From the NCBI RefSeq assembly GCF_007833275.1, contig NZ_CP042241.1, positions 186,001-250,000 on the forward strand: DNA of 64,000 nt, in the 5' to 3' direction. This document shows positions 1 to 64,000 of the stretch, piece by piece. Made by a program: the position numbers and the translations under genes. The number at the start of each line of letters is the position of its first letter. Position 1 is the stretch's first letter. Source of the DNA: Salarchaeum sp. JOR-1 (GTDB taxonomy: Archaea; Halobacteriota; Halobacteria; Halobacteriales; Halobacteriaceae). The notes under the pieces were generated by a model that had not been told where the DNA came from, ran no database searches, and saw nothing but the letters and a program-made list of their open reading frames with translations.

Positions 1-910
1 TGACCGGGAGCGTCCCCTGGAACGCCATCGCGCCCGTGATGTTCCCGATGGCGAGCGTGTCCTTATCGCGGCTTATCCAGAGCACGCTGTTGAACTTCTC
101 GGGGAGTTCGGTGGCGAGCGGCGCGATGAGTAGCGCGACGATGGCGACCGGGACGTCGAGGACTTCCTTCGACACCCACTCGATTTCGGTGACGAAGAGG
201 TGCGCGCCGCCGATGATGATGCCGAGCGCGAACAGCGTCTGGAACGCGACGAAGAAGACGTGCGGGTTCTCACCGTGCTCGCGGGGGTCGTAGCCGAGGC
301 GGGCGGCGAACCGCTCGAAGATGAGGCCGAAGTGGAGGGCGTCGAGGTCTTCGGACTCCACGAGCTCCCCCGCCTGCAGGGACTGGTAGAGGTAGAAGAC
401 GTAGAGGAGGATGAGCGAGGCGCCGAAGCCGTACTGAACGGTCTCCTGCCCGAGGCCGAAGCCGCCCTCGGGGACGAACGCGGCGGTGAACGCGATGACG
501 TATCCGACGAGGAAGAAGGAGAGGTCGCGGCGCGTCGTCGCCTCGTTGAAGTGGAGTTCCGGGCCGTGGGTGCGGCGCGCCCGGAAGTAGTAGACGCTGG
601 TTCCGACGAGGAACATCGCGATGGTCGCGAGCATGAAGGGCGCGCCGAGAATCGCGCCGACGCCGACGTGCGACGCTGACTCGCCGCCCTGGATGATGGC
701 GATGACGGGGATGAGGGTCTCGGGGAGTGCGGTGCCGACCGCAGCGAGGATGCTTCCCGTCGCGGACTCGGAGACGCCGAGGCGATGGCCGAGCCACTCG
801 ACGCTGTTCGTGAACACTTCCGCGCCGAGCAGAAGGAACGCGAACGAGAGGACGAGAAGGATGCCGCGTTCGACTCCCGCAGGGAACGGGAGAACGGGAA
901 TAGCGCTCAT
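1..910 (-). CDS. Sodium/calcium exchanger family (CaCA) membrane antiporter, 3' end cut by window
   Basis: The gene begins at ATG 910 and runs off the left edge, giving about 303 residues without a stop. The protein is strongly hydrophobic. It carries both hallmark alpha repeats of the CaCA superfamily: AAVGTALPET near residue 56 and LIAPLATELPEKFNS near residue 262, which form the ion-binding site. It should exchange Na+ or H+ for Ca2+ across the cytoplasmic membrane. Several transmembrane segments are clear, with a hydrophilic loop after residue 175 (LVESEDLDALHFG). It is divergent from dtdA. The substrate is inferred from family only. Confidence 0.85.
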   Translation of the reverse strand, partial: MSAIPVLPFPAGVERGILLVLSFAFLLLGAEVFTNSVEWLGHRLGVSESATGSILAAVGTALPETLIPVIAIIQGGESASHVGVGAILGAPFMLATIAMFLVGTSVYYFRARRTHGPELHFNEATTRRDLSFFLVGYVIAFTAAFVPEGGFGLGQETVQYGFGASLILLYVFYLYQSLQAGELVESEDLDALHFGLIFERFAARLGYDPREHGENPHVFFVAFQTLFALGIIIGGAHLFVTEIEWVSKEVLDVPVAIVALLIAPLATELPEKFNSVLWISRDKDTLAIGNITGAMAFQGTLPV

Positions 911-991
911 GCGCCCGACTTACGCGAGGGCGCTGTTAAGCCCTTCCAAACTTCGACGCGCTCAAACCCGCGACGCGCCAGGAGGAGAACG

Positions 992-2275
992 ATGATAGGC
1001 GTGGTCGTCAGTCGCGCGGACGAAGCGTCCGTCGCTATCGGCGAACAACTCAGGGACATCGCGGACTGGACGAACGCGGGGGGCGCGTGGCATCGGGACG
1101 GGTTCGAACTCCGGGAGTTCGAGGACTGGCACGTCGAACTCGACGGCGTCGCGGCGGCGTTCTCCGACCCCGACCTCGTGGTGTTCGCGTCCCGGCACTC
1201 GGGCGACACCGGCCCCCTCCTGACGGCGCACCACACCGGGAACTTCGGGCCGGGCGAGTTCGGCGGCGAGGACTACGCGCTCGCGGAGGCCGCGCCCGAG
1301 GCGCACCGCGCGCTCCTCGACGGCTTCCGCGAGCACGCCCCCGACGAGTACGAGGTCGGGATGGAGTGCACGCACCACGGGCCGACCGAGGTGGGCGCGC
1401 CGTCGCTGTTCGCGGAACTCGGCAGCAGCGAGGACGAGTGGCGGGACGACGCGGCCGCGCGAGCGGTCGCCCGGGCAATCCTCGACATGTCGGGGGTCGA
1501 GCCGCAGGGCGGGCGGTCGCTCGTCGGGTTCGGCGGCGGGCACTACGTCCCGCGCCCCACCAGAATCGTCGCGGACACCGAGTGGGGGTTCGGGCACGTC
1601 GCGGCCGAGTGGTGTCTCGACGACATGGGCGCGCCCGGCGAACACCGCGACACCATCGACCGGGCGTTCGCGGCGACCGACACGGAGTACGCGGTCGTGG
1701 ACGGCGAGAAACCCGGCCTCGAAACGACCATCGACGACCTCGGGTATCGCGTCGTGAGCGAGACGTGGGTGCGGGAGACCGACGGCGTGCCGCTCGACCT
1801 CGTGCGGGCGCTGGAGGACGAGTTCGCGAGCGTGGACGACGGCCTGCGGTTCGGCGAGAACGCGAGCGGGGAGTACGTCATCGTGGATTTGCCGGACGAC
1901 CTCTGGGCGGACGCGCACAGCGTCAACGCGGAGCGCGCCCGCCGAATCGCGCGGGAGACGACAGTGGCGTACGAGACGACGGAGAACGGGAATCGCGTCG
2001 AGGGACGGAGCGCGTTCCCCGACCGCGAGGCCTACGACGAATACGTCCAGCGGCTCGCCGACCTCCTCCGCGAGAAGTACGACGCAGTCGAGGTCGAACC
2101 GGACGAAGTGGTCGTCACCGACGTCGCGTTCGACCCCGACCTCGCGCAGGACGCGGGCGTTCCCGAGGGCCCGAAGTTCGGACGGCTCGCCGGCGGACAG
2201 CCGGTGGAGGTCGATGGGGAGACCGTCACTCCCGGGGACGTGTCCCGAGAGCAGACCGCCCGATACCGCGTCTGA
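992..2275 (+). CDS. dtdA: D-aminoacyl-tRNA deacylase (DtdA/GEK1 family)
   Basis: The 427-residue protein begins [13 protein letters not shown] at ATG 992, preceded by a strong Shine-Dalgarno (GGAGGAG at 981-987); an upstream in-frame extension is not protein-like. His-rich motifs typical of archaeal/plant DtdA are visible: HHTGNFG near residue 82, ECTHHGPTE near residue 126 and GGGHYVPR near residue 184. These fit zinc-dependent hydrolysis of D-aminoacyl-tRNA, which clears mischarged tRNA in the cytoplasm. The C-terminal 80 residues are an acidic extension. It is divergent from the antiporter and followed at 60 bp by ftsZ. Confidence 0.93.
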
Positions 2276-2299
2276 CACGCGTCGGACGCAAGGGGGAAA

Positions 2300-2312
2300 G
2301 GTAATTAAACCT
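2300..2312 (+). promoter_or_regulatory. Candidate TATA element of ftsZ1
   Basis: The AT-rich stretch GTAATTAAAC lies about 30 bp before the ftsZ1 ATG at 2337, in otherwise GC-rich DNA. It is the spacing expected for an archaeal TATA box driving a leaderless or nearly leaderless transcript. Assigned by position and composition only. Confidence 0.5.
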
Positions 2313-2336
2313 CGTTCGTTTACCCAACACCCAACT

Positions 2337-3488
2337 ATGGACTCTATCGTAGAGGACGCGATCGACGAGGCCGAGGAGGAACCAGAGGCCTCGAACGCGG
2401 CAGCTGAGTCCGCCGCGAACGCGTCCGGTCGGATGAGCGACGAGGAACTGATGGACGTCCTCGAGGAGCTACAGACGAACATCACCGTCGTCGGCTGCGG
2501 GGGCGCGGGGTCGAACACCGTGAACCGCATGGCCGAGGAGGGCATCCACGGCGCGAAACTCGTCGCCGCGAACACCGACGTCCAGCACCTCGTGGACACC
2601 GACGCCGACGTGAAAATCCTCATGGGCCAGGAGAAGACGAAGGGCCGCGGCGCCGGGTCGCTCCCGCAGGTCGGCGAGGAAGCCGCCATCGAGAGTCAGG
2701 ACGAAATCAGCGAGGCGCTCGACGGCTCGGACATGGTGTTCGTCACCGCCGGCCTCGGCGGCGGCACCGGCACCGGCAGCGCGCCCGTCGTCGCGAAAGC
2801 CGCCCGCGAGATCGGCGCGCTCACCATCAGCATCGTCACCACGCCCTTCACCGCCGAAGGCGAAGTCCGCCGCACCAACGCCGAAGCCGGCCTCGAACGA
2901 CTCCGCGACGTCTCCGACACGGTCATCGTCGTGCCGAACGACCGCCTCCTCGATTCGGTCGGGAAACTCCCCGTCCGGCAGGCGTTCAAGATCTCGGACG
3001 AAGTCCTCATGCGCTCCGTGAAGGGCATCACGGAACTCATCACCAAACCCGGCCTCGTCAACCTCGACTTCGCGGACGTCCGCACCGTCATGGAGAAGGG
3101 CGGCGTCGCCATGATCGGACTCGGCGAAGCGGACTCCGACGCGAAAGCCGTCGACTCCGTCAAGTCCGCGCTCCGTTCCCCCCTCCTCGACGTCGACATC
3201 TCCAGCGCGAACAGCGCGCTCGTCAACGTCACCGGCGGCCCCGACATGAGCATCGAAGAGGCGGAGGGCGTCGTCGAGGAGATCTACGACCGCATCGACC
3301 CCGACGCCCGCATCATCTGGGGAACCAGCATCGACGAGGAACTCGACGGCACCATGCGCACCATGGTCGTCGTCACCGGCGTCGAAAGCCCCCAGATTTA
3401 CGGTCGGAACGGCGACCAAGCCGAACCCGACGAAGAACCCGACGGCGACGCGGACGGCGGCATCGAGGACATCGACTACGTCGAGTAA
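2337..3488 (+). CDS. ftsZ1: Cell division protein FtsZ1
   Basis: A 383-residue tubulin-family GTPase. The start [16 protein letters not shown] is at ATG 2337, followed by an acidic N-terminal extension of about 45 residues. The Rossmann motif [14 protein letters not shown] and the tubulin signature [10 protein letters not shown] (near residue 140) bind GTP; the T7-loop region NLDFADV follows. The acidic tail ends in IEDIDYVE. FtsZ polymerises at midcell. Haloarchaea carry two FtsZ paralogues (FtsZ1 and FtsZ2). The immediate secE-spt5 neighbourhood is the usual context of FtsZ1, so I assign that paralogue by context. Confidence 0.95.
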
Positions 3489-3558
3489 CTCCAGTCTCCT
3501 CGCCCACGGACGAACACAGCATCAATAGATAGAAATGCGGTGACGCCGAACCGGGAGT

Positions 3559-3729
3559 ATGGACGTTCCCTTAGAGCCTTCCGCGTACACGCGGGTGCTC
3601 AAACTCGCGAGCACGCCGTCGTGGAACGAGTTCTCCCAGATCGCGCTCATCGCCGGCGCCGGCATCCTCCTCGTCGGCCTGATGGGATTCATCATCGGTG
3701 TCACGATGGGATTCATCCCGGGTGTCTAA
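3559..3729 (+). CDS. secE: Preprotein translocase subunit SecE
   Basis: A 56-residue protein starting [19 protein letters not shown] at ATG 3559. It has a short amphipathic N-terminal helix ([16 protein letters not shown]) and a single transmembrane segment ([19 protein letters not shown]), the size and architecture of archaeal SecE, the small stabilising subunit of the SecYE protein-conducting channel. It ends 1 bp before spt5, so the two are co-transcribed, as in most archaea. The identification rests on architecture plus this conserved gene order. Confidence 0.92.
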
Positions 3730-3730
3730 C

Positions 3731-4168
3731 ATGGGCGTGTACGCAGTCAAAACCACGGCCAGCCAGGAGCAGACCGTCGCGAGCATGATCGCGAACCGCG
3801 AGGAACCCGAGATTCACGCCGTGCTCTCCCCGGAATCCCTCACGAGTTACGTGATGGTCGAAGCAGAGGGATCCGCCGTCCTCAACCGCGTCATGGAGGA
3901 AATCCCGCACGCGCGCAGCCTCGTCCCCGGCGAGTCCTCCATCAGCGAGGTCGAGCACTTCCTCAGCCCCAAGCCCGACGTCGAGGGCATCGCCGAAGGC
4001 GACATCGTCGAACTCATCGCCGGCCCGTTCAAGGGCGAGAAAGCCCAGGTTCAGCGGATCGACGAAGGCAAAGACCAGGTCACCGTCGAGCTCTACGAAG
4101 CCACCGTCCCGATTCCGGTCACCGTCCGCGGCGACCAGATTCGCGTTCTCGACTCCGAAGAACGGTAG
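3731..4168 (+). CDS. spt5: Transcription elongation factor Spt5 (NusG family)
   Basis: A 145-residue protein starting [19 protein letters not shown]. The first 80 residues form the NGN domain that binds the RNA polymerase clamp with Spt4. A KOW domain follows from about residue 87 ([20 protein letters not shown]). The length is standard for archaeal Spt5. It lies 1 bp after secE in the ftsZ1-secE-spt5 cluster. An ATG at 3731 is the only sensible start; the longer open frame overlaps secE. Confidence 0.95.
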
Positions 4169-4225
4169 CACGCGCGTCTAACTCAACTCGCTTCTCTCGC
4201 GGAACAGGTTCGCAGTCCCCGGGTT

Positions 4226-4483
4226 TTATTCGACGTAGCCGGGCGCGTCGTCGCCGAACTCGCTCGTGACGTAGTCCCGGCCGTGGCCGGTGATTCGGTA
4301 GTAGGTGTCGTCGAGCGCCCGGACGTAGTTCTCGTCTTCGAGCGCGTCGAGGGCGTCCGCGACCGCCGCTTCGCTACGGTCGACATCGTAGAGTTCGCGG
4401 AGGTTCGCGGCGATACCACCCGGGGAGACGGCGATACCGGCCTGTGAGAGAACGCGCAGCACGGCGTCTTCGGACTCACGCAT
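4226..4483 (-). CDS. Small winged-helix DNA-binding protein
   Basis: An 85-residue protein, MRESEDAVLRVLSQAGIAV, with a predicted winged helix: helices around residues 3-14, 20-31 and 38-48 (SEAAVADALDAL), then the wing strands ENYVRALDDTYYRITGHG. This resembles small haloarchaeal PadR/MarR-like regulators in which nearly the whole chain is the wHTH fold. The target is unknown. The start sits in the context GGGGTATG seen at many starts here. It converges with spt5. Confidence 0.7.
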   Translation of the reverse strand: MRESEDAVLRVLSQAGIAVSPGGIAANLRELYDVDRSEAAVADALDALEDENYVRALDDTYYRITGHGRDYVTSEFGDDAPGYVE

Positions 4484-4526
4484 ACCCCAATCGGAGGACG
4501 CACGGCCGGAAAAACGGCGTGGCCGC

Positions 4527-4820
4527 CTAGAGGTCGAGACGCTCCCGGAGCGCCGCCACCTCCACCTCCTCCTCGATGCGGTTCTTCACGTCCTCGCGCT
4601 TCCGGATGTCGTCCGAGTCCGCGTCGTACGCCCGCACGAACTCGGCGCGCGTGTGCTCGTCGAACACGTGCCGAATCGCGAAGAAGCCGTCCGGCACGAC
4701 CGTCCCGCAGACGGCGCACTCGTGCCGCTCGTGCTCGGTCGCCTGATGCGCGAGCAGCGACTCTACGTCGCCGAACACCGCGTCACAGCCGCCGATACCG
4801 CACGCCCAGCCAGTCATCAC
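4527..4820 (-). CDS. Small zinc-finger protein (haloarchaeal DUF7565-like)
   Basis: A 97-residue protein with two CxxC/His pairs. CGIGGCDAVFGDVESLLAH continues to HERHECAVCGTVVPDGFFAIRH, consistent with C2H2-type zinc binding, and is followed by a charged helical tail (IRKREDVKNRIEEEVEV). Two adjacent ATG codons (4820, 4817) are equally possible starts. The family is common in haloarchaea and has no established role; DNA, RNA or protein binding are all possible. It lies 43 bp upstream of the winged-helix gene on the same strand. Confidence 0.75.
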   Translation of the reverse strand: MMTGWACGIGGCDAVFGDVESLLAHQATEHERHECAVCGTVVPDGFFAIRHVFDEHTRAEFVRAYDADSDDIRKREDVKNRIEEEVEVAALRERLDL

Positions 4821-4887
4821 CCGAGAGTAACCGAAACTCCGGGATAAGCCTTGCCGTCCCCCCGAGCCGCAGACTCCGAGAGCCGCC

Positions 4888-5042
4888 GAAAGCGCCTCGC
4901 GCTACTCGCCTCACACTCGCTCGCCCCGCTCGCTCGCGTGACTTGCGCTGAGCAAAGCTCAGCTGCGTCCGGGTCGTTTCACTCCCCATACTTGCGCAAA
5001 TCAGAGATTCGCTGGAAAGCGGCTCGCGCTACTCGCCGCTTT
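4888..5042. repeat. Intergenic repeat pair with two hairpins
   Basis: A near-identical block of about 22 bp, core CTCGCGCTACTCGCC, occurs at 4896-4910 and 5023-5037. Between them is a hairpin GCTGAG-CAAAG-CTCAGC (4947-4963). The second copy is itself inside a perfect 8-bp stem, AAAGCGGC (5016-5023) with GCCGCTTT (5035-5042). The latter covers the stop codon of the acyl-CoA dehydrogenase and may act as its transcription end signal. No gene is visible in 4821-5028. Confidence 0.5.
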
Positions 5043-6180
5043 GCCGATACACGAGGTTGCGCTGAATCTCGTTCGCGCCCTCGTAGACGACGGGAATGCG
5101 GACGTCCCGGTAGACGCGGGCGATGCGGCGGTCGGTGAGGATGCTGCGGCCGCCGTGGAACTGCATGCCCTGCTGGGCGTTGTCCCGGGCGACCTCGGTG
5201 GATTTGGTTTTCGCCATCGCGGCCCAGAGGCCGGGGTTGTCGTAGTCCCGGACTTTCTCGGCGGCGCGGTAGTTCAGGGCGCGCGCGGCCTCGAATTCGA
5301 GGCGCATGTCCGCGAGTCCGTGCTGGACGGCCTGGAAGTCACTGACGTGGCGGCCGAACTCCTCGCGGTCGTGCACGAACTCCCAGGCCTCCTCGAACGC
5401 GGCGGCGGCGAGTCCGAGGCCGTGTCCGCCGACGACGACGCGGCCGTGGTTGAAGAAGTCGGCGAGCATCATGAACCCGCCGCCCTCGGTGCCGATGAGG
5501 TTCTCCGCGGGAACCCGGCAGTCGTCGAAGACGATGTGGGCCTGCTTGGACGCGCGCATCCCCATCTTCTCCGGGATGTGCTCGGCGTCGTACCCCACAG
5601 AATCGGTGGGGACGATGAACAGCGAGTAGTTCATGTAGCGGTCGTCGGTGTCCGCCGTCTTGACGTACACCGTGATCCAGTCCGCCTCCACGCCGTTGCC
5701 GATCCAGTACTTCTCGCCGTTCAGCACGTACTCGTCGCCGTCTTTCTCGGCGGTGGTCTGCATGCCGGCGAGGTCGCTCCCCACGTCGGGTTCGGACACC
5801 GCGAGCCCCGAGATCTGCTCGCCCTCCGCGAGCGGGCGCAGGTACTCCTCCTTCTGCTCGTCCGTGCCGTACTGTTCGAGCATCTCCGCGCCGAACGACG
5901 CGAGCTGGAGCGTGAGCGCGATGCCGGCGTCCGCGCGGTAGAACTCCTCCGCCATCGCGAGCATCTGCACCACGTCGAGGCCGCGGCCGCCGTACTCCTC
6001 GCCGATGTCCTGCGCGACCAGTCCGGCGTCCTGGCCGGCTTCGAGAACCTCCCAGGGGTAGTCGCCGGTCCGGTAGTACTCCTCGGCGTTCGGCGCGATG
6101 TGCTCCTCGGCGAACTCACGGGCCTCGTGTTTCACGTCGCGGGCGTACTCGGGGACGATGTCCTCGGAGAGCAACTCCAT
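5029..6180 (-). CDS. Acyl-CoA dehydrogenase
   Basis: A 383-residue FAD-dependent acyl-CoA dehydrogenase starting MELLSEDIVPEYARDVKHEA at ATG 6180. The N-terminal helical domain, the central beta domain with the flavin signature ISGLAVSEPDVGSDLAGMQ, and the C-terminal helical domain are all present, with QGMQFHGGRSILTDR near residue 345. It catalyses alpha,beta-desaturation of an acyl-CoA, passing electrons to ETF. The chain length specificity cannot be read from sequence. An in-frame extension upstream to 6333 overlaps the divergent gene and is not family-like. Confidence 0.92.
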   Translation of the reverse strand: MELLSEDIVPEYARDVKHEAREFAEEHIAPNAEEYYRTGDYPWEVLEAGQDAGLVAQDIGEEYGGRGLDVVQMLAMAEEFYRADAGIALTLQLASFGAEMLEQYGTDEQKEEYLRPLAEGEQISGLAVSEPDVGSDLAGMQTTAEKDGDEYVLNGEKYWIGNGVEADWITVYVKTADTDDRYMNYSLFIVPTDSVGYDAEHIPEKMGMRASKQAHIVFDDCRVPAENLIGTEGGGFMMLADFFNHGRVVVGGHGLGLAAAAFEEAWEFVHDREEFGRHVSDFQAVQHGLADMRLEFEAARALNYRAAEKVRDYDNPGLWAAMAKTKSTEVARDNAQQGMQFHGGRSILTDRRIARVYRDVRIPVVYEGANEIQRNLVYRQSGE

Positions 6181-6263
6181 ACCGGACAGAGGAACGCCTC
6201 CCGCATAAATCGGAAGGCCGCGGAACCGCAAGCCGCTAAACCCTCCGTCGAGAAGCGCGTGGT

Positions 6264-7019
6264 GTGACAGCCTGCCGGGTCGATTTACACGTGAAAGTCC
6301 TCGACGACGGCGTCGTCGAACGCGCGAAATCACGGGGGCTGGACGCGCTCGTGTACGCGCCGCACTTCGAGCGCCTTCCCGACATCCGGGAGCGCGCGGC
6401 GGCGTTCAGCGACGACGACCTCGCGGTGATTCCGGCGCGCGAGGTGTTCACGGGCGACTGGCGCGACCGCCGCCACCTCCTCGCCATCGGTTTGGACGAC
6501 CCCGTTCCGGACTTCATCACGCTGGAGGGCGCGCTGGACGAGTTCGAGCGCCAGGGAGCGGCCGTGCTCGCCCCGCATCCGGCGTTCCTGACCGTGTCGC
6601 TGTCGTCGGCGGACGTGGAGCGCTACCGCGACCGCATCGACGCCGTCGAGACGTACAACCCGAAGTTCCTCGCGCACCACCGCCGCCGCGCGAAACGCCT
6701 CGCGCGCGCCCAAGACCTCCCCGCGTTCGGGTCGTCGTACGCCCACCTCCCCGGGACGGTCGGGGAGGCGTGGACGACGTTCAGCGAGGACGTCACCGCA
6801 GAGGACGCGCTCGTCGAGGCGCTCCGATCGGGCGCGCGCCGCGTCGTCGACCACCAGTCGGGTCTCGCGCACGAGGCGCGGTGTTACGCGGAGTTCGCGC
6901 ACCTCGGCTGGGAGAACACCTACGAGAAAATCGACCGCATCCTCCTCTCGGGGATGGAACCGACGCATCCCCGCCACATCGCGTACGACGGCCGGTTCGA
7001 CGACGTGCGCGTCTACTAG
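6264..7019 (+). CDS. PHP-domain metal-dependent hydrolase-like protein
   Basis: A 251-residue protein with the polymerase-and-histidinol-phosphatase fold: DLHVKVLDDGVVERAKSRGL at the N-terminus, HFERLPDIRERA, ARE-VFTGDW, AVLAPHPAF near residue 100 and FGSSYAHLPGTVGEAW near residue 155. These supply candidate metal-binding His/Asp/Glu residues. Haloarchaeal relatives are described only as PHP-associated proteins; the substrate is unknown. The start is GTG 6264, the only start codon before the conserved region. It is divergent from the acyl-CoA dehydrogenase (83 bp). Confidence 0.8.
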   Translation: MTACRVDLHVKVLDDGVVERAKSRGLDALVYAPHFERLPDIRERAAAFSDDDLAVIPAREVFTGDWRDRRHLLAIGLDDPVPDFITLEGALDEFERQGAAVLAPHPAFLTVSLSSADVERYRDRIDAVETYNPKFLAHHRRRAKRLARAQDLPAFGSSYAHLPGTVGEAWTTFSEDVTAEDALVEALRSGARRVVDHQSGLAHEARCYAEFAHLGWENTYEKIDRILLSGMEPTHPRHIAYDGRFDDVRVY

Positions 7020-7504
7020 AGGGCGTTCACGGCCACGTCGAACCCGCTCGGGAGGTACTGGGGCGCGTACGTGATGGCCGCCCAGACGACGGCGAGTTCG
7101 AGCGCGGTGATGACAATGGTGACGAGTGTCGCGTAGTTACTCACGGTGCTGACGCCGATGGGGAGGCCGTACTCTTTGTCCGAGAGCGGGTGGAAGAGCG
7201 CGATGCCGCGCTTGCTCCCGACCACGTCGAGCACGTAGTGGGTGAGCACGCCGACCCACACCCAGTGGAGGTTGTCGAACACGTAGGGGTACGCGACGAA
7301 CACGGCGAGCACGGGGAGGCTGTGCAGGGTCTTGCGGTGGCGGCCGAAGTCGGTGTCGACGTCGGGGAAGAGCGCGCCGAGCACGACCGGGATGGTCGCG
7401 GCGGCGACGGTGCGGAGCGTCTCCACGTCGCCGGCGGGGTGGAGGACGTAGCCCAGGCCGACGCCGAGGAGGAGGCCGTTGAGGACGTGGTCTTTCTTGT
7501 TCAT
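7016..7504 (-). CDS. YdjM/DUF457-type membrane-bound metal-dependent hydrolase
   Basis: A 162-residue membrane protein starting MNKKDHVLNGLLLGVGLGY. It contains the family's metal-ligand signature GALFPDVDTDFGRHRKTLHS (near residue 43) and LTHYVLDVVGSKRG (near residue 88), between four or five transmembrane segments. The family is annotated as metal-dependent hydrolase; no substrate is established. Its start overlaps the upstream cinA-like stop by 4 bp (ATGA), so the two are translationally coupled. It converges with the PHP gene, overlapping by 4 bp. Confidence 0.85.
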   Translation of the reverse strand: MNKKDHVLNGLLLGVGLGYVLHPAGDVETLRTVAAATIPVVLGALFPDVDTDFGRHRKTLHSLPVLAVFVAYPYVFDNLHWVWVGVLTHYVLDVVGSKRGIALFHPLSDKEYGLPIGVSTVSNYATLVTIVITALELAVVWAAITYAPQYLPSGFDVAVNAL

Positions 7505-8007
7505 TCGAGTTCGTTCTCGACGGTGCGGAGGGCGCGCCGGGCTATCTTCTCTTTGATGTCGCGGCGGTCGCCGTCGAACTCGTGGCGCTCGACGCGGGTG
7601 TACGTCTCGGCGCTCCCCCAGTCGCCGGCGTGCGCGACGCCGATGTAGACCGTGCCGACGGGCTTCTCGGGCGTGCCACCGGACGGGCCGGCGATGCCGG
7701 TGGTGGAGACGCCCCACGTCGTCCCCGCCGAATCTCGAACCGCTTGCGCCATCTGGCGCGCGACGGGTTCGCTGACCGCGCCGTGCTCGTCGAGCGCCTC
7801 GCGGGTGACGCCGGTGTCGAGTTTCGCGTCGTACGTGTACGTGCAGTACGTCCGGTCGAAGTAGTCCGACGACCCCGGAATGTCAGTGAGGAGGGAGCCG
7901 ACGAGGCCGCCCGTGCAGGACTCGGTGGTGGCGATGGTGTCGCCGCGCTCGCGGAGCGCGTCCCCGAGCGTCTCCTCTATCGGCGGGTCGCGGGCGTGGT
8001 TTCGCAT
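7501..8007 (-). CDS. CinA C-terminal domain protein, nicotinamide-nucleotide amidohydrolase (PncC type)
   Basis: A 168-residue stand-alone CinA-C domain starting MRNHARDPPIEETLGDALRE. The catalytic signature TIATTESCTGGLVGSLL near residue 25 and the loop STTGIAGPSGGTPEKPVGTV near residue 110 are diagnostic. The family deamidates nicotinamide mononucleotide to nicotinate mononucleotide, recycling pyridine nucleotide. The longer in-frame extension upstream is antisense to the aminotransferase. It is coupled to the YdjM-type gene; no functional link between the two is known. Confidence 0.9.
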   Translation of the reverse strand: MRNHARDPPIEETLGDALRERGDTIATTESCTGGLVGSLLTDIPGSSDYFDRTYCTYTYDAKLDTGVTREALDEHGAVSEPVARQMAQAVRDSAGTTWGVSTTGIAGPSGGTPEKPVGTVYIGVAHAGDWGSAETYTRVERHEFDGDRRDIKEKIARRALRTVENELE

Positions 8008-8101
8008 ACTCCGGGTTTCCGCCGCCGGGGGAAAATAGGTGCCGGCGGCGGTGGCGGTGGCGCGCCGAAAGAGCGAGGGGGGTCGAGTCCCCAGTCGGGG
8101 T

Positions 8102-9202
8102 ATGGAGTACGAGGAGCCGCTGTTCTTCGAGGTGATGTCGTACGCGGAGAACGCCGAGCGCGACGTGGTGGACATGGTGTCCGGGAACCCCGACTGGGGG
8201 TCGCCGGACGGCATCAGCGAGGGCTTGCACGAGTACGCCGACCTCGGCGGCGACGACTTCCAGTACGCGCCGAGCGCGGGTCTCCGCGGGCTCCGAGAGG
8301 AAATCGCCGCGCGCCGGGGCGTCGAGGCGGAGCGCGTCATCGTCGCGAACGGCGGCGGCGCGGCGAACTACCTCGCGATGGGTCGCGCGCTCGAACGCGA
8401 CGCGGGCAGCGAGGTCATCCTCACTGATCCCGTCTACCCCTACTATCCGGGGAAGACGACGATGCTCGGCGGCGAGCAGTCGTTCGTACCCGTGGACGAC
8501 GACGGCGCGCTCGACCCCGCGGACGTGCGCGCGACCGCGAGCGACGACACCGCCGCCATCGTCGTGAACACGCCGAACAACCCCACGGGAGCGGTGTACG
8601 GCGAGGAGACGATGCGGGAACTCGTCGCGGTCGCGGAGGAGTACGACGCGATCCTGGTGAGCGACGAGGTGTACGACCACTTCGTGCTCGACGGCGCGTT
8701 CACGAGCGCTCTGGAGTTCGACTCCGAACACGTCATCGTCACGAACTCCTACTCGAAGACCCACGCGATCACGGGGTTCCGAGTCGGCTACACGGTTCTC
8801 CCGCGCGAGCACGTGCCCGCCGTTCGGGCGCGGAACATGCTGACGAACGTCTCCACGACCCGGCCCGGTCAGTACGCCGTCCTGAACGCGCTCCGGGAGA
8901 CGAGTCCGGACTACCACGCGGAGAACCGCGACCGCCTCCGCGAGCGCGTCCGGACGTTCACCACCGCCCTGGACGCCGCGGGTGCGGAGTACACCGAACC
9001 GGACGGCGCGTTCTACGTGCTCGCGAAGTTCCCCGACTACCCCGGCACACTCGAAAATACAAAACAGCTCGTCGACGAGGCCGGCGTCGCCGGAATGCCG
9101 GGGTCGGCGTTCGGCGAGTCCCGGAGCGAGTGGTTCCGGTTCGCGCTCGTCACGCCGCGCGTCGAGGCGGCCGCCGAGCGCCTCGCCGAGTACTTCGCCT
9201 AG
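8102..9202 (+). CDS. Class I/II pyridoxal-phosphate aminotransferase
   Basis: A 366-residue fold-type I aminotransferase, MEYEEPLFFEVMSYAENAER. Visible motifs are NGGGAANYLAMGRAL (cofactor phosphate loop), VNTPNNPTGAVY, LVSDEVYDHF, and the PLP lysine in NSYSKTHAITGFRVGY, with the substrate-carboxylate arginine in SEWFRFALVTP. The amino donor is unassigned; aspartate/aromatic specificity is typical. ATG 8102 follows the recurrent GGGGT context. Its stop overlaps the stop of the sfnG fragment on the other strand. Confidence 0.9.
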   Translation: MEYEEPLFFEVMSYAENAERDVVDMVSGNPDWGSPDGISEGLHEYADLGGDDFQYAPSAGLRGLREEIAARRGVEAERVIVANGGGAANYLAMGRALERDAGSEVILTDPVYPYYPGKTTMLGGEQSFVPVDDDGALDPADVRATASDDTAAIVVNTPNNPTGAVYGEETMRELVAVAEEYDAILVSDEVYDHFVLDGAFTSALEFDSEHVIVTNSYSKTHAITGFRVGYTVLPREHVPAVRARNMLTNVSTTRPGQYAVLNALRETSPDYHAENRDRLRERVRTFTTALDAAGAEYTEPDGAFYVLAKFPDYPGTLENTKQLVDEAGVAGMPGSAFGESRSEWFRFALVTPRVEAAAERLAEYFA

Positions 9203-9711
9203 CCGTCCGCGACGGCGGCGGGCTCGCGCTCCGGGAGCGGTTCCGCGTCTTCGACGGCGGGGATGATTGTCTCCCCGAACTGTTCGAGCTCCCAGTCGTA
9301 GTTCAGGAATCCCGCGAGAACGATGTCGATGCCGATGGCGTCCAGTTCGCGGATGCGCTCCACGATCTGGGCCTCCGTGCCGATGAGCCCGGTCTTGAAG
9401 CCGTCGTTGTACTGGACGAGGTCCTCGAACTCCGAGTCGGCCCACATCCCGTCGCCCGCCGCCGTGGACTGCCCGGCCTGCTTCACCTGCTCCTTGAACG
9501 CCTCGACCTGTTCGTCGGTCGCGTTCTCGATGATGTTCTCCAGTTCGTCCTTCGCCTCCGCCTCGGTGTCGCGCTGGATGACGAACGCGTTCGCCGCGAA
9601 CTCCGGCGGCTCCGTGTCGAACTCCGCGACGTACTCGCGAACGTCGGCCATACTCTCCGCTAGCTCGGAGGGGCTGCCGCCGTTCATGAACAGGACGTCC
9701 GCGTTCCGCGC
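9199..9711 (-). pseudogene. C-terminal fragment of SfnG-type dimethylsulfone/LLM flavin monooxygenase
   Basis: Codes for about 170 residues matching the C-terminal half of the FMNH2-dependent monooxygenase SfnG: NADVLFMNGGSPSELAESM, FAANAFVIQRDTEAEA, FEDLVQYNDGFKTGLIGT and DIVLAGFLNYDWELEQFGE. The N-terminal half, roughly 190 residues with most of the TIM barrel and flavin site, is absent. Just upstream, in another frame, lies the front of an FMN reductase, the natural partner gene. A deletion has fused the two out of frame. Translation from an internal ATG (9687) would give an inactive 162-residue fragment. Confidence 0.82.
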
Positions 9712-9715
9712 CGCC

Positions 9716-10141
9716 GACCGTGTGCGCGCCGAAGAACCCGAACAGCGGCCGGAGTTCCTGGTCGATGGCGAGGTAGTGGTGGTCGGTCGCGCCCGTCGCC
9801 ACCAGTCCGACCGCGGCGTCCTCGAAGGGAGCCACGTCCGCCGCCCAGATGCCGCGCGGCACCATGTCGAGGAAGTTCTTCAGGAGGCCCGAACACGACC
9901 CGCGATAGACGGGCGTGCCGACGACGTACGCGTCCGCCTCCACGACCCGCCGGAGGGCGTCCGCCGTGTCGCCCGTGTAGTTTTCGAGGCCGCGGCCGTC
10001 CGCCGTGTCGAGGTCGTACTCCGCGAGGTGGAGCAGGCTCGTCTCCGCGTCCGCGGGCGCGCCGTCGAGCGCGCGTTCGACCGCCGCCTTCGTCTTCGAC
10101 TCCTCCGACACGCTCCCGACGATACCGAGCACGTGCGTCAT
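9716..10141 (-). pseudogene. N-terminal fragment of NADPH-dependent FMN reductase (SsuE/MsuE family)
   Basis: From ATG 10141 the frame reads MTHVLGIVGSVSEESKTKAA, with the flavodoxin-like FMN loop, VGTPVYRGSCSGLLKNFLDM and LRPLFGFFGAHTV ending at residue 142. Family members run to about 190 residues; here the tail is replaced, after HTV, by sequence belonging out of frame to sfnG. The frame then stays open for hundreds of codons antisense to the aminotransferase, which is not protein-like. It would normally supply FMNH2 to the monooxygenase. Scored as the 5' remnant of a deleted two-gene operon. Confidence 0.82.
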
Positions 10142-10206
10142 ACTCCGGGATTCGCGGCCCGGTGAGTACGGCGTTCGGGTTCTCGCAAAACGTGCAGTTA
10201 TCGGAG

Positions 10207-10398
10207 TTACTGCCCGCGGGCGCGTCGGACTGCGACGGTGACTACTGCGAAGGCGAGGCCGCCGACCGCGCCGGTGAGCGCCGCGCCGACGACAGCACCC
10301 TCGAACAGCACCGTCTCGATACCGACCGAGAGCGCGACCCAGAGGAGGACGCAGAGCCCGCCGTACGCCCACGGACGCTCGACTGCGAACGAGGCCAT
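10207..10398 (-). CDS. Small two-helix membrane protein
   Basis: A 63-residue protein, MASFAVERPWAYGGLCVLLW, with two transmembrane helices (about residues 11-31 and 35-57: VVGAALTGAVGGLAFAVVTV) and a basic C-terminus, RRARGQ. I do not recognise a family. ATG 10398 is preferred because the upstream in-frame extension is not membrane-like and overlaps the get3 promoter. It sits divergently between get3 and the ssuE remnant. Confidence 0.6.
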   Translation of the reverse strand: MASFAVERPWAYGGLCVLLWVALSVGIETVLFEGAVVGAALTGAVGGLAFAVVTVAVRRARGQ

Positions 10399-10489
10399 AC
10401 GGACACTCCCGCACGGCGCGACTAAGGGGTGTCCTCGCCGGTCGCGCGGAACCGACGGATTGACCGGAACCCGGCGCGACGCCCCGGGT

Positions 10490-11509
10490 ATGAGCGAGAT
10501 CGAAGTCGAGGCGGTGGATTCGGCCGACCTCACCGTCGACGCCGGGACGGCCGAGTACGTGCTGTACGGCGGAAAGGGCGGCGTCGGGAAGACGACGATG
10601 GCCGCCGCGACGGGACTGGCGTCGGCCAGCGACGGCACGGACACCCTCGTGGTGTCCACGGACCCCGCGCACAGCCTCAGCGACACCTACGAGACGGAGA
10701 TTCCGACGCGCCCGCAGCGGATTCGAGAGGACGTGCCGCTGTACGCCGTGGAAATCGACCCTGAGGACGCCCTGGAGCGCGCGGGCGTGTTCGGTGGCGG
10801 GGGCGAGAACCCGCTCGGCGGGATGGACGCGATGCTCCCCGGCGGCGACGGCGAGGACGGCTTGGAGGGAATGATGCCGGGCGCGGACGAGGCGGCGGCG
10901 ATGCAGTTGCTCCTCCGGTACATGGACGACGACCGGTTCGAGCGCGTGGTCGTGGACACCGCGCCGACGGGGCACACGCTCCGCCTGCTCGAACTCCCGG
11001 ACGTCCTCGACTCGATGATGGGGCGCGTGATGAAGCTCCGCCAGCAGTTCTCGGGGATGATGGAGAACCTGAAGGGGATGATGGGCGGCGACGCGGAGGA
11101 CGTGGGCGCGGACCTAGACGAGCTCGCGGCGCGCGTCGAGCGCCTCCGGCGGGTGCTCCGCGACCCCGCACGCACCGACTTCCGTATCGTCATGGTGCCC
11201 GAGGAGATGAGCGTGTTCGAGTCGAAGCGCCTCCGCAGCCAGCTCGAATCCCAGGAGATTCCGGTCGGAACCGTGGTGGTGAACCGCGTGATGGAGCCGC
11301 TCGCGGCGGTGACGGACGCGCCCGAGGACGCGTTCGTCACGCCCGACCTCGACTCGTGTGAGTTCTGTCAGCGCCGGTGGAGCGTCCAGCAGGACGCGCT
11401 CGCGGAGGCCCAAGACCTCTTCCGGGGGACGGACGTGAAGCGCGTGCCGCTGTTCGCGGAGGAGGTGCGGGGAGAGCGGATGCTGCGCGTCGTCGCGTCC
11501 TGCCTCTAG
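10490..11509 (+). CDS. Get3/ArsA-family ATPase
   Basis: A 339-residue deviant Walker-A ATPase. GGKGGVGKTTMAAA (residues 24-37) carries the signature lysine, STDPAHSLSDTY is switch I, DTAPTGHTLRLLELP is switch II, and VVNRVM lies in the base-binding region. A CxxC (CEFCQRRW, near residue 289) matches the dimer zinc site of Get3. A long Met/Gly-rich insert (GGMDAMLPGG, EGMMPGADE, FSGMMENLKGMMGG) lies where Get3 forms its hydrophobic client groove. A tail-anchor targeting role is inferred; arsenite efflux is less likely without ars genes nearby. Confidence 0.88.
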   Translation: MSEIEVEAVDSADLTVDAGTAEYVLYGGKGGVGKTTMAAATGLASASDGTDTLVVSTDPAHSLSDTYETEIPTRPQRIREDVPLYAVEIDPEDALERAGVFGGGGENPLGGMDAMLPGGDGEDGLEGMMPGADEAAAMQLLLRYMDDDRFERVVVDTAPTGHTLRLLELPDVLDSMMGRVMKLRQQFSGMMENLKGMMGGDAEDVGADLDELAARVERLRRVLRDPARTDFRIVMVPEEMSVFESKRLRSQLESQEIPVGTVVVNRVMEPLAAVTDAPEDAFVTPDLDSCEFCQRRWSVQQDALAEAQDLFRGTDVKRVPLFAEEVRGERMLRVVASCL

Positions 11510-12801
11510 AGGACGAGCACGCGGAGGTCGTTCACGTTCGTACCCGTCGCGCCCGTCCGCACGAGGGCGTCCCGGTCGGCGAGGAACGAGTGGGCGTCGT
11601 GGGCGTCGAGCGCCGCGCCCGCCGCGTCGGGGTCGTCTACGGTGTCCGCGTCGACGAGCGCGCCCGCCGCGTCCGTGTTGCCGTCAATCCCGTCCGTGTC
11701 GACCGCGCCGAGCACGCCCGGCGCTCCGTCGAGCGCGGCGGCGAGCGCGAACTCCTGGTTCGGGCCGCCGCGGCCGCCGGAGTCGTCGACGGCGACCGTG
11801 CACTCGCCCGCGGACAGAACGACTGCGGGCGGCGAGACCGGTGTCCCCGTCTCGCGGACGCGGTCAGCGAGCGCGACGTGGTCGCGCGCGGCCGCCCGGG
11901 CCGACCCCGTGACGGTCGCCGAGTGGACGTGCGTCTCGTAGCCGGCGTCCGCAGCGACCGCCCGGGCCGCGTCGAGCGCCGTCCACCCGTCGGCGAGCAC
12001 GTGCGTCGACACGTGCTCGAACGGTCCGCCCGGGGTCTCCGCCGCGGCCGCGGTGAGGGATTCGCGGACCTCGACGGGCGCGTCGATATCGTGCTCGGCG
12101 AGGACGCGGCGAGCGTCCGCGAGCGTGGACGTGTCGGGAACGGTCGGCCCGCTCCCGATCGCGTCGAGGTCGTTCCCGACGACGTCGCTGACCGCGAGCG
12201 TCACCACGGTGGCGGGCGCGAGCGCAGCGGCCAACCGCCCGCCCTTCACCGCGGAGAGGTGCTTGCGCACCGCGTTCACGTCGTGAATCGGCGCGCCGCT
12301 CCGGAGGAGGCGGTCGGTGGTGGTCCGGAGGGAGTCGAGCGAGACGCCGGGCGCTGGCGCGGCGAGCAGCGCGCTCGCGCCGCCCGTGACGACCGCGAGA
12401 ACGAGCGTGCGGTCGGCGGCGTCGCGAGCGCGACCGAGGAGGTCGCGGGTCGCCGCCGCGTTCCGCTCGGTGGGGAGCGGGTGGTCGCCAGCGCGGACGG
12501 CGACGCGTTCGGTGGCCGCGGGGGCGTCCGTGACGACGAGGCCGCCGTCGAGGCGGTCCCCGAGGACGGCTTCGAGCGCGCTCGCGATGCCACCGGCGGC
12601 GTTCCCGCCGCCGAACACCAGAACGGAGTCGTACCCGGTGAGGTCGTATCGGGCGCCGTCGACGACGAGCGCGTCGTCGCTCAGGCGAATCTGGTCGCGG
12701 ACGACGCGCTCCGGCCGCGCGGCCTCGATACCGGCGTCGAGGCAGTCGACGGCGAGCGCGTGCGCGGGCGTCGCGGCGAGCGCGTCCCGGTTCCGGAGCA
12801 C
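11506..12801 (-). CDS. Glycerate 2-kinase (DUF4147/MOFRL family)
   Basis: A 431-residue protein with both halves of the family: an N-terminal DUF4147 domain (VFGGGNAAGGIASALEAV; GDHPLPTERNAAATRDLL; VTGGASALLAAPAPGVSL; NAVRKHLSAVKGGRLA) and a C-terminal MOFRL domain (GGRGGPNQEFALAAAL, DTDGIDGNTDAAGALVD). It phosphorylates D-glycerate to 2-phosphoglycerate. The start is GTG 12799-12801, 1 bp after the upstream SDR stop, so the two are in one operon. It converges with get3, overlapping by 4 bp. Confidence 0.9.
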   Translation of the reverse strand: MLRNRDALAATPAHALAVDCLDAGIEAARPERVVRDQIRLSDDALVVDGARYDLTGYDSVLVFGGGNAAGGIASALEAVLGDRLDGGLVVTDAPAATERVAVRAGDHPLPTERNAAATRDLLGRARDAADRTLVLAVVTGGASALLAAPAPGVSLDSLRTTTDRLLRSGAPIHDVNAVRKHLSAVKGGRLAAALAPATVVTLAVSDVVGNDLDAIGSGPTVPDTSTLADARRVLAEHDIDAPVEVRESLTAAAAETPGGPFEHVSTHVLADGWTALDAARAVAADAGYETHVHSATVTGSARAAARDHVALADRVRETGTPVSPPAVVLSAGECTVAVDDSGGRGGPNQEFALAAALDGAPGVLGAVDTDGIDGNTDAAGALVDADTVDDPDAAGAALDAHDAHSFLADRDALVRTGATGTNVNDLRVLVL

Positions 12802-12802
12802 G

Positions 12803-13621
12803 TTACGCGAACTTCGACACGACCGCGAACGCCTTGTCGCGGAGGCGGTCGGGAAGGAAGCGCGCGAGGACGCCGAGGCGGCCGGCGCGCCCGACGGGGT
12901 AGCGCGCGGGCGGATCCGGGCTGACGGCGGCGTCCACGATGCAGTCCGCGACCTCGCTCGGGTCGCTCGCGCCCGCGCCGCTGACGAGCACGTAGTCCTC
13001 GTACAGCGAGTACACGTGGTCGTAGACGCCCGTCGCGTCGACGTCGTGGAGTTCCGCGGTCGCGCGCTCGCCGAACCCGGTGTCCACGGGCCCGGGTTCC
13101 ACGACGCAGACGTCGATGTCGAACGCCTCGACCTCCCCGCGGAGCGCGTCGCTCATCGCCTCCAGCGCGAACTTAGAGCCCGAGTACGCTCCCATTCCGG
13201 GCGTGCTGACGCGGCCCGAGACCGAGGAGACGTTCACGATGGTGCCGTCCTCGCGCTCGCGCATGTGCGGGAGCGCCGCCCGAACCAGCCGGTGGGGGCC
13301 GTAGACGTTCACGTCGAACTGCCGGTGGAGCTTCCGCGTCGAGAGGTCTTCGAGCGCGCCCATCTGCCCGAATCCGGCGTTGTTCACGAGACAGTCGAGT
13401 CGCCCCTCGGTTTCGACCACGTCGTCCACGGCGTTCTTGCACTGCGCGGGCTTCGTCACGTCCAGCTCGCGGGCCTCACAGCCGTCGCGCTCCGCGAGGT
13501 CGGCCACGTCGTCGGTGTCGCGCGCCGTCGCGTACACCGTCCACTCCTCGTCGAGGAACAACTCGGCGGTCGCGCGCCCGATCCCCGAGGACGCGCCCGT
13601 GATGAGAACGACCTTCGTCAT
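12803..13621 (-). CDS. Short-chain dehydrogenase/reductase
   Basis: A 272-residue classical SDR. The cofactor motif TGASSGIGRATAEL is at residues 8-21; ATARD at the end of the second strand suggests NADP; NNAGFGQMG follows; and the catalytic Ser-Tyr-Lys triad is VSSVSGR plus AYSGSKFALE (Y and K at about residues 155 and 159). The substrate is unknown. The start context is GGGTATG. It lies in the minus-strand run rhomboid - endonuclease V - SDR - glycerate kinase, with 30 bp to endonuclease V. Confidence 0.9.
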   Translation of the reverse strand: MTKVVLITGASSGIGRATAELFLDEEWTVYATARDTDDVADLAERDGCEARELDVTKPAQCKNAVDDVVETEGRLDCLVNNAGFGQMGALEDLSTRKLHRQFDVNVYGPHRLVRAALPHMREREDGTIVNVSSVSGRVSTPGMGAYSGSKFALEAMSDALRGEVEAFDIDVCVVEPGPVDTGFGERATAELHDVDATGVYDHVYSLYEDYVLVSGAGASDPSEVADCIVDAAVSPDPPARYPVGRAGRLGVLARFLPDRLRDKAFAVVSKFA

Positions 13622-13651
13622 ACCCGACTCCTGGGACGGCTCCGAGTTAAG

Positions 13652-14428
13652 TCATTTCACCCGGTCGGCGTCGGCGTCCGCGAGCCGCGTCGGCTCCGGG
13701 AGCTTGTAGCCCGCGCAGAGCGCTTCGACGAAGTCCACGGTCGTCTCCGCGCTCACGCGATGGCCGGGGCTGACGATGAGTGGGTTGACGTGCCGTTTCT
13801 CGGGGTTCGGGTACTGCCGGGACTGGTAGGCGTGCCCGATGACGGTTCCGTCGGGCGCGCTCACGCGGTCGGTCGCCTCGATGGGAATGCGCGTGCCTTC
13901 CTGGTAGTAGTTGTCCAGTGAGCGACGAGGGGTGCCGCAGAGGAGGTTCTTCGCGACGCCGACCGCGGGCGCGTCGAAGACGACGCCGACGTGCGTGGCG
14001 ATACCGGCCTGCCGGAAGTGGATGCGGCCGCTCCCGTCCAGGACGAGCAAATCCGCGGGCACGTCGAGCGACGTCAGTGCGTTCAGGATGGAGCGGCCCT
14101 CGCGGAACGCGAGCAATCCCGGGATGTAGGGGAGGTCGAGCGGCGCGCGCCCCGTCTCGCGCGCCACCACGCGGCCGTCCTGAATGGCGACGACGGCGCT
14201 CACGGACTCGTCGTCGGTGAACGCCTGGTCTACGCCCACGACGACCGGCCCGCCGTCCGGGTCGTCGTCGCCCTCGTCCTCGACGGTGTCGGTGAGGCGG
14301 AGCGCGTCGGGGTCGATGCCGTGGTCGTCCGCGAACGCCGCGTCCGCCGCGATGTCGTCCTGCAGGGCCTCCATCTCCTCGCGCGAGAACGACGGGTCGG
14401 GGACGTACTCCGGGCTGACGACCTCCAT
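13652..14428 (-). CDS. nfi: Endonuclease V (deoxyinosine 3' endonuclease)
   Basis: A 258-residue protein starting MEVVSPEYVPDPSFSREEME. The Nfi core has GVDQAFTDDESVSAVVAI with the first metal Asp, LPYIPGLLAFREG, LLVLDGSGRIHFRQAGIA with the second catalytic Asp, and THVGVVFDAPAVGVAKNLLC. It nicks DNA near deaminated adenine (inosine), starting repair. The N-terminal 60 residues are an acidic extension. Its start lies 1 bp from the stop of the upstream rhomboid gene, so the two are co-transcribed. Confidence 0.92.
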   Translation of the reverse strand: MEVVSPEYVPDPSFSREEMEALQDDIAADAAFADDHGIDPDALRLTDTVEDEGDDDPDGGPVVVGVDQAFTDDESVSAVVAIQDGRVVARETGRAPLDLPYIPGLLAFREGRSILNALTSLDVPADLLVLDGSGRIHFRQAGIATHVGVVFDAPAVGVAKNLLCGTPRRSLDNYYQEGTRIPIEATDRVSAPDGTVIGHAYQSRQYPNPEKRHVNPLIVSPGHRVSAETTVDFVEALCAGYKLPEPTRLADADADRVK

Positions 14429-14429
14429 G

Positions 14430-15335
14430 TTATCGCCGCCGTCGACCGCCCAGCCCACCGCCGCCCCCGCCGCCGAACCGGAGTTCCTGCGGCGCGCGCT
14501 CCCCATCGCGTTTGAGCTTCACGCCGTAGAGCAGTCCGAGCGCGAGTCCCGCGAGGTGCGCGAGCTGCGCGACGCCGCCCGCGCCGATACCGCCCACACC
14601 ACTCATCAGCACCGAGTACCCCGCGAACAGCAGGGTCGCGACCCAGAGCGGCATCGGAATCACGAAGTAGAGCAGGATTCGGAGGTTCGGATTCAAGACC
14701 GTGAGCACGCCCATCAGCGCGGCGATAGCGCCGCTCGCGCCGAGAACGGCGGCGGGAGCCGACACCGCGAGGGCCGCCCCGACCTGTGCGAGACCCGCGA
14801 GCGCGCCCGAAACGAGGAACAGCGCCACGAACTTCTTCGAGCCGATACGGCGCTCCACCACGGGGCCGAAGAAGTACAGGACGATGCTGTTGAAGACGAT
14901 GTGCGTCAGGCCGCCGTGCGCGAACACCGACGTCACCCACGTCCAGACGTACAGCGGATGCGACGTGTTCAGCGTGAACAAGTCCAGCCACGCCCGTGTC
15001 CCCTGCTCGATACCGAGGACGTACGGCGCGACCGCGTACTGCACGAGGAACATCAACCACATCAGGCCAAGCAGGATGTACGTCGCGTTCCCCCGGAAGT
15101 ACGCCAGCACGCCGCCCGGCCCCGTATCCAGACCGAGCACGGACGACTTCGATGACGACGAACTCACGCTGTCGTCGAACCCCGAATCGAACACCCCGTT
15201 CGGGTCGTTCCAGCCCTCCAGTCCGGGACAGTCGTGGTTCTCCGGGAGCCGGTGCTCCGAGCAGAACGTGCCGCCGCAGAGCCGACACTGGTACGGCATC
15301 CCCTCTTCCTCTCCGCACCGGTCACACCGAGCCAT
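14430..15335 (-). CDS. Rhomboid-family intramembrane serine protease with N-terminal AN1-type zinc finger
   Basis: A 301-residue protein starting MARCDRCGEEEGMPYQCRLC. The first 40 residues are a Cys/His zinc finger of AN1 type (CxxC, CxxC, FCSEHRLPENHDC). After a Ser-rich linker come six transmembrane segments: HGGLTHIVFNSIVLYFFG, the catalytic serine loop LGASGAIAALMGV, and the second catalytic residue in LAHLAGLALG. It cleaves membrane protein helices. The C-terminus is Gly/Arg-rich. It heads the four-gene minus-strand operon and is divergent from DUF5788. Confidence 0.9.
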   Translation of the reverse strand: MARCDRCGEEEGMPYQCRLCGGTFCSEHRLPENHDCPGLEGWNDPNGVFDSGFDDSVSSSSSKSSVLGLDTGPGGVLAYFRGNATYILLGLMWLMFLVQYAVAPYVLGIEQGTRAWLDLFTLNTSHPLYVWTWVTSVFAHGGLTHIVFNSIVLYFFGPVVERRIGSKKFVALFLVSGALAGLAQVGAALAVSAPAAVLGASGAIAALMGVLTVLNPNLRILLYFVIPMPLWVATLLFAGYSVLMSGVGGIGAGGVAQLAHLAGLALGLLYGVKLKRDGERAPQELRFGGGGGGGLGGRRRR

Positions 15336-15495
15336 TACCCGGGATTCGAACGGCGGGCCGTTAAGCGTTCCGCGGCTAGCACGAGCGGTCTGCGAATACG
15401 AGCAGTCGAACCGCGACGACGAGACCCGAACGCCCTCGGCGCTCTCGACTCCCGCGGGCCGAAGCGCTTTCCGGAGCGCGTCCGTACGCGGGGGT

Positions 15496-15921
15496 ATGAA
15501 GCCGTACGAGCGCAAGCAACTCCTCGAACGCGTGGAGCGGGAGGGCGCGACCGTCGGGGCGTCCATTCCCGACGCGATCGAGGTGCAGGGCGAACCCTTC
15601 GAGCTGCGGTCGTTCGTGTTCGAAGTGAAGGACGCGGAGGCGGGGGAGCGCGAGCGCGTGCAGGAGGCGAAGAAACTCCTGCGCCGGGAGCGCCTCGAAC
15701 GCCTCGAACGCCTGGAGGAGGGCGACATCTCCTTCGCGGAGGGCGAGGAGTTGGCGAACGCCATCGTGGGACTCGACAGGGCGCTGAACGCGCTGGAGTC
15801 GCTCGGGTCGCGGAGCGTCGAGCAGGAGATGGAGGTGCAGGAGCGCATGGACACGAAGCGCTGGTACTCCTTCCTCTCCGAGGCGCTGGGCTGGGACGAC
15901 GACCGGGGGATTCGTCGATGA
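15496..15921 (+). CDS. DUF5788 family protein
   Basis: A 141-residue charged protein, MKPYERKQLLERVEREGATV, largely helical, with a basic coiled region KKLLRRERLERLERLEEGDI and NAIVGLDRALNALESLG. It belongs to a haloarchaeal family of unknown function. Its TGA overlaps the polX ATG (ATGA), so it is translationally coupled to polX and then to the Mut7-C gene; this suggests a nucleic-acid-related role, which is inference only. The start has the GGGGGTATG context. Confidence 0.85.
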   Translation: MKPYERKQLLERVEREGATVGASIPDAIEVQGEPFELRSFVFEVKDAEAGERERVQEAKKLLRRERLERLERLEEGDISFAEGEELANAIVGLDRALNALESLGSRSVEQEMEVQERMDTKRWYSFLSEALGWDDDRGIRR

Positions 15922-17669
15922 GCCGGAACGCCGAGGTCGCACAACGCCTGGAGGAGTACGCGGACCTCCTGGAGGCCCAGGACGTGGGGTACAAGCCGAC
16001 GACGTACCGGCGCGCCGCCTCGAACGTCCGCGACCACCCGGACGCCATCGAAGACCTCGTCGCGGACGGCCGGGACGCCGTCGAGGAGATAGACGGCGTC
16101 GGCGAGGCCATCGCGTCGAAGATCGTGGAGTACGTCGAGACCGGGAGCATCGAGGAACTCGAAGAAGAGCGGGAGGAACTCCCCGTGGACATGGCGGCGC
16201 TCACGCGCGTGGAGGGCGTCGGCCCGAAGACCGTCGGGAAGCTCTACGACGCGCTGGGAATCCGGGACTTAGACGACCTCCAGCGGGCGGCGGAGAACGG
16301 CGAGATTCGGGAGGTCGAGGGGTTCGGCGCGAAGACGGAGGAGAACATCCGCGAGCACATCGCGTTCGCGCGGCAGGCGGGCGAGCGCGACCTCCTCGGG
16401 GACGGCCGGCCCGTCGCGGACGACATCGTCTCGTTCCTCGAAGGCCGCTCGGACGTGGAGCGCGCGGAGGTCGCGGGGTCGACGCGGCGGTGGCGCGAAA
16501 CCATCGGGGACATCGACGTGCTCGCGGCGAGCGACGCCGGCGAGGACGTGGGTGAGGCGCTCACCGAGTGGGAGCGCGCGGACGAGACCATCGAGGTCGG
16601 GCCGACGAAGACCAGCGTGCGAAGCGACGGCCTGCGCGTCGACCTCCGGGTCGTGACGCCGAGCGAGTTCGGCGCGGCGCTCCAGTACTTCACGGGGTCG
16701 AAAGACCACAACATCACGCTCCGCAACCACGCCATCGGCCAGGAGAAGAAGGTGAACGAGTACGGCGTGTTCGACATCTCGGACGTGGACGACCCGGACG
16801 CCGGCCAGCGCGTCGGCGACCTGCTCGCGAGCGAGACTGAAGAGGACGTGTACGACGCGCTCGGCTGCGCGTGGATTCCGCCCGAACTCCGCGAGGGCCG
16901 GGGCGAAGTCGCGGCCGCGGCTGACGACGCCCTCCCAGCCCTCGTGGCGGAGGGCGACGTTCGCGGCGACCTGCACACCCACACCGAGTGGTCGGACGGC
17001 GCGAACGCCATCGCCGAGATGCTGGCGGCGGCCGAAGAACGCGGCTACGACTACTACGCCATCACGGATCACGGCGAGGGCCCGGGCGTGTTCGGGGACT
17101 CGGGGCTCTCCGGGAGCGACCTCCGCGAGCAGATGGACGAAATCGAGGGCGTGCGCGACGACTACGACCTCACCGTCCTGCACGGCGTGGAGGCGAACGT
17201 GGACGCGGACGGGAACGTCGCGGACGTCCCGGACGACGTGCTCGCGGAACTGGACATCGTCGTCGCGAGCCCGCACTCCGGACTCGGCGACGGCGGCGGC
17301 GACCAGACCGACCGCCTCGTCGCGGCCGTCGAACACGAGCACGTGGACGTGCTCGGCCACCCATCGGGCCGCCTCATCAACGACCGGCCCGCGATGGAGT
17401 TCGACCCCGAACGCCTCGGGGAAGCCGCGGCGGCGACAGCGACCGCGCTGGAGGTGAACGCGAACTACCACCGCCTCGACCTCTGGGGGAGCGCGGTCAA
17501 AACCGTGATCGACGCGGGTGCGACGGTCGTGGTGAACACGGACGCGCACAGCCCGAGCGAGCTCGACCAGCTCGAGTACGGCGTCCACACCGCCCGCCGC
17601 GGCTGGGCGGAACCCGACGACGTGCTGAACACGTGGACGACGGACGACGTGCTGGAGTTCCTCGAATGA
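15918..17669 (+). CDS. polX: DNA polymerase X family protein with PHP exonuclease domain (PolX)
   Basis: A 583-residue protein, MSRNAEVAQRLEEYADLLEA. Helix-hairpin-helix repeats come first (EEIDGVGEAIASKI; VEGVGPKTVGKLYDAL; VEGFGAKTEENI). The X-family palm follows with AGSTRRWRETIGDIDVLAAS (metal aspartates) and LRVDLRVVTPSEFGAALQYF. From about residue 345 there is a PHP domain: DLHTHTEWSDGANAIAEM, AITDHGEG, GVEANVDADG, HPSGRLI and NTDAHSP. It is a gap-filling repair polymerase with 3'-5' exonuclease activity. It overlaps both neighbours by 4 bp. Confidence 0.95.
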   Translation: MSRNAEVAQRLEEYADLLEAQDVGYKPTTYRRAASNVRDHPDAIEDLVADGRDAVEEIDGVGEAIASKIVEYVETGSIEELEEEREELPVDMAALTRVEGVGPKTVGKLYDALGIRDLDDLQRAAENGEIREVEGFGAKTEENIREHIAFARQAGERDLLGDGRPVADDIVSFLEGRSDVERAEVAGSTRRWRETIGDIDVLAASDAGEDVGEALTEWERADETIEVGPTKTSVRSDGLRVDLRVVTPSEFGAALQYFTGSKDHNITLRNHAIGQEKKVNEYGVFDISDVDDPDAGQRVGDLLASETEEDVYDALGCAWIPPELREGRGEVAAAADDALPALVAEGDVRGDLHTHTEWSDGANAIAEMLAAAEERGYDYYAITDHGEGPGVFGDSGLSGSDLREQMDEIEGVRDDYDLTVLHGVEANVDADGNVADVPDDVLAELDIVVASPHSGLGDGGGDQTDRLVAAVEHEHVDVLGHPSGRLINDRPAMEFDPERLGEAAAATATALEVNANYHRLDLWGSAVKTVIDAGATVVVNTDAHSPSELDQLEYGVHTARRGWAEPDDVLNTWTTDDVLEFLE

Positions 17670-18100
17670 CGCCCGACGACACCCGCCTGATGCTGGACGT
17701 GATGTGCGGCGACCTCGCGCGCCTCCTCCGGATGTGCGGGTACGACGCCGCGTACGCGCCCGAACGCGGCCTCCTCGAAGACCCAGACATCGCCGACGCC
17801 GCGCGCCGAGAGAACCGCGTGCTCGTCACCCGAGACACGGACTTCGCCGGGTCGTACGGCGAGAGCGTCCTCCTCGACAGCGTGGACACGGACGAACAGC
17901 TCGACGAACTCCGCGAGGCCGGTCTGGAACTCGAGCTCACCGACGGCGCGCGGTGCTCACAGTGCAACGGAAAGCTCGCGACGACCACCGAGCGCCCCGA
18001 CCACGCGCCCGACGGCGTCGAGCGGGTCTGGAAGTGCACGGACTGCGGGCAGTTCTACTGGCAGGGCAGTCACTGGCGGCGCGTCGAAGAACGGCTCTAG
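17666..18100 (+). CDS. Mut7-C RNase domain protein with zinc ribbon
   Basis: A 144-residue protein. The PIN-like Mut7-C domain is visible as LMLDVMCGDLARLLRMCGYDA and RVLVTRDTDFAGSYG, whose acidic residues are candidate catalytic positions. A C-terminal zinc ribbon CSQCNGKL...CTDCGQFYWQGSHW follows. The family is predicted to be a nuclease; activity is not established for haloarchaeal members. It is translationally coupled to polX (ATGA overlap) and converges with the DUF7139 gene, overlapping by 4 bp. Confidence 0.85.
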   Translation: MTPDDTRLMLDVMCGDLARLLRMCGYDAAYAPERGLLEDPDIADAARRENRVLVTRDTDFAGSYGESVLLDSVDTDEQLDELREAGLELELTDGARCSQCNGKLATTTERPDHAPDGVERVWKCTDCGQFYWQGSHWRRVEERL

Positions 18101-18942
18101 TTGTTCGGCGTCCACTCCGCGCACGCCTCCATGTCGTCCATGACGTCGTCGTGGAGGCCGCAGTAGGGCTTGAGGCCGTCGTCGGTGCGGACGTAGTCGA
18201 AGTGTTCGCAACTCCCGCAGTACTTGTCCTGGGGGTCGTCGAGCGGCGACGTGAGGTCGGTGGTCGCGCCCCCGTCGCTCGCCGACCCGGACGGCGACGC
18301 GTCCGGGGTCTGCGTCGGGCGGTCGTCGGCCGGCGTCTCCATGTCGCCGAACACGCCGACGCCGCCGAACGATCCGCCCGAGAGCGCTTCGCGCGCGGAG
18401 TCGAGTTGGTTCTCGGGAACCTCGACCGTCCGCGTCTCGCCGTCGCGCGTGACCGTCATCGTCACCGTGCCGCCGGGGTCGTTCCGCGTCTTGAACGTCG
18501 CGACCGCCGTGAACAGACACCAGAGCGTCGTCATCACGCCCACGGAGTAGACGACGACGAGCACGAACACGGCGGTGCTCGGAACGCCCGGACTCGAATA
18601 CCAGTTCTCGGGATACGTCGCCGCGAAGAGGAACACGCCGGCCGCGGCGAGCACCGCACCCCCGACTGCTGCCGCGCGCTGGAACCGGTTCGCGGGCAGC
18701 ACGGTGACGATGCCGACGAACACCGCGGGCAGTCCGAGGCCGACCAGAACACCCGCGAGTTCGCGCGCACCCACCACGGCCGCCATCGACGGGTTCTCGC
18801 CGAGCAGGAGCGGCGTCGTGCCCGCGAGGACGCCAACCACGACCATGAGCGCGCCGACGGCGAACACGGCCGTTCCCGCGTACACGCGACGGCGGCTCAC
18901 GTCCCCCGCCTGCCGCTCGTACGCGTCCGCGAGACTCGTCAT
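18097..18942 (-). CDS. Multi-pass membrane protein with C-terminal Cys-containing domain (DUF7139-like)
   Basis: A 281-residue protein starting MTSLADAYERQAGDVSRRRV. Five hydrophobic segments fill residues 20-160 (for example VYAGTAVFAVGALMVVVGVL and AVFVLVVVYSVGVMTTLWCL). A soluble tail follows, with an acidic Ser/Thr linker and a four-Cys motif, KYCGSCEHFDYV ... YCGLHDDVMDDMEACAEW. The family is haloarchaeal and uncharacterised. The Cys cluster may bind a metal. The longer upstream frame is antisense to DUF5789. Confidence 0.78.
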   Translation of the reverse strand: MTSLADAYERQAGDVSRRRVYAGTAVFAVGALMVVVGVLAGTTPLLLGENPSMAAVVGARELAGVLVGLGLPAVFVGIVTVLPANRFQRAAAVGGAVLAAAGVFLFAATYPENWYSSPGVPSTAVFVLVVVYSVGVMTTLWCLFTAVATFKTRNDPGGTVTMTVTRDGETRTVEVPENQLDSAREALSGGSFGGVGVFGDMETPADDRPTQTPDASPSGSASDGGATTDLTSPLDDPQDKYCGSCEHFDYVRTDDGLKPYCGLHDDVMDDMEACAEWTPNN

Positions 18943-19024
18943 GCGTGAGATATGCACGAGCAACACCAAAAGCACTGCGCCACCTTCCGAAAGAACTACC
19001 CACGCGTCCGCCGCAGAACCGGGT

Positions 19025-19312
19025 ATGGCTGACGACGAGGAAGACGAGGGGCCCGCGGTCGAACTCGGCGAGGGCGAACCCGTCGAGGGCGCGCCGCTCG
19101 CCCGCGTGTCCGCGCGGCTCACCTGGGGGTTGGAGAAGAGCGAAATCGCCCGCCGAGAGGGTGAAACCGCGATTCGGACGCCGGACGGCCCGCGCGAACT
19201 CGCGGGCGTCCTGGACGAGGTCGATTCGACGTACTTCTCCTCGCGCAACGACTTCGAGACCGCCGTTCGGGGCGTCGTCGGGACGGGCGTCGTGCCGACC
19301 ACAGAAGAGTAG
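19025..19312 (+). CDS. DUF5789 family protein
   Basis: A 95-residue acidic protein, MADDEEDEGPAVELGEGEPV, with conserved blocks ARVSARLTWGLEKSEIARRE, IRTPDGPRELAGVLDEV and TYFSSRNDFETAVRGVVGTG. It is a small haloarchaeal family without known function. The fold is probably a small alpha/beta domain. It starts at ATG 19025 in the GGGTATG context; 33 bp separate it from the DUF302 gene on the same strand. Confidence 0.8.
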   Translation: MADDEEDEGPAVELGEGEPVEGAPLARVSARLTWGLEKSEIARREGETAIRTPDGPRELAGVLDEVDSTYFSSRNDFETAVRGVVGTGVVPTTEE

Positions 19313-19345
19313 ACGCTTTTGCCGCTCGCGCCCGAACCACGGGGT

Positions 19346-19795
19346 ATGTCGCTTCCTATCGACCCGTCGCGCGTCGACCCCGCGGACATCGGCGAGGAAA
19401 CCGCGACCCTCCACATGGATCACGCGGACGCCGTCGAGCACGTCCGGGAGGCGTTCAGCGACGCCGGGTTCGGGTTCCCCGCGGAGTTCTCTCCCTCCGA
19501 GATGCTGAACGAGACGGTGGACGCCGACCGCGACCCCTACTACGTGCTCGGCGCGTGCAACCCCGCGATGGCCGACCGCGCGCTCGACGCGAGCGAGAAG
19601 AAAATCGGGGGACTGTTCCCGTGTAACGTCGTCGTCTGGCAGGAAGAACCGGGCGTCCAGCGGGTGTACCACGTCTCCATCATGCGCATCGCCCGGCTGG
19701 TCGGTATCGCGCCCGACGACGAGGACTGGGACGACATCGTCGCCGACACCGGCGAGTACGTCGAGGACGCGATGGCGAACCTAGAGGCCGAGTAG
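19346..19795 (+). CDS. DUF302 domain protein
   Basis: A 149-residue protein whose DUF302 core is VEHVREAFSDAGFGFPAEFS, YVLGACNPAMADRALDA and IGGLFPCNVVVWQEEPGVQR, followed by HVSIMRIARLVGI. DUF302 proteins are small alpha/beta domains, biochemically undefined, sometimes tied to redox or metal handling; the single CNPAMA cysteine is conserved in the family. Its last 15 bp overlap the convergent CPBP protease gene. Confidence 0.85.
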   Translation: MSLPIDPSRVDPADIGEETATLHMDHADAVEHVREAFSDAGFGFPAEFSPSEMLNETVDADRDPYYVLGACNPAMADRALDASEKKIGGLFPCNVVVWQEEPGVQRVYHVSIMRIARLVGIAPDDEDWDDIVADTGEYVEDAMANLEAE

Positions 19796-20557
19796 ACTCT
19801 GGGCCTCGGGCGCGTACGCCGTCGCGAGGTAGAGCATGGCGAACAGGAACGCGTCGTAGAGGCCGTGTGCGAGCGCGGGGACGACGAGGTTGTCGGTCTT
19901 CTCGTACGCGTATCCGAACGCGAGGCTCGGGAGGAACAGGACGGCGATGGTGACGAGTCCGGCCTGGAGGTCGCCGACGAGCGCGGTGATGTGGAGGGGA
20001 GCGAACGCACCGCTCGCGAGCAGGATGGCGGCGGGCGCGGAGAAGTGTTTCCGGAGCGTGCCCTGGATGACGCCGCGGAACAGCAGTTCCTCGCCGGGCC
20101 CGATGAGGAGGAGGGACGCGAGAATCAGGAGGGGGACGATTTCGGGGTTCGCGCTCGCAGTCTGGGCGGCGCTGTTGGACGCGGCTTCGAGGCCGAGCGT
20201 CTGGATGGCGAGGCCGGCGACGATGACGAGGGCGATGGTGCCGATGAACGTCAGAACGGTCTGTCCGACCTCCCGGAGCGACGGTACGGCGTAGTTCAGG
20301 AACGCTATGCCGAGGCCGCGGCGGTGGAGGTAGGTCAGCGAGACGAGGGGGAACGCGAGCCCCTGGAGCGCGATGAGGCTCATGCCGAGCGAGGCGACCG
20401 CGGATATCTCGCCGACCGTGGCGGTGTACGTGAGCGCGATAGCGGTGAGGAAGACGATACCCACGCCGAACGCGAGAACCGCGAGAGCGTACGTGAGGAT
20501 GACCGCGCGAGCGCGCGGACTCAACCCAAACCTGGAGGAGGGTTCTGCGGCGCTCAT
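19781..20557 (-). CDS. CPBP/CAAX-type intramembrane metalloprotease
   Basis: A 258-residue protein with seven or eight transmembrane segments. The catalytic EE-R motif is GPGEELLFRGVIQGTLRK near residue 152, with the later His motifs GAFAPLHITAL and VPALAHGLYDAFLF completing the metal site. The family cleaves or modifies membrane proteins; its target here is unknown. Its start overlaps the upstream small membrane gene by 4 bp (ATGA). Confidence 0.88.
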   Translation of the reverse strand: MSAAEPSSRFGLSPRARAVILTYALAVLAFGVGIVFLTAIALTYTATVGEISAVASLGMSLIALQGLAFPLVSLTYLHRRGLGIAFLNYAVPSLREVGQTVLTFIGTIALVIVAGLAIQTLGLEAASNSAAQTASANPEIVPLLILASLLLIGPGEELLFRGVIQGTLRKHFSAPAAILLASGAFAPLHITALVGDLQAGLVTIAVLFLPSLAFGYAYEKTDNLVVPALAHGLYDAFLFAMLYLATAYAPEAQSLLGL

Positions 20558-20775
20558 CGGTCGTCCTCTTCGTCGAGCCGCTGTTTGAGTTCTGCGACCT
20601 CGGCTTCGAGGTCGGCGATGCGCTCGTCGTCGTTCGAGGTTCGCGTGAGGAGGTACCAGCCACCGGCGACGAGGAGGGCGAACGGCACCACCATCAACAC
20701 GAGGAAGACCACGAGGGCGATGGCGAGCTCCATGCCACCGGGCAGTCCGTCAACGAACGCGGGGAGGGCGGTCAT
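20554..20775 (-). CDS. Small membrane protein with C-terminal coiled coil
   Basis: A 73-residue protein, MTALPAFVDGLPGGMELAIA. One or two transmembrane helices span residues 16-43 (FLVLMVVPFALLVAGGWYLL), and a heptad-patterned tail follows, ERIADLEAEVAELKQRLDEE. It is translationally coupled to the CPBP protease, so it may be an accessory subunit (inference). Start context GGGTATG. Confidence 0.75.
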   Translation of the reverse strand: MTALPAFVDGLPGGMELAIALVVFLVLMVVPFALLVAGGWYLLTRTSNDDERIADLEAEVAELKQRLDEEDDR

Positions 20776-20806
20776 ACCCGCGAGTACGTCGCGAGGGCTT
20801 GTAAAC

Positions 20807-22099
20807 CTACGAGAACGAGGAGAGGTCGGCCTGGACTCCCGAGATCATCGTGGACTTCCGGCGGAGCGCGTTCAGGCTGACGGGGAGGTGGGGCGTGATT
20901 TCGCGGACGGCGTCGTGGAAGGTCTCGGCCTCGCCGTGGTCGTCGGGCTGGTCGAGGTAGGAGGTGTCGGGGTCGAAGGCGTTGCGCACGCTCTCGCGGA
21001 CCTGCCAGACGCCGACGGGGGCCCAGTAGTCGTCGCTGACTTCGCGGAGGACGAGTGCTTTCGCCTGCCGGCCCCGGTCTCTGAGGTGTTCGAGGACGCC
21101 GAGGCGGGCGGCGTAGTACGCGCCCGCGGTCTCCTCGACGTAGCCGGTGCGGCCCTCGTAGCCCTCCGAGGCGCTCGCCATCCAGAGGTCGCCCTGGGGG
21201 TCGGGGTTCCAGATGCTTCCCGGGGACTTCATCTCGACCAGTTCGAACTCCCAGGTGCCGGGCGCGAGCACGACCCAGTACCGGTTCCCCATGTACTCGT
21301 TCACGTGGACTTCGACGGCGTCGATGCTGCGTTCGTCCCGAATCTGTCCGCGGAGGAACTGGCCGACGGTGTCGTCGACGGCCGTGATGGACCAGCGCGT
21401 GGGGACGAGCCGGCGGTTCTCGCCCTGCCCCAGTCCGCCGACGGAGAGCACGCGGTTGATGTCGTACACGTCGAGGCCACGGCGGTAGAGGTAGGTCATC
21501 GCGCCCTGCGCCTGCCAGTCGTCGTCTTCGAGCGTCTTCTCGACGGCGCGGGGGACGTGGGGGTTCTCGGCGAGGTCGGCGGATTCGGCGGTCGCGTTCG
21601 GGCCGGTTGGGGCGTTCGCGGCGGGGTTCGCGAACGCGTCCGGGTCGAACTGGGGCGTGTCGGAGAGACCGAGTTCGACGTTCACTGAGCGGTCGGCGAG
21701 CGCGACCTCGCGCTGCACGCCGACGAAGCCGTCCCAGACGTCGTCGACGTTCACGTCCGCGGAGCGCCGCGAGTTCAATAAGCCAGTCCGGTACTGGAGG
21801 ACGTTCTCGACGCCGAGTCCGCGGTCGTACCAGTTCCCGCTCGTCGCGAAGTTCTCGGCGTCCTCCTCGTCGCCCACGGGTGAGAGGATGCCCGCGGAGA
21901 CGTTCGGATACGAGGAGCGCCCGACGAACACCGACGGCGCGGTCGCGCCGTACAGCGAGTCCCCGGACTTCACCGACTCGAAGCGTTCCTTCGCGCCCTC
22001 GACGTAGTCCAGGATCTCGTAGGACTTCTCGCCCGCGAGCTGGCGGCGGCGCGCGTCCTCGTCGGGGGAGAGGTCATCGATGTACTCGTCGAGACGCAT
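20807..22099 (-). CDS. nreA: DNA repair protein NreA
   Basis: A 430-residue protein starting MRLDEYIDDLSPDEDARRRQ, matching the archaeal NreA family, for example FVGRSSYPNVSAGILSP near residue 58, GNWYDRGLGVENVLQYRTGL and YMGNRYWVVLAPGTWEFELVE. NreA proteins protect against DNA-damaging agents such as mitomycin C and bind the sliding clamp. The last residues contain QADLSSF, a PIP-box pattern (QxxLxxF) at the extreme C-terminus, the position expected for PCNA binding. The N-terminal zinc finger seen in some NreA proteins is absent. Confidence 0.92.
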   Translation of the reverse strand: MRLDEYIDDLSPDEDARRRQLAGEKSYEILDYVEGAKERFESVKSGDSLYGATAPSVFVGRSSYPNVSAGILSPVGDEEDAENFATSGNWYDRGLGVENVLQYRTGLLNSRRSADVNVDDVWDGFVGVQREVALADRSVNVELGLSDTPQFDPDAFANPAANAPTGPNATAESADLAENPHVPRAVEKTLEDDDWQAQGAMTYLYRRGLDVYDINRVLSVGGLGQGENRRLVPTRWSITAVDDTVGQFLRGQIRDERSIDAVEVHVNEYMGNRYWVVLAPGTWEFELVEMKSPGSIWNPDPQGDLWMASASEGYEGRTGYVEETAGAYYAARLGVLEHLRDRGRQAKALVLREVSDDYWAPVGVWQVRESVRNAFDPDTSYLDQPDDHGEAETFHDAVREITPHLPVSLNALRRKSTMISGVQADLSSFS

Positions 22100-22299
22100 C
22101 TATCGGTTCTTGGGCGCGCGCGTCCTTGAACGCTTCTCCCGGCCGACCGCTTCGAGTTCGAGATAGTCGCCCTATATATTCGAACGCGTCATATTTGGAC
22201 GTACGTATTCCTATATGCGCCTGTACTAGCACGAATAGTAGGTATTTTGCGGTATTCCACCAAAGAGCTAAGTCAATTCGTGGCATGTGTTAGCACGTA

Positions 22300-22443
22300 A
22301 TGAGAGTAACGCAACGCCTCGTCGACCGTGTCGCCGCAGTCAGTTCGCAGAACACCCTCGAATGCCCCGTCTGCGGCGCACGCTATCAGCGCGAACCGCT
22401 GAACTGCGCGGCCTGCGGGAACACGCAGTTCGACGGGACGTAG
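22300..22443 (+). CDS. Zinc-ribbon microprotein
   Basis: A 47-residue protein, MRVTQRLVDRVAAVSSQNTL, with a four-cysteine zinc ribbon at C22, C25, C36 and C39 (CPVC ... CAAC) and a basic amphipathic N-terminal helix. Such microproteins are abundant in haloarchaea; a few influence biofilm or swarming, most have no role assigned. It shares exact cysteine spacing with the microprotein at 22588 and lies in an AT-richer stretch. Confidence 0.75.
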   Translation: MRVTQRLVDRVAAVSSQNTLECPVCGARYQREPLNCAACGNTQFDGT

Positions 22444-22587
22444 GCGGGCGAACACCACCAGCGTCGGCGACGTCGCCCGCCGCGCTCGTGGCCGCGTCCT
22501 GTGGGCGTACGTAACCCACAATAGCACCCCATGCTAGTCCATAACAAGACTCTTTGTTCGGGCCGACGTGTCATCATTCGAGCCACG

Positions 22588-22734
22588 ATGGTCCTCCGTG
22601 ACGCGCTCAAACGACTGACCGGCCGGACGCGCGAGCACGAACAGCCCTACGAGTGCGGCGTGTGCGGCCTGACGTTCAAACGCCGGCGGGTCAACTGCCC
22701 CGCGTGCGGGAACACGAGCGTGAAGCGGCGCTAG
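22588..22734 (+). CDS. Zinc-ribbon microprotein (paralogue of the one at 22300)
   Basis: A 48-residue protein, MVLRDALKRLTGRTREHEQP, with C23, C26, C37 and C40 in YECGVC ... NCPACGNTSVKRR. The pattern C-x2-C-x10-C-x2-C is identical to its neighbour 144 bp upstream, and both have the local sequence NC-x-ACGNT, so the pair looks like a tandem duplication that has diverged. The C-terminus is strongly basic, which suggests nucleic acid binding (inference). Its stop overlaps the topA stop on the other strand. Confidence 0.75.
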   Translation: MVLRDALKRLTGRTREHEQPYECGVCGLTFKRRRVNCPACGNTSVKRR

Positions 22735-25217
22735 TCCGCCTTCGCCTGCCACTCCCGGACGCGGTCGGCCGACACGCCGTCCACCTCGTCGGCGAGCGCT
22801 TCTGGTTCCACGTCCGCGAGGTCGCCGACGGACGACACGCCCGCCGCCTCCAGCTTCTCCGCGGTCTTCGCGCCCACGCCGTCGAGCGCCTCCAGCCCGC
22901 GGGACTGCTGGCGCTCCTGGTACTCCGCGAAGTTACAGATGGGACAGCCGAGGTCCCACGGCTCCTCGCCCTCGTCGTGCACGACGAGCTTCGGGAGGCC
23001 GTGCTCGTCGCACGCCTCGTCCGTGATCTCGATGTCGCCGTGCCGCGGCAGCGGGAGCGAGTACTCGCAGTCCGGATACCGCGAACACCCCACCAGCCGG
23101 TTCCCGTTCCGCAGCGTCTTGATGCGGAGTTCGCCGCCGTGTTCCGTACCGCACTCCGGACACGGCCCGAGAACGGGTTCCTCGGCGTCGTCGGCTTCCT
23201 CGGCGCGGCAGAGCGGGCAGCCGTGAACGAACGTGTTCCGGCCGGCGAGCATCTTCACCTCGTGCAGGCCGTGGTCGTCGCACTCGGCGTCGAGGACGAC
23301 CGGTTCGCCCGTGTCCGGGAGCGGGAGCGTGAACTCGCAGTCCGGATAGCCGTCACAACCGACGAAGAACGAGCCCTGCCGGCTCTTCCGAACGAGGAGC
23401 GTCTCCCCGCAGTCGGGGCACGGCCCGAGCGTCTTGTCGGCTTTGAGGGACTCCCGGAGGTGTTCGCCGACCTCCTCTCTGGATTCCCCGAGCGAGTCGA
23501 AGATGCGGTCGAGGAGGTCGCGAGACTCCTGCGTGACCTCGTCGTAGGTCTTCTCGCCGGACGCGATAGCGGCCATGTCGGCTTCGAGTTCGGCCGTCAT
23601 CTCCTCGGAGACGAGCATGTCCGCGTACTCCTCGGCCGCCTCGACGACCGCCATCGCCAACCGCGTGGGCTTCGGCGGGTCGTCCTCGATGTACCCCCTA
23701 TCGTAGAGCTTCTCGATGGTGTTGTGGCGTGTGCTTTTCGTCCCGACCCCCAGAGACTCCATCGTCTCGATGAGTCGGGACTGACCGTACCGCCTGGGCG
23801 GCTGGGTCTGCTTCGCCTCGATGCGGGCGTCCGTCACCGCGAGCGTATCGCCCTCCTCGACGGCAGGCACGTGGTTCTCGTCCGTGCCGAAGTACGGGTA
23901 GACGGCGTGGTAGCCCTCCTCCAGGAGACGGCGGCCGTTCGCCTTCAGGCTCACGCTCTCACAGTCCGCGACGACGCGCAGGTGCTCCCAGCGCGCCGGG
24001 TCGGCGACCGTCGCGAAGAACCGCCGGACGACGAGTTCGTACACCTCCCACTCGTCCTCCGAGAGGTCGCCGCGTGCGGGCACGTCCTCGGTCGGATGGA
24101 TAGGCGGGTGGTCCGTCGTCTCCTCGTCGCCCTCCGTCGGCGTGATGTCGTCCGCGTCCAGCAGCGCCTCGGCGTCGTCCCCGAAGTGGGGGTTCGCGGA
24201 GAGCGTGTCCAGCAGTTCCGCGGGGTCGAGGTCGTCCGGATAGACCGTGTTATCAGTACGGGGATACGTGATGTAGCCCGCGGTGTAGAGGTCTTCCGCG
24301 ATGCTCATCGCGCGCCCCGCGGCGTACCCGAGACTGCTCGCCGCGCGGATGTACTGGGTCGTGTTGAACGGCGCCGGCGGGTCGTCCGTCCGCGTCCGCC
24401 GGTTCACCGACTCGACCACCGCGCTCGCCGCGTCCCGCAGCACGTCGAACGCGTCCTCCGCGTCGCTCTCGTTCCAGACGCGCTCGGCCTCGTTGCCGTC
24501 CTCGTCGAGGTAGAAGTACTGCGCCTCGAACGCCGTGTCGTCCTTCGCGAGGTCGGCGAACAGCTCCCAGTAGTCGTCCGGCTCGAACGCCTCTATCTCC
24601 CGTTCCTTGTCCACGATGAGCTTGAGCGTCGGCGTCTGCACCCTCCCAACCGAGATGAAGTCGCCGCCGGTCTGGCGGGCGGAGAGCGAGAGGAAGCGCG
24701 TGAGCGCCGCGCCCCAGACAAGGTCGATCGTCTGGCGGGCCTCGCCGGCGGCGGCGAGGTCGAAGTCGAGGTCGGCGGGGTCGGCGAACGCCGTCTTCAC
24801 CTCGTTCTCCGTGATGGACGAAAAGCGAACGCGCTTGATCGGCGCGTCCTCGTTCACCTCGCGGACGAGTTCGTAGGCCTCCTTCCCGATGAGTTCGCCC
24901 TCGCGGTCGTAGTCCGTCGCGATAACCACGTCGTCCGCGCGCTCCGCGAGCCGCTGGAGGACAGTCACGATGTCCTCCTTCGTCGCGGTCTTCGTCACGT
25001 CCGCGTGCACGAGTTCGGCGGGTTCCACGTCCCGCCAGTCCGAGTACTCCTCGGGGAAGTCCACGCCGACGACGTGCCCCGAGAGGCCGACGCAGCGCTT
25101 TCCGCCCCACTTGTAGACGTTCACGCCGGCGTCGCGCTCCGTCGACGCGCCGCCGTCGCTCAGGATGTCGGCGATGCGGCGGGCCGCGTTGTTCTTCTCG
25201 GTGATGATGAGTTCCAC
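22731..25217 (-). CDS. topA: DNA topoisomerase I (type IA)
   Basis: An 828-residue protein. The N-terminal TOPRIM domain has ELIITEKNNAARRIADIL and VVIATDYDREGELIGKEA; the active-site tyrosine lies in AGYITYPRTDNTVYP near residue 320. The C-terminal half has C4 zinc fingers (CPDCGETLLVRK ... GCDGYPDC; CPECGTEHGG ... GCSRYPDC) and ends in a helix-hairpin-helix (LEALDGVGAKTAEKLEAAG). It relaxes negative supercoils. The only plausible start is GTG 25215-25217. Confidence 0.95.
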   Translation of the reverse strand: MELIITEKNNAARRIADILSDGGASTERDAGVNVYKWGGKRCVGLSGHVVGVDFPEEYSDWRDVEPAELVHADVTKTATKEDIVTVLQRLAERADDVVIATDYDREGELIGKEAYELVREVNEDAPIKRVRFSSITENEVKTAFADPADLDFDLAAAGEARQTIDLVWGAALTRFLSLSARQTGGDFISVGRVQTPTLKLIVDKEREIEAFEPDDYWELFADLAKDDTAFEAQYFYLDEDGNEAERVWNESDAEDAFDVLRDAASAVVESVNRRTRTDDPPAPFNTTQYIRAASSLGYAAGRAMSIAEDLYTAGYITYPRTDNTVYPDDLDPAELLDTLSANPHFGDDAEALLDADDITPTEGDEETTDHPPIHPTEDVPARGDLSEDEWEVYELVVRRFFATVADPARWEHLRVVADCESVSLKANGRRLLEEGYHAVYPYFGTDENHVPAVEEGDTLAVTDARIEAKQTQPPRRYGQSRLIETMESLGVGTKSTRHNTIEKLYDRGYIEDDPPKPTRLAMAVVEAAEEYADMLVSEEMTAELEADMAAIASGEKTYDEVTQESRDLLDRIFDSLGESREEVGEHLRESLKADKTLGPCPDCGETLLVRKSRQGSFFVGCDGYPDCEFTLPLPDTGEPVVLDAECDDHGLHEVKMLAGRNTFVHGCPLCRAEEADDAEEPVLGPCPECGTEHGGELRIKTLRNGNRLVGCSRYPDCEYSLPLPRHGDIEITDEACDEHGLPKLVVHDEGEEPWDLGCPICNFAEYQERQQSRGLEALDGVGAKTAEKLEAAGVSSVGDLADVEPEALADEVDGVSADRVREWQAKAD

Positions 25218-25295
25218 TACTGTCGTCGGCTAGGCCGGAATCCCGCCTAAAGGTTTCGTCGCAAAACCTAACCGCGAGAGCGACGATTCACGCGT

Positions 25296-25667
25296 ATGCA
25301 CGTGTCTTCTCGGTGGTTCTCGCTCCTCGGCGGCTTCATCCTCGCGGGCGGCGTTCTCGGCCTGCTCTCGTCGACGGGGCTGGCGCGCGTCCAGTACGCC
25401 TTCCTCGCCGCCGGCGGCGTCCTCTTCATCGTCGGCGGCACCGAGAACCGCATCCGCGAACAGATCCCGTGGTACCAGCTCGTCGGACTGGGAGACATCG
25501 CGGTCGGCCTCGGCCTGGTGACGAGCGCGTTCGGCGACCCCTCGGGAACGGTGACGCTCACCCTCCAGACCACGCTCCTCGCCGCTGCCGGCGTCGCGCT
25601 CGCCGTCCTCGGCGCGGACTACTTCCTCGGCGGCGTGTACCTCGAAATCCCCGAGGAAGCGCCCTGA
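25296..25667 (+). CDS. Four-helix membrane protein, unknown function
   Basis: A 123-residue protein, MHVSSRWFSLLGGFILAGGV, with four transmembrane helices (about 8-26, 33-47, 59-76, 87-113). A short polar loop GGTENRIREQIPWYQL lies in the middle. I do not recognise the family; size and topology resemble many small haloarchaeal integral membrane proteins. It is divergent from topA. Confidence 0.7.
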   Translation: MHVSSRWFSLLGGFILAGGVLGLLSSTGLARVQYAFLAAGGVLFIVGGTENRIREQIPWYQLVGLGDIAVGLGLVTSAFGDPSGTVTLTLQTTLLAAAGVALAVLGADYFLGGVYLEIPEEAP

Positions 25668-25726
25668 GTCGGTCGGCGCCGCCGCTGTCGAAGGCCGTAT
25701 AGCCGCTCATCCCCTAGTGCCGGCCA

Positions 25727-26335
25727 ATGCAGGAAGTGGAAGCCGAGCGGTCGCTCCGCGAGGCGGTCGCGGCGAACCGCACGCCGACGCGCGACGTGGA
25801 TCCGCTGTTCGTGAACCGCTGGTCGGGGTACGCGATGACCGGTGAGCCAGTACCCGAGGAGGACTACCTGCCGGTGTTCGAGGCGGCGCGCTGGGCGCCG
25901 TCGTCGCGGAACACGCAGCCGTGGCGGTTCGCGTACGCCGACCGCCGCGACGACGAGTGGGAGACGTTCGTCTCGCTTCCGAACGACTGGAACCGCCAGT
26001 GGGCGGCAAACGCGGCCGCGCTCGTCGTGTTGTTCTCCGAGACGACCGACGAGAAGGGACGCGACCTCGCTTCGCACTCGTTCGACGCGGGCGCGGCGTG
26101 GGAGAACCTCGCGCTCGAAGCGACCCGCCGCGGCCTCGTCGCCCACCCGATGGGCGGCTTCGACCACGATGCCGCCGCGGAGAAACTGAACGCGCCCGAC
26201 GACTACGACGCCGAGGTGATGATCGCAATCGGCGAACCCGCGCCGACCGAGACGCTCCCCGAGGACATCCAGGACGGCGACGAGCCGAACGGTCGGAAGC
26301 CCCTCGACGAAATCGTCACCCGCGGCGGATTCTAG
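25727..26335 (+). CDS. Nitroreductase family FMN oxidoreductase
   Basis: A 202-residue protein with the nitroreductase fold: FVNRWSGYAMTGEPVPEEDY, FEAARWAPSSRNTQPWRF (FMN phosphate-binding R/S), AAALVVLFSE and AWENLALEATRRGLVAHPMG (second FMN-binding segment). It probably reduces an electrophilic substrate with NAD(P)H; the substrate is not deducible. It converges with the GNAT gene, overlapping by about 20 bp. Confidence 0.9.
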   Translation: MQEVEAERSLREAVAANRTPTRDVDPLFVNRWSGYAMTGEPVPEEDYLPVFEAARWAPSSRNTQPWRFAYADRRDDEWETFVSLPNDWNRQWAANAAALVVLFSETTDEKGRDLASHSFDAGAAWENLALEATRRGLVAHPMGGFDHDAAAEKLNAPDDYDAEVMIAIGEPAPTETLPEDIQDGDEPNGRKPLDEIVTRGGF

Positions 26336-26744
26336 GGTACTCGCGTCGATACATCCCCGTCGTCTCGGGCGCGGTGCGCTCGAACCCCCAGCGTTCGTAG
26401 AAGCCGTCCACGTCCGCGAGGAGGTTCACGGACGCCGTCTCAGACGCGTGTTCGTCCACGTACTCGACGACCGCGTCCATCAATCGCGAACCCAAGCCGC
26501 GACGCTGGTGGTCGGGGTGGACGGCCATGTCGCAGACGTGAAAGACAGTCGCACCATCGCCGACGATTCGCGCCATCCCCACCGTCTCCCCGCTGGGTTC
26601 GTGCATCATCGTAACGCCGTACAGGCTGTTCGGCAGGCCGTCGCGGGCGTCCGCGACGGTTCTCGGAGCCATCCCGGCGGCCTCGCGGAGTTCGCAGAAG
26701 CGCTCCGGCGTCGGAAGTTCCTCGCACAATACGTACTCGCTCAT
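26316..26744 (-). CDS. GNAT family N-acetyltransferase
   Basis: A 142-residue single GNAT domain. The acetyl-CoA pyrophosphate loop is VHPDHQRRGLGSRLMDAVVE (R/Q-x-x-G-x-G/A), with MARIVGDGATVFHVCDMAV before it and VNLLADVDGFYERWGFERTA after it. The acceptor is unknown. It starts 6 bp after the gatB stop, so it is the distal gene of the gatB transcript. Confidence 0.9.
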   Translation of the reverse strand: MSEYVLCEELPTPERFCELREAAGMAPRTVADARDGLPNSLYGVTMMHEPSGETVGMARIVGDGATVFHVCDMAVHPDHQRRGLGSRLMDAVVEYVDEHASETASVNLLADVDGFYERWGFERTAPETTGMYRREYPRIRRG

Positions 26745-26750
26745 GGAACC

Positions 26751-28229
26751 CTACAGGTGTTCGCGCAGCAGTTCGTTCACCTGGCCGGGGTCGGCGCTCC
26801 CGCCCGTCTTCTGCATCACCTGCCCGACGAGGAAGTTGAGCGCGCCCTCGTCGCCGTCCTCGTAGTCCTCGACCGCGTCCGGGTTCTCCTCGATAGCCGC
26901 CTCGACGGCGGCCTCGACCTCGCTCCCCGAGGTCTTCCCGAGGTCGTGCTCCTCGACAACCGCGTCCGGCGACTTCTCCTCGTCCAGCATCTCGCGCAGC
27001 ACGACCTCGCGGGCGTTCTTCTCCGTGATCTCGTCCTCGGCGACGAGTTCGACGAGGCGCGTGAACTCGTCGAACCGGCCCTCGATTTCCGTGATGGCCA
27101 TGCCGCGGTAGTTGAGTTCGCCGAGGAGGTTGTCCGCGACCCAGGTCGCGGCGAGCGCGGGGTCGTACTCGGTCGCCACGTCCTCGAAGAAGTCCGCGAC
27201 CTGCTTCGTGGACGTGAGCTTCGACGCCGCCTCCTCGGAGAGGCCGTACTCGTCCCGGAAGCGCTCGCGGCGCGCGTCCGGCAGTTCGGGGATGTCGAGT
27301 GTCTCCTTCCAGTCCGAGACCTCGAGGGGCGGGATGTCGGCCTCCCGGAAGTACCGGTAGTCTTTTTCTTCTTCCTTCGAGCGCATTGACACTGTCGACC
27401 CCGAGGACTCGTTCCACGCGCGAGTCTCCTGTTCGACCGCGCGGCCGCGCTTCAGGAGGTTGCGCTGGCGGGCGATTTCGTAGGACAGCGCGGACTCCGC
27501 GCCCCGGTGGCTGGAGATGTTCTTCACTTCGGTGCGGTTCGCGGCCGCGAGCGCCTCCTCGCTCGGCCGGCCCTCGTCGTCGAACTCGGCGGACTCCATC
27601 ATCGAGATGTTCGCGTCCACGCGGAGGCTGCCGTCCCAGCCGGAGTCGTAGATGCCGAGGTACTCCAGGACTTCTTCGAGTTTCGCGAGGAACGCCCGCG
27701 CTTCCCCGGGTTCGCGGAAGTCGGGCTTCGTGACGATCTCCATCAGGGGCGTGCCGGCGCGGTTGTAGTCCACTTTGGTGTAGTCCGCGGTTTCGATGCT
27801 GCCGCCGACGTGCTGGAGGCTGCCCGGGTCTTCTTCGAGGTGGGCGCGTTCGAGTTCGATGGTGCGCCGGCTGTCCTCGTGGCTGATTTCGAGTTCGCCG
27901 CCGTCGCAGATAGGGGCGTCGTACTGCGTTATCTGGAAGCCCTTCGGGAGGTCGGGGTAGAAGTAGTTCTTCCGGTGGAACCGGGTGCGTTCGGGGATGT
28001 CCGAGTGGAGGGCTTTCCCGAGGCGGACGGCGGATTCGACGGCCGCCTCGTTGAGGACGGGGAGCGCGCCCGGGAGGCCGAGACAGACGGGACACGTGTG
28101 GGTGTTCGGCTCCGCGTCCGCGGTGTCCGTCGAACACGAACAGAAGATCTTGGTGTCCGTTTCGAGTTGGACGTGGACTTCCAGCCCGATGACCGACTGG
28201 AGATCCGTTTCGGCGGCCTGCGTACTCAT
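26751..28229 (-). CDS. gatB: Aspartyl/glutamyl-tRNA(Asn/Gln) amidotransferase subunit B
   Basis: A 492-residue protein with the GatB catalytic cradle: VIGLEVHVQLETDTKIFCSC, CPVCLGLPGALPVLN, GKALHSDIPERTRFHRKNYF, YPDLPKGFQITQYDAPIC and DYNRAGTPLMEIVTKPDF. It ends in a YqeY-like domain (EVEAAVEAAIEENPDAVEDY). With GatA and GatC it converts Glu-tRNA(Gln) and Asp-tRNA(Asn) to their amides. gatA and gatC are not in the window. The promoter faces the smc operon across 110 bp. Confidence 0.96.
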   Translation of the reverse strand: MSTQAAETDLQSVIGLEVHVQLETDTKIFCSCSTDTADAEPNTHTCPVCLGLPGALPVLNEAAVESAVRLGKALHSDIPERTRFHRKNYFYPDLPKGFQITQYDAPICDGGELEISHEDSRRTIELERAHLEEDPGSLQHVGGSIETADYTKVDYNRAGTPLMEIVTKPDFREPGEARAFLAKLEEVLEYLGIYDSGWDGSLRVDANISMMESAEFDDEGRPSEEALAAANRTEVKNISSHRGAESALSYEIARQRNLLKRGRAVEQETRAWNESSGSTVSMRSKEEEKDYRYFREADIPPLEVSDWKETLDIPELPDARRERFRDEYGLSEEAASKLTSTKQVADFFEDVATEYDPALAATWVADNLLGELNYRGMAITEIEGRFDEFTRLVELVAEDEITEKNAREVVLREMLDEEKSPDAVVEEHDLGKTSGSEVEAAVEAAIEENPDAVEDYEDGDEGALNFLVGQVMQKTGGSADPGQVNELLREHL

Positions 28230-28308
28230 TACGGTGTGATTCTGCGCCGCGCGGCTTAGAACTGACGAACGCTGACGTGGCTAGGTATTGATACGTGTCT
28301 GACGCCGG

Positions 28309-28316
28309 TTTTATAC
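28309..28316 (+). promoter_or_regulatory. TATA element of the coiled-coil/smc/scpA operon
   Basis: TTTTATAC lies with its centre 28 bp before the ATG at 28340, in a GC-rich gap between divergent gatB and this operon. The spacing fits a leaderless transcript starting at or next to the ATG. Confidence 0.65.
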
Positions 28317-28339
28317 AGCCACATGCGGTTCATCGGGGT

Positions 28340-28639
28340 ATGAGTGACGAACGCGTCGAAGAACTCGAAGGCCGCGTGAAGGAACTGGAAGCGACCGTTC
28401 GAGGGCTGACGGAGGAACTCGTGGACACGACCGAGCGCGTGCGGGAACTCGAAGAGGAACTCGGCCTGAACGAACCCGCGGAGCGCGCTCGGAACGAACG
28501 GCGGGACGCTGAGGCCGCGGCAGCCGAGGAAGCCGACGCGGCGGACGCAGCGGCCGCGGCGGACGCGGCGGACGCAGCGGACGACGAGGGCGAGGGGGAC
28601 GAAGAGTCCGGCTTGGGCGACGACATCATCGTCGCGTAG
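28340..28639 (+). CDS. Coiled-coil protein upstream of smc (DUF7518-like)
   Basis: A 99-residue protein, MSDERVEELEGRVKELEATV. The first 48 residues form a clean heptad coiled coil (LTEELVDTTERVRELEEELG), and the rest is a low-complexity Ala/Asp tail encoded by repeated GCGGAC/GCGGCC triplets, ending GLGDDIIVA. It lies 6 bp before smc on the same transcript, which suggests a chromosome-organisation partner; no function is established. Start context GGGGTATG. Confidence 0.8.
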   Translation: MSDERVEELEGRVKELEATVRGLTEELVDTTERVRELEEELGLNEPAERARNERRDAEAAAAEEADAADAAAAADAADAADDEGEGDEESGLGDDIIVA

Positions 28640-28645
28640 GCCACG

Positions 28646-31600
28646 ATGTACATCGACGAAATCGTCCTCGAGAACTTCAAGAGCTTCGGGCGAACCACCA
28701 GAATCCCGTTCTACGAGGACTTCACTACCATCAGCGGCCCGAACGGCAGCGGGAAATCGAACATCATCGACGCCGTGCTGTTCGCGCTCGGTCTCGCCCG
28801 GACGCGCGGGATGCGCGCGGAGAAACTCACCGACCTCATCTACAACCCGAGCCACGACGGCGACGCGGACGCGGGCGGGCCGCGCGAGGCGAGCGTCGAG
28901 GTCGTGCTGAACAACGAGGAGCGCACGCTCTCCCGGTCGCAGGTCGTGAACGCCGCCGGCAGCGACGACGTGGGCGACGTGGACACCGTCTCAGTCCGGC
29001 GGCGCGTGAAGCGCACTGAAGACAACTACTACTCCTATTACTACCTGAACGGCCGGTCGGTGAACCTCTCCGACATCCAGGACTTGCTCGCGCAGGCGGG
29101 CGTCACCCCAGAGGGGTACAACGTCGTGATGCAGGGCGACGTGACCGGCATCATCAACATGACCGCGGGCGAGCGCCGCGAAATCATCGACGAGATCGCG
29201 GGCGTCGCGGAGTTCGACGCGAAGAAGGCGGACGCGTACGAGGAGCTCGACGTCGTCGAGGAGCGAATCGACGAGGCCGACCTCCGTATCGAGGAGAAGG
29301 AGAACCGCCTCGAACAGCTCTCTGCGGAGCGCGAGACGGCGCTCGAATACCAAGAGCTCCGCGAGGAGAAGTCCGAGTACGAGGGCTACGTGCAGGCCGC
29401 CGAGTTGGCGGAGAAGCGCGAGTCGCTCGCGGAGTACGAGGGCGAGGTCGAAACGTGGACGGAGCGCCTCGATACGCTCCAGGGCGAACTCGACACGCGC
29501 CGCGGGCGAGTGGAGCGCCTCGAAGACGAACTGGACGAGCTGAACGCGGAAATCGAGCGGAAAGGCGAGGACGAGCAGCTCGAACTCAAACGCGAGATCG
29601 AGGAGGTGAAGGGCGAAATCGGCCGTCTGGAAGACCAGATCGAGGCCGCAGAGGAGCGCGTCGAGGAAGCGGAGTCGACGCGCCGACAGGCGTTCGTCGA
29701 AATCGACCGGAAGCAGGAGCAGATAGACGACCTCGAAGAAGAAATTCGCGACATCAAGGTCGAGAAGGCGTCGCTGAAGACGGACGTGCAGGCGAAGCAG
29801 GAGGAGCTCGCGTCCATCGAGGACGAAATCGCGTCCATAGACACGGAGTTCGACGAACTCAAGGCCGAACTCGATTCGAAGAAATCGGAGTTGGAGGACG
29901 CGAAGGCGGCGCGAAACGACCTCCAGCGGGAGAAAGACCGCCTGCTGGACGAGGCGCGCCGGCGGTCGAGCGAGGTCTCCGAGGTGGAGGCGGAGTTGGA
30001 CGAGGCGCGCGAGTCGCTGCCGGAGTTCGACGCGAAGCTCGACGACCTCCGGTCGGAGCTGGAGAAGGCGAAGAAGAACGCCGCGCAGATCGAGGACGTG
30101 GTCGCCGACCTCAAACAGGAGAAATCGGAACTCCAGGACGACCTCGCGGACGTGGAGGACGACCTCTCCGGCGCGCAGGAGGAGTACGCGCGCCTCGAGG
30201 CGCAGGCGGACGAGTCCGGGGACTCCTCGTACGGCCGCGCGGTGTCCACGATTCTGAACGCCGACCGGGAGGGCGTGCACGGGACGGTCGCCCAGCTGGG
30301 CGGCGTGCCCGGCGAGTACGCGACCGCCGCGGAGACCGCCGCGGGCGGCCGGCTCGCGAACGTCGTGGTGGACGACGACAGCGTCGGCCAGCAGTGCATC
30401 GAGTTCCTGAAGTCGCGAAACGCGGGCCGCGCGACCTTCCTCCCAATCACGAAGATGCAGAACCGCTCACTCCCCCGAAAACCGAGCGACCCTGGCGTGG
30501 TGGACTTCGCGTACAACCTCGTGAAGTTCGACCAGCAGTACGCGCCCGTCTTCTCGTACGTCCTCGGGAGCACGCTCGTCGTGGAGGACATGGAGACCGC
30601 CCGCGAGTTCATGGGCGACTATCGGATGGTCACGCTGGACGGCGACCTCGTGGAGAAGTCGGGCGCGATGACCGGCGGCAGTCGGTCCGGCAGCCGGTAC
30701 TCCTTCTCCAAGACGGGGACGGGCCAACTGGAGCGCGTCGCCACCCGCATCAACAAACTGGAGGACGAACGCCGGAGCATCCGGGAGGACGTGCGCGACG
30801 TGGAGGAGCGCCTCGACGCGGCGCGCGACCGGCAGTCCGACGCGAAAGACCAGGTGCGCGCCATCGAGTCCGACATCGAGCGCGTCGAGGGCGAGCGCGA
30901 GGAGACCGAGGAGCGCATCGACAGCCTTGAAGACCGCCTCGCGGAAATCGAGGGCGAGCGCGAGGAGGTCGACGAGCGGATGCAGGAACTCGAAGGCGAG
31001 CTGGACGAGACGAACGATGAAATCGCCGCGATCCAGGCGGACATCGACGAGCTCGAAGCCGAGCTCGCGGACTCCCGCATCCCCGAACTCACCGCTGAGA
31101 AGGAGGACATCGAGGACGAAATCGACGGGCTGGAGGACGAAATCGACGACCTCGACGGCGAACTGAACAGCCTCCAGTTGGAGAAGCAGTACGCGGAGGA
31201 GGCAATCGAAGACCGGCACGACGACATCGAGGCCGCGCAGAACAAGAAGGCCGAGCAGGAAGAGCGCATCCGCGAGTTAGAGGAGAAGATAGACGACCAG
31301 CGCGACCTCCTCGGAGAGAAGGAGGCCGCGGTCGAGGACTTAGAGGGCGAACTCGCCGACCTCAAGTCCGAGCGCGAGGGCCTGCAGGCGGAGTTGAAGG
31401 AAGCGCAGTCCGACCGCGACGAGTACCAGTCGAAGGTCGACAACGCGAAGAGCGAACTGGAGCGCGCGGAGAGCGCGGTCGCGCGGCTGGAACGCGAAAT
31501 CGAGGAGCTCGAAGCCGCGGTCGGCGAGTTCGACCCCGATGACGTGCCCGACCTGGACGAGGTCGAGGCGCGCATCAGCGAACTGGACGCCGAGATGGAG

Positions 31601-32224
31601 GCGCTGGAGCCGGTGAACATGCTCGCCATCGAGGAGTACGACGAGGTCGAGGCCGACCTCGACGACCTCCGAGAGAAGCGCGAGACGCTCGTCGCGGAGG
31701 CCGACGGCATCCGCGAGCGCATCGAGTCCTACGAGTCCCAGAAGCGAGAGGCGTTCATGGACGCGTTCGAGGAGATAGACGAGCAGTTCCAGCGCATCTT
31801 CAGCCGGCTCTCCGACGGCTCGGGCGAGCTCGTTCTCGAAGACGAGGACGACCCGTTCGAGGGCGGGTTGACGATGAAAGCGCAGCCCGGCGACAAGCCC
31901 GTGCAGCGCCTCGACGCGATGAGCGGCGGGGAGAAGTCGCTGACGGCGCTCGCGTTCATCTTCGCCATCCAGCGGTACAACCCCGCGCCGTTCTACGCGC
32001 TGGACGAGGTGGACGCGTTCCTCGACGCCGTGAACGCCGACCGGGTCGGGGAGATGGTGGACGAACTCGCGGGCGACGCGCAGTTCATCGTCGTCAGCCA
32101 CCGCTCCGCGATGCTCGAACGCTCCGAGCGCGCCATCGGCGTGACGATGCAGGAGAACAACGTCTCCGCCGTCACGGGCATCGACCTCACCGGCCAGCGC
32201 GCGGAAGCGAGCGGTGACGACTGA
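28646..32224 (+). CDS. smc: Chromosome segregation ATPase SMC
   Basis: A 1192-residue SMC. The N-terminal ATPase half has SGPNGSGKSNIIDAVLFAL (Walker A); a long coiled coil follows; the hinge spans about residues 525-660 (EGVHGTVAQLGGVPGEYATA); a second coiled coil comes next; and the C-terminal half has DAMSGGEKSLTALAFIFA (signature) and FYALDEVDAFLD (Walker B), then VVSHRSAMLERSERAIGV. It dimerises at the hinge and organises chromosomal DNA with ScpA. Its stop overlaps the scpA start by 1 bp. Confidence 0.97.
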   Translation: MYIDEIVLENFKSFGRTTRIPFYEDFTTISGPNGSGKSNIIDAVLFALGLARTRGMRAEKLTDLIYNPSHDGDADAGGPREASVEVVLNNEERTLSRSQVVNAAGSDDVGDVDTVSVRRRVKRTEDNYYSYYYLNGRSVNLSDIQDLLAQAGVTPEGYNVVMQGDVTGIINMTAGERREIIDEIAGVAEFDAKKADAYEELDVVEERIDEADLRIEEKENRLEQLSAERETALEYQELREEKSEYEGYVQAAELAEKRESLAEYEGEVETWTERLDTLQGELDTRRGRVERLEDELDELNAEIERKGEDEQLELKREIEEVKGEIGRLEDQIEAAEERVEEAESTRRQAFVEIDRKQEQIDDLEEEIRDIKVEKASLKTDVQAKQEELASIEDEIASIDTEFDELKAELDSKKSELEDAKAARNDLQREKDRLLDEARRRSSEVSEVEAELDEARESLPEFDAKLDDLRSELEKAKKNAAQIEDVVADLKQEKSELQDDLADVEDDLSGAQEEYARLEAQADESGDSSYGRAVSTILNADREGVHGTVAQLGGVPGEYATAAETAAGGRLANVVVDDDSVGQQCIEFLKSRNAGRATFLPITKMQNRSLPRKPSDPGVVDFAYNLVKFDQQYAPVFSYVLGSTLVVEDMETAREFMGDYRMVTLDGDLVEKSGAMTGGSRSGSRYSFSKTGTGQLERVATRINKLEDERRSIREDVRDVEERLDAARDRQSDAKDQVRAIESDIERVEGEREETEERIDSLEDRLAEIEGEREEVDERMQELEGELDETNDEIAAIQADIDELEAELADSRIPELTAEKEDIEDEIDGLEDEIDDLDGELNSLQLEKQYAEEAIEDRHDDIEAAQNKKAEQEERIRELEEKIDDQRDLLGEKEAAVEDLEGELADLKSEREGLQAELKEAQSDRDEYQSKVDNAKSELERAESAVARLEREIEELEAAVGEFDPDDVPDLDEVEARISELDAEMEALEPVNMLAIEEYDEVEADLDDLREKRETLVAEADGIRERIESYESQKREAFMDAFEEIDEQFQRIFSRLSDGSGELVLEDEDDPFEGGLTMKAQPGDKPVQRLDAMSGGEKSLTALAFIFAIQRYNPAPFYALDEVDAFLDAVNADRVGEMVDELAGDAQFIVVSHRSAMLERSERAIGVTMQENNVSAVTGIDLTGQRAEASGDD

Positions 32225-33102
32225 TGAGTGAGAACCCGGAGGACGCGCTCGCCATCGCCGGCCACGAGGATCGAGAGCCGCCCGCGGGCGCAAAATCGGA
32301 CGCGACCGACCGCTTCGACGGCGGCGACGCCCCCGCGGGAGAAGGCGACGAGGAGGAAGTCGAACCGGTCGAACTGCTCGTGCAGTTGGCGAGAGAGGGC
32401 GAGATAGAGCCGTGGGACATCGACATCGTGGACGTGACGGACGCGTTCCTCGACCGGCTGGACGAGGCCGACCTCCGCACGTCCGGCCGGGCGTTGTTCT
32501 ACGCGAGCGTCCTCTTGCGCATGAAGTCGGACGCGCTCCTGGATCCGGACGAACCCGACGATCCCGAGGAGCCGGAACCCGCGCCGTGGGACGCGCCCGA
32601 GGGCGGCGACGGCCCGCCCGGGTTCGACCCCGTGGACGCGCTGGAGGCAGAGATGGATCGCCGGCTCGAACGCAAGGACGCCCGCGGAACGCCGGAGACG
32701 CTGGACGAGCTCGTCCGCTCGCTCCGGGAGGCCGAACGCGGGTCGTGGTGGAAGGAATCCCGAACGTACGACACGGACTCCTCCCCGCAGGGGTTCCAGC
32801 GGGGCACGCAGACGCTCGACTACCACACGGGCGACGACATGCGGCTGGACGACGAGCCCACACAGGCGGACGCGCTCGGCACCGCTCACGAGGAGGACAT
32901 CGAGGCGACTATCGAGGACGTGGAGGGCGCGCTCGGCGAGCGGTTCGACCGCGGGCGGAACGAAGTGCTCTACGAGGAGGTCGCGAACGCGGGCGGCACG
33001 CGGGTGGAGACGTTCCTCGCGCTTCTCTTCCTCGCGCACCGCGGGAGCGTCTACCTGGAACAGGACGAGCTGTTCGACGACCTCTGGGTCAGTCGAGCGT
33101 GA
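32224..33102 (+). CDS. scpA: Segregation/condensation protein ScpA (kleisin)
   Basis: A 292-residue kleisin. VEPVELLVQLAREGEIEPWD starts the N-terminal domain, and RALFYASVLLRMKSDALLD near residue 90 matches the SMC-neck binding helix. An acidic Pro-rich linker follows, and the C-terminal winged helix VETFLALLFLAHRGSVYLEQ contacts the SMC head. The length is somewhat above bacterial ScpA because of the linker and an acidic 40-residue N-terminus. It shares 1 bp with the smc stop. No scpB is present nearby. Confidence 0.94.
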   Translation: MSENPEDALAIAGHEDREPPAGAKSDATDRFDGGDAPAGEGDEEEVEPVELLVQLAREGEIEPWDIDIVDVTDAFLDRLDEADLRTSGRALFYASVLLRMKSDALLDPDEPDDPEEPEPAPWDAPEGGDGPPGFDPVDALEAEMDRRLERKDARGTPETLDELVRSLREAERGSWWKESRTYDTDSSPQGFQRGTQTLDYHTGDDMRLDDEPTQADALGTAHEEDIEATIEDVEGALGERFDRGRNEVLYEEVANAGGTRVETFLALLFLAHRGSVYLEQDELFDDLWVSRA

Positions 33103-33805
33103 GCCACGCGGACTCCAGGCCGGAGTCGTGGAGTCGCCACTTCTGCCGGACGCCGCCGCTCGGACGGGATTCGGCGTCTATCGTCGCGTCGAACAGGGGT
33201 TCGTAGACTGCGAGGTGGCGCTCGGGGATGCCCGCGGCGACGTGCGCGTGCAGTATGCCGTTCCGGTCGCGGACGCGCGCCGCGAGCAGTTGGAGGAACC
33301 GGAACAGCTCCGCCTCCGTGGCTTCGTCGCCGCCGACGGCGTCGAGGAGCGCGTCGAGCGTGTGCAGGCAGACGCGGAGTTCGCCCGGACCGGGTTCGCG
33401 GGGGAACAGGCGGTCGATGTGGTCGTCCACGGCGGCGAGCACGTCGGGGAACGCGGTGCGGTCGTCCACGGTGGTGCGCCACGCGTCCGTGGTCGTGGGT
33501 TCGGGAAGTGGGGCAGTCGACCCGGTCGTGGCGACCGCGGAGCGCGTGTACTCGCCGCCGGACGCGTCGACGACGCCGAACTGGTCGCTTGAGAGGTCGC
33601 GGCCGTCGCGGACGGTGAGCGCGCGGTCGGCGTCGCTCGTGGAGACGACGACGCTCCGGCGGTCGAGCGACGGGTCGCCGAGCAGGCGGTCACAGACGCC
33701 GTTCGTCCCGCGCGTGTCACCGCGGACGAGAACCGCACAGCCCGCTCGCTTGAGGTCGGCGAGGCGGGCGGCGAACGATTCCGCGCGGGTCGCGTCTGGT
33801 TCCAT
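33089..33805 (-). CDS. DUF7504 family protein
   Basis: A 238-residue protein with a degenerate RecA/KaiC-like fold: CAVLVRGDTRGTNGVCDRLL, SVVVSTSDADRALTVRDGRD, a central GELRVCLHTLDALLDAVGGD, and FLQLLAARVRDRNGILHAHV. A clear Walker A lysine is missing, so ATP hydrolysis is doubtful. The family is haloarchaeal and uncharacterised, often near signalling or regulatory genes. It converges with scpA, overlapping by 14 bp. Confidence 0.75.
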   Translation of the reverse strand: MEPDATRAESFAARLADLKRAGCAVLVRGDTRGTNGVCDRLLGDPSLDRRSVVVSTSDADRALTVRDGRDLSSDQFGVVDASGGEYTRSAVATTGSTAPLPEPTTTDAWRTTVDDRTAFPDVLAAVDDHIDRLFPREPGPGELRVCLHTLDALLDAVGGDEATEAELFRFLQLLAARVRDRNGILHAHVAAGIPERHLAVYEPLFDATIDAESRPSGGVRQKWRLHDSGLESAWLTLD

Positions 33806-33862
33806 GTCTGGTCTAGTGGACGAGCGCCACCTATTTAGTTTTTCTGCGAAGATCGGTGAAGT

Positions 33863-34717
33863 TTAGAGGTAGTCGCCGACGAAGAGTTCCACGCGCTCCC
33901 GGGTCTCCGGGGGAATGGCGTCCGTCGGCGTGTTCACCGTGCCCTCGAGGCTGTGCCCGCAGTCGCACTCGCGCGAGTCGGGCAGCGTCTCGATAGCGTG
34001 CTCGATGGTTCGCTTGATAGCCGTCTCGTTCGCCGCGGCGTTCTCTAAGACTTCTTCGAGCGTGACCTCGCTGTCGTCCTTCCACACGTCGTAGTCCGTG
34101 ACGCCGGCGACAGTCGCGTAACACATCTCGGCCTCACGCGCGAGCTTCGCCTCCGGAATCGCCGTCATCCCGACGAGATCCCAGCCCTGCGCGCGGTAGA
34201 ACTCGGATTCGGCCTTCGTGGAGTACTGCGGGCCCTCGATGCAGACGTACGTCCCGCCCTTCTCCGCGTCGGCGTCCGTCGCCTCGGTCGCGGCGTCGTG
34301 GAGGTGGTCGACCATGTGCGGACAGTACGGCTCCGCGAACGGCTGGTGGACGACGATGCCGTCCCCGAAGAAGGAAGCGTCGCGGTGTTTCGTGCGGTCG
34401 AAGATCTGGTCGGGAACGACGAGCGTCTGCGGCGGCAAGTCCTCGCGGAGGCTGCCGACGGCGTTCGACGCGAGCACGCGCTCGACGCCGAGTTCCTTGA
34501 GCGCGTAGATGTTCGCGCGGTAGGGGAGGTTCGTCGGTTCGCGCTGGTGATCGGGGCCGTGCCGCGGCAGGAACGCGACCTCGGTTCCCGTATCACCGAA
34601 CTCGCCGACCGTGACGGGCGCGCTCGGTTCGCCGTACGGCGTCGACACCTCGTGTTCCGTGACGTTCGACAGCGGGAGCGCCTCGTAGATACCGCTCCCG
34701 CCGATGAAGCCGATCAT
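33863..34717 (-). CDS. mtnP: S-methyl-5'-thioadenosine phosphorylase
   Basis: A 284-residue nucleoside phosphorylase, MIGFIGGSGIYEALPLSNVT. The phosphate site FLPRHGPDHQREPTNLPYRA, ERVLASNAVGSLRE, and the PNP/MTAP signature GGTYVCIEGPQYSTKAESEF are all visible, followed by GMTAIPEAKLAREAEMCYA. The CxC pair in SRECDCGHSLEGT is common in archaeal MTAPs and stabilises the fold. It cleaves 5'-methylthioadenosine to adenine and methylthioribose-1-phosphate. Confidence 0.95.
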   Translation of the reverse strand: MIGFIGGSGIYEALPLSNVTEHEVSTPYGEPSAPVTVGEFGDTGTEVAFLPRHGPDHQREPTNLPYRANIYALKELGVERVLASNAVGSLREDLPPQTLVVPDQIFDRTKHRDASFFGDGIVVHQPFAEPYCPHMVDHLHDAATEATDADAEKGGTYVCIEGPQYSTKAESEFYRAQGWDLVGMTAIPEAKLAREAEMCYATVAGVTDYDVWKDDSEVTLEEVLENAAANETAIKRTIEHAIETLPDSRECDCGHSLEGTVNTPTDAIPPETRERVELFVGDYL

Positions 34718-34761
34718 ACTGAGTTCTCGCGCCGGCGCGGACTTAAGCCGTCCGTCATCGC

Positions 34762-35556
34762 TTAGAGGACGCCGAGCACGAACCCGCCGCCCATCGCGAC
34801 GAGCACCACCGCGGAGAGCACGGGCAGGTAGGGCGCGTACGCCTCGACGCGCTCCTCGTAGCGCTCGTAGCCCGCGACGAGCAGCAGCGTCAGCGCCACG
34901 ATGCCGACGATGACCGTGAGCGCGTACGCCGCCATCAGTTCGAGGCAGTGCACAGAGCCCGCGCACAGCGCGATTATCTCGAACTCCTCCTCGTGCGCGA
35001 ACCCGAGCAGGAACGCGAACCACGCGATACCCCACAGTCCGCGGTCCGCTCCCCCTCCGATGTCGTGCCCGGGCGAGTGGCCGCCCCCGACGAACACGCT
35101 CCGGACGCGCGACCACACCCGCGACAGCGGCGACGGCGCCTCGTCGCCGGTGTGCGCGTGGTCGTGGTCGCCGTGGGAATGCTCGTGACTATCGTCGCCG
35201 TGGTCGTGGCTGTGGCCGTGGCCGGCGTACTCGCGGACGCCGAGGAGAATGAGGAGGAGTCCCGCGACGACGCTGACCGGGCCGCCGATGGGGAACCCGA
35301 GGACGGTGAGCGGTTCGTTCGCCTGGGTGAGGGAGAAGTAGGATTTCGCGTAGAAGAACACGGCGACCATGGCGATGCTGGAGACGAGGTGGCCGACGCC
35401 GAGGAGGACGCCGGCGGCGAGGCCGTGCAGCCACTTGTTCGAGCGGTCGAGCGCGTAGGACGCGGCGACGGGCCAGCCGTGCCCGGGTTCGATGCCGTGA
35501 ACCGCGCCGAGCGCGACCGCGCCGACGAGCAGGCCGAGCGCGTCACCGTGGAGCAT
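34762..35556 (-). CDS. NicO/RcnA-family nickel/cobalt transporter
   Basis: A 264-residue membrane protein with about six transmembrane segments, MLHGDALGLLVGAVALGAVH. The metal signature HGIEPGHGWPVAASYALDRS is in helix 1, GVGHLVSSIAMVAVF follows, and a cytoplasmic His/Asp loop HGHSHDHGDDSHEHSHGDHD comes near residue 113. LLGFAHEEEFEIIALCAGSV is a second conserved site. It moves Ni2+ or Co2+; direction (uptake or efflux) cannot be read from sequence. It is divergent from nikR, its probable regulator. Confidence 0.88.
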   Translation of the reverse strand: MLHGDALGLLVGAVALGAVHGIEPGHGWPVAASYALDRSNKWLHGLAAGVLLGVGHLVSSIAMVAVFFYAKSYFSLTQANEPLTVLGFPIGGPVSVVAGLLLILLGVREYAGHGHSHDHGDDSHEHSHGDHDHAHTGDEAPSPLSRVWSRVRSVFVGGGHSPGHDIGGGADRGLWGIAWFAFLLGFAHEEEFEIIALCAGSVHCLELMAAYALTVIVGIVALTLLLVAGYERYEERVEAYAPYLPVLSAVVLVAMGGGFVLGVL

Positions 35557-35654
35557 ACGCGAGTCGAGCGAACTCGCGGCCCTAAGGGTTGTTAATACCC
35601 ATTGCGGGGTGTCGTCATACGGAGGTTCTTGTGGCGGGCGACCCCAGTCGGGGT
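35557..35654. promoter_or_regulatory. Divergent control region between NicO transporter and NikR
   Basis: This 98-bp gap must hold both promoters and any NikR operator. Visible elements are a near-palindrome CCCTAAGGG at 35580-35588 about 27 bp from the transporter ATG, AT-richer TTAATACCC at 35592-35600, and TCATAC at 35615-35620. The last resembles one half of the bacterial NikR site, but no matching inverted half lies at the expected distance. An operator is therefore likely by context but not proven by sequence. Confidence 0.4.
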
Positions 35655-36044
35655 ATGCGGACGAGTTTCAACATCCCGGACGAGGTGGTCGCGGAGTTCG
35701 ACCGCGTCTGGCAGGACGAGGGGTTGGCGAACCGCTCGCGGGCGGTCAGGGAGGCGATGCAGGAGTACGTCGAGGCGCACGACCGACTGGAGGCGATGTC
35801 GGGCGAGGTGGTGGCGCTCGTCGGGTTCGATTACCGCCACCACGAGGTCATCGAGGAACTCCACGGCGTCCAGCACGAGTACCAGGACGTGATACTGAAC
35901 ACGAGCCACACCCATCAGGGCGAGTGGTGTCTCGAATCCCTGTTCTGCCGGGGTGACGTGGCGCGCGTCCGCGAACTCACCTATCGGCTCCGGGACTTCG
36001 ACGGCGTGCGCCGCGTGAAACACATGCTGATTCGCGCCGACTAG
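35655..36044 (+). CDS. nikR: Nickel-responsive ribbon-helix-helix regulator NikR
   Basis: A 129-residue protein. The N-terminal ribbon-helix-helix is MRTSFNIPDEVVAEFDRVWQ ... RSRAVREAMQEYV. The ACT-like domain carries the nickel ligands: His in FDYRHHEVIEEL, HTHQGEWCLESLFCRGD with the HxH and Cys of the square-planar site. It represses nickel transport genes when nickel is bound; the divergent NicO gene is the obvious target. It starts at ATG 35655 in a GGGGTATG context; the upstream extension overlaps the control region. Confidence 0.93.
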   Translation: MRTSFNIPDEVVAEFDRVWQDEGLANRSRAVREAMQEYVEAHDRLEAMSGEVVALVGFDYRHHEVIEELHGVQHEYQDVILNTSHTHQGEWCLESLFCRGDVARVRELTYRLRDFDGVRRVKHMLIRAD

Positions 36045-36742
36045 GCGTCCGCGCGCCGCATCCACTCGTCGTCGCTCGTCTTCACGAGCGCGTCCCGCCG
36101 CACCATCTCCTCGAGGACTTCGTCGAGTCGGTCGGGTTGGGCGATCTCCATCTCGATGCGTTCGATGTCGTGGTACTCGGAGAGGTAGTGACGGATGTCC
36201 GCGCGGGAGAACGTCGAGGTGTCGGCGCGCTCCATCACGCCCTCGATGATGTCGATCATGTCCTCGATGAAGTTCCAGGGGTAGACGATCCACGCCCAGT
36301 CTTCGAGGCGTTCGCCGACGAAGTCGGGGTCGTACTCGCTCGTCCCGAGGAGCTGGAGGGTCGCGGTGCGGACCTCGTTGGCGTTGCGCTCGTCCACGTA
36401 CTCGTGGGCGCGCTCGATGGAGCCGCCGGTGTCCGCGATGTCGTCGATGATGAGGACGTCCTTGTTCTCAACCGAGCCCTCCGGCATCGGATACCGGACC
36501 TCGGGCTCCCCGGATTTCTGGGCGGTGCCGACGTAGTGTTCCATCTTCAGGCTCGTCAGGTCGTTCAGCCCGAGGAAGTCACAGAGACAGCGGCCGGCGA
36601 ACCAGCCGCCCCGGGCGAGCGCGACGACCACGTCCGGTTCGAACTCGTCGCGCTTGACCTGGTCGCTGACGTCCCGGCAGAGACCGTAGATGTACTCCCA
36701 GTTCGTGATAGTGCACTTGAAGTCGTCCGGGAGGTCGCTCAT
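36041..36742 (-). CDS. Phosphoribosyltransferase with C-terminal winged-helix extension
   Basis: A 233-residue type I PRTase. It has VVVALARGGWFAGRCLCDFL, the PRPP-binding VLIIDDIADTGGSIERAHEY near residue 97, and LEDWAWIVYPWNFIEDMIDI. After about residue 165 a helix-turn-helix-like tail follows (DIRHYLSEYHDIERIEMEIA, VLEEMVRRDALVKTSDD). Purine (hypoxanthine/xanthine/guanine) salvage is typical of this archaeal group; the tail could sense nucleotides or bind nucleic acid. It converges with nikR, overlapping by 4 bp. Confidence 0.88.
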   Translation of the reverse strand: MSDLPDDFKCTITNWEYIYGLCRDVSDQVKRDEFEPDVVVALARGGWFAGRCLCDFLGLNDLTSLKMEHYVGTAQKSGEPEVRYPMPEGSVENKDVLIIDDIADTGGSIERAHEYVDERNANEVRTATLQLLGTSEYDPDFVGERLEDWAWIVYPWNFIEDMIDIIEGVMERADTSTFSRADIRHYLSEYHDIERIEMEIAQPDRLDEVLEEMVRRDALVKTSDDEWMRRADA

Positions 36743-36828
36743 TCCGCTCGACTCTCGGTGTCGTCGCCACTTAACGGTTTACAGGCGCGGTCAGGCGCAG
36801 TCGAACGTGGCGGGCGCGTCGGACGCGG

Positions 36829-37212
36829 TCAGGCCCGTTCCTGTTCGAGGTGGGCGGCCGCGGTGTTCATGAATCCGACGAGACGCGGCGTCACGTCGGT
36901 GTCGAGGCTGACACCGTAGCCGGCGTTCTCGCTGACGGGGAACTGGACGAGGACGGCGTTCGAGAACACGCGGACGGTACCGGCGAAGTCCCCGAAGAGG
37001 ACGAGGTCGCTCGCTGCGTGTTCGCCGCGGGCGATTTCGACGAGGTCGGGGAGGTCGGCGCGGACGTTACTGCGCCAGGCGTCGTCCCCCTTGAGGTCGG
37101 CGCGGAGGTAGTAAACCTCGAACTCGCGTCCGTGGTAGGAGAGGACGCCGCGGAGCGCGCTTCCGATGTCTTCGCGGAGCCACCGAAGGAACCGCTCGTC
37201 GTTCGGACCCAT
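36829..37212 (-). CDS. DUF7522-like small haloarchaeal protein
   Basis: A 127-residue acidic protein starting MGPNDERFLRWLREDIGSAL. Conserved blocks include YHGREFEVYYLRADLKGDDA, NVRADLPDLVEIARGE and FAGTVRVFSNAVLVQFPV, an alpha/beta pattern reminiscent of roadblock or PAS-like sensor domains. No function is known. GTG at 37227 would add five residues; ATG 37212 is preferred. It is divergent from the Tat hydrolase. Confidence 0.65.
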   Translation of the reverse strand: MGPNDERFLRWLREDIGSALRGVLSYHGREFEVYYLRADLKGDDAWRSNVRADLPDLVEIARGEHAASDLVLFGDFAGTVRVFSNAVLVQFPVSENAGYGVSLDTDVTPRLVGFMNTAAAHLEQERA

Positions 37213-37286
37213 GCGGATAACGTTCACAGTTGTTCATGATTAATCTATGGGGGGTGTTGATGTCGCTGCCTGCCGACCGTTCGCGT

Positions 37287-38678
37287 ATGCGACGACCGAC
37301 GCGACGGGACGTGCTGTACGCGGGCGCGGCGGGACTGCTCGGGCTCGCCGGCTGCCAGGGCGACGGCGAAACCACCACGGCCACCACAGCCACCACGACC
37401 ACGACGGCGAGTCCGACGACGGCCGCTACGACGACGGACCCGGACGCGCAGCGGGAGGCGGCGGTGCGGTTCGTCACGCTGCTCGCGGACGGCGCGTTCG
37501 AGGACGCGCACGGGATGCTGTCGGCGTCGGTGCGCGAGCAACTGTCCGTGGCGGGCCTGCGGTCGGCGTGGGAGCAGACCACCGCGGTGGACGGCGCGTT
37601 CGTCGGCGTGGCGGGCGTGGAGCGCACGACGAGCCAGGGGTACGACGTGCTGGTGGTGCGCGCGCAGTTCGAGGCGGGCGTCGTCGCGGTGCAGGTAACG
37701 TTCGACGCGGCCGACATCGTCGGCCTCTACTTCGTGCCGGTTGCGGGCGAGTACACGCCTCCGGAGTACGCGGACGAGTCGGCGTTCGCGGAGCGCGAGG
37801 TCGCGCTCGACAGCCCCGCGTGCTCGCTCGGCGCGACCATCACGGTGCCGAACGGGGGCGCGGACGCCGGCGTCGTACTCGTCCACGGCTCCGGCCCGCA
37901 CGACCGCGACGAGACCATCGGCCCGAACAAGCCGTTCAAGGACCTCGCGTGGGGGCTGGCGTCCCGCAGCGTCGCCGTGCTGCGCTACGAGAAGCGGACG
38001 TACGCGTGCGGCGTCGCGGCGGACGATCTCGACTTCGAGGCGCTCGTCGTCGCGGACGCGCTGACGGCGCTCTCGCGGCTCCGCGCGGAAACCGACGTGT
38101 CGCGGACGGCCGTAGTCGGGCACAGCCTCGGCGCGTACGCCGCGCCCCGAATCGCCGCCCGGGACGGGGACGCGGACGCGTTCCTGCTCGCCGCGCCGTC
38201 CCGGCCGCTCTACGAACTCATCCCCGACCAGGTCGCGTACCTCGCGGAACTCGACGGCACCGTCACGGACGCCGAACGCGAGCAACTGACCGCGACCCGC
38301 GAGACCGCGAACCGCCTCGAAGCCGGCGACTACGCGGGCGGCGGGTTCTCGTGGAGCGCCGATTTCTGGCGCGCGGTCGCGGACTACGCACCCGTCGAAA
38401 CCGCGAGCGGCCTCGACGCCGACGTGTACGCGCTCCAGGGCGGCCGGGACTACCAGGTGAGCGCGACCGCGGACTTCCCCGCGTGGCGGGACGCCCTCCC
38501 CGAGGAACGCGCCCGGCTCTACGACGACCTGAACCACCTGTTCATGGCGGGCGAGGGGCCGCCGAACCCCGGCGAGTACTTCGCCGAGAGTCACGTCGCG
38601 GCGTCCGTGGTCGCCGACCTCGCGGGCTGGCTCGGAGGGAAAGACGGAACACGCGAGCGCCTGAAATCCGACGTATGA
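37287..38678 (+). CDS. Tat-exported lipoprotein alpha/beta hydrolase with DUF3887-like domain
   Basis: From ATG 37287 the 463-residue protein starts MRRPTRRDVLYAGAAGLLGL, a twin-arginine signal, then LAGC, a lipobox, so it is anchored outside the membrane. A Thr-rich linker follows, then a DUF3887-like domain (residues 75-160) and an alpha/beta hydrolase: VVLVHGSGPHDRD, the nucleophile elbow VVGHSLGAYAAPR, and a late Asp (GGRDYQV) and His (DLNHLF). The substrate is unknown. Three upstream in-frame starts exist but would place the Tat motif too far in. It overlaps the PhzF gene by 4 bp. Confidence 0.85.
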   Translation: MRRPTRRDVLYAGAAGLLGLAGCQGDGETTTATTATTTTTASPTTAATTTDPDAQREAAVRFVTLLADGAFEDAHGMLSASVREQLSVAGLRSAWEQTTAVDGAFVGVAGVERTTSQGYDVLVVRAQFEAGVVAVQVTFDAADIVGLYFVPVAGEYTPPEYADESAFAEREVALDSPACSLGATITVPNGGADAGVVLVHGSGPHDRDETIGPNKPFKDLAWGLASRSVAVLRYEKRTYACGVAADDLDFEALVVADALTALSRLRAETDVSRTAVVGHSLGAYAAPRIAARDGDADAFLLAAPSRPLYELIPDQVAYLAELDGTVTDAEREQLTATRETANRLEAGDYAGGGFSWSADFWRAVADYAPVETASGLDADVYALQGGRDYQVSATADFPAWRDALPEERARLYDDLNHLFMAGEGPPNPGEYFAESHVAASVVADLAGWLGGKDGTRERLKSDV

Positions 38679-39619
38679 GTGAGAGCGTGCGGGCGTTCCT
38701 CGTGGACGCGTTCACGGACGAGCCCTGCGCGGGGAACCCCGCGGGGGTCGTGCCGGACGCGGACGGACTGAGCGACGACCAGATGCTGGCGGTCGCGTCC
38801 GAGTTGGGGGCGAGCGAGACGGCGTTCGTCCGGGAGAGCGAGACGGCCGACCGCCGCGTCCGGTACTTCTCCCCGACGACGGAGGTGGACTTGTGCGGGC
38901 ACGCGACGATTGCGAGTCACACCCGCCTCTTCGAGAGCGACCGCATCGGGGCGGGGACGCACACGCTGGAGACGAACGTCGGCACGCTCGACATCGAACT
39001 CGCGGAGTCGGGGACGGTGTGGATGACGCAGAACCCGCCGGAGATCCGCCAGCGGGACATCGACTCCGCGCGCGCTGCGGACGCGCTGGGCGTCCCCGCG
39101 TCGGCGCTCGTGGACGACCTGCCGTTCGCGGTCGCCTCCACGGGCCTGCCGTTCCTCGTCGTCGGCGTGGAGTTCCTCTCCGACCTCGGGGACGCCGAGC
39201 CGAACTTCGACGCGCTCGAAGCGCTCTGCGAGGACGTGGGCGCGGAGGGCGTGTACGCGTTCACGTTCGACACGCTGCACGGCGGCGCGGACGTGCACGG
39301 CCGCGCGTTCTGCCCCCCGCTCGGCATCGACGAAGACCCCGTGACGGGCACGGCGAGCGGCGCGACCGCCGCCTACCTCGACCACGTCGGCGCGTTCCAC
39401 GGCGGCGGCGAGAGTCCCGCCGCGACGGACGTGTCGCTGGAGGGCGATGGGTTCCCGGACGAACTCGTGCTCGAACAGGGCCACTTCCTCGACCGGCCCG
39501 GCACCGTTCGCGCGACCGTTGACGGCGCGACGGTTCGCGTGGGCGGCACCGCGACAACCGCGCTCGACGGCACGCTCCGCGTTCCCGACGACGAGGGCGA
39601 CGAGATCCTCGAGGCCTAG
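38675..39619 (+). CDS. PhzF family isomerase/epimerase-like protein
   Basis: A 314-residue protein with the two-domain PhzF fold: FLVDAFTDEPCAGNPAGVVP (the family's first signature), LGASETAFVRE (catalytic Glu equivalent), YFSPTTEVDLCGHATIASHT, and the second-domain signature DPVTGTASGATAAYL. Family members include diaminopimelate-epimerase-like isomerases and the phenazine enzyme PhzF; the substrate here is unknown. It is coupled to the hydrolase by an ATGA overlap and converges with the next gene. Confidence 0.9.
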   Translation: MSESVRAFLVDAFTDEPCAGNPAGVVPDADGLSDDQMLAVASELGASETAFVRESETADRRVRYFSPTTEVDLCGHATIASHTRLFESDRIGAGTHTLETNVGTLDIELAESGTVWMTQNPPEIRQRDIDSARAADALGVPASALVDDLPFAVASTGLPFLVVGVEFLSDLGDAEPNFDALEALCEDVGAEGVYAFTFDTLHGGADVHGRAFCPPLGIDEDPVTGTASGATAAYLDHVGAFHGGGESPAATDVSLEGDGFPDELVLEQGHFLDRPGTVRATVDGATVRVGGTATTALDGTLRVPDDEGDEILEA

Positions 39620-40023
39620 AACTCGTCGTCCTCGGCCTTGAGGTCGCGGAGTTCGCGGTTCACCGACTGGAGGTCGTGTTGCATGTCGCTGAGTCGGTCG
39701 TCGAGCACGGCGACGATGTCGCTCTTCACGTGTTCCGTGTCGAACGTTTCAGCGACCTCCTCCTCGGTCGCGGCGGTGAGCGTTTTGAACAGCGCCCACG
39801 CCGTCCCCAGTCGGTACACGACGAGACCGACGAGTGCGACGGCGAGTCCGGGCGCGCCCGCGACGAGCGCCGACGAGTACGATTCGGTCGATTCGTAGAC
39901 CGCAGCCCCCTCCTGAAAGCCGTAGTAGCCGCCGGCCGCGACGAGCGCGAACGCGACGACGGCGAACAGCGACGTGAGCGCGACGTACGTTCCGGCCCAG
40001 GCGAAGGCCCGTTTTGCGTCCAT
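39616..40023 (-). CDS. Two-helix membrane protein with C-terminal coiled coil
   Basis: A 135-residue protein, MDAKRAFAWAGTYVALTSLF. The transmembrane segments are about residues 10-35 and 50-75 (APGLAVALVGLVVYRLGTAW), followed by a helical tail with heptads, DRLSDMQHDLQSVNRELRDL. The family is not recognised; similar proteins are common in haloarchaea. Its stop overlaps the PhzF stop by 4 bp. Confidence 0.7.
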   Translation of the reverse strand: MDAKRAFAWAGTYVALTSLFAVVAFALVAAGGYYGFQEGAAVYESTESYSSALVAGAPGLAVALVGLVVYRLGTAWALFKTLTAATEEEVAETFDTEHVKSDIVAVLDDRLSDMQHDLQSVNRELRDLKAEDDEF

Positions 40024-40124
40024 GGCCGGGCGGAGACGACCGAGCGGCTAAAGTCCTGGATCCGGCGCGACGCGCGCCACGCAGTCCGGAACCTTCTTTA
40101 GCGTATTCTCGGACTAGCCACGTG

Positions 40125-42374
40125 ATGGCTGTACGCTGGCTGGCGGACGTACGGGCCGACGACATCGAGAGTGTCGGCGGCAAGGGCGCGTCGCTCGGCG
40201 AACTCACGGACGCCGGGCTCCCGGTTCCGCCGGGGTTCGTGGTGACGGCGGACACGTACCGCGCGTTCATCGAGGAGACGGGTATCGAGGACGAACTGTT
40301 CGAGGCGGTGGACGTCGACCCCGAGGACTCGGCGGCGCTCGCGGAGGCGGAGTCCCGCGCGAAGGAACTCGTGCTCGACACCGAACTCCCCGCCGACATC
40401 CGCGAGGAGGTGCTGGCGGCGTACGGCGACCTCGATTCGGGAGAGGCGTTCGTCGCGGTGCGGTCGTCCGCCACCGCGGAGGACTTGCCGGACGCGAGTT
40501 TCGCGGGCCAGCAGGAGACGTTCCTGAACGTCACTCGCGAGGACCTCGTCGATAGGGTGAAGCGGTGCTGGGCGTCGCTGTTCACGCAGCGCGCTATCTA
40601 CTACCGCCAAGAGCAGGGGTTCGAGCACTCGAAGGTGAACATCGCGGTCGTCGTCCAGCGGATGGTGGACGCCGAGAAGTCCGGCGTGATGTTCACCAGT
40701 CATCCCTCTACGGGCGCGGAGAAAGTCATCATCGAGGCCGCGTGGGGGCTCGGTGAGGCCGTCGTCTCCGGGTCGGTGAGTCCGGACAACTACGTCGTCG
40801 ACCGCGCGAGCGGCGAGGTCGCGGACGTGACCGTCGCGGACAAGAAGGTGATGCACGAGAAGGACGCGGAGACGGGCGAAACCGTCGAACGAGAGGTTCC
40901 GGAGGAGAAGCGCACCGAGCGCGTGCTGTCGGACGCCGAGATTCAGGAGCTCGTGACCCTCGGCGAGCGCGTCGAGGAGCACTACGACAGCCCGCAGGAC
41001 GTGGAGTGGGCGATGGCGGACGGCGAGACGTACATGCTCCAGTCCCGCCCCATCACGACCATCGACGAGGACGCCAAGCCCGACGAGTCGGCGTCCGGGG
41101 ACGGCGAGAGCATCGTCTCGGGGCTGGGCGCGAGTCCGGGCATCGCGTCGGGCGCGGTGCGTGTGGTCGGAAAGCTCGACCAGCTCGACAAGGTCGGGGA
41201 GGGCGACGTCATCGTGACGGAGATGACGACGCCGGACATGGTTCCGGCGATGAAGCGCGCCGCGGGTATCGTGACGAACGAGGGCGGGATGACGAGTCAC
41301 GCCGCCATCGTCAGCCGCGAACTCGGCTGTCCCGCGGTCGTCGGCACCGGGAACGGCACCGAGGTGCTGGCGGACGACCAGATCGTGACCATCGACGGCG
41401 ACAAGGGCACGGTGCGCGAGGGCCGCACGGAGACGGAGAAGGAGACGGAACCCATCGAGGAGGCGCGGCCGAAGACGCCAGTGAAGCCGATGACGGCGAC
41501 GGAGGTGAAGGTGAACGTCTCCATCCCCGAAGCCGCCGAGCGCGCGGCCGCGACGGGCGCGGACGGCGTCGGCCTCCTGCGGATGGAGCACATGATTCTC
41601 TCCACGAACAAGACGCCGGACAAGTACATCGCCGACCACGGCGTCCGCGCGTACGTCGACGAAATCGTCGAGGGCGTCCGCGGCGTCGCCGAGGAGTTCT
41701 ATCCGCGGCCCGTCAGGGTGCGAACGCTGGACGCGCCGACGGACGAGTTCCGGCAGTTGGAGGGCGGGCAGGACGAGCCGCACGAGCACAATCCGATGCT
41801 CGGCTATCGGGGAATCCGGCGGAGCCTGGACGAACCGGACGTGTTCGAGCACGAGCTCGAGGCGTTCAAGCGGCTGTACGAGCAGGGGTACGACAACGTC
41901 GAAATCATGTTCCCGCTCGTGAACGACGCGAGCGACGTGTACGGCGCGAAGCGCCTGATGGAGAAGGTCGGTATCGACACCGGGAAGCGCAAGTGGGGCG
42001 TGATGGTGGAGACGCCGGCGTCCGCGCTCACCATCGACGACATGGCGGACACCGGCATCGACTTCGCGTCATTCGGCACGAACGACCTCACCCAGTACAC
42101 GCTCGCCGTTGACAGGAACAACGAGAACGTCGCGGACCGCTTCGACGAACTCCACCCCGCTGTCCTGAAGCTCATCGGGCAGACCATCGAGGCCTGCCGA
42201 GAGCACGACATCGACACGAGCATCTGCGGGCAGGCCGGGTCGAAGCCGGAGATGGTGAACTTCCTCGTCGAGGAGGGCGTGTCGAGCATCTCCGCGAACA
42301 TCGACGCGGTTCGGGACGTCCAGCACGAAGTGAAGCGCACGGAGCAACGCCTCATCCTCGATTCGGTGCGCTGA
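40125..42374 (+). CDS. ppsA: Phosphoenolpyruvate synthase
   Basis: A 749-residue protein. The N-terminal ATP-grasp domain has [20 protein letters not shown] and [20 protein letters not shown]; the mobile domain has the phosphorylated histidine in [20 protein letters not shown] near residue 391; the C-terminal TIM barrel has [15 protein letters not shown] and [11 protein letters not shown] with the catalytic cysteine. It makes PEP from pyruvate, ATP and water for gluconeogenesis. ATG 40125 is preceded by CTTTAG about 28 bp upstream, a likely TATA element. Pyruvate kinase, the reverse step, is 9 kb downstream. Confidence 0.96.
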
Positions 42375-42414
42375 GAACGACACCGCTAAACCACATCCCC
42401 TACTTCTCGAACGT

Positions 42415-43497
42415 ATGGACGCCGCGCCGCAGGACTTCACTCGCGTCCTCTCCTCGATGTGCACGGTTCCGCATCCGGACGCGCGCGACGCGGCAGCGGC
42501 ATTTCTCGCGGACAACCCCGGCGACCCCGCGACCTATCCCGCGGTCTCGGAACTGGAGAGCGGGGTCGTGGAGATGCTGGGCGAGGTAACGAACCTCGCG
42601 GAGCCACACGGCTACGTCGCGTCCGGGGGGACGGAGGCGAACATTCAGGCCGTCCGCGCCGCCCGCGACCTCGCCGACACCGACAGCCCGAACGTCGTCG
42701 CGCCGGAGAGCGCGCACTTCAGCTTCCCGAAGGCGGCGGATCTGCTCAACGTCGAACTCCGCCTCGTGCCGGTTGGCGACGACCGGCGCGCGAACCTCGA
42801 CGCCGTGCGGGCCGCGGTCGATTCGGACACCGTGATGGTCGTCGGCGTCGCGGGGACGACGGAGTTCGGACGCGTCGACCCGATTCCGGCGCTCGGCGAT
42901 CTGGCGGCGGACGGAGGGGCGCTGTTTCACGTGGACGCCGCCTGGGGCGGGTTCTGCCTTCCATTCACCGAGTACGACTGGGACTTCTCGGACGCGCCGG
43001 TCGACACGATGACCATCGACCCGCACAAGATGGGGCGCGCGCCGATTCCCGCCGGCGGGTTCCTCGCCCGCGACCCGGCGGTGCTGGACGCGCTCGCGGT
43101 TGACACGCCGTACCTCGAAACGACGGGGCAGGCGACCCTGACGGGGACGCGGAGCGGCGCGGGCGTCGCGGGCGCGCACGCCGCCATCAGCGCGCTCTGG
43201 CCCGACGGCTACCGGGAGACCTACGAGCGCGGGATGGAGAACGCGCGCTGGCTGGCGAGCGAACTCCGCACGCGAGGGTACGACGCGATATCCCCGACGC
43301 TCCCGCTCGTGGCGTTCGACCTCCCGCCGAGCGAGTTCGACGCGCTCCGCGAACGCGAGTGGCGCATCTCCCGCACCGCCTCGGGCGAAACCCGCGTCGT
43401 CTGCATGCCCCACGTCACCCGGGAGATGCTCACCGACTTCCTTACCGACCTCGACGACGCTCGCGCCGGAACCACGGTGAATGCCCGAGAATGCTAG
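42415..43497 (+). CDS. mfnA: MfnA-type L-aspartate/L-tyrosine decarboxylase
   Basis: A 360-residue PLP group II decarboxylase: [55 protein letters not shown] (cofactor Asp), and the PLP lysine in [17 protein letters not shown]. In methanogens the family makes tyramine for methanofuran. Haloarchaea have no methanofuran, so L-aspartate decarboxylation to beta-alanine for coenzyme A is the more likely role (known for archaeal homologues, inferred here). Its end overlaps the VTT gene start by 7 bp. Confidence 0.92.
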
Positions 43498-44057
43498 AGT
43501 CGGCGTTCTTCGGGTTCGATTTCGGGTGGTTCCAGCACGCGGTCGAGGCGGCGACGGGCTGGGGCGGCGTCTTCATCATCCTCGTGTACTCCTTTCTCAT
43601 CGCGTTCGTCCTCCCGCTCCCCAGCGAGGTCGTGCTCGTCCCGGTCTGCACGGGCGCGGCGGTCTGCACGGGCACCCTTCAGCTCGGCCTTCCACAACCG
43701 ATCGAACTCGCCATCGTCGTCGTCGCGTCCGGCCTCGGAAAGGCCGTCGGGAGCATCATCGCGCTGAAGGTCGGGCACGGAGCGAGCCACTCCGGCCCGG
43801 TTATCAACACCCTCCGACGCATGGGGTACGACCCGATGGAGTGGTCGAAACAGCGCGTCGTCACACTCGTCAAGAAATGGGGGTACGCCGGCCTCGCGGT
43901 CGGCCTCACCGTCCCCGGGTTCCCGGACACGCTCTCCATCTACGCGTTCAGCGTCATCGAGAAGGACGAACTCAAGTTCGCGCTCGCCACCTTCGCGGGG
44001 AGCGTCGGCCGCCTCCTCGTCACCATCGCCTTCCTCATGGGCATCGCCGCCGTCTAG
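43491..44057 (+). CDS. VTT/DedA-like (SNARE-associated) membrane protein
   Basis: A 188-residue protein, [20 protein letters not shown], with five hydrophobic segments. The family core is [17 protein letters not shown] (re-entrant motif) and [20 protein letters not shown] followed by [22 protein letters not shown] proteins act as lipid scramblases or small-molecule transporters. The ATG at 43491 overlaps the mfnA stop by 7 bp, so expression is coupled to mfnA. Confidence 0.85.
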
Positions 44058-44095
44058 ACTGAACGTTTATCATATCGGGCGTGAAACCGCTGCGC

Positions 44096-44770
44096 ATGGC
44101 ACGCTCGTCACGCCGCTGGGGGTCGGCCGGCTTCTTCGTCCTCCTTGGCATCGCCCTCCTGCTGTTCACCACCGACGCGGTCGAATCCATCGACCCATGG
44201 ACGTGGTTTCCCGGTCTGTTCGTCCTGCTCGGCGCGTGGTCGCTCGTCGCGTCCCGCGGCCGCAACCTCACCGGGCCCGTCCTCGTCATCGCCGTCGCGG
44301 GCGCGTTCCTCCTCCGAAACCTGAACTACCTCCCGGACGACTTCATCGGCACGTGGTGGCCCGCCGTCTTCGTCCTGCTCGGCCTCCTCATCCTCCTGAA
44401 CCGCGGCCGCAGACGCCGCGGCCACACCGCGAGCGCGAACGGCGAATTCACGTCCGTCTCCATCTTCGGCGGGGACTCCCAGCACGTCGGCGGCACCGAC
44501 TTCCGGGGCGGCGACGTGGTCGCCATCTTCGGGGGGCCCACCATCGACCTCCGCGACGCAACCGCCGTCGACAAGCCCGCCGTCCTCGAAATCGTCTCCG
44601 TCTTCGGCGGCGCGGAAATCCGCGTCCCCGAAGACTGGACGGTCAAAGCGGAGAGCGTCAACATCTTCGGCGGACTCGAAGACACCCGCCGCAACCCCGG
44701 CACCGCCGACGAACCCGACCTCGTCGTCACCGGAGTCAGCGTCTTCGGTGGCGTCGAACTCACCGACTAA
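44096..44770 (+). CDS. LiaF-like membrane protein
   Basis: A 224-residue protein. Four short hydrophobic segments (GFFVLLGIALLLFTTD, FPGLFVLLGAWSLVA, VLVIAVAGAFLLRNL, WPAVFVLLGLLILLN) match the LiaF/LiaI transmembrane region. A beta-helical LiaF C-terminal domain follows, with repeated Phe-Gly-Gly motifs (SIFGGDSQ, AIFGGPTI, SVFGGAEI, NIFGGLED, SVFGGVEL). In bacteria this family senses envelope stress; here the role is unknown. GTG 44081 would add five residues. The last 20 bp before its stop recur after the 52-bp repeat array. Confidence 0.82.
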   Translation: MARSSRRWGSAGFFVLLGIALLLFTTDAVESIDPWTWFPGLFVLLGAWSLVASRGRNLTGPVLVIAVAGAFLLRNLNYLPDDFIGTWWPAVFVLLGLLILLNRGRRRRGHTASANGEFTSVSIFGGDSQHVGGTDFRGGDVVAIFGGPTIDLRDATAVDKPAVLEIVSVFGGAEIRVPEDWTVKAESVNIFGGLEDTRRNPGTADEPDLVVTGVSVFGGVELTD

Positions 44771-44779
44771 GTCGACTAC

Positions 44780-45116
44780 CCCCCACTCGCTCCGCTCGCG
44801 GGAATCACATCGGACAACCGCGTCCGACTAACCCCCACTCGCTTCGCTCGCGGGAATCACATCGGACAACCGCGTCCGACTAACCCCCACTCGCTTCGCT
44901 CGCGGGAATCACATCGGACAACCGCGTCCGACTAACCCCCACTCGCTTCGCTCGCGGGAATCACATCGGACAACCGCGTCCGACTAACCCCCACTCGCTT
45001 CGCTCGCGGGAATCACATCGGACAACCGCGTCCGACTAACCCCCACTCGCTTCGCTCGCGGGAATCACATCGGACAACCGCGTCCGACTAACCCCCGCTC
45101 GCTTCGCTCGCGGGGA
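44780..45116. repeat. Tandem array of 52-bp units (six full copies plus a partial)
   Basis: Six head-to-tail 52-bp units occupy 44780-45091; a degenerate partial seventh runs to 45116. Copies 2-6 are identical and copy 1 differs at one base. Each contains CACTCGCTTCGCTCGCGGG and the perfect hairpin TCGGAC-AACCGC-GTCCGA, and an in-frame stop (CTAA). The array fills the 370-bp gap between the LiaF-like gene and the DMT transporter; no gene is visible in it. Unlike CRISPR there are no spacers: the units abut directly. Confidence 0.95.
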
Positions 45117-45136
45117 TGGCGTCGAACTCACCGACT
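45117..45136 (+). repeat. Duplicated 3' end of the LiaF-like gene
   Basis: The 20 bp TGGCGTCGAACTCACCGACT at 44749-44768, the end of the LiaF-like gene, is repeated exactly here, followed by TGA instead of TAA. The repeat array is therefore bracketed by two copies of the same gene end, which points to a duplication and recombination event. Confidence 0.9.
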
Positions 45137-45140
45137 GACG

Positions 45141-46049
45141 TTACGTGGCGGAGCGGACGGAGTCGAAGAGCACCCGCCGTTCGATGAGGGCGAACCCAGT
45201 GAAGATGACGAGGAACCCGACCAGGCTCACGGTCGCCAAGCGGGTGTCGAACAACACCAGTCCGAGCGGTGCTGCGACAATCGGTTGCAGGTAGAAGGTG
45301 AGACTCGTTCGCGCCGGGCCGATCCGGTCGATGAGTTCGAAGTGGACGGCGTACAGGATGGCTGTCGCGAGAAGGCTCTCGACGAGGACGCCGGCGACGG
45401 CGGTGGGCGTCCACGCAATCGCCGTCAGTGGGTGGCCGAAGACGCTCGCGATACCGTGGTTCACGACCGCCGCGAGGACGACGCCCCACGCGGTGAGTGA
45501 GAGCCGTGGAATCGCCGGTTCGACTCGCTGGGTTAGTACGGTTCCGAACGCGAATATCGCGACGCTCCCGAGCATCAGTCCGAACCCGAGGACGCGGTCT
45601 GCGTGCAGGGCGGTCGTCGATGGTCGCGCGACGATTCCGACGCCGACGAAACCGAGGAGGATGCCGAGCGCGTCGACGCGGTCGAGCGACGCCGTCGGCA
45701 GCAGGAGGATGGCGAACCCCGTCGTCAGAACCGGCATGAAACTGTAGGCGATCGCGCCGAGCGCGCTGGTGACGTGCTGCTGGCCGGCGAAGAGAACGGC
45801 GTTCATCACGCCGAGCGTGAACACGCCGACGACCAGTACGCCAAGCAGATCGCGGCGGGTGCGCGGGCGCCAATAGTCTAACCGCCAGCCGGCGGCGGCG
45901 ACTAACGCCACGCCCGCGATGTCGAGACGCAGTGCCGCGAACAGCAGCGGCGGAACGTCCGGCATGCCCAGTTTCGCGCCGACGAAGACGAGCGCGCCAC
46001 AGACGCTGTACGTGCCGAACAAGAGCAGGTTCTGGTGCTCGGATCTCAC
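45141..46049 (-). CDS. DMT superfamily (EamA) transporter
   Basis: A 302-residue, ten-helix drug/metabolite transporter with two EamA halves: GTYSVCGALVFVGAKLGM opens the first and GFGLMLGSVAIFAFGTVLTQ the second, ending LVGFLVIFTGFALIERRVLF. The substrate is unknown. I choose GTG 46047-46049 (VRSEHQNLLLFG) because a TATA element lies 30 bp upstream of it; the open frame continues to an ATG at 46124 but the extra 25 residues are basic and unlike the family. Base composition is somewhat less GC-rich than neighbours. Confidence 0.85.
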   Translation of the reverse strand: MRSEHQNLLLFGTYSVCGALVFVGAKLGMPDVPPLLFAALRLDIAGVALVAAAGWRLDYWRPRTRRDLLGVLVVGVFTLGVMNAVLFAGQQHVTSALGAIAYSFMPVLTTGFAILLLPTASLDRVDALGILLGFVGVGIVARPSTTALHADRVLGFGLMLGSVAIFAFGTVLTQRVEPAIPRLSLTAWGVVLAAVVNHGIASVFGHPLTAIAWTPTAVAGVLVESLLATAILYAVHFELIDRIGPARTSLTFYLQPIVAAPLGLVLFDTRLATVSLVGFLVIFTGFALIERRVLFDSVRSAT

Positions 46050-46075
46050 CGGTCGCGGCTTCCGCCCGCTGTCCC

Positions 46076-46081
46076 ATATAT
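46076..46081 (-). promoter_or_regulatory. TATA element of the DMT transporter
   Basis: ATATAT at 46076-46081 is centred 30 bp upstream of the GTG at 46049 on the minus strand and inside the longer open frame, so it argues for the GTG as start of a leaderless message. The rest of 46082-46370 shows no supported gene. Confidence 0.6.
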
Positions 46082-46370
46082 CATGTGGCGGCGACCGGCG
46101 GTTCCGTGGCGCGTGCGGCCTCATCGGGTTTTCGCCGTCCGAATCGCCGAGGCGAGTCCGACTGGAACTTTGCTGCGGGCGGCGCGTCGAACTGTGGGGG
46201 TGGCCGGGCGGGCGTCGCTGGTGCGGTCTATGCGCGCGGTAGCGACGCCGCCGGGCGAACCGGACGCCGATTCGGCCCTCAGACGGCCGCGGCGTCCGCG
46301 AAACTCACGGCTCCGTTCTCGCGTCGACGCGAAACCGTCCCTTCGAGAGAGACGATTCGGAATCCGCGGG

Positions 46371-46377
46371 CTTTAGG
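46371..46377 (+). promoter_or_regulatory. Candidate TATA element of metG
   Basis: CTTTAGG, flanked by GGG and CCC so that it sits in a small palindrome, is centred 28 bp before the metG ATG at 46402. Assigned by spacing and relative AT content only. Confidence 0.4.
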
Positions 46378-46401
46378 CCCACACGGCGAGGTGTATCACG
46401 C

Positions 46402-48441
46402 ATGAGTCACGAGGACTTCCCGACGGAGAACCCCGCGGTGGTGACGTGCGGGCTTCCCTATCCGACCGGAGACCTGCACGTCGGCCACCTGCGGACGTAC
46501 GTGAGCGGGGACGCGTTCAGCCGCGGCCTCCGGAAACTCGGCCAGGAGACGGCGTTCGTCTCCGGGACGGACATGCACGGCACGCCCATCGCCGTGCAGG
46601 CCATCGAGGAGGGCGTCAGCCCGCTCGAACTCGGCCTGGAGCGCCACGAGCAGTACGCGGAGACGTTCCCGGACTTCAACATCGAGTTCGACAACTACGG
46701 CCACACCGACCAGGAGACGAACGTCGAACTCACGAAGGAGTTCGTGCGGGCGTGGGAGGAGAACGACCACGTCTACGAGAAGGAGATCCAGGTCGCGTAC
46801 GACCCCGACGCCGACCAGTGGCTTCCCGACCGGTACGTCGAGGGGACGTGTCCGTACTGCGGCGAGCACGCCCGGGGCGACGAGTGCGACGACGGCTGTC
46901 AGCGCCACCTCGAACCCGGCGAGATCGAGGAACCCACGAGCGCCATCACGGGCAACGACGCGGAGTACCGCGAACGCGCGCACAAGTTCCTCCGCCTCTC
47001 CGACTTCCAGGAGTACCTGGAGGGGTTCATCAACCGCATGGAGGGGACGAGCAACGCGAAGAACCAGCCCCGCGAGTGGATCGAGGGCGGCCTGGAGGAC
47101 TTCTGCATCACGCGCGACCTCGACTGGGGCATCGACTACCCGGGCGAGGGCGGCGACGACCTCGTGCTGTACGTCTGGGTGGACGCGCCCATCGAGTACG
47201 TCGCGTCCACGAAGCAGTACGCGGAGCGCGTCGGCACGGACGAGTTCGACTGGGCGGAGCCGTGGCGGGACGGCGACGGCGAAATCGTCCACGTCATCGG
47301 CCGCGACATCATCCAGCACCACACCGTCTTCTGGCCGTCGATGCTCAGGGGCGCGGGCTACAACGAACCGCGTGCGGTCTGCGCGACCGGGTTCGTGAAC
47401 CTCAACGGCAAGGCGTTGAGCACGTCGAAGAACCGCGCCATCTGGGCGCGCGAGTACCTCGACGAGGGCTTCCACCCCGACCTCTTCCGGTACTATATCG
47501 CGACGGCGAGCGGGTTCGAGCGCGACGTGAACTTCTCCTGGGAGCGCTTCCAGGAGACCGTCAACTCCGAGCTGGCGGACGTGGTCGGGAACTTCGCGTA
47601 CCGCGCGCTGTTGTTCGCGGAGCGGAACTTCGACGGCACGCCCGACGTTCCGCTGTCGGACGACGCGGAGACCGAGATCGCGTCCGCGATGGACGACTAC
47701 GAGGACGCGCTCAACGACTACGACCTCCGGAGGGCGGGCGAGGTCGCGGTGAGCCTCGCGCGGTACGGGAACGAGTACATCCAGTCCGCGGAACCCTGGA
47801 AGCTCGACGACGACGAGGCCGCGCCCGTCATCCGGGACTGCGTCCAGCTCACGAAGGCCGTCGCGGTGCTCCTCCAGCCGTTCACGCCCGAGAAGGCGGA
47901 CGACCTCTGGAGCCAGCTCGGCGAGGACGGCTCCGTCGCGGACGCCACCATCGCGGACTGCCTACAGGAACCCCCGGCGGCGTTCGGGGAACCCGAGGCG
48001 CTGTTCGAGAAGATCGAGGACGAGCGCGTCGAGGAGCTGAACGAGAAGCTCGACGCCAGTATCGAAGAAGCGAGTAGCGACGAGGACGAGGACGAGGACG
48101 TGGACTTCGAAGACCTCACCGAGGAACGCATCAGCTTCGACGACTTCCAGGAACTCGACCTGCGGGTCGGCCGCATCGAGAGCGCGGAGGGCGTCGAGGG
48201 CGCGGACAAGCTCGTGAAGCTCACCGTGGACATCGGCGTCGAGACCCGCCAGATCGTCGCGGGCCTCAAGCAACTCCACGACACCGACGACCTCGAAGGA
48301 CGGACGGTCGTGGTCGTCGCGAACCTCGAACAGGCCGAGCTGTTCGGCGTGGAGTCGAACGGGATGGTGCTCGCCGCGGGCGAGCAGGCCGACCTCCTCA
48401 CGACCCACGGCGACGCCGAACCCGGCACGAAAATCAAGTAA
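46402..48441 (+). CDS. metG: Methionyl-tRNA synthetase with C-terminal tRNA-binding domain
   Basis: A 679-residue class I synthetase. PYPTGDLHVGHLRTYVSGDA carries the HIGH motif as HVGH. A zinc knuckle CPYCGEHARGDECDDGCQRH follows, then WVDAPIEYVASTKQY, and the KMSKS region appears as GKALSTSKNRAIW. From about residue 570 a Trbp111/EMAP-II type OB-fold (FDDFQELDLRVGRIESAEGV) adds tRNA affinity, joined by an acidic linker (SSDEDEDEDVDFED). Both halves are intact. Confidence 0.96.
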   Translation: MSHEDFPTENPAVVTCGLPYPTGDLHVGHLRTYVSGDAFSRGLRKLGQETAFVSGTDMHGTPIAVQAIEEGVSPLELGLERHEQYAETFPDFNIEFDNYGHTDQETNVELTKEFVRAWEENDHVYEKEIQVAYDPDADQWLPDRYVEGTCPYCGEHARGDECDDGCQRHLEPGEIEEPTSAITGNDAEYRERAHKFLRLSDFQEYLEGFINRMEGTSNAKNQPREWIEGGLEDFCITRDLDWGIDYPGEGGDDLVLYVWVDAPIEYVASTKQYAERVGTDEFDWAEPWRDGDGEIVHVIGRDIIQHHTVFWPSMLRGAGYNEPRAVCATGFVNLNGKALSTSKNRAIWAREYLDEGFHPDLFRYYIATASGFERDVNFSWERFQETVNSELADVVGNFAYRALLFAERNFDGTPDVPLSDDAETEIASAMDDYEDALNDYDLRRAGEVAVSLARYGNEYIQSAEPWKLDDDEAAPVIRDCVQLTKAVAVLLQPFTPEKADDLWSQLGEDGSVADATIADCLQEPPAAFGEPEALFEKIEDERVEELNEKLDASIEEASSDEDEDEDVDFEDLTEERISFDDFQELDLRVGRIESAEGVEGADKLVKLTVDIGVETRQIVAGLKQLHDTDDLEGRTVVVVANLEQAELFGVESNGMVLAAGEQADLLTTHGDAEPGTKIK

Positions 48442-48498
48442 CCCGACCCGGAGGTTTCTCCGCCGACCCGGCGGCCACGGAGTGGGGTTCGAGCGTGT

Positions 48499-48828
48499 TC
48501 AGCCGAGGATGTCGTAGACGGTGACGAGGAGGAGGGAACTCCACAGGAAGACGCCGCCCCCGTAGAAGAGGAGGGGGATGCTGACCGGCGTGTCGATACC
48601 GGTGCCCGTCCAGCCGCCCTGGGCGTCGAGGCCCTCGGCGTTCTCGAAGCTCCCGCCGTCCGCCGGCCCGGTGCTGCCGACGCTGAGGATGACGGCGGTC
48701 ACTCCACCGATAGCGGTGAACAGAACGAGGACGCCCGAGTCGGTCGCGACGTACACCGCGCCGACCGTGAGCGCGGCGAGAACGCCCGCGTAGAGGGCGA
48801 GCGGTTTCGAGAGGTCTGCGATGTTCAT
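48499..48828 (-). CDS. Small membrane protein, unknown function
   Basis: A 109-residue protein, MNIADLSKPLALYAGVLAAL. Two N-terminal transmembrane helices (13-28 and 33-50: LVLFTAIGGVTAVILSVGST), a Gly-rich polar loop and a third helix near residues 82-106 (IPLLFYGGGVFLWSSLLLVT). I do not recognise it. It lies between metG and pyk and is transcribed toward metG. Confidence 0.7.
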   Translation of the reverse strand: MNIADLSKPLALYAGVLAALTVGAVYVATDSGVLVLFTAIGGVTAVILSVGSTGPADGGSFENAEGLDAQGGWTGTGIDTPVSIPLLFYGGGVFLWSSLLLVTVYDILG

Positions 48829-49015
48829 GTCTGCTCGCTAGAACGACTCGGGCCGCCACGTATGAACGTTTTCCAGGCGACTGGCGGAGCCGTTATTGAG
48901 CGTCTCGTTCGGGGCGCGAGCGCTCCGGCGGCGGGCGGAGCCGTACGTAGGACACGGTCGTTCGTGAGTGGCTGACGGCGAGGGTTTTTGCGCCGTCGCG
49001 CCCAACTGTCTCGTA

Positions 49016-50749
49016 ATGAGGAACGCGAAGATCGTGTGCACGCTCGGCCCGGCGACGAACGACCGGGCGTCGGTGCGTGCGCTCGCGGACGCGGGGATGA
49101 CGGTGGCGCGCGTGAATTCGAGTCACGGCGAGCGCGACGACCGCCGCGCGCTCGTGGAGACCGTGTGGGAGGTCGACGAGGCGACGGAGAACCCGGTCGC
49201 TGCGATGGTCGACCTGCAGGGCCCGGAGGTCCGAACCGCGCCCATCGAGGGCACTATCGAACTCGAAGCGGGGCGGACGGTGCGATTCGAGCCAGGGACG
49301 ACCGCGAACCCGGATCGCGTCGGCCTCTCGACGAGCATCGCGGCCGCGGAGCCCGGCGACAGGGTGCTGCTGGACGACGGCCGCATCGAGACCACGGTCG
49401 AAGAAGTCGAGGGCGACGCCGTCGTCGTGCGCATCGAGTCCGGCGGCGAACTCGGGAGTCGGAAGGGCGTGAACGTCCCGGGCGTGAGCCTCGGCCTCGA
49501 CGTGGTGACGGAGAAAGACCGAAAGGATCTGGAGATGGCCGCCGACCTCGGCGTGGACTTCGTCGCGGCGAGTTTCGTCCGGGACGGCGAGGACGTGCTG
49601 GACGTGAGCAGCGTGCTGGAGGAGTTCGACGCGGACATCCCCATCATCGCGAAGGTCGAGCGCGCGGACGCCGTGGAGAACCTCGACAGCATCGTGGAGG
49701 CCGCACACGGCGTGATGGTCGCTCGGGGCGACCTCGGCGTGGAACTCCCGATGGAGGACGTTCCCGTCATCCAGAAGCGCATCATCCGGCGGTGTCGGAA
49801 CGCCGGGTCGCCCGTGATCACGGCGACGGAGATGCTGGACTCGATGATTCACAACCGCCGGCCGACGCGCGCGGAGGCCTCGGACGTGGCGAACGCCGTG
49901 CTCGACGGGACGGACGCCGTGATGCTGTCCGCGGAGACCGCTATCGGCGACCATCCGACGCGTGTCGTGGAGTCGATGGACCGGATCATTCGAGAGGTGG
50001 AGCGCAGCGAGGAGTACGCCGAATTGCGCGAACAGCGCGTGCCGAACGCGGACGACGGGCGGACGGACGCGCTCGCGCGGTCAGCGCGCTACCTCGCGCG
50101 GGACGTGGACGCGACCGCGGTCGTCGTCGCGTCCGAGTCGGGGTACACGGCGCGAAAGGTCGCGAAGTTCCGGCCAGCGATGCCGGTGGTCGCGACGACC
50201 CCGAACGACCGCGTGCGCCGCCAGCTCGCGCTCTCCTGGGGCGTGAACGCGCAGTACGCGCCGATCGAGTCCGGGGACGCCTCTGACGTCATCGACTCCT
50301 CGGTTGCCGCGGCGCTCGACGCCGGCGTCGCGGACAGCGGCGACACGGTCGTCGTGGTCTCCGGGATGATGACGGAACTCGAAGGCACGGACACCGCGAA
50401 CACGCTGAAGGTGCACGTCGCGGCGGAGACGATCGCGGTCGGCCGCGCCGTCGTCGCGGGCCGCGTCACCGGGCCGTTCGTTCGCGCGCCCGACGGCGAC
50501 CTCACGGACGTTCCCGACGGCGCGATTCTCGGGATTCCTGCCGGCTTCGACGGCGAGTTCGACGGCGACCTCTCGGTCGTCGGCGGCATCGTCAGCGAGC
50601 GCGCCGGGATGACCGGCTACCCCGCGATGATAGCGCGCGAACTCGACGTCCCGATGGTGAGCGGCGTCACGCTCCCCGACGACCTCGCGGACGGAGACTC
50701 CGTCACGCTGGACGGCGAACGCGGCGTCGTCTACGGCGGCCGCCTCTAG
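49016..50749 (+). CDS. pyk: Pyruvate kinase with extra C-terminal PEP-utiliser-like domain
   Basis: A 577-residue protein. The barrel has MRNAKIVCTLGPATNDRASV, VARVNSSHGERDDR, MVDLQGPEVRT, the catalytic-Lys motif PIIAKVERADAVENLD, and MVARGDLGVELP, ITATEMLDSMIHNRRPTRAE. The regulatory domain has VVASESGYTARKVAKFRPAM. Residues about 490-577 add a mobile-domain-like segment (GILGIPAGFDGEF, RAGMTGYPAMIARELDVPMV), aligned with the phosphohistidine domain of PpsA but lacking its histidine. It makes pyruvate and ATP from PEP. Confidence 0.95.
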   Translation: MRNAKIVCTLGPATNDRASVRALADAGMTVARVNSSHGERDDRRALVETVWEVDEATENPVAAMVDLQGPEVRTAPIEGTIELEAGRTVRFEPGTTANPDRVGLSTSIAAAEPGDRVLLDDGRIETTVEEVEGDAVVVRIESGGELGSRKGVNVPGVSLGLDVVTEKDRKDLEMAADLGVDFVAASFVRDGEDVLDVSSVLEEFDADIPIIAKVERADAVENLDSIVEAAHGVMVARGDLGVELPMEDVPVIQKRIIRRCRNAGSPVITATEMLDSMIHNRRPTRAEASDVANAVLDGTDAVMLSAETAIGDHPTRVVESMDRIIREVERSEEYAELREQRVPNADDGRTDALARSARYLARDVDATAVVVASESGYTARKVAKFRPAMPVVATTPNDRVRRQLALSWGVNAQYAPIESGDASDVIDSSVAAALDAGVADSGDTVVVVSGMMTELEGTDTANTLKVHVAAETIAVGRAVVAGRVTGPFVRAPDGDLTDVPDGAILGIPAGFDGEFDGDLSVVGGIVSERAGMTGYPAMIARELDVPMVSGVTLPDDLADGDSVTLDGERGVVYGGRL

Positions 50750-50789
50750 CGACCCGCGGGCTTTTGCCGCGCGAACACCCAGCAGGGGT

Positions 50790-50933
50790 ATGAGCGAGTC
50801 AGAGGAGTTCGACGACCCCGAGATGCTGCCGCCGCCGCCGATAGACATCGAGTCGCCCGACCCCGAGAACGTCGCGTTCTTCCTGCTCGGCGTCGTGGTC
50901 GCTGTCGTCGCCATCGTTCAGATCGCCCTGTAG
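50790..50933 (+). CDS. Single-span membrane microprotein
   Basis: A 47-residue protein, MSESEEFDDPEMLPPPPIDI: an acidic Pro-rich N-terminus and one C-terminal transmembrane helix (NVAFFLLGVVVAVVAIVQIA). Similar short tail-anchored proteins occur in other haloarchaea without known function. ATG 50790 has the GGGGTATG context. It precedes nfeD by 38 bp on the same strand. Confidence 0.7.
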   Translation: MSESEEFDDPEMLPPPPIDIESPDPENVAFFLLGVVVAVVAIVQIAL

Positions 50934-50971
50934 CGGACAACCGTTTTGGTGCTTCGCGTCCGACAGTACGT

Positions 50972-51481
50972 ATGGCAGTAGAGACGCTCCCGCTGTTGCT
51001 CGTGATCGGCGGTGTCGCCCTGATGGTGCTGGAGGCGTTCGCGCCGGGCGCGCACTTCGTCGTCATCGGCACCGCGCTCACAGTCGCCGGTGTGCTCGGT
51101 ATCCTGCTCCCCACCGTGTTCGCCACACCCATCGCGCTCGCCGTCGTCGTCCTCGTGGTCGGCGGTGTCTCCCTCTGGGTGTACCGTCGCTTCGACATCT
51201 ACGAAGGCACCGACGAGGGCCAGACCGAGGGGTCGGCGAGCCTCCGCGGGAAGACCGGGTACGTCGTGGAGCGCGTGACCGAGCGCGAGGGCCGCGTGAA
51301 GATCGAGGGCGGCGGGTTCAGCTCGCGGTACGCGGCGCGCACTCGAACCGGCGCTATCGAGGAGGGCACTGACATCATCGTCACCGACCCCGGCGGCGGG
51401 AACGTTCTCACCGTCGAATCGCTCGACGGCAGGGACGACATCGACCGCGAACTCGAACGGGAGCGCGAGCGCCAAGAGTAG
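50972..51481 (+). CDS. NfeD family membrane protein
   Basis: A 169-residue protein with three transmembrane helices (LLLVIGGVALMVLEAFAPGA; LTVAGVLGILLPTVFATPI; LAVVVLVVGGVSLWVYRRF), then a soluble OB-fold NfeD domain: LRGKTGYVVERVTEREGRVK and GTDIIVTDPGGGNVLTVESL. NfeD proteins pair with stomatin-like SPFH proteins to organise membrane microdomains; such a gene follows 40 bp downstream, supporting the assignment. Confidence 0.9.
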   Translation: MAVETLPLLLVIGGVALMVLEAFAPGAHFVVIGTALTVAGVLGILLPTVFATPIALAVVVLVVGGVSLWVYRRFDIYEGTDEGQTEGSASLRGKTGYVVERVTEREGRVKIEGGGFSSRYAARTRTGAIEEGTDIIVTDPGGGNVLTVESLDGRDDIDRELERERERQE

Positions 51482-51521
51482 GGAGGCGAACCTTTATCCG
51501 GGAACCGAGAGCAGATAGCGT

Positions 51522-52694
51522 ATGGAACTCGCTCCCCTCCAATCGCTCGGTGGGAGTCCGGTCTTCACCGCGGTGGCGCTCCTGCTGCTTGGGCTGGCAG
51601 TCGTCATCGTCTACCAGATGGTGGAGATCGTGGACGCCTACGAGAAGAAGGCGCTCACGGTGTTCGGCGAATACCGCGGGCTGCTCGAACCCGGGATAAG
51701 CTTCATCCCGCCGTTCGTCTCCCGAACGTACGCGTTCGACATGCGGACGCAGACCATCGACGTTCCCCGCCAGGAGGCCATCACGCGCGACAACTCGCCC
51801 GTGACGGCGGACGCCGTGGTCTACATCCGCGTAATGGACGCGAAGCGCGCGTTCCTCGAGGTCGACAACTACGAGCGTGCGGTATCGAACCTCGCGCAGA
51901 CGACGCTGCGCGCGGTGCTCGGCGACATGGAACTCGACGACACGCTGAACAAGCGCCAGGAGATAAACGCCCGCATCCGCGAGGAACTCGACGAACCGAC
52001 GGACGAGTGGGGAATTCGCGTGGAGAGCGTGGAAGTCCGCGAAGTGAACCCGTCGCAGGACGTCCAGCAGGCGATGGAGCAACAGACCTCCGCGGAGCGC
52101 AAACGTCGCGCGATGATTCTGGAGGCGCAGGGCGAACGCCAGTCCGCCATCGAGACCGCACAGGGGGAGAAGCAGTCCGACATCATCCGCGCGCAGGGGA
52201 AAAAGCAGAGCCAGATCCTGGAAGCGCAGGGCGACGCCATCTCGACGGTGCTCCGCGCGAAGTCCGCCGAATCGATGGGCGAGCGCGCCATCGTGGAGAA
52301 GGGCATGGAGACCCTGGAGGCGATCGGACAGAACGAGTCGACGACGTTCGTGCTGCCGCAGGAACTCACGAGCCTCGTCGGACGGTACGGCAAACACCTC
52401 ACCGGGAGCGACGTGGAGGCCGCGACCGAATCCCTCGACAGCCTCGACTTCGACGACGAAACCCGCGAACTGCTCGGGTTGGATGACATCGACGAGATTC
52501 TGAGTCAGCTCGACGAGGAGGCGGACATCGACACGGACAAATTAGAGGAGAAAGCGGAGGAGGTGATGGCTGGAAAGGACGCCGGGATGCAGGACGCCGA
52601 GTCCGTCATCGAGGAGATGGATCAGGAGTTCGAATCCGCCAACGACGACACGTCCGGCGGGTCGGCGGACGAGAACGGCGACGAGACGAAGTAA
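51522..52694 (+). CDS. SPFH/stomatin-prohibitin family protein
   Basis: A 390-residue protein. One N-terminal transmembrane helix (VFTAVALLLLGLAVVIVYQM), then the band-7 domain: YEKKALTVFGEYRGLLEPGI, TQTIDVPRQEAITRDNSPVT, ADAVVYIRVMDAKRAFLEV and WGIRVESVEVREVNP. A long Ala/Glu/Gln coiled coil (QGERQSAIETAQGEKQSDII) and an acidic tail follow. It oligomerises at the membrane and works with NfeD. CTTTATCC at 51492-51499 is centred 27 bp before the ATG and is its likely TATA element. Confidence 0.92.
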   Translation: MELAPLQSLGGSPVFTAVALLLLGLAVVIVYQMVEIVDAYEKKALTVFGEYRGLLEPGISFIPPFVSRTYAFDMRTQTIDVPRQEAITRDNSPVTADAVVYIRVMDAKRAFLEVDNYERAVSNLAQTTLRAVLGDMELDDTLNKRQEINARIREELDEPTDEWGIRVESVEVREVNPSQDVQQAMEQQTSAERKRRAMILEAQGERQSAIETAQGEKQSDIIRAQGKKQSQILEAQGDAISTVLRAKSAESMGERAIVEKGMETLEAIGQNESTTFVLPQELTSLVGRYGKHLTGSDVEAATESLDSLDFDDETRELLGLDDIDEILSQLDEEADIDTDKLEEKAEEVMAGKDAGMQDAESVIEEMDQEFESANDDTSGGSADENGDETK

Positions 52695-52733
52695 GGCAAC
52701 CCTTTTCTCGGTCTGTCACCTACTCACACGTAG

Positions 52734-53327
52734 ATGGTCGACGAGGACAAGCGTTCGACGCTCCGGCGGTTCGCGGCCGTCGGAGCGGCCGGCCCGCTGT
52801 CGCAGCTCCCGTCGAGCGACGACGGCGGGAGCGAGACGCGGGACGCCATCTCGGGCTACGTCGCGTCGACGCCGGGCGCGCACTTCTCGAAGCTCCGCGA
52901 TGACCTCAAACTCGCCACCGGAGAAGCCCAGCACCACCTGCGGCGGCTCGTGGAGGACGGCGTAGTGGAAGCGCACCGCGACGGCGACTACCGCCGGTTC
53001 TTCCCCGCGGGCCGGTTCTCCGACTTGGAGCGGGTGGCGCTGAGCTATCTGCGGCGGGAGACGCCGCGCGGGATGCTGCGCGAACTCCTCCGCGACCCCG
53101 ACGCGTCCGGCGGGGCGCTCGCGGAGTCGCTGGGCGTGTCGCGCCCGACCGTGAGCAAGTACGCGACCGAGCTCGAACGCGCGGGCGTGCTCTCCCGGGA
53201 GGACGGGTACGCGGTCGAATCCCCGGAGACGGTGTTGATGTTGCTCGTGCGGTACGCGGAGTCGTTCGACGCGGAGACTGCCGAGTTCGCCGCCGAGGCC
53301 GCGGATTTCGTCTCGTACGCTCCCTGA
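52734..53327 (+). CDS. Winged-helix transcriptional regulator with two HTH units
   Basis: A 197-residue protein. After a 40-residue polar N-terminus come two helix-turn-helix domains: GAHFSKLRDDLKLATGEAQH with HHLRRLVEDGVVEAHRDGDY, and GGALAESLGVSRPTVSKYAT with ELERAGVLSREDGYAVESPE. The layout matches haloarchaeal tandem-wHTH regulators whose targets are often adjacent. The exported lamin-tail gene follows after 42 bp on the same strand, so it is a plausible target (inference). Confidence 0.8.
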   Translation: MVDEDKRSTLRRFAAVGAAGPLSQLPSSDDGGSETRDAISGYVASTPGAHFSKLRDDLKLATGEAQHHLRRLVEDGVVEAHRDGDYRRFFPAGRFSDLERVALSYLRRETPRGMLRELLRDPDASGGALAESLGVSRPTVSKYATELERAGVLSREDGYAVESPETVLMLLVRYAESFDAETAEFAAEAADFVSYAP

Positions 53328-53369
53328 ATCGGCAATAAGTCCTTTCAGTTCGCGGGAGTGAGTTCCCGT

Positions 53370-54734
53370 ATGAGCAAGGAGTGACTGCCAAACCTGTCAC
53401 GGCTCGAGTACCTCGCGGGCGCGGCGACGCTCGGCGCGCTGGGGACGGGGGGCGTGGTGTACAACGGCGACCTTCCCTTCTCGGAGTCGGAGACGCCGAC
53501 GTACGTCGCCCAGCAGGGCTACCTCCGCTGGGAGCTGGAGCCGCTGTCGTACGAGAACCAGACGGTGAGGGAGTTCTACGGGTACGGCGACGGCGGGGAC
53601 GCCGGCGCGAACCCGTCCGCGCCCCTCGCGGCGGACGACACGGCGAGTCGCGTGTTTGCGTACACGGGCCCCGTGAACGACAGCCTCGGGTTCCTGCACG
53701 GCGGGCCGAACGGCCCCGCGGGCGAGGCGGACTTCGCGTTTTCGGGATTGAACCGGTCGAAGGGCGAGTGGGTGGTGCGCGACGACCCCCTCGACGCGGA
53801 CGACGACTACGAGCCGTGGGCGGGCGGGAACCAGCGCGTGGACTGGCAGTGGCCCGCGGGCGGGACGGACGGCGGCGCGTTCTGGAACGCGTTCGAGAGC
53901 ACCGTGAAAGTGAACCCGAAGACGCTGTCCGGCGTGGACTCGTGGCGGTTGCTCTCCGGGCCAAACCCAGCGAATCCGACCGTGCACGAACTCTCCCCGG
54001 AGAAACCACTGAAGATTCGGGAGGCGAAGCGACCCGTGAAGACGATGAACGTGGACGTGATGCCGGACTCAGCGGACACCGTCTTCGACCCGTACTCCCA
54101 GGACACGCTCGACGTGGCCGTGAAACCCGGCGGGGAGGTCGGGCCGGACGACCTCGACCCCGGGAACTACTCGCTCTACTTCGGCTCCCGGGAGTACCTC
54201 GCCGGGCAGAACGGCGCGTCCCCCCAGAAGAGCATGACGGTAGAGGGCGACCTCCTCCTGAAGTACAAGATTTCCGCGGCGAACTTCAGCCTGAGCGACC
54301 GCACCGCCTACCTCGTCGGGAAGTCGAAGTCGGGCGCGTGGGTGCGCGGCACCGACACCATCCACCCCGGCGGGTTCGGCACCGGCGACCCCTCGGGGAA
54401 CCTCGTGGTCTCCGACCTGCACGTGGACGCCGCGGGCGCGGACGAACAGAACCTGAACGGCGAGTGGGTGGAGTTCCAGAACGCGGGGGACGCGACGCTC
54501 GACCTCACCGGGTACACCGTCCGGGACGAGGAGGGCTGGGCGTTCCACCTGCCGGACGGCTTCGCGCTCGACCCGCAGGAGACGGTTCGCCTCCACACGG
54601 GGAGCGGCGAGTACGGCCCGCACAACCTCTACTGGGGCGTCGAGTCCGAGGTCTGGGAGAACGGCGGCGGCACCGTCATCGTCGAGGACGACACCGACAC
54701 GCCGGTTATCGAGTACGAGTACCCGCGGAACTAG
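53370..54734 (+). pseudogene. Exported lamin-tail-domain protein, interrupted by TGA at codon 5
   Basis: From ATG 53370 the frame reads MSKE, then TGA (53382-53384), then LPNLSRLEYLAGAATLGALG into a long open frame ending at 54734. Apart from the stop this is one continuous exported protein of 454 codons: a hydrophobic signal with a degraded twin-arginine pattern (SRLEYL), a large soluble region (RWELEPLSYENQTVREFYGY), and a C-terminal lamin-tail domain (EWVEFQNAGDATLDLTGYTV ... EEGWAFHLPDGFALDPQETV). Initiation at GTG 53454 would give 426 residues without a signal. A nonsense mutation or a sequencing error explains it. Confidence 0.75.
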
Positions 54735-55132
54735 GGGCTCCGGTAGTCGGGGTTGAGTCTGACGACGAGCCGGTAGCCGAGGAACACCGGCGGGAAGATG
54801 GCACAGACGAGTACGGCGGTGAATCGCGTCGCCGGTGCGGCCGCGGCCAGCAGACGGGATGCGAACACGGAGAGGACGACGGCGACGCCCGTTCCGCCCG
54901 CGAACGCGACCGCGAGCCAGCCCGCGAGGCCGAGAGCACCGCGGTTGTTCGTGAACGACGAGAAGTCGAACCGCTCCGCGTGTCGAAGGCCGTCGTAGTG
55001 AGCGGGAACCATCGCGACACCCATGAGCACGGCGAGGACAACCGGGTCGGCCGGCGAAAACACCCACATGAATGCGGTGACGAGCACGACACTCACCGCC
55101 TGCAACGGCCTAATAGGGACGTTCGAAATCAA
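54731..55132 (-). CDS. Four-helix membrane protein B (paralogue of 55129-55557)
   Basis: A 133-residue protein with four hydrophobic helices: PLQAVSVVLVTAFMWVFSPA, VVLAVLMGVAMVPAHYDGL, LAGWLAVAFAGGTGVAVVLS and FTAVLVCAIFPPVFLGYRLV. It shares layout and sequence points with the upstream gene: P-x-HY before the second loop, an Arg, FDFSSF against FDYNRF, and a C-terminus VVRLNPDYRSP against VVSRLNPEYVTP. I recognise no family. Its start overlaps its partner's stop by 4 bp. Confidence 0.72.
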   Translation of the reverse strand: MISNVPIRPLQAVSVVLVTAFMWVFSPADPVVLAVLMGVAMVPAHYDGLRHAERFDFSSFTNNRGALGLAGWLAVAFAGGTGVAVVLSVFASRLLAAAAPATRFTAVLVCAIFPPVFLGYRLVVRLNPDYRSP

Positions 55133-55557
55133 TTCTGGCGCGTGTTAATTGCAGTTGGCGTGACGTATTCGGGGTTTAGTCGGCTGACGACGCGGGAACC
55201 GAGTAGGCCGGCGACAAGTGCGGGAAGCCCGACCATCGCAACCAGGCGGAGCGTGCCGTTCGCGGAGACCGCGGCGTCGACGACGAACGCCAGCGCGAGC
55301 GCGACCACGAAGACGAGAACGACTACCAGAGCGAACGCGCTCACGACGCCACGCCACCCCTCCTCGTCCGCGAATCGGTTGTAATCGAACTCCGGCGAGT
55401 ACACGAGGCGGACGTAGTGAATCGGCAAGAAGACGAGTGACACCATCACGGCCGCCTCCAGCGGGGACACGGGAGTCAGAACGCCGAACAGAAGGTAGCC
55501 GGCGACGAACACGACGAGCACGACCGGGAGTTGGACGCGGAGAGGTGGATTGGTCAT
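55129..55557 (-). CDS. Four-helix membrane protein A, downstream of secreted protein
   Basis: A 142-residue protein with four hydrophobic helices: VQLPVVLVVFVAGYLLFGVL, EAAVMVSLVFLPIHYVRLVY, VVSAFALVVVLVFVVALALA and LVAMVGLPALVAGLLGSRVV, and the tail SRLNPEYVTPTAINTRQN. It begins 7 bp after the stop of the secreted-protein gene and is coupled to protein B, so the three form an operon. No family is recognised. Its place after an exported protein would suit an immunity or export partner, which is inference. Confidence 0.72.
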   Translation of the reverse strand: MTNPPLRVQLPVVLVVFVAGYLLFGVLTPVSPLEAAVMVSLVFLPIHYVRLVYSPEFDYNRFADEEGWRGVVSAFALVVVLVFVVALALAFVVDAAVSANGTLRLVAMVGLPALVAGLLGSRVVSRLNPEYVTPTAINTRQN

Positions 55558-55564
55558 TTGTAAT

Positions 55565-56263
55565 TCAGACAGGATTGTTGATTTCGTTCAACGAAGCGAG
55601 TGCGGCAGCGGCCATAACTCCCGCAGTAACAACCCCACCGTTCGCACGGAGCGTCGGAGAGTTTCCAATGTCAGTGACGATATCCGCATTATCGGTTAAC
55701 CAGTCTTTCCCCGAAACAAACGGAATTGTGAATGGTGACGGGTCGCCATTATTCAACTCATCACGCTTGTCAGGGAGGTTGCATCCGAGGAATTTACACA
55801 CACCTGCATCCTCGTTACCGACTAATAAGCATCCGTCAGTTGGATTAACACCGACCCAAAAACTGACTTCTACTTGAAATATATCATTCTCTGTAACTGT
55901 TGCTGTCACATCGGTCCAGTAAACCTCCGGCGTCTGAATTCCACCACAATCTTTCGCGCCGTAGTATAGGGCAGCAGGGGTACTCAGACAAACCTCGATA
56001 TCCCCGTCCGGATAGCAGCCTTCGATTGCGAGTCCACCAGGGTTGTCATAGGAGGGGATCTCAGGAGAGACCTGAAGAATAAACTCGTTAATGTATGCAT
56101 TCCATTCTTCATCAGTCCCTCCAGACGGTTCTTTTGCGGCGACCCTCGAGCTTTCTCCGTCCGTCCCAACCGTCGGCCCGTCACTACCGGTATCCGGTTT
56201 GGCGCTCGCTGCCCGGGACAGGCCTACGAGGCCGACTCCGGCCGTAGTGAGACTGAATCTCAC
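55565..56263 (-). CDS. Lower-GC six-cysteine secreted protein, 5' end out of frame
   Basis: The open frame from GTG 56263 gives 232 residues: MRFSLTTAGVGLVGLSRAAS, the hydrophobic part of a signal peptide, then a polar linker and a mature domain with six cysteines (83, 92, 106, 145, 156, 161; GCYPDGDIEVCL, DGCLLV, GVCKFLGC), ending in a Gly/Ala-rich hydrophobic helix (GGVVTAGVMAAAALASL). Upstream codons in this frame spell TRRNALKTVRFSL, a twin-arginine motif, but no start codon. The leaderless ATG (56325) is in another frame because of an (AG)6 tract. GC content is clearly below the neighbours. Function unknown; a bacteriocin-like role is possible. Confidence 0.65.
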   Translation of the reverse strand: MRFSLTTAGVGLVGLSRAASAKPDTGSDGPTVGTDGESSRVAAKEPSGGTDEEWNAYINEFILQVSPEIPSYDNPGGLAIEGCYPDGDIEVCLSTPAALYYGAKDCGGIQTPEVYWTDVTATVTENDIFQVEVSFWVGVNPTDGCLLVGNEDAGVCKFLGCNLPDKRDELNNGDPSPFTIPFVSGKDWLTDNADIVTDIGNSPTLRANGGVVTAGVMAAAALASLNEINNPV

Positions 56264-56265
56264 GG

Positions 56266-56325
56266 TCTTAAGTGCGTTTCTTCGGGTTACCTCTCTCTCT
56301 CTGAATTGCCTATCTCCCTAGGCAT
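56266..56325 (-). other. Out-of-frame leader of the secreted protein (ATG to early stop)
   Basis: ATG 56325 begins a 19-residue frame, MPREIGNSERERGNPKKRT, ending at TAA 56266-56268. If one AG unit were missing from the tract inside it, the same ATG would read MPREIGNSEREVTRRNALK and on into the secreted protein, restoring an entire Tat signal peptide. Confidence 0.7.
56291..56302 (-). repeat. (AG)6 dinucleotide tract, candidate phase-variation switch
   Basis: Six AG units (CT on the plus strand) lie 23-34 nt inside the leader reading frame of the secreted protein. Six units put the Tat signal out of frame; five or eight units put it in frame. Slippage at such tracts is a known source of phase variation. 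Confidence 0.75.
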
Positions 56326-56329
56326 GAAC

Positions 56330-56368
56330 AACCCACTATACTACTGTAATAAATAATTTTCGTGGGTT
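56330..56368 (-). promoter_or_regulatory. Promoter of the secreted-protein operon inside an inverted repeat
   Basis: An AT-rich element (TATTTATTA on the minus strand, about 56347-56355) is centred 27 bp upstream of ATG 56325, the spacing of a leaderless start. It is enclosed by a perfect 7-bp inverted repeat, AACCCAC at 56330-56336 and GTGGGTT at 56362-56368, which could be an operator. Confidence 0.55.
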
Positions 56369-56377
56369 TGAATTGTT

Positions 56378-56629
56378 CTACGCCGTGACTTTCCAGGTGG
56401 TGCTGGAGGAGTACCCCCACTTCTCGACGTCGAGGTCGATGTCGGCCTGCTGGAGTGCGGGCATGTTCGTGCCGACTTCTTTCGCGGACATGTCGAGTTC
56501 GTCGCCGATGAGACGGGACTTGAAGTAGGTCTTCGTCGGGGCGTTCTCGCGGAGGAACGCGAGGATGGCCTCCTGTTTGTCGGTGAGTGTCGGAGCCTGG
56601 ACGGCCTGTGCCTGGGACGCGGCGCTCAT
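56378..56629 (-). CDS. DUF7123 family small DNA-binding-like protein
   Basis: An 83-residue protein, MSAASQAQAVQAPTLTDKQE. The core AILAFLRENAPTKTYFKSRL, IGDELDMSAKEVGTNMPALQ and VEKWGYSSSTTWKVTA forms a winged-helix-like unit in which KEVGTNM would be the recognition helix. The family is conserved in haloarchaea and uncharacterised; a regulator role is inferred. GTG 56644 would add five residues; ATG 56629 is preferred. Confidence 0.8.
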   Translation of the reverse strand: MSAASQAQAVQAPTLTDKQEAILAFLRENAPTKTYFKSRLIGDELDMSAKEVGTNMPALQQADIDLDVEKWGYSSSTTWKVTA

Positions 56630-56824
56630 ACTCGACTGGAACACGCATACCTCAAAAGGGGCTTTGGTACGCTAAGTAAAACACACCTTGTAGGCTTTCT
56701 GTCCGCCATTCACGGCGCTTTCGATGGTTCGAGTGGTGGCGAGGGTGGCCTGGTGGTGGGGTGGTTGGTACGGGTGGCTAAGAGTCCAGAAAGTTCTTAG
56801 GCGAAACCGCCCCCCATTAGGGCA

Positions 56825-58663
56825 ATGAGCGATGCGTCCGTCGAGGTGAGCGTCGTCCTCCCGGCGTACAACGAGGAGGACACCATCCGGGAGACGGTGG
56901 AGACGACGCTCGCGACGCTCGACGGCTTCCTGCCCGCGGGGAGTTTCGAGGTCGTGGTGGCGGAGGACGGCTGTGACGACCGGACGCCCGAGATCGCGGA
57001 CGAATTCGCGGCCGCGGACTCGCGAGTGCGGCACTTCCACTCGGACGAACGCCTCGGTCGGGGCGGCGCGCTGGACTTCGCGTTCGAGCGCGCGGCGGGC
57101 GACGTGCTCGTGTACTTCGACACCGACCTCGCGACCGACATGCGTCACCTGGAGGAACTCGTGGAGAGCGTGCGGTCGGGCGAGTACGACGTGGCGACGG
57201 GGTCGCGGTGGCTCCCCGGGAACGTCGCGGACCGCCCGGCGAAGCGCGGCATCCCCTCCCGGGGATTCAACTTCGCGACGCGACTCCTGCTCGGATCCGA
57301 CCTGCGCGACCACCAGTGCGGGTTCAAGGCGTTCAGTCGGGAGGCGTTCGAGTCGTTACATGGCGACGTGGAGGACAAGCACTGGTTCTGGGACACGGAG
57401 ATGCTCGTGCGCGCCCAGCGCAGGGGGTTTCGGGTGAATGAGTTCGCGGTAGACTGGACGCCGAAGGGCGACTCGAAAGTCGACCTCGTCCGCGACGTGT
57501 TCGGGATGGGGTCGCAGATTCTCCGGTGTTTCTGGGAGTTCCGGGTGTCGCCGTACGCGAGCCGGCGGACGGGAATGGCCGTCGGCGTCCTCCTGTCGAT
57601 TCTGGCGTTCGCGCTGATGTTCGTCTACATCGACACCGACACGTTCGTTCGGGAGGTGTCGAACGCTGATCCGGCGCTCGTCGCGGCGGGCGCGGCCGTG
57701 TACGTCGCGTCGTGGCCGCTCCGCGGACTCCGCTACCGCGACATCCTCGCGGAGCTCGGGTACGACGGGAGCGTGGGGTTCCTCACGGGCGCGGTGTTCA
57801 TCAGTCAGACGGGGAACCTGGTGATACCGGCGCGGGCGGGTGACGCCATCCGCGCGTACATCGTGAAGGCGCGGCGGGGCGTGCCGTACAGGACGGGGTT
57901 CGCGTCGCTCGCGGTCGAGCGCGTGTTCGACCTGCTCACCATCACGGTGCTCGCGGGGAGCGTGCTCGTCGGTCTCGCGCTGTTCGCGCCGGGAACGCTC
58001 GTCGAGCTCGCGACCACCGCGTCCGGCGTCGGCGTGGAGGGGAACGCCGGGGCCGTCCAGCAGGCCGTCGTCGTCGCCACCGTCGTGGGCGCGCTCGCCA
58101 TCGGCTCCGTCGCTCTCATCGTCTGGTCGGCGCGCTCGGACACGAACTACGTCCGCCGGGTGGTGAACTGGGCGAGCGACGACTCGTACACGGAGTACGT
58201 CGCGGGCGTCTTCGAGGACTTCGTGACGGACGTCCAGCGCGTCGCCGGCACTGCGCGCGGGTTCGCCCGCGTCGGCGGGACGAGCGTTCTGGTCTGGACT
58301 ATCGACGTGGCGACGGCGCTCCTCGTGTTCCGCGCGTTCGGCCTCAGCCTCCCGCTCGTCGACCTCGTCGCGGTCGGCTTCTTCGCGGTGAGCGTCGGGA
58401 ACCTCTCGAAGGTGATTCCGGGGCCGCCGGGCGGTATCGGCATCTACGAGGCCGCGTTCGCCGCGATCGTCCATACGCTCCTGCCGGTGTCGTTCGCCAC
58501 GGCGGTCGCCGTCGCCATCGTCGACCACGTCGTGAAGAACGTCGTCACGGTCGCTGGCGGCGCGGGGTCGATGATTTGGTTGAACGTCTCGCTCACCGAG
58601 GCCGTGGACGGCACGGTCGAACCGGAGACCGAGGAGGAGGCGGCAGTCAGTAGTAGTCGGTGA
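56825..58663 (+). CDS. aglD: AglD-type glycosyltransferase with membrane flippase-like domain
   Basis: A 612-residue two-part protein. Residues 1-235 are a GT2 domain like dolichol-phosphate mannosyltransferase: VSVVLPAYNEEDTIRETVET, VVAEDGCDDRTPEIADEF, LVYFDTDLATDMRHLEELVE (DxD) and HQCGFKAFSREAFE. From residue 250 there are about eight transmembrane helices of the UPF0104/LPG-synthetase type (FISQTGNLVIPARAGDAIRA; LSKVIPGPPGGIGIYEAAFA). In Haloferax AglD charges dolichol phosphate with the final mannose of the S-layer N-glycan; assignment here is by architecture. Confidence 0.88.
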   Translation: MSDASVEVSVVLPAYNEEDTIRETVETTLATLDGFLPAGSFEVVVAEDGCDDRTPEIADEFAAADSRVRHFHSDERLGRGGALDFAFERAAGDVLVYFDTDLATDMRHLEELVESVRSGEYDVATGSRWLPGNVADRPAKRGIPSRGFNFATRLLLGSDLRDHQCGFKAFSREAFESLHGDVEDKHWFWDTEMLVRAQRRGFRVNEFAVDWTPKGDSKVDLVRDVFGMGSQILRCFWEFRVSPYASRRTGMAVGVLLSILAFALMFVYIDTDTFVREVSNADPALVAAGAAVYVASWPLRGLRYRDILAELGYDGSVGFLTGAVFISQTGNLVIPARAGDAIRAYIVKARRGVPYRTGFASLAVERVFDLLTITVLAGSVLVGLALFAPGTLVELATTASGVGVEGNAGAVQQAVVVATVVGALAIGSVALIVWSARSDTNYVRRVVNWASDDSYTEYVAGVFEDFVTDVQRVAGTARGFARVGGTSVLVWTIDVATALLVFRAFGLSLPLVDLVAVGFFAVSVGNLSKVIPGPPGGIGIYEAAFAAIVHTLLPVSFATAVAVAIVDHVVKNVVTVAGGAGSMIWLNVSLTEAVDGTVEPETEEEAAVSSSR

Positions 58664-59153
58664 CGAACGGGCCGAGCGCGCCCGCGAGCGCGTGGCGGAG
58701 CGCAGATTCCCTGTCGACGAGGTCGCCGGTGAGCGCGCCCGCCGCGCCCTCGGATCGTGCGACGTTCTCCGCACCGACGACGTCGTCCATCACGGGCCCG
58801 AGTTCCTCGCCGGCCCGCACGCGCGCCGCGATGCCGTCGGGGAGGACGAACCGCGGGCCGCCCCCCAACCCGGTGGTGTCGCCGTCCGTCACGGCCGCCC
58901 ACATCGTGAGCAGGAGGGCGTCGTCCGCGGGGGCGACGCCGCCTTCGAGGCCGACACCGAGGTCGTAGTCGCCGGCGGCGAGCGCGCGTTCCGCCCGGTT
59001 GCGCGCGCCCTCGCGCGTCTCCGACTCGGTCATCGGCTGTTCCGATACGCCCGACGGCACGCCCTCCGTGGTGACGGTGGCGTTCAGCGCGGCGGTCGCG
59101 CGCTCGGTCGCCTCGCGCTTCACGGGGTTCTCGCTCCCGACTGCGATTCGCAT
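58647..59153 (-). CDS. Inosine/xanthosine triphosphatase (DUF84/YjjX family)
   Basis: A 168-residue protein, MRIAVGSENPVKREATERAT. DUF84 motifs are GVPSGVSEQPMTESETREGA, GARNRAERAL, YDLGVGLEGGVAPADDALLL and GAAGALTGDLVDRESALRHA. The family hydrolyses non-canonical ITP/XTP to protect nucleotide pools. It converges with aglD, overlapping by 17 bp, and is divergent from tfb. Confidence 0.9.
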   Translation of the reverse strand: MRIAVGSENPVKREATERATAALNATVTTEGVPSGVSEQPMTESETREGARNRAERALAAGDYDLGVGLEGGVAPADDALLLTMWAAVTDGDTTGLGGGPRFVLPDGIAARVRAGEELGPVMDDVVGAENVARSEGAAGALTGDLVDRESALRHALAGALGPFVTDYY

Positions 59154-59271
59154 ACCGGCTCGTGGCGAGCGCGGGGTGAAAGCGTTCCGGCGACCGTGTG
59201 AGTGCGTGACGAACCAGCTGCGAAGGGGAACGCTTATGCGCGTTTTGGGCTAACCCTGTTTCCACGACCCC

Positions 59272-59287
59272 CTCCGAGTTTTCGGAG
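59272..59287 (+). promoter_or_regulatory. Hairpin just upstream of the tfb start
   Basis: CTCCGA-GTTT-TCGGAG forms a perfect 6-bp stem with a 4-nt loop, ending 7 nt before the ATG at 59295. No good TATA lies 27 bp upstream of the ATG; the nearest AT-rich stretch is farther out (CGCTTATGCG at 59231-59240), so the message may have a short 5' leader containing the hairpin. Confidence 0.4.
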
Positions 59288-59294
59288 TTTACGC

Positions 59295-60257
59295 ATGACT
59301 AACCAGCGCATACAATCCCGAACGCAAGAGACGACCGAAGCGGAAACCGAGAGCGAGGAGTCCAACGAATGCCCCGAGTGCGGCGGCCTCGTCATCCAGG
59401 ACGAGGAACACGGCGAGTCCGTCTGCATGGACTGCGGCCTCGTCGTCGAGGAGGACGGCATCGACCGTGGCCCGGAGTGGCGCGCCTTTGACTCCGCGGA
59501 GAAAGACGAGAAGAGCCGCGTGGGCGCACCCACCACGAACACGATGCACGACAAAGGGTTGTCCACGAACATCGACTGGCGGGACAAGGACGCCTACGGC
59601 AACAGCCTCTCCTCGAACCAGCGCCAGAAGATGCAGCGCCTCCGCAAGTGGAACGAGCGCTTCCGCACTCGGGACGCAAAGGAGCGCAACCTGAAGCAGG
59701 CGCTCGGCGAAATCGACCGGATGGCGTCGGCGCTCGGCCTCCCGGACAACGTCCGCGAGACGGCGTCGGTCATCTATCGGCGCGCGCTCGAAGAAGACCT
59801 CCTGCCCGGCCGCAGCATCGAGGGCGTCTCCACCTCGTGCGTGTACGCCGCCGCGCGCCAGGCCGGCGTCCCCCGCAGCCTCGACGAAATCGCGGACGTG
59901 AGCCGCGTCGAGAAGGCCGAAATCGCCCGCACGTACCGGTACGTCGTGCGCGAACTCGGCCTCGAAGTGCGGCCCGCCGACCCCGAGAGCTACGTGCCGC
60001 GCTTTGCGTCCAGCCTCGAACTCTCCGACGAGGCCGAACACCGCGCCCGCGAACTCCTCCAGACCGCGAAGGACAAGGGCGTTCACTCCGGGAAGTCCCC
60101 CGTCGGTCTCGCCGCCGCGGCCGTCTACGCCGCCGCGCTCCTCACGAACGAGAAGACCACGCAGGCGAAAGTCAGCGAGGTCGCGGACATCAGCGAGGTC
60201 ACGATCCGCAACCGCTACCACGAGCTCCTCGAAGCCGAGGACTCGATTCCCGTCTAG
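59295..60257 (+). CDS. tfb: Transcription initiation factor TFB
   Basis: A 320-residue TFIIB homologue. The N-terminal zinc ribbon is C26/C29/C44/C47 (CPECGG ... CMDCGLVV), the B-reader region EWRAFDSAEKDEKSRVGAPT follows, then two cyclin folds (ALGEIDRMASALGLPDNVRE; GRSIEGVSTSCVYAAARQAG; SPVGLAAAAVYAAALLTNEK; EVADISEVTIRNRYHELLEA). It bridges TBP-promoter complexes to RNA polymerase. Haloarchaea carry several TFBs; which paralogue this is cannot be told from the window. Confidence 0.97.
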   Translation: MTNQRIQSRTQETTEAETESEESNECPECGGLVIQDEEHGESVCMDCGLVVEEDGIDRGPEWRAFDSAEKDEKSRVGAPTTNTMHDKGLSTNIDWRDKDAYGNSLSSNQRQKMQRLRKWNERFRTRDAKERNLKQALGEIDRMASALGLPDNVRETASVIYRRALEEDLLPGRSIEGVSTSCVYAAARQAGVPRSLDEIADVSRVEKAEIARTYRYVVRELGLEVRPADPESYVPRFASSLELSDEAEHRARELLQTAKDKGVHSGKSPVGLAAAAVYAAALLTNEKTTQAKVSEVADISEVTIRNRYHELLEAEDSIPV

Positions 60258-60287
60258 GTTTTTCACTCGCTCGATCCAAGTCGGGGT

Positions 60288-60647
60288 ATGCGAGTCCCCG
60301 AGTCGCTCCCCGCCCGTGCGGGTGTCGTCCTCGTCGGCGCGCTCACCGGCGGCGTCATCGCCGCGCTCGCGAGCACCGTCCTCCCCAGCCCCTATCCGTT
60401 AGCGGTCGGTATCGCGGCCGCCGTCCCCGTGATGGATGTCGGCATCTATCCGGAGAACGTCCCCGCCGGGGCCAGCGTGGCCGCGCGGGTCGGCGTCTCG
60501 GCGGCTGTCGGCGGCGCGCTCGCCGGGTGTGTCGTCGGCTGGGCGTGGCTGGCGTTCTCCCTCCCGTTCCCGACTGGATTCGCGATCGGAACCGCCTACC
60601 TCGCGGCCGAGTTCGCCGGATCCGCCGCGCTGTCCCGCCTCACCTAA
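60288..60647 (+). CDS. Small four-helix membrane protein
   Basis: A 119-residue protein, MRVPESLPARAGVVLVGALT, with about four hydrophobic segments (GVVLVGALTGGVIAALASTV; YPLAVGIAAAVPVMDVGI; VGVSAAVGGALAGCVVGWAW; GFAIGTAYLAAEFAGSAALS). No family is recognised. It starts in the context GTCGGGGTATG and lies between tfb and aroD, 24 bp before aroD on the same strand. Confidence 0.7.
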   Translation: MRVPESLPARAGVVLVGALTGGVIAALASTVLPSPYPLAVGIAAAVPVMDVGIYPENVPAGASVAARVGVSAAVGGALAGCVVGWAWLAFSLPFPTGFAIGTAYLAAEFAGSAALSRLT

Positions 60648-60671
60648 GTCGGCGGCGCGAAAGTATCGGGT

Positions 60672-61343
60672 ATGGAGTTCACGGAGTTCACGCTCGCCGC
60701 CTCGACGGACACGCTCGCGGATGAACCCGCGGCGCGCGAGCACGCCGACTGCCTGGAGTTCCGGATGGATCTCGCGAGCGACCCGCTCGCCGCGCTCGAC
60801 GACTACGACGGCGCGCTCCCCCTGCTCGCGACGAACCGCGCGGCGTGGGAGGGCGGCGACGCCGCGGACGACGACGCCCGCCTCGACGCGCTCTGCGAGG
60901 CCGTCGCGCACGACGCGGTCGAAGCAGTGGATATCGAGTTGGAGTCGATGCTGGACGGCGACGGCACGCGCGTGCGGGACGCCGCGCGGGACGCGGACGT
61001 GTCAGTGGTGGTGTCGGTGCACGACTTCGAGGGGACGCCGCTCCGCCAGGACATGCGCGGCCTCCTCGGGAACGCCGTGGAGTACGGCGACGTGGGGAAG
61101 CTCGCCGTCACGGCCCAGGACAGACAGGACGCGCTCGACCTCCTCACGGTGACGCACGAGTACGCGCTGGCGGACGAACCGGTGGCGACGATGGCGATGG
61201 GGGAAGCCGGCCGGCACACGCGCGCCGTCGCGCCCGTCTACGGCTCCAGAATCGGGTACGCGCCCGTCCGGGCCGCGGACGCGACCGCGCCCGGCCAGTA
61301 CGACCTCGAAACCCTCCGCGCGCTCGTCGACGACCTGCGGTAG
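60672..61343 (+). CDS. aroD: 3-dehydroquinate dehydratase, type I
   Basis: A 223-residue class I DHQase barrel. The order of motifs is [40 protein letters not shown] (catalytic His), [12 protein letters not shown] (Schiff-base Lys near residue 141) and [20 protein letters not shown] with substrate-binding Arg. It dehydrates 3-dehydroquinate in the shikimate pathway. TrpC and TrpB of the same broader pathway lie 0.7 kb downstream. A strong hairpin-T5 terminator follows. Confidence 0.94.
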
Positions 61344-61390
61344 TGACGCTGCAGACGCGGTCGTGCATCGCCGGGCGGCGCGCGGCGTTC

Positions 61391-61418
61391 TCGAGCGACT
61401 TCGTCGCTCGACTTTTTC
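61391..61418 (+). terminator. Intrinsic-type terminator after aroD
   Basis: A perfect 9-bp stem, TCGAGCGAC (61391-61399) and GTCGCTCGA (61403-61411), closes on a TTC loop and is followed by CTTTTTC. This is a classical hairpin plus T-run, about 50 bp after the aroD stop. Confidence 0.75.
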
Positions 61419-61494
61419 GTGGAGGGTTTTCGAGGAGAGGGGCCCGCAGGTCGCCGACAGCGACCGAGGAAACCCGACGAAGAAAACGGTCCGT

Positions 61495-61947
61495 TTAGAG
61501 GTCTTCGAGCGCGCGGAGTTTCTGCTCGACTTCGGGCGGGGCGGCGCTGGGGCCGTCGCGGACGCGGTGGTCGGGGACGACGATCGGGAGGGGGTTCTCG
61601 GCGAGCGCCGCCCGCACCTCGTCGAGGTCGTCGGGGTCGTCGGGGTCGAGGCCGGGCGTGATGCGGGCGAGGGCTTCGACGGAGAGCTGGTCGCCGTAGG
61701 GGATTTCTCTGACCTGTTCGATGACGTTCCGGTGGGTGGTCGGGACGGTGAGGCCGATTTCGACGTCCCGGAAGTCGTCCTCGACGCCTTCGAGGTAGGC
61801 GAAGAGTCGGTCGAGGAGGGCGTGGTCGTCGCTCGCGTCCTCGTCGGGGGCGGTGGGGACGGAGACGCTGATGAGGCGGTCGCCGGCGAGGCCGAGTTGG
61901 ACGTAGCGGTCGAGGTAGTCGGAGTGGCGTGCGTAGAGGCCGCTCAT
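61495..61947 (-). CDS. MGMT-fold protein with aspartate replacing the active-site cysteine
   Basis: A 150-residue protein, MSGLYARHSDYLDRYVQLGL. The second half is the O6-alkylguanine alkyltransferase DNA-binding domain: VIEQVREIPYGDQLSVEALA, then NPLPIVVPDHRVRDGPSAAP. True alkyltransferases have PCHRV; here the codon is GAC, giving PDHRV, so alkyl transfer is impossible. It is better described as an alkyltransferase-like protein. The N-terminal domain is degenerate. It may recognise alkylated DNA or have another role. Confidence 0.82.
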   Translation of the reverse strand: MSGLYARHSDYLDRYVQLGLAGDRLISVSVPTAPDEDASDDHALLDRLFAYLEGVEDDFRDVEIGLTVPTTHRNVIEQVREIPYGDQLSVEALARITPGLDPDDPDDLDEVRAALAENPLPIVVPDHRVRDGPSAAPPEVEQKLRALEDL

Positions 61948-62011
61948 GGGCGTGTGGTGGCGCGTCAGCGGTTTATACCTCCCGGGGACGGCGGGAGAGG
62001 CGAAAGCCTAA

Positions 62012-62037
62012 TGTACAAAAGAGTGCATTGACGTACA
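62012..62037 (+). promoter_or_regulatory. Candidate tryptophan operator: paired TGTACA boxes over the trpC TATA region
   Basis: TGTACA at 62012-62017 and CGTACA at 62032-62037 (one mismatch) lie 20 bp apart directly before the trpC ATG (62041). The first, within TAATGTACAAAAG, sits about 27 bp from the ATG where the TATA box should be. TGTACA is the box bound by the archaeal trp repressor TrpY in a methanogen. A repressor acting here is inferred. Confidence 0.5.
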
Positions 62038-62040
62038 ACA

Positions 62041-62793
62041 ATGGACGAGTCAGAGTTGGCGCCGGCGGTGCGCTCGATCCTCGACGCCGCGCGCGAGAGA
62101 ACACACGACGGCGAGCGGCTCTCGGTCGAACCGCGGTCGCTCACCGACGCGTTCGCGGCCGCGGAGGCCGACGGCCGCGTCCCGCTCGTCGCGGAGGTGA
62201 AACCCACGAGTCCGACCACCGACGGCACGCGCGACGTGAACCCCGTCGAGGCCGCACGAGCGATGGTGGAGGGCGGCGCGGCTGCGCTCTCCGTGCTCAC
62301 CGAGCCAGCGCACTTCGGCGGGAGCACGGAGACGCTCGAACGCGTGCGAGACGCGGTGGACGTGCCCGTCCTCCGGAAGGACTTCATCGTGCGCGAGGAG
62401 CAACTGGACGCCGTCGCGGCGGACGTGGTGTTGCTCATCGCGCGGTTCGTGGACGACCTCGACGGCCTGCTCGCGGCGGCGCGCGACCGCGGCTTCCAGG
62501 TGCTCGTGGAGACCCACACCCGCCAGGAGGTCGCGCGAGCGCTCGCCGCCGGCGCGGACGTCGTCGGCGTGAACAACCGCGACCTCGCGAAACTCGACGT
62601 GTCCCTCGAAACGTTCGAGTCGGTGGCGCCCGAAGTACCCGATAACGTGACGACGGTCGCGGAGAGCGGAATCAGCACGCGAGACGACGTGCGGCGGATG
62701 CGGGCGGCGGGCGCGGACGCCCTGCTCGTCGGCTCGGCCGTGATGGACGACACGCCCGACGCCATCCGGGCGCACACGCGAGACCTAACATGA
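62041..62793 (+). CDS. trpC: Indole-3-glycerol-phosphate synthase
   Basis: A 250-residue (beta/alpha)8 protein, [20 protein letters not shown]. Catalytic motifs are [20 protein letters not shown] (Lys), [20 protein letters not shown] (Glu), [10 protein letters not shown] (Lys), [12 protein letters not shown] and [13 protein letters not shown], with VGSAVM binding phosphate. It closes the indole ring in tryptophan synthesis. Its TGA overlaps the trpB ATG (ATGA), the classical trpCB coupling of haloarchaea. Confidence 0.96.
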
Positions 62794-64000
62794 GTGAGAA
62801 AACGTTCGGCGACTACGGCGGACAGTACGTCCCCGAGGCCCTGATGCCCGCGCTGACGGAGCTCGAGGACGCCTACCAGCGCTACGTGCTGGAGAACGAG
62901 GACGGCTTCGTCGACGAGTTCGAGGAGCGCCTCCGCGACTTCGGCGGGCGCCCGACCCCGCTCCAGCGCGCGGACAACCTCTCCGAGCGGTACGGCTTCG
63001 ACGTCTACCTCAAGCGCGAAGACCTCCTGCACGGCGGCGCGCACAAGCTCAACAACGCGCTCGGCCAGGCCCTGCTGGCGAAGTACATGGGGAAAGAGCG
63101 CGTCATCGCGGAGACGGGCGCGGGCCAGCACGGCACCGCGACGGCGATGGCGTGCGCGTCCCTGGATTTGGACTGCGAGATCTACATGGGTCGCACGGAC
63201 ATCAACCGCCAGCGGCCGAACGTCTACCGGATGCGCATCCACGGCGCGGACGTGAACCCCGTCGACATCGGGTCTGGGACGCTGAAGGAAGCGACGAACG
63301 AGGCGATGCGGGACTGGTCGCGCACGGTCGAGGACACGCACTACGTCATCGGGAGCGTGGTCGGTCCACACCCGTTCCCGACGATGGTGCGGGACTTCCA
63401 GTCCGTCATCAGCGAGGAGGCCCGCGAGCAGTTCCGAGAGCAGGTCGGCCGCCTCCCCGAGGCCGTTATCGCGTGTGCGGGCGGGGGGTCGAACACGATG
63501 GGCGCGTTCCACGAGTTCGTGGACGCGCAACCGCGTTCCGCGGGCCGAGCGAGCGCTGAGCAGGGCGAGGCCGTCTCCCTGTACGCCGTCGAGGCGGGCG
63601 GGAGCGGGCTCGGCGTCGATAGCGAGCAGTCGTACGCGCCGAACTCCGCGAGCCTCGGCACGGGCACGGAGGGCGTGTTGCACGGCGCGCGCACCAAGCT
63701 TCTCCAGACGCCGGAGGGCCAAATCGTGGAGTCCCATTCGGTTTCCGCCGGCCTCGACTACGCGGGCGTCGGCCCCGAACTCGCGCACCTCGTGGACGAG
63801 GGCCGCGTCACGCCCGTGAACGTGGACGACGACGCGGCGCTGAACGCCTTCCACCGGCTCGCCACGGAGGAGGGCATCATCCCCGCGCTCGAATCCAGTC
63901 ACGCGCTCGCGTACCTGGAGGAGTACGCGGAGCAACGCTCCGCGTCGGGCCCGGTGATGGTGAACGTCTCCGGTCGCGGGGACAAAGACCTCGACACGGT
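62790..64000 (+). CDS. trpB: Tryptophan synthase beta chain, 3' end cut by window
   Basis: About 403 residues are present; the C-terminus is beyond the right edge. TrpB motifs are [20 protein letters not shown], the PLP lysine in [34 protein letters not shown], and the cofactor phosphate loop [16 protein letters not shown], then [10 protein letters not shown] near the end. It condenses indole with serine. It is translationally coupled to trpC; trpA is expected just outside the window. Confidence 0.97.

What the first reader, a model, noticed from the sequence alone, without database searches (positions are those of the whole stretch)
44749..45136. 52-bp tandem repeat array bracketed by a duplicated gene end
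Six 52-bp units, five of them identical, plus a partial, follow the LiaF-like gene. Each has a perfect TCGGAC/GTCCGA hairpin. The last 20 bp of the LiaF-like gene reappear exactly on the far side of the array. Near-identity of copies implies recent expansion, so copy number may vary between strains. The hairpins could end transcription, be a processed RNA, or be a protein-binding array; the bracketing suggests repeated recombination next to an envelope-stress gene.
Basis: seen in the sequence. Interest (0 to 1): 0.65.

Follow-up and report, generated by a model that had tools for sequence, protein, structure and literature searches.

The report
Amplified haloarchaeal double-hairpin repeat element
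The array is six and a half head-to-tail copies of a small two-hairpin DNA element that turns up, usually as scattered single copies, in nearly all haloarchaeal genomes tested and appears not to be described in the databases and papers I could search; here one ancestral copy behind a gene has multiplied locally.

Summary
The array is real and described correctly: six 52-bp units (five identical), a partial seventh, and an exact 20-bp copy of the LiaF gene end beyond it. It is a local tandem amplification. The sister species has one hairpin-A copy at the same LiaF 3' end, so the element is ancestral and only the multiplication is new. On the minus strand each unit is a double hairpin: A, with a constant cap CGAGCGAAGCGAG and variable arms, then B. 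A covariance model built only from other haloarchaeal loci carrying the cap detects the units (45-50 bits). It also finds the element in 129 of 146 Halobacteriales genomes, up to at least 36 copies each, and in none of 69 other genomes of the phylum. Arms covary strongly (16 of 20 pairs). G-T pairs far outnumber A-C mismatches, so one strand's fold is preserved. Other haloarchaea have independent arrays, and some elements lie in frame inside proteins. No Rfam family matches; no Y1 transposase lies near the cap. Most likely this is an unannotated REP/RPE-like palindromic repeat that expanded by slippage or template switching. A dedicated LiaF stress role is unsupported. Function as terminator, RNA or binding site is untested; no T-run terminator is present.

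The parts
44081..44770 (+). LiaF-like gene (229 aa), upstream neighbour whose 3' end abuts the array
   Evidence: Pfam LiaF-TM E 1.5e-14; LiaF-like_C E 3.6e-6, slightly below its cut-off; 89% identical ortholog in sister G001
44749..44768 (+). first copy of the 20-bp bracket TGGCGTCGAACTCACCGACT (end of LiaF)
   Evidence: sequence
44761..44779 (-). weak B-like hairpin formed by the gene end itself after the outermost hairpin A (GTAGTCGACTTAGTCGGTG on the minus strand)
   Evidence: stem search with G-T pairs; inference
44773..44824 (-). unit 1, 2 substitutions from the others; keeps the sister-like left edge CGACTACCCCCC..CTCGCTCCGCTCG
44825..44876 (-). unit 2, identical to units 3-6
   Evidence: model R1 match 44802-44862, 45 bits
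44877..44928 (-). unit 3
   Evidence: R1 match
44929..44980 (-). unit 4
   Evidence: R1 matches
44981..45032 (-). unit 5
   Evidence: R1 match
45033..45084 (-). unit 6
   Evidence: R1 match 45064-45122, 50 bits
45085..45115 (-). partial unit 7: hairpin A with perfect arms; keeps the sister-like right edge CGCTCGC..GCGGGGATGG
45117..45136 (+). second copy of the 20-bp LiaF end
   Evidence: sequence
45141..46124 (-). EamA-type transporter gene, convergent with LiaF, absent from this place in the sister species
   Evidence: Pfam EamA E 1.9e-27; sister has metG directly after the hairpins; close homologs in the family only in G159 and G003

Best explanation
Shown: each 52-bp unit, read on the minus strand, is a member of a dispersed double-hairpin element present across Halobacteriales, [variable arm]-CGAGCGAAGCGAG-[arm'] followed by a second hairpin with variable arms. 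A hairpin-A copy already stood at the LiaF 3' end in the common ancestor with the sister species, and in this lineage it was multiplied to six full units plus a partial one. Inferred: the multiplication happened by slippage or template switching when the hairpins form in single-stranded DNA during replication. The 20-bp copy of the gene end is the footprint of an early duplication whose unit included the gene end. The element behaves like bacterial REP/RPE palindromic repeats: a non-coding, probably selfish or nearly neutral sequence that can spread and can expand in place. A side effect may be stable hairpins at the 3' ends of the convergent LiaF and EamA transcripts.
For: Sister: one hairpin A with flanking B-type hairpins at the same site, matched by R1 at 30.8 bits. 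R1 was built from 29 sequences picked without reference to the unit: 96.7% of cells paired, 16 of 20 pairs with two-sided changes, 128 such cells versus 38 in shuffles. R1 finds the array, 129/146 Halobacteriales genomes and 0/69 other genomes of the phylum. In 96 cap sites taken without regard to flanks the mean stem is 3.6 versus 0.97 after shuffling arms. Independent arrays in other haloarchaea, periods 51-64 bp. In two species of one genus the biotin ligase loop holds 3 and 2 caps. The minus-strand unit folds as RNA into exactly the model structure, -25.2 kcal/mol, z -4.1; the plus strand gives only -14.8. Edge units keep ancestral letters.
Against: No strain series was available, so copy-number change within the species is not shown. 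The slippage step is inferred from sequence. Calculated single-stranded DNA stability of one unit is modest (z -1.45). Hairpin B of the array pairs less well at its base than the family consensus. Mobility of the short form is inferred from dispersal, not from a clean empty site. Strong arm covariation could mean a selected function that this account does not name.
Confidence: 0.77

Rival explanations
1. Functional 3'-end array: the hairpins end transcription or protect the mRNA ends of the convergent LiaF and EamA genes, and copy number tunes this.
For: Position between convergent genes. In Haloferax volcanii hairpins lie upstream of 503 termination sites and one tested hairpin, from a coding region, terminated 59% of transcripts (PMC7237163). 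The single sister copy is followed by TTTTT.
Against: No terminator-like hairpin with a T-run in or near the array; the sister's T-run is missing here. Elements elsewhere show no orientation bias to genes (6 sense, 9 antisense) and lie in convergent, co-directional and divergent gaps and in coding genes. Seven hairpins are not needed for termination.
Confidence: 0.25
2. A structured RNA: the cap strand is transcribed and each double hairpin is a processed or protein-bound RNA, the array being a multimeric form.
For: Folding is much better on the cap strand. G-T pairs outnumber A-C cells 72 to 3 (22 to 3 without the near-constant pairs), so the structure is kept on one strand.
Against: The same asymmetry is expected for a single-stranded DNA element. 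No orientation bias to transcription. No Rfam match. In-frame copies inside proteins.
Confidence: 0.15
3. A PATE or IS200/IS605-derived element mobilised by a Y1 transposase.
For: Hairpins kept on one strand and no obvious terminal inverted repeats resemble IS605 ends; PATEs are described in Haloquadratum, with core-deleted forms of 52 bp (PMC3119063).
Against: None of 10 Y1 transposase loci in the genomes searched has the cap within 1.5 kb; genomes G001 and G061 carry elements but no detectable Y1 transposase.
Confidence: 0.08
4. A mutational relic: palindromes and their matching arms arise and are corrected by template switching at quasi-palindromes, with no mobility and no selection.
For: Arms vary freely while staying complementary; tandem copies include flanking gene sequence here, and probably in the G104 biotin ligase loop.
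Against: It does not explain the constant 13-nt cap, the conserved links GGCTC and CGGYG, nor the dispersal over most families of the order.
Confidence: 0.12

Closest known systems
Bacterial REP elements and BIMEs
   Same: Short palindromic dispersed repeats, mostly intergenic, sometimes in tandem clusters behind genes
   Different: No GTAG tag in the consensus, no RAYT/Y1 gene near the cap, constant loop cap with variable arms instead of conserved arms, haloarchaea only
Rickettsia palindromic elements / CGTC-tagged REPs (PMC3733652)
   Same: Palindromic repeats also found inside genes and without a dedicated transposase; many members here have CGTC at the 5' foot
   Different: CGTC REPs have 8-9 bp stems, 4-5 nt loops and an unpaired CGTC tag; the phyla listed for them are bacterial; here the TC of CGTC is paired and the loop is a fixed 13-mer
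PATEs of Haloquadratum walsbyi (PMC3119063)
   Same: Haloarchaeal, transposase-free, palindromes near the ends, 52-bp core-deleted forms exist
   Different: Defined by likeness to IS605 transposon ends; no such association found here
d(GCGAAGC) mini-hairpin
   Same: The cap contains GCGAAGC, known from chemistry literature as an extraordinarily stable DNA hairpin (papers found; the structure details are from my own knowledge)
   Different: A synthetic/biophysical motif, not a genomic element family

Membership tests
haloarchaeal double-hairpin element (model R1) | cap CGAGCGAAGCGAG inside complementary arms, followed at once by a second hairpin | tested here: met
   R1, trained without the array, scores its units 45-50 bits
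haloarchaeal double-hairpin element (model R1) | dispersed over haloarchaea, absent elsewhere | tested here: met
   129/146 Halobacteriales, 0/69 other genomes of the phylum
REP/BIME with RAYT | GTAG tag at the foot of the hairpin | tested here: not met
   consensus lacks it; GTAG at the edge of unit 1 and in the sister is an isolated case
REP/BIME with RAYT | Y1/RAYT transposase gene flanked by the repeats | tested here: not met
   no cap within 1.5 kb of 10 Y1 genes
CGTC-tagged REP / RPE | unpaired CGTC end, 8-9 bp stem, 4-5 nt loop | tested here: not met
   TC is paired, loop fixed (definition from PMC3733652)
CGTC-tagged REP / RPE | in-frame insertion in coding genes | tested here: met
   7 of 7 elements in acidic coding genes lie in the same sense and encode SEAS-type linkers; not true of the window array
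PATE (IS605-related) | ends like those of IS605-type transposons | tested here: inconclusive
   no Y1 association; tnpB-only transposons not surveyed
hairpin terminator with T-run | stem followed by a run of T | tested here: not met
   0 found in 44600-45400; the sister copy has TTTTT
CRISPR array | identical repeats separated by unique spacers | tested here: not met
   head-to-tail units without spacers
any Rfam family | score above gathering cut-off | tested here: not met
   only a tRNA in 16 loci; best array match 21.5 bits versus a cut-off of 90

The most novel reading that the evidence does not exclude
Haloarchaea share a mobile or formerly mobile family of double-hairpin elements, recognised as single-stranded DNA through the constant cap CGAGCGAAGCGAG by an enzyme not yet identified. 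The element spreads between genes, enters proteins in frame as SEAS-type linkers, and now and then expands into arrays such as this one.
Probability: 0.35. Interest if true: 0.8.

Novelty: new variant of a known kind. Interest (0 to 1): 0.58.

Why it matters
A structured repeat found in 129 of 146 haloarchaeal genomes sampled, with strong covariation and copies inside proteins, appears unannotated in Rfam and in the papers I could search. It raises a testable question (what reads the cap, and on DNA or RNA?), supplies natural copy-number arrays as readouts, and warns annotators that many small haloarchaeal hairpins and some protein linkers come from one element family.

Tried and rejected
Exact unit in the own genome: only this locus. 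Unit in viral contigs and array in plasmids: no match. Family consensus in phage records: none; three haloarchaeal plasmid/megaplasmid records match it. The tool's reversed-pattern control for the cap is not clean, because CTCGCTTCGCTC reads the same backwards, so I used arm shuffles and a Markov expectation (about 1-2 copies of the cap expected in this genome, versus 17 observed, six of them in the array). Y1 transposase link: rejected. An outer stem around the double hairpin, seen in G138 and G061, is not general: observed mean 8.1 versus 8.0 shuffled. Promoter scan uninformative for archaea. Literature searches for the cap found nothing relevant.

Full report
OBSERVATION. The tandem array is as described: 44773-45114, period 52, 6.6 copies. 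Units 2-6 are identical, unit 1 differs by two bases, unit 7 is partial. The 20-mer that ends LiaF (44749-44768) recurs exactly at 45117-45136. LiaF (Pfam LiaF-TM) is followed by a convergent EamA transporter gene starting at 45141, then metG.

ANCESTRY. In the sister species G001 (LiaF 89% identical) the same place holds CCCCCCGCTCGCTCCGCTCGCGGGGATGG, then the hairpin GTCAGAC-tcgtcgt-GTCTGAC and TTTTT, then metG; there is one hairpin A, no array and no EamA gene. Unit 1 of the array keeps the left letters of that ancestral sequence (CGACTACCCCCC, CTCGCTCCGCTCG) and unit 7 keeps the right letters (CGCTCGC..GCGGGGATGG), while the inner units share derived letters. That is the pattern left by an internal tandem expansion. 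EamA replaced about 50 bp of the sister intergenic sequence; close homologs exist only in G159 and G003 within the family.

WHAT THE UNIT IS. Read on the minus strand, a unit is TTCCCG-CGAGCGAAGCGAG-TGGGGG-TTA-GTCGGAC-GCGGTT-GTCCGAT. The 13-mer CGAGCGAAGCGAG occurs in all 20 haloarchaeal genomes scanned, 9 to 70 times each. At 96 sites taken only because they carry the 13-mer, the flanking arms pair with each other (mean stem 3.6 versus 0.97 when arms are shuffled between sites; 40% versus 3% with five or more pairs) although the arm sequences differ (55 distinct left 4-mers). Most sites with a good stem continue with GGCTC and a second hairpin ending CGGYG. From 29 such sites, none from this locus, I aligned, counted pairs and built model R1: 96.7% of cells paired, two-sided changes in 16 of 20 pairs, 128 two-sided cells versus 38 shuffled, and collapse when the structure is slid by one column. 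The 29 were chosen because they show both hairpins, so the pairing percentage is partly built in; the genome-wide searches below are the independent test.

MEMBERSHIP. R1 finds the array at 41-50 bits in the window and as six overlapping matches in the genome; the next-best window match has E 0.78. The own genome has further full matches at C2:1901449, 778526 and 2225194 (the last weak), and a cap hairpin alone at 1351662. The sister has the orthologous LiaF copy (30.8 bits). Over the order, 129 of 146 genomes match at E <= 0.01, with up to 36 per genome, which is the number of candidates scored and so a lower bound. Of 80 genomes of the phylum, all 11 of the same order match and none of the other 69; several large haloarchaeal genomes have no match at all, so base composition alone does not produce hits. 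No Rfam family matches.

STRAND. The minus-strand unit folds as RNA exactly into the model structure at -25.2 kcal/mol (z -4.1); the plus strand reaches -14.8. In the training alignment G-T pairs outnumber A-C cells 72 to 3, or 22 to 3 without the near-constant T-G pairs (p 0.00016; sequences are related, so the p-value is only a guide). Since a G-T on one strand is an A-C on the other, the fold is kept on the cap strand as a single strand, not as a symmetric cruciform. Yet in co-directional gaps the cap strand is sense 6 times and antisense 9 times (a crude gene finder was used). That combination fits single-stranded DNA better than a 3' mRNA element, but a separate RNA is not excluded. The cap holds GCGAAGC, the DNA mini-hairpin called extraordinarily stable in the literature (papers found); flanking G-A pairs could extend it (my inference).

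ARRAYS AND PROTEINS ELSEWHERE. Independent tandem arrays built round the same cap exist in G070 (52 bp x 3.1), G115 (55 x 2.7), G343 (60 x 2.9, with the variant cap CTCGCTCCGCTCG), G076 (54 x 3.1), G120, G190 and, with the related CGAGCGACGCGAG, G372. Seven of seven elements in acidic, credible coding genes lie in the same sense and encode GV-x-[AT]-SEASGGS..SDG-like linkers. In the biotin ligase gene the KWPND loop is 6-16 residues in most genomes but 72 and 64 residues in two species of one genus, holding three and two caps. In one further species, G104, the loop copy appears to repeat flanking gene sequence with the element, a parallel to the duplicated LiaF end here.

MECHANISM. Shown: ancestral single hairpin-A copy, family membership, lineage-specific multiplication. 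Inferred: slippage or template switching at the hairpins; the 20-bp bracket as the footprint of a duplication whose unit included the gene end, which can itself form a weak B-like hairpin after the outermost A. Not shown: transcription, termination, protein binding, mobility of the short form, variation between isolates. The array has no terminator-like T-run, while hairpin-assisted termination is documented in Haloferax volcanii (PMC7237163), so a 3'-end role stays a rival.

KNOWN KINDS. It works like REP/RPE repeats but fails their tags and the RAYT association. PATEs (PMC3119063) are the nearest haloarchaeal category but rest on IS605-like ends, which I could not find; tnpB-only transposons were not surveyed. 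I found no paper describing this element, but the library holds open-licence papers only and no supplements were read, so prior description elsewhere is possible.

VERDICT. The array itself is a modest local expansion; the surprise is the order-wide double-hairpin element behind it.

Noticed in passing
L324-L326 (G138) and L331-L332 (G061): In these genomes the double hairpin is the tip of a ~180-bp dispersed element that folds as one long hairpin (about -103 kcal/mol) with hairpins A and B on a three-way junction; copies are 91-94% alike over ~180-230 bp and unlike beyond, apart from a short extra match in G138. Possibly a mobile form.
   Followed up: partly
L117 1383-2510 and L123: Biotin protein ligase with a 64-72 residue loop made of in-frame tandem double-hairpin elements; the own genome's biotin ligase (L290) has a 14-residue loop with a weak R1 match.
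   Followed up: partly
45141-46124: EamA gene present here but not in the sister species, replacing about 50 bp directly beside the array; a gene insertion or replacement whose boundary coincides with the array end.
   Followed up: partly
L319-L323 (G087): Five near-identical double-hairpin elements sharing pieces of longer, modular flanking repeats; dispersed at five places of the genome.
   Followed up: partly
L120 1973-2118 (G115): A 55-bp, 2.7-copy array of the cap plus hairpin directly beside what looks like a tRNA gene.
   Followed up: no
L282 and L269: Orthologous coding gene in G000 and G001 that carries the element in frame in both species; the element sequence has diverged between them.
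   Followed up: no
NZ_CP099994.1, NZ_CP044524.1, CP002989.1: Haloarchaeal plasmid/megaplasmid records carrying unannotated copies of the element.
   Followed up: no
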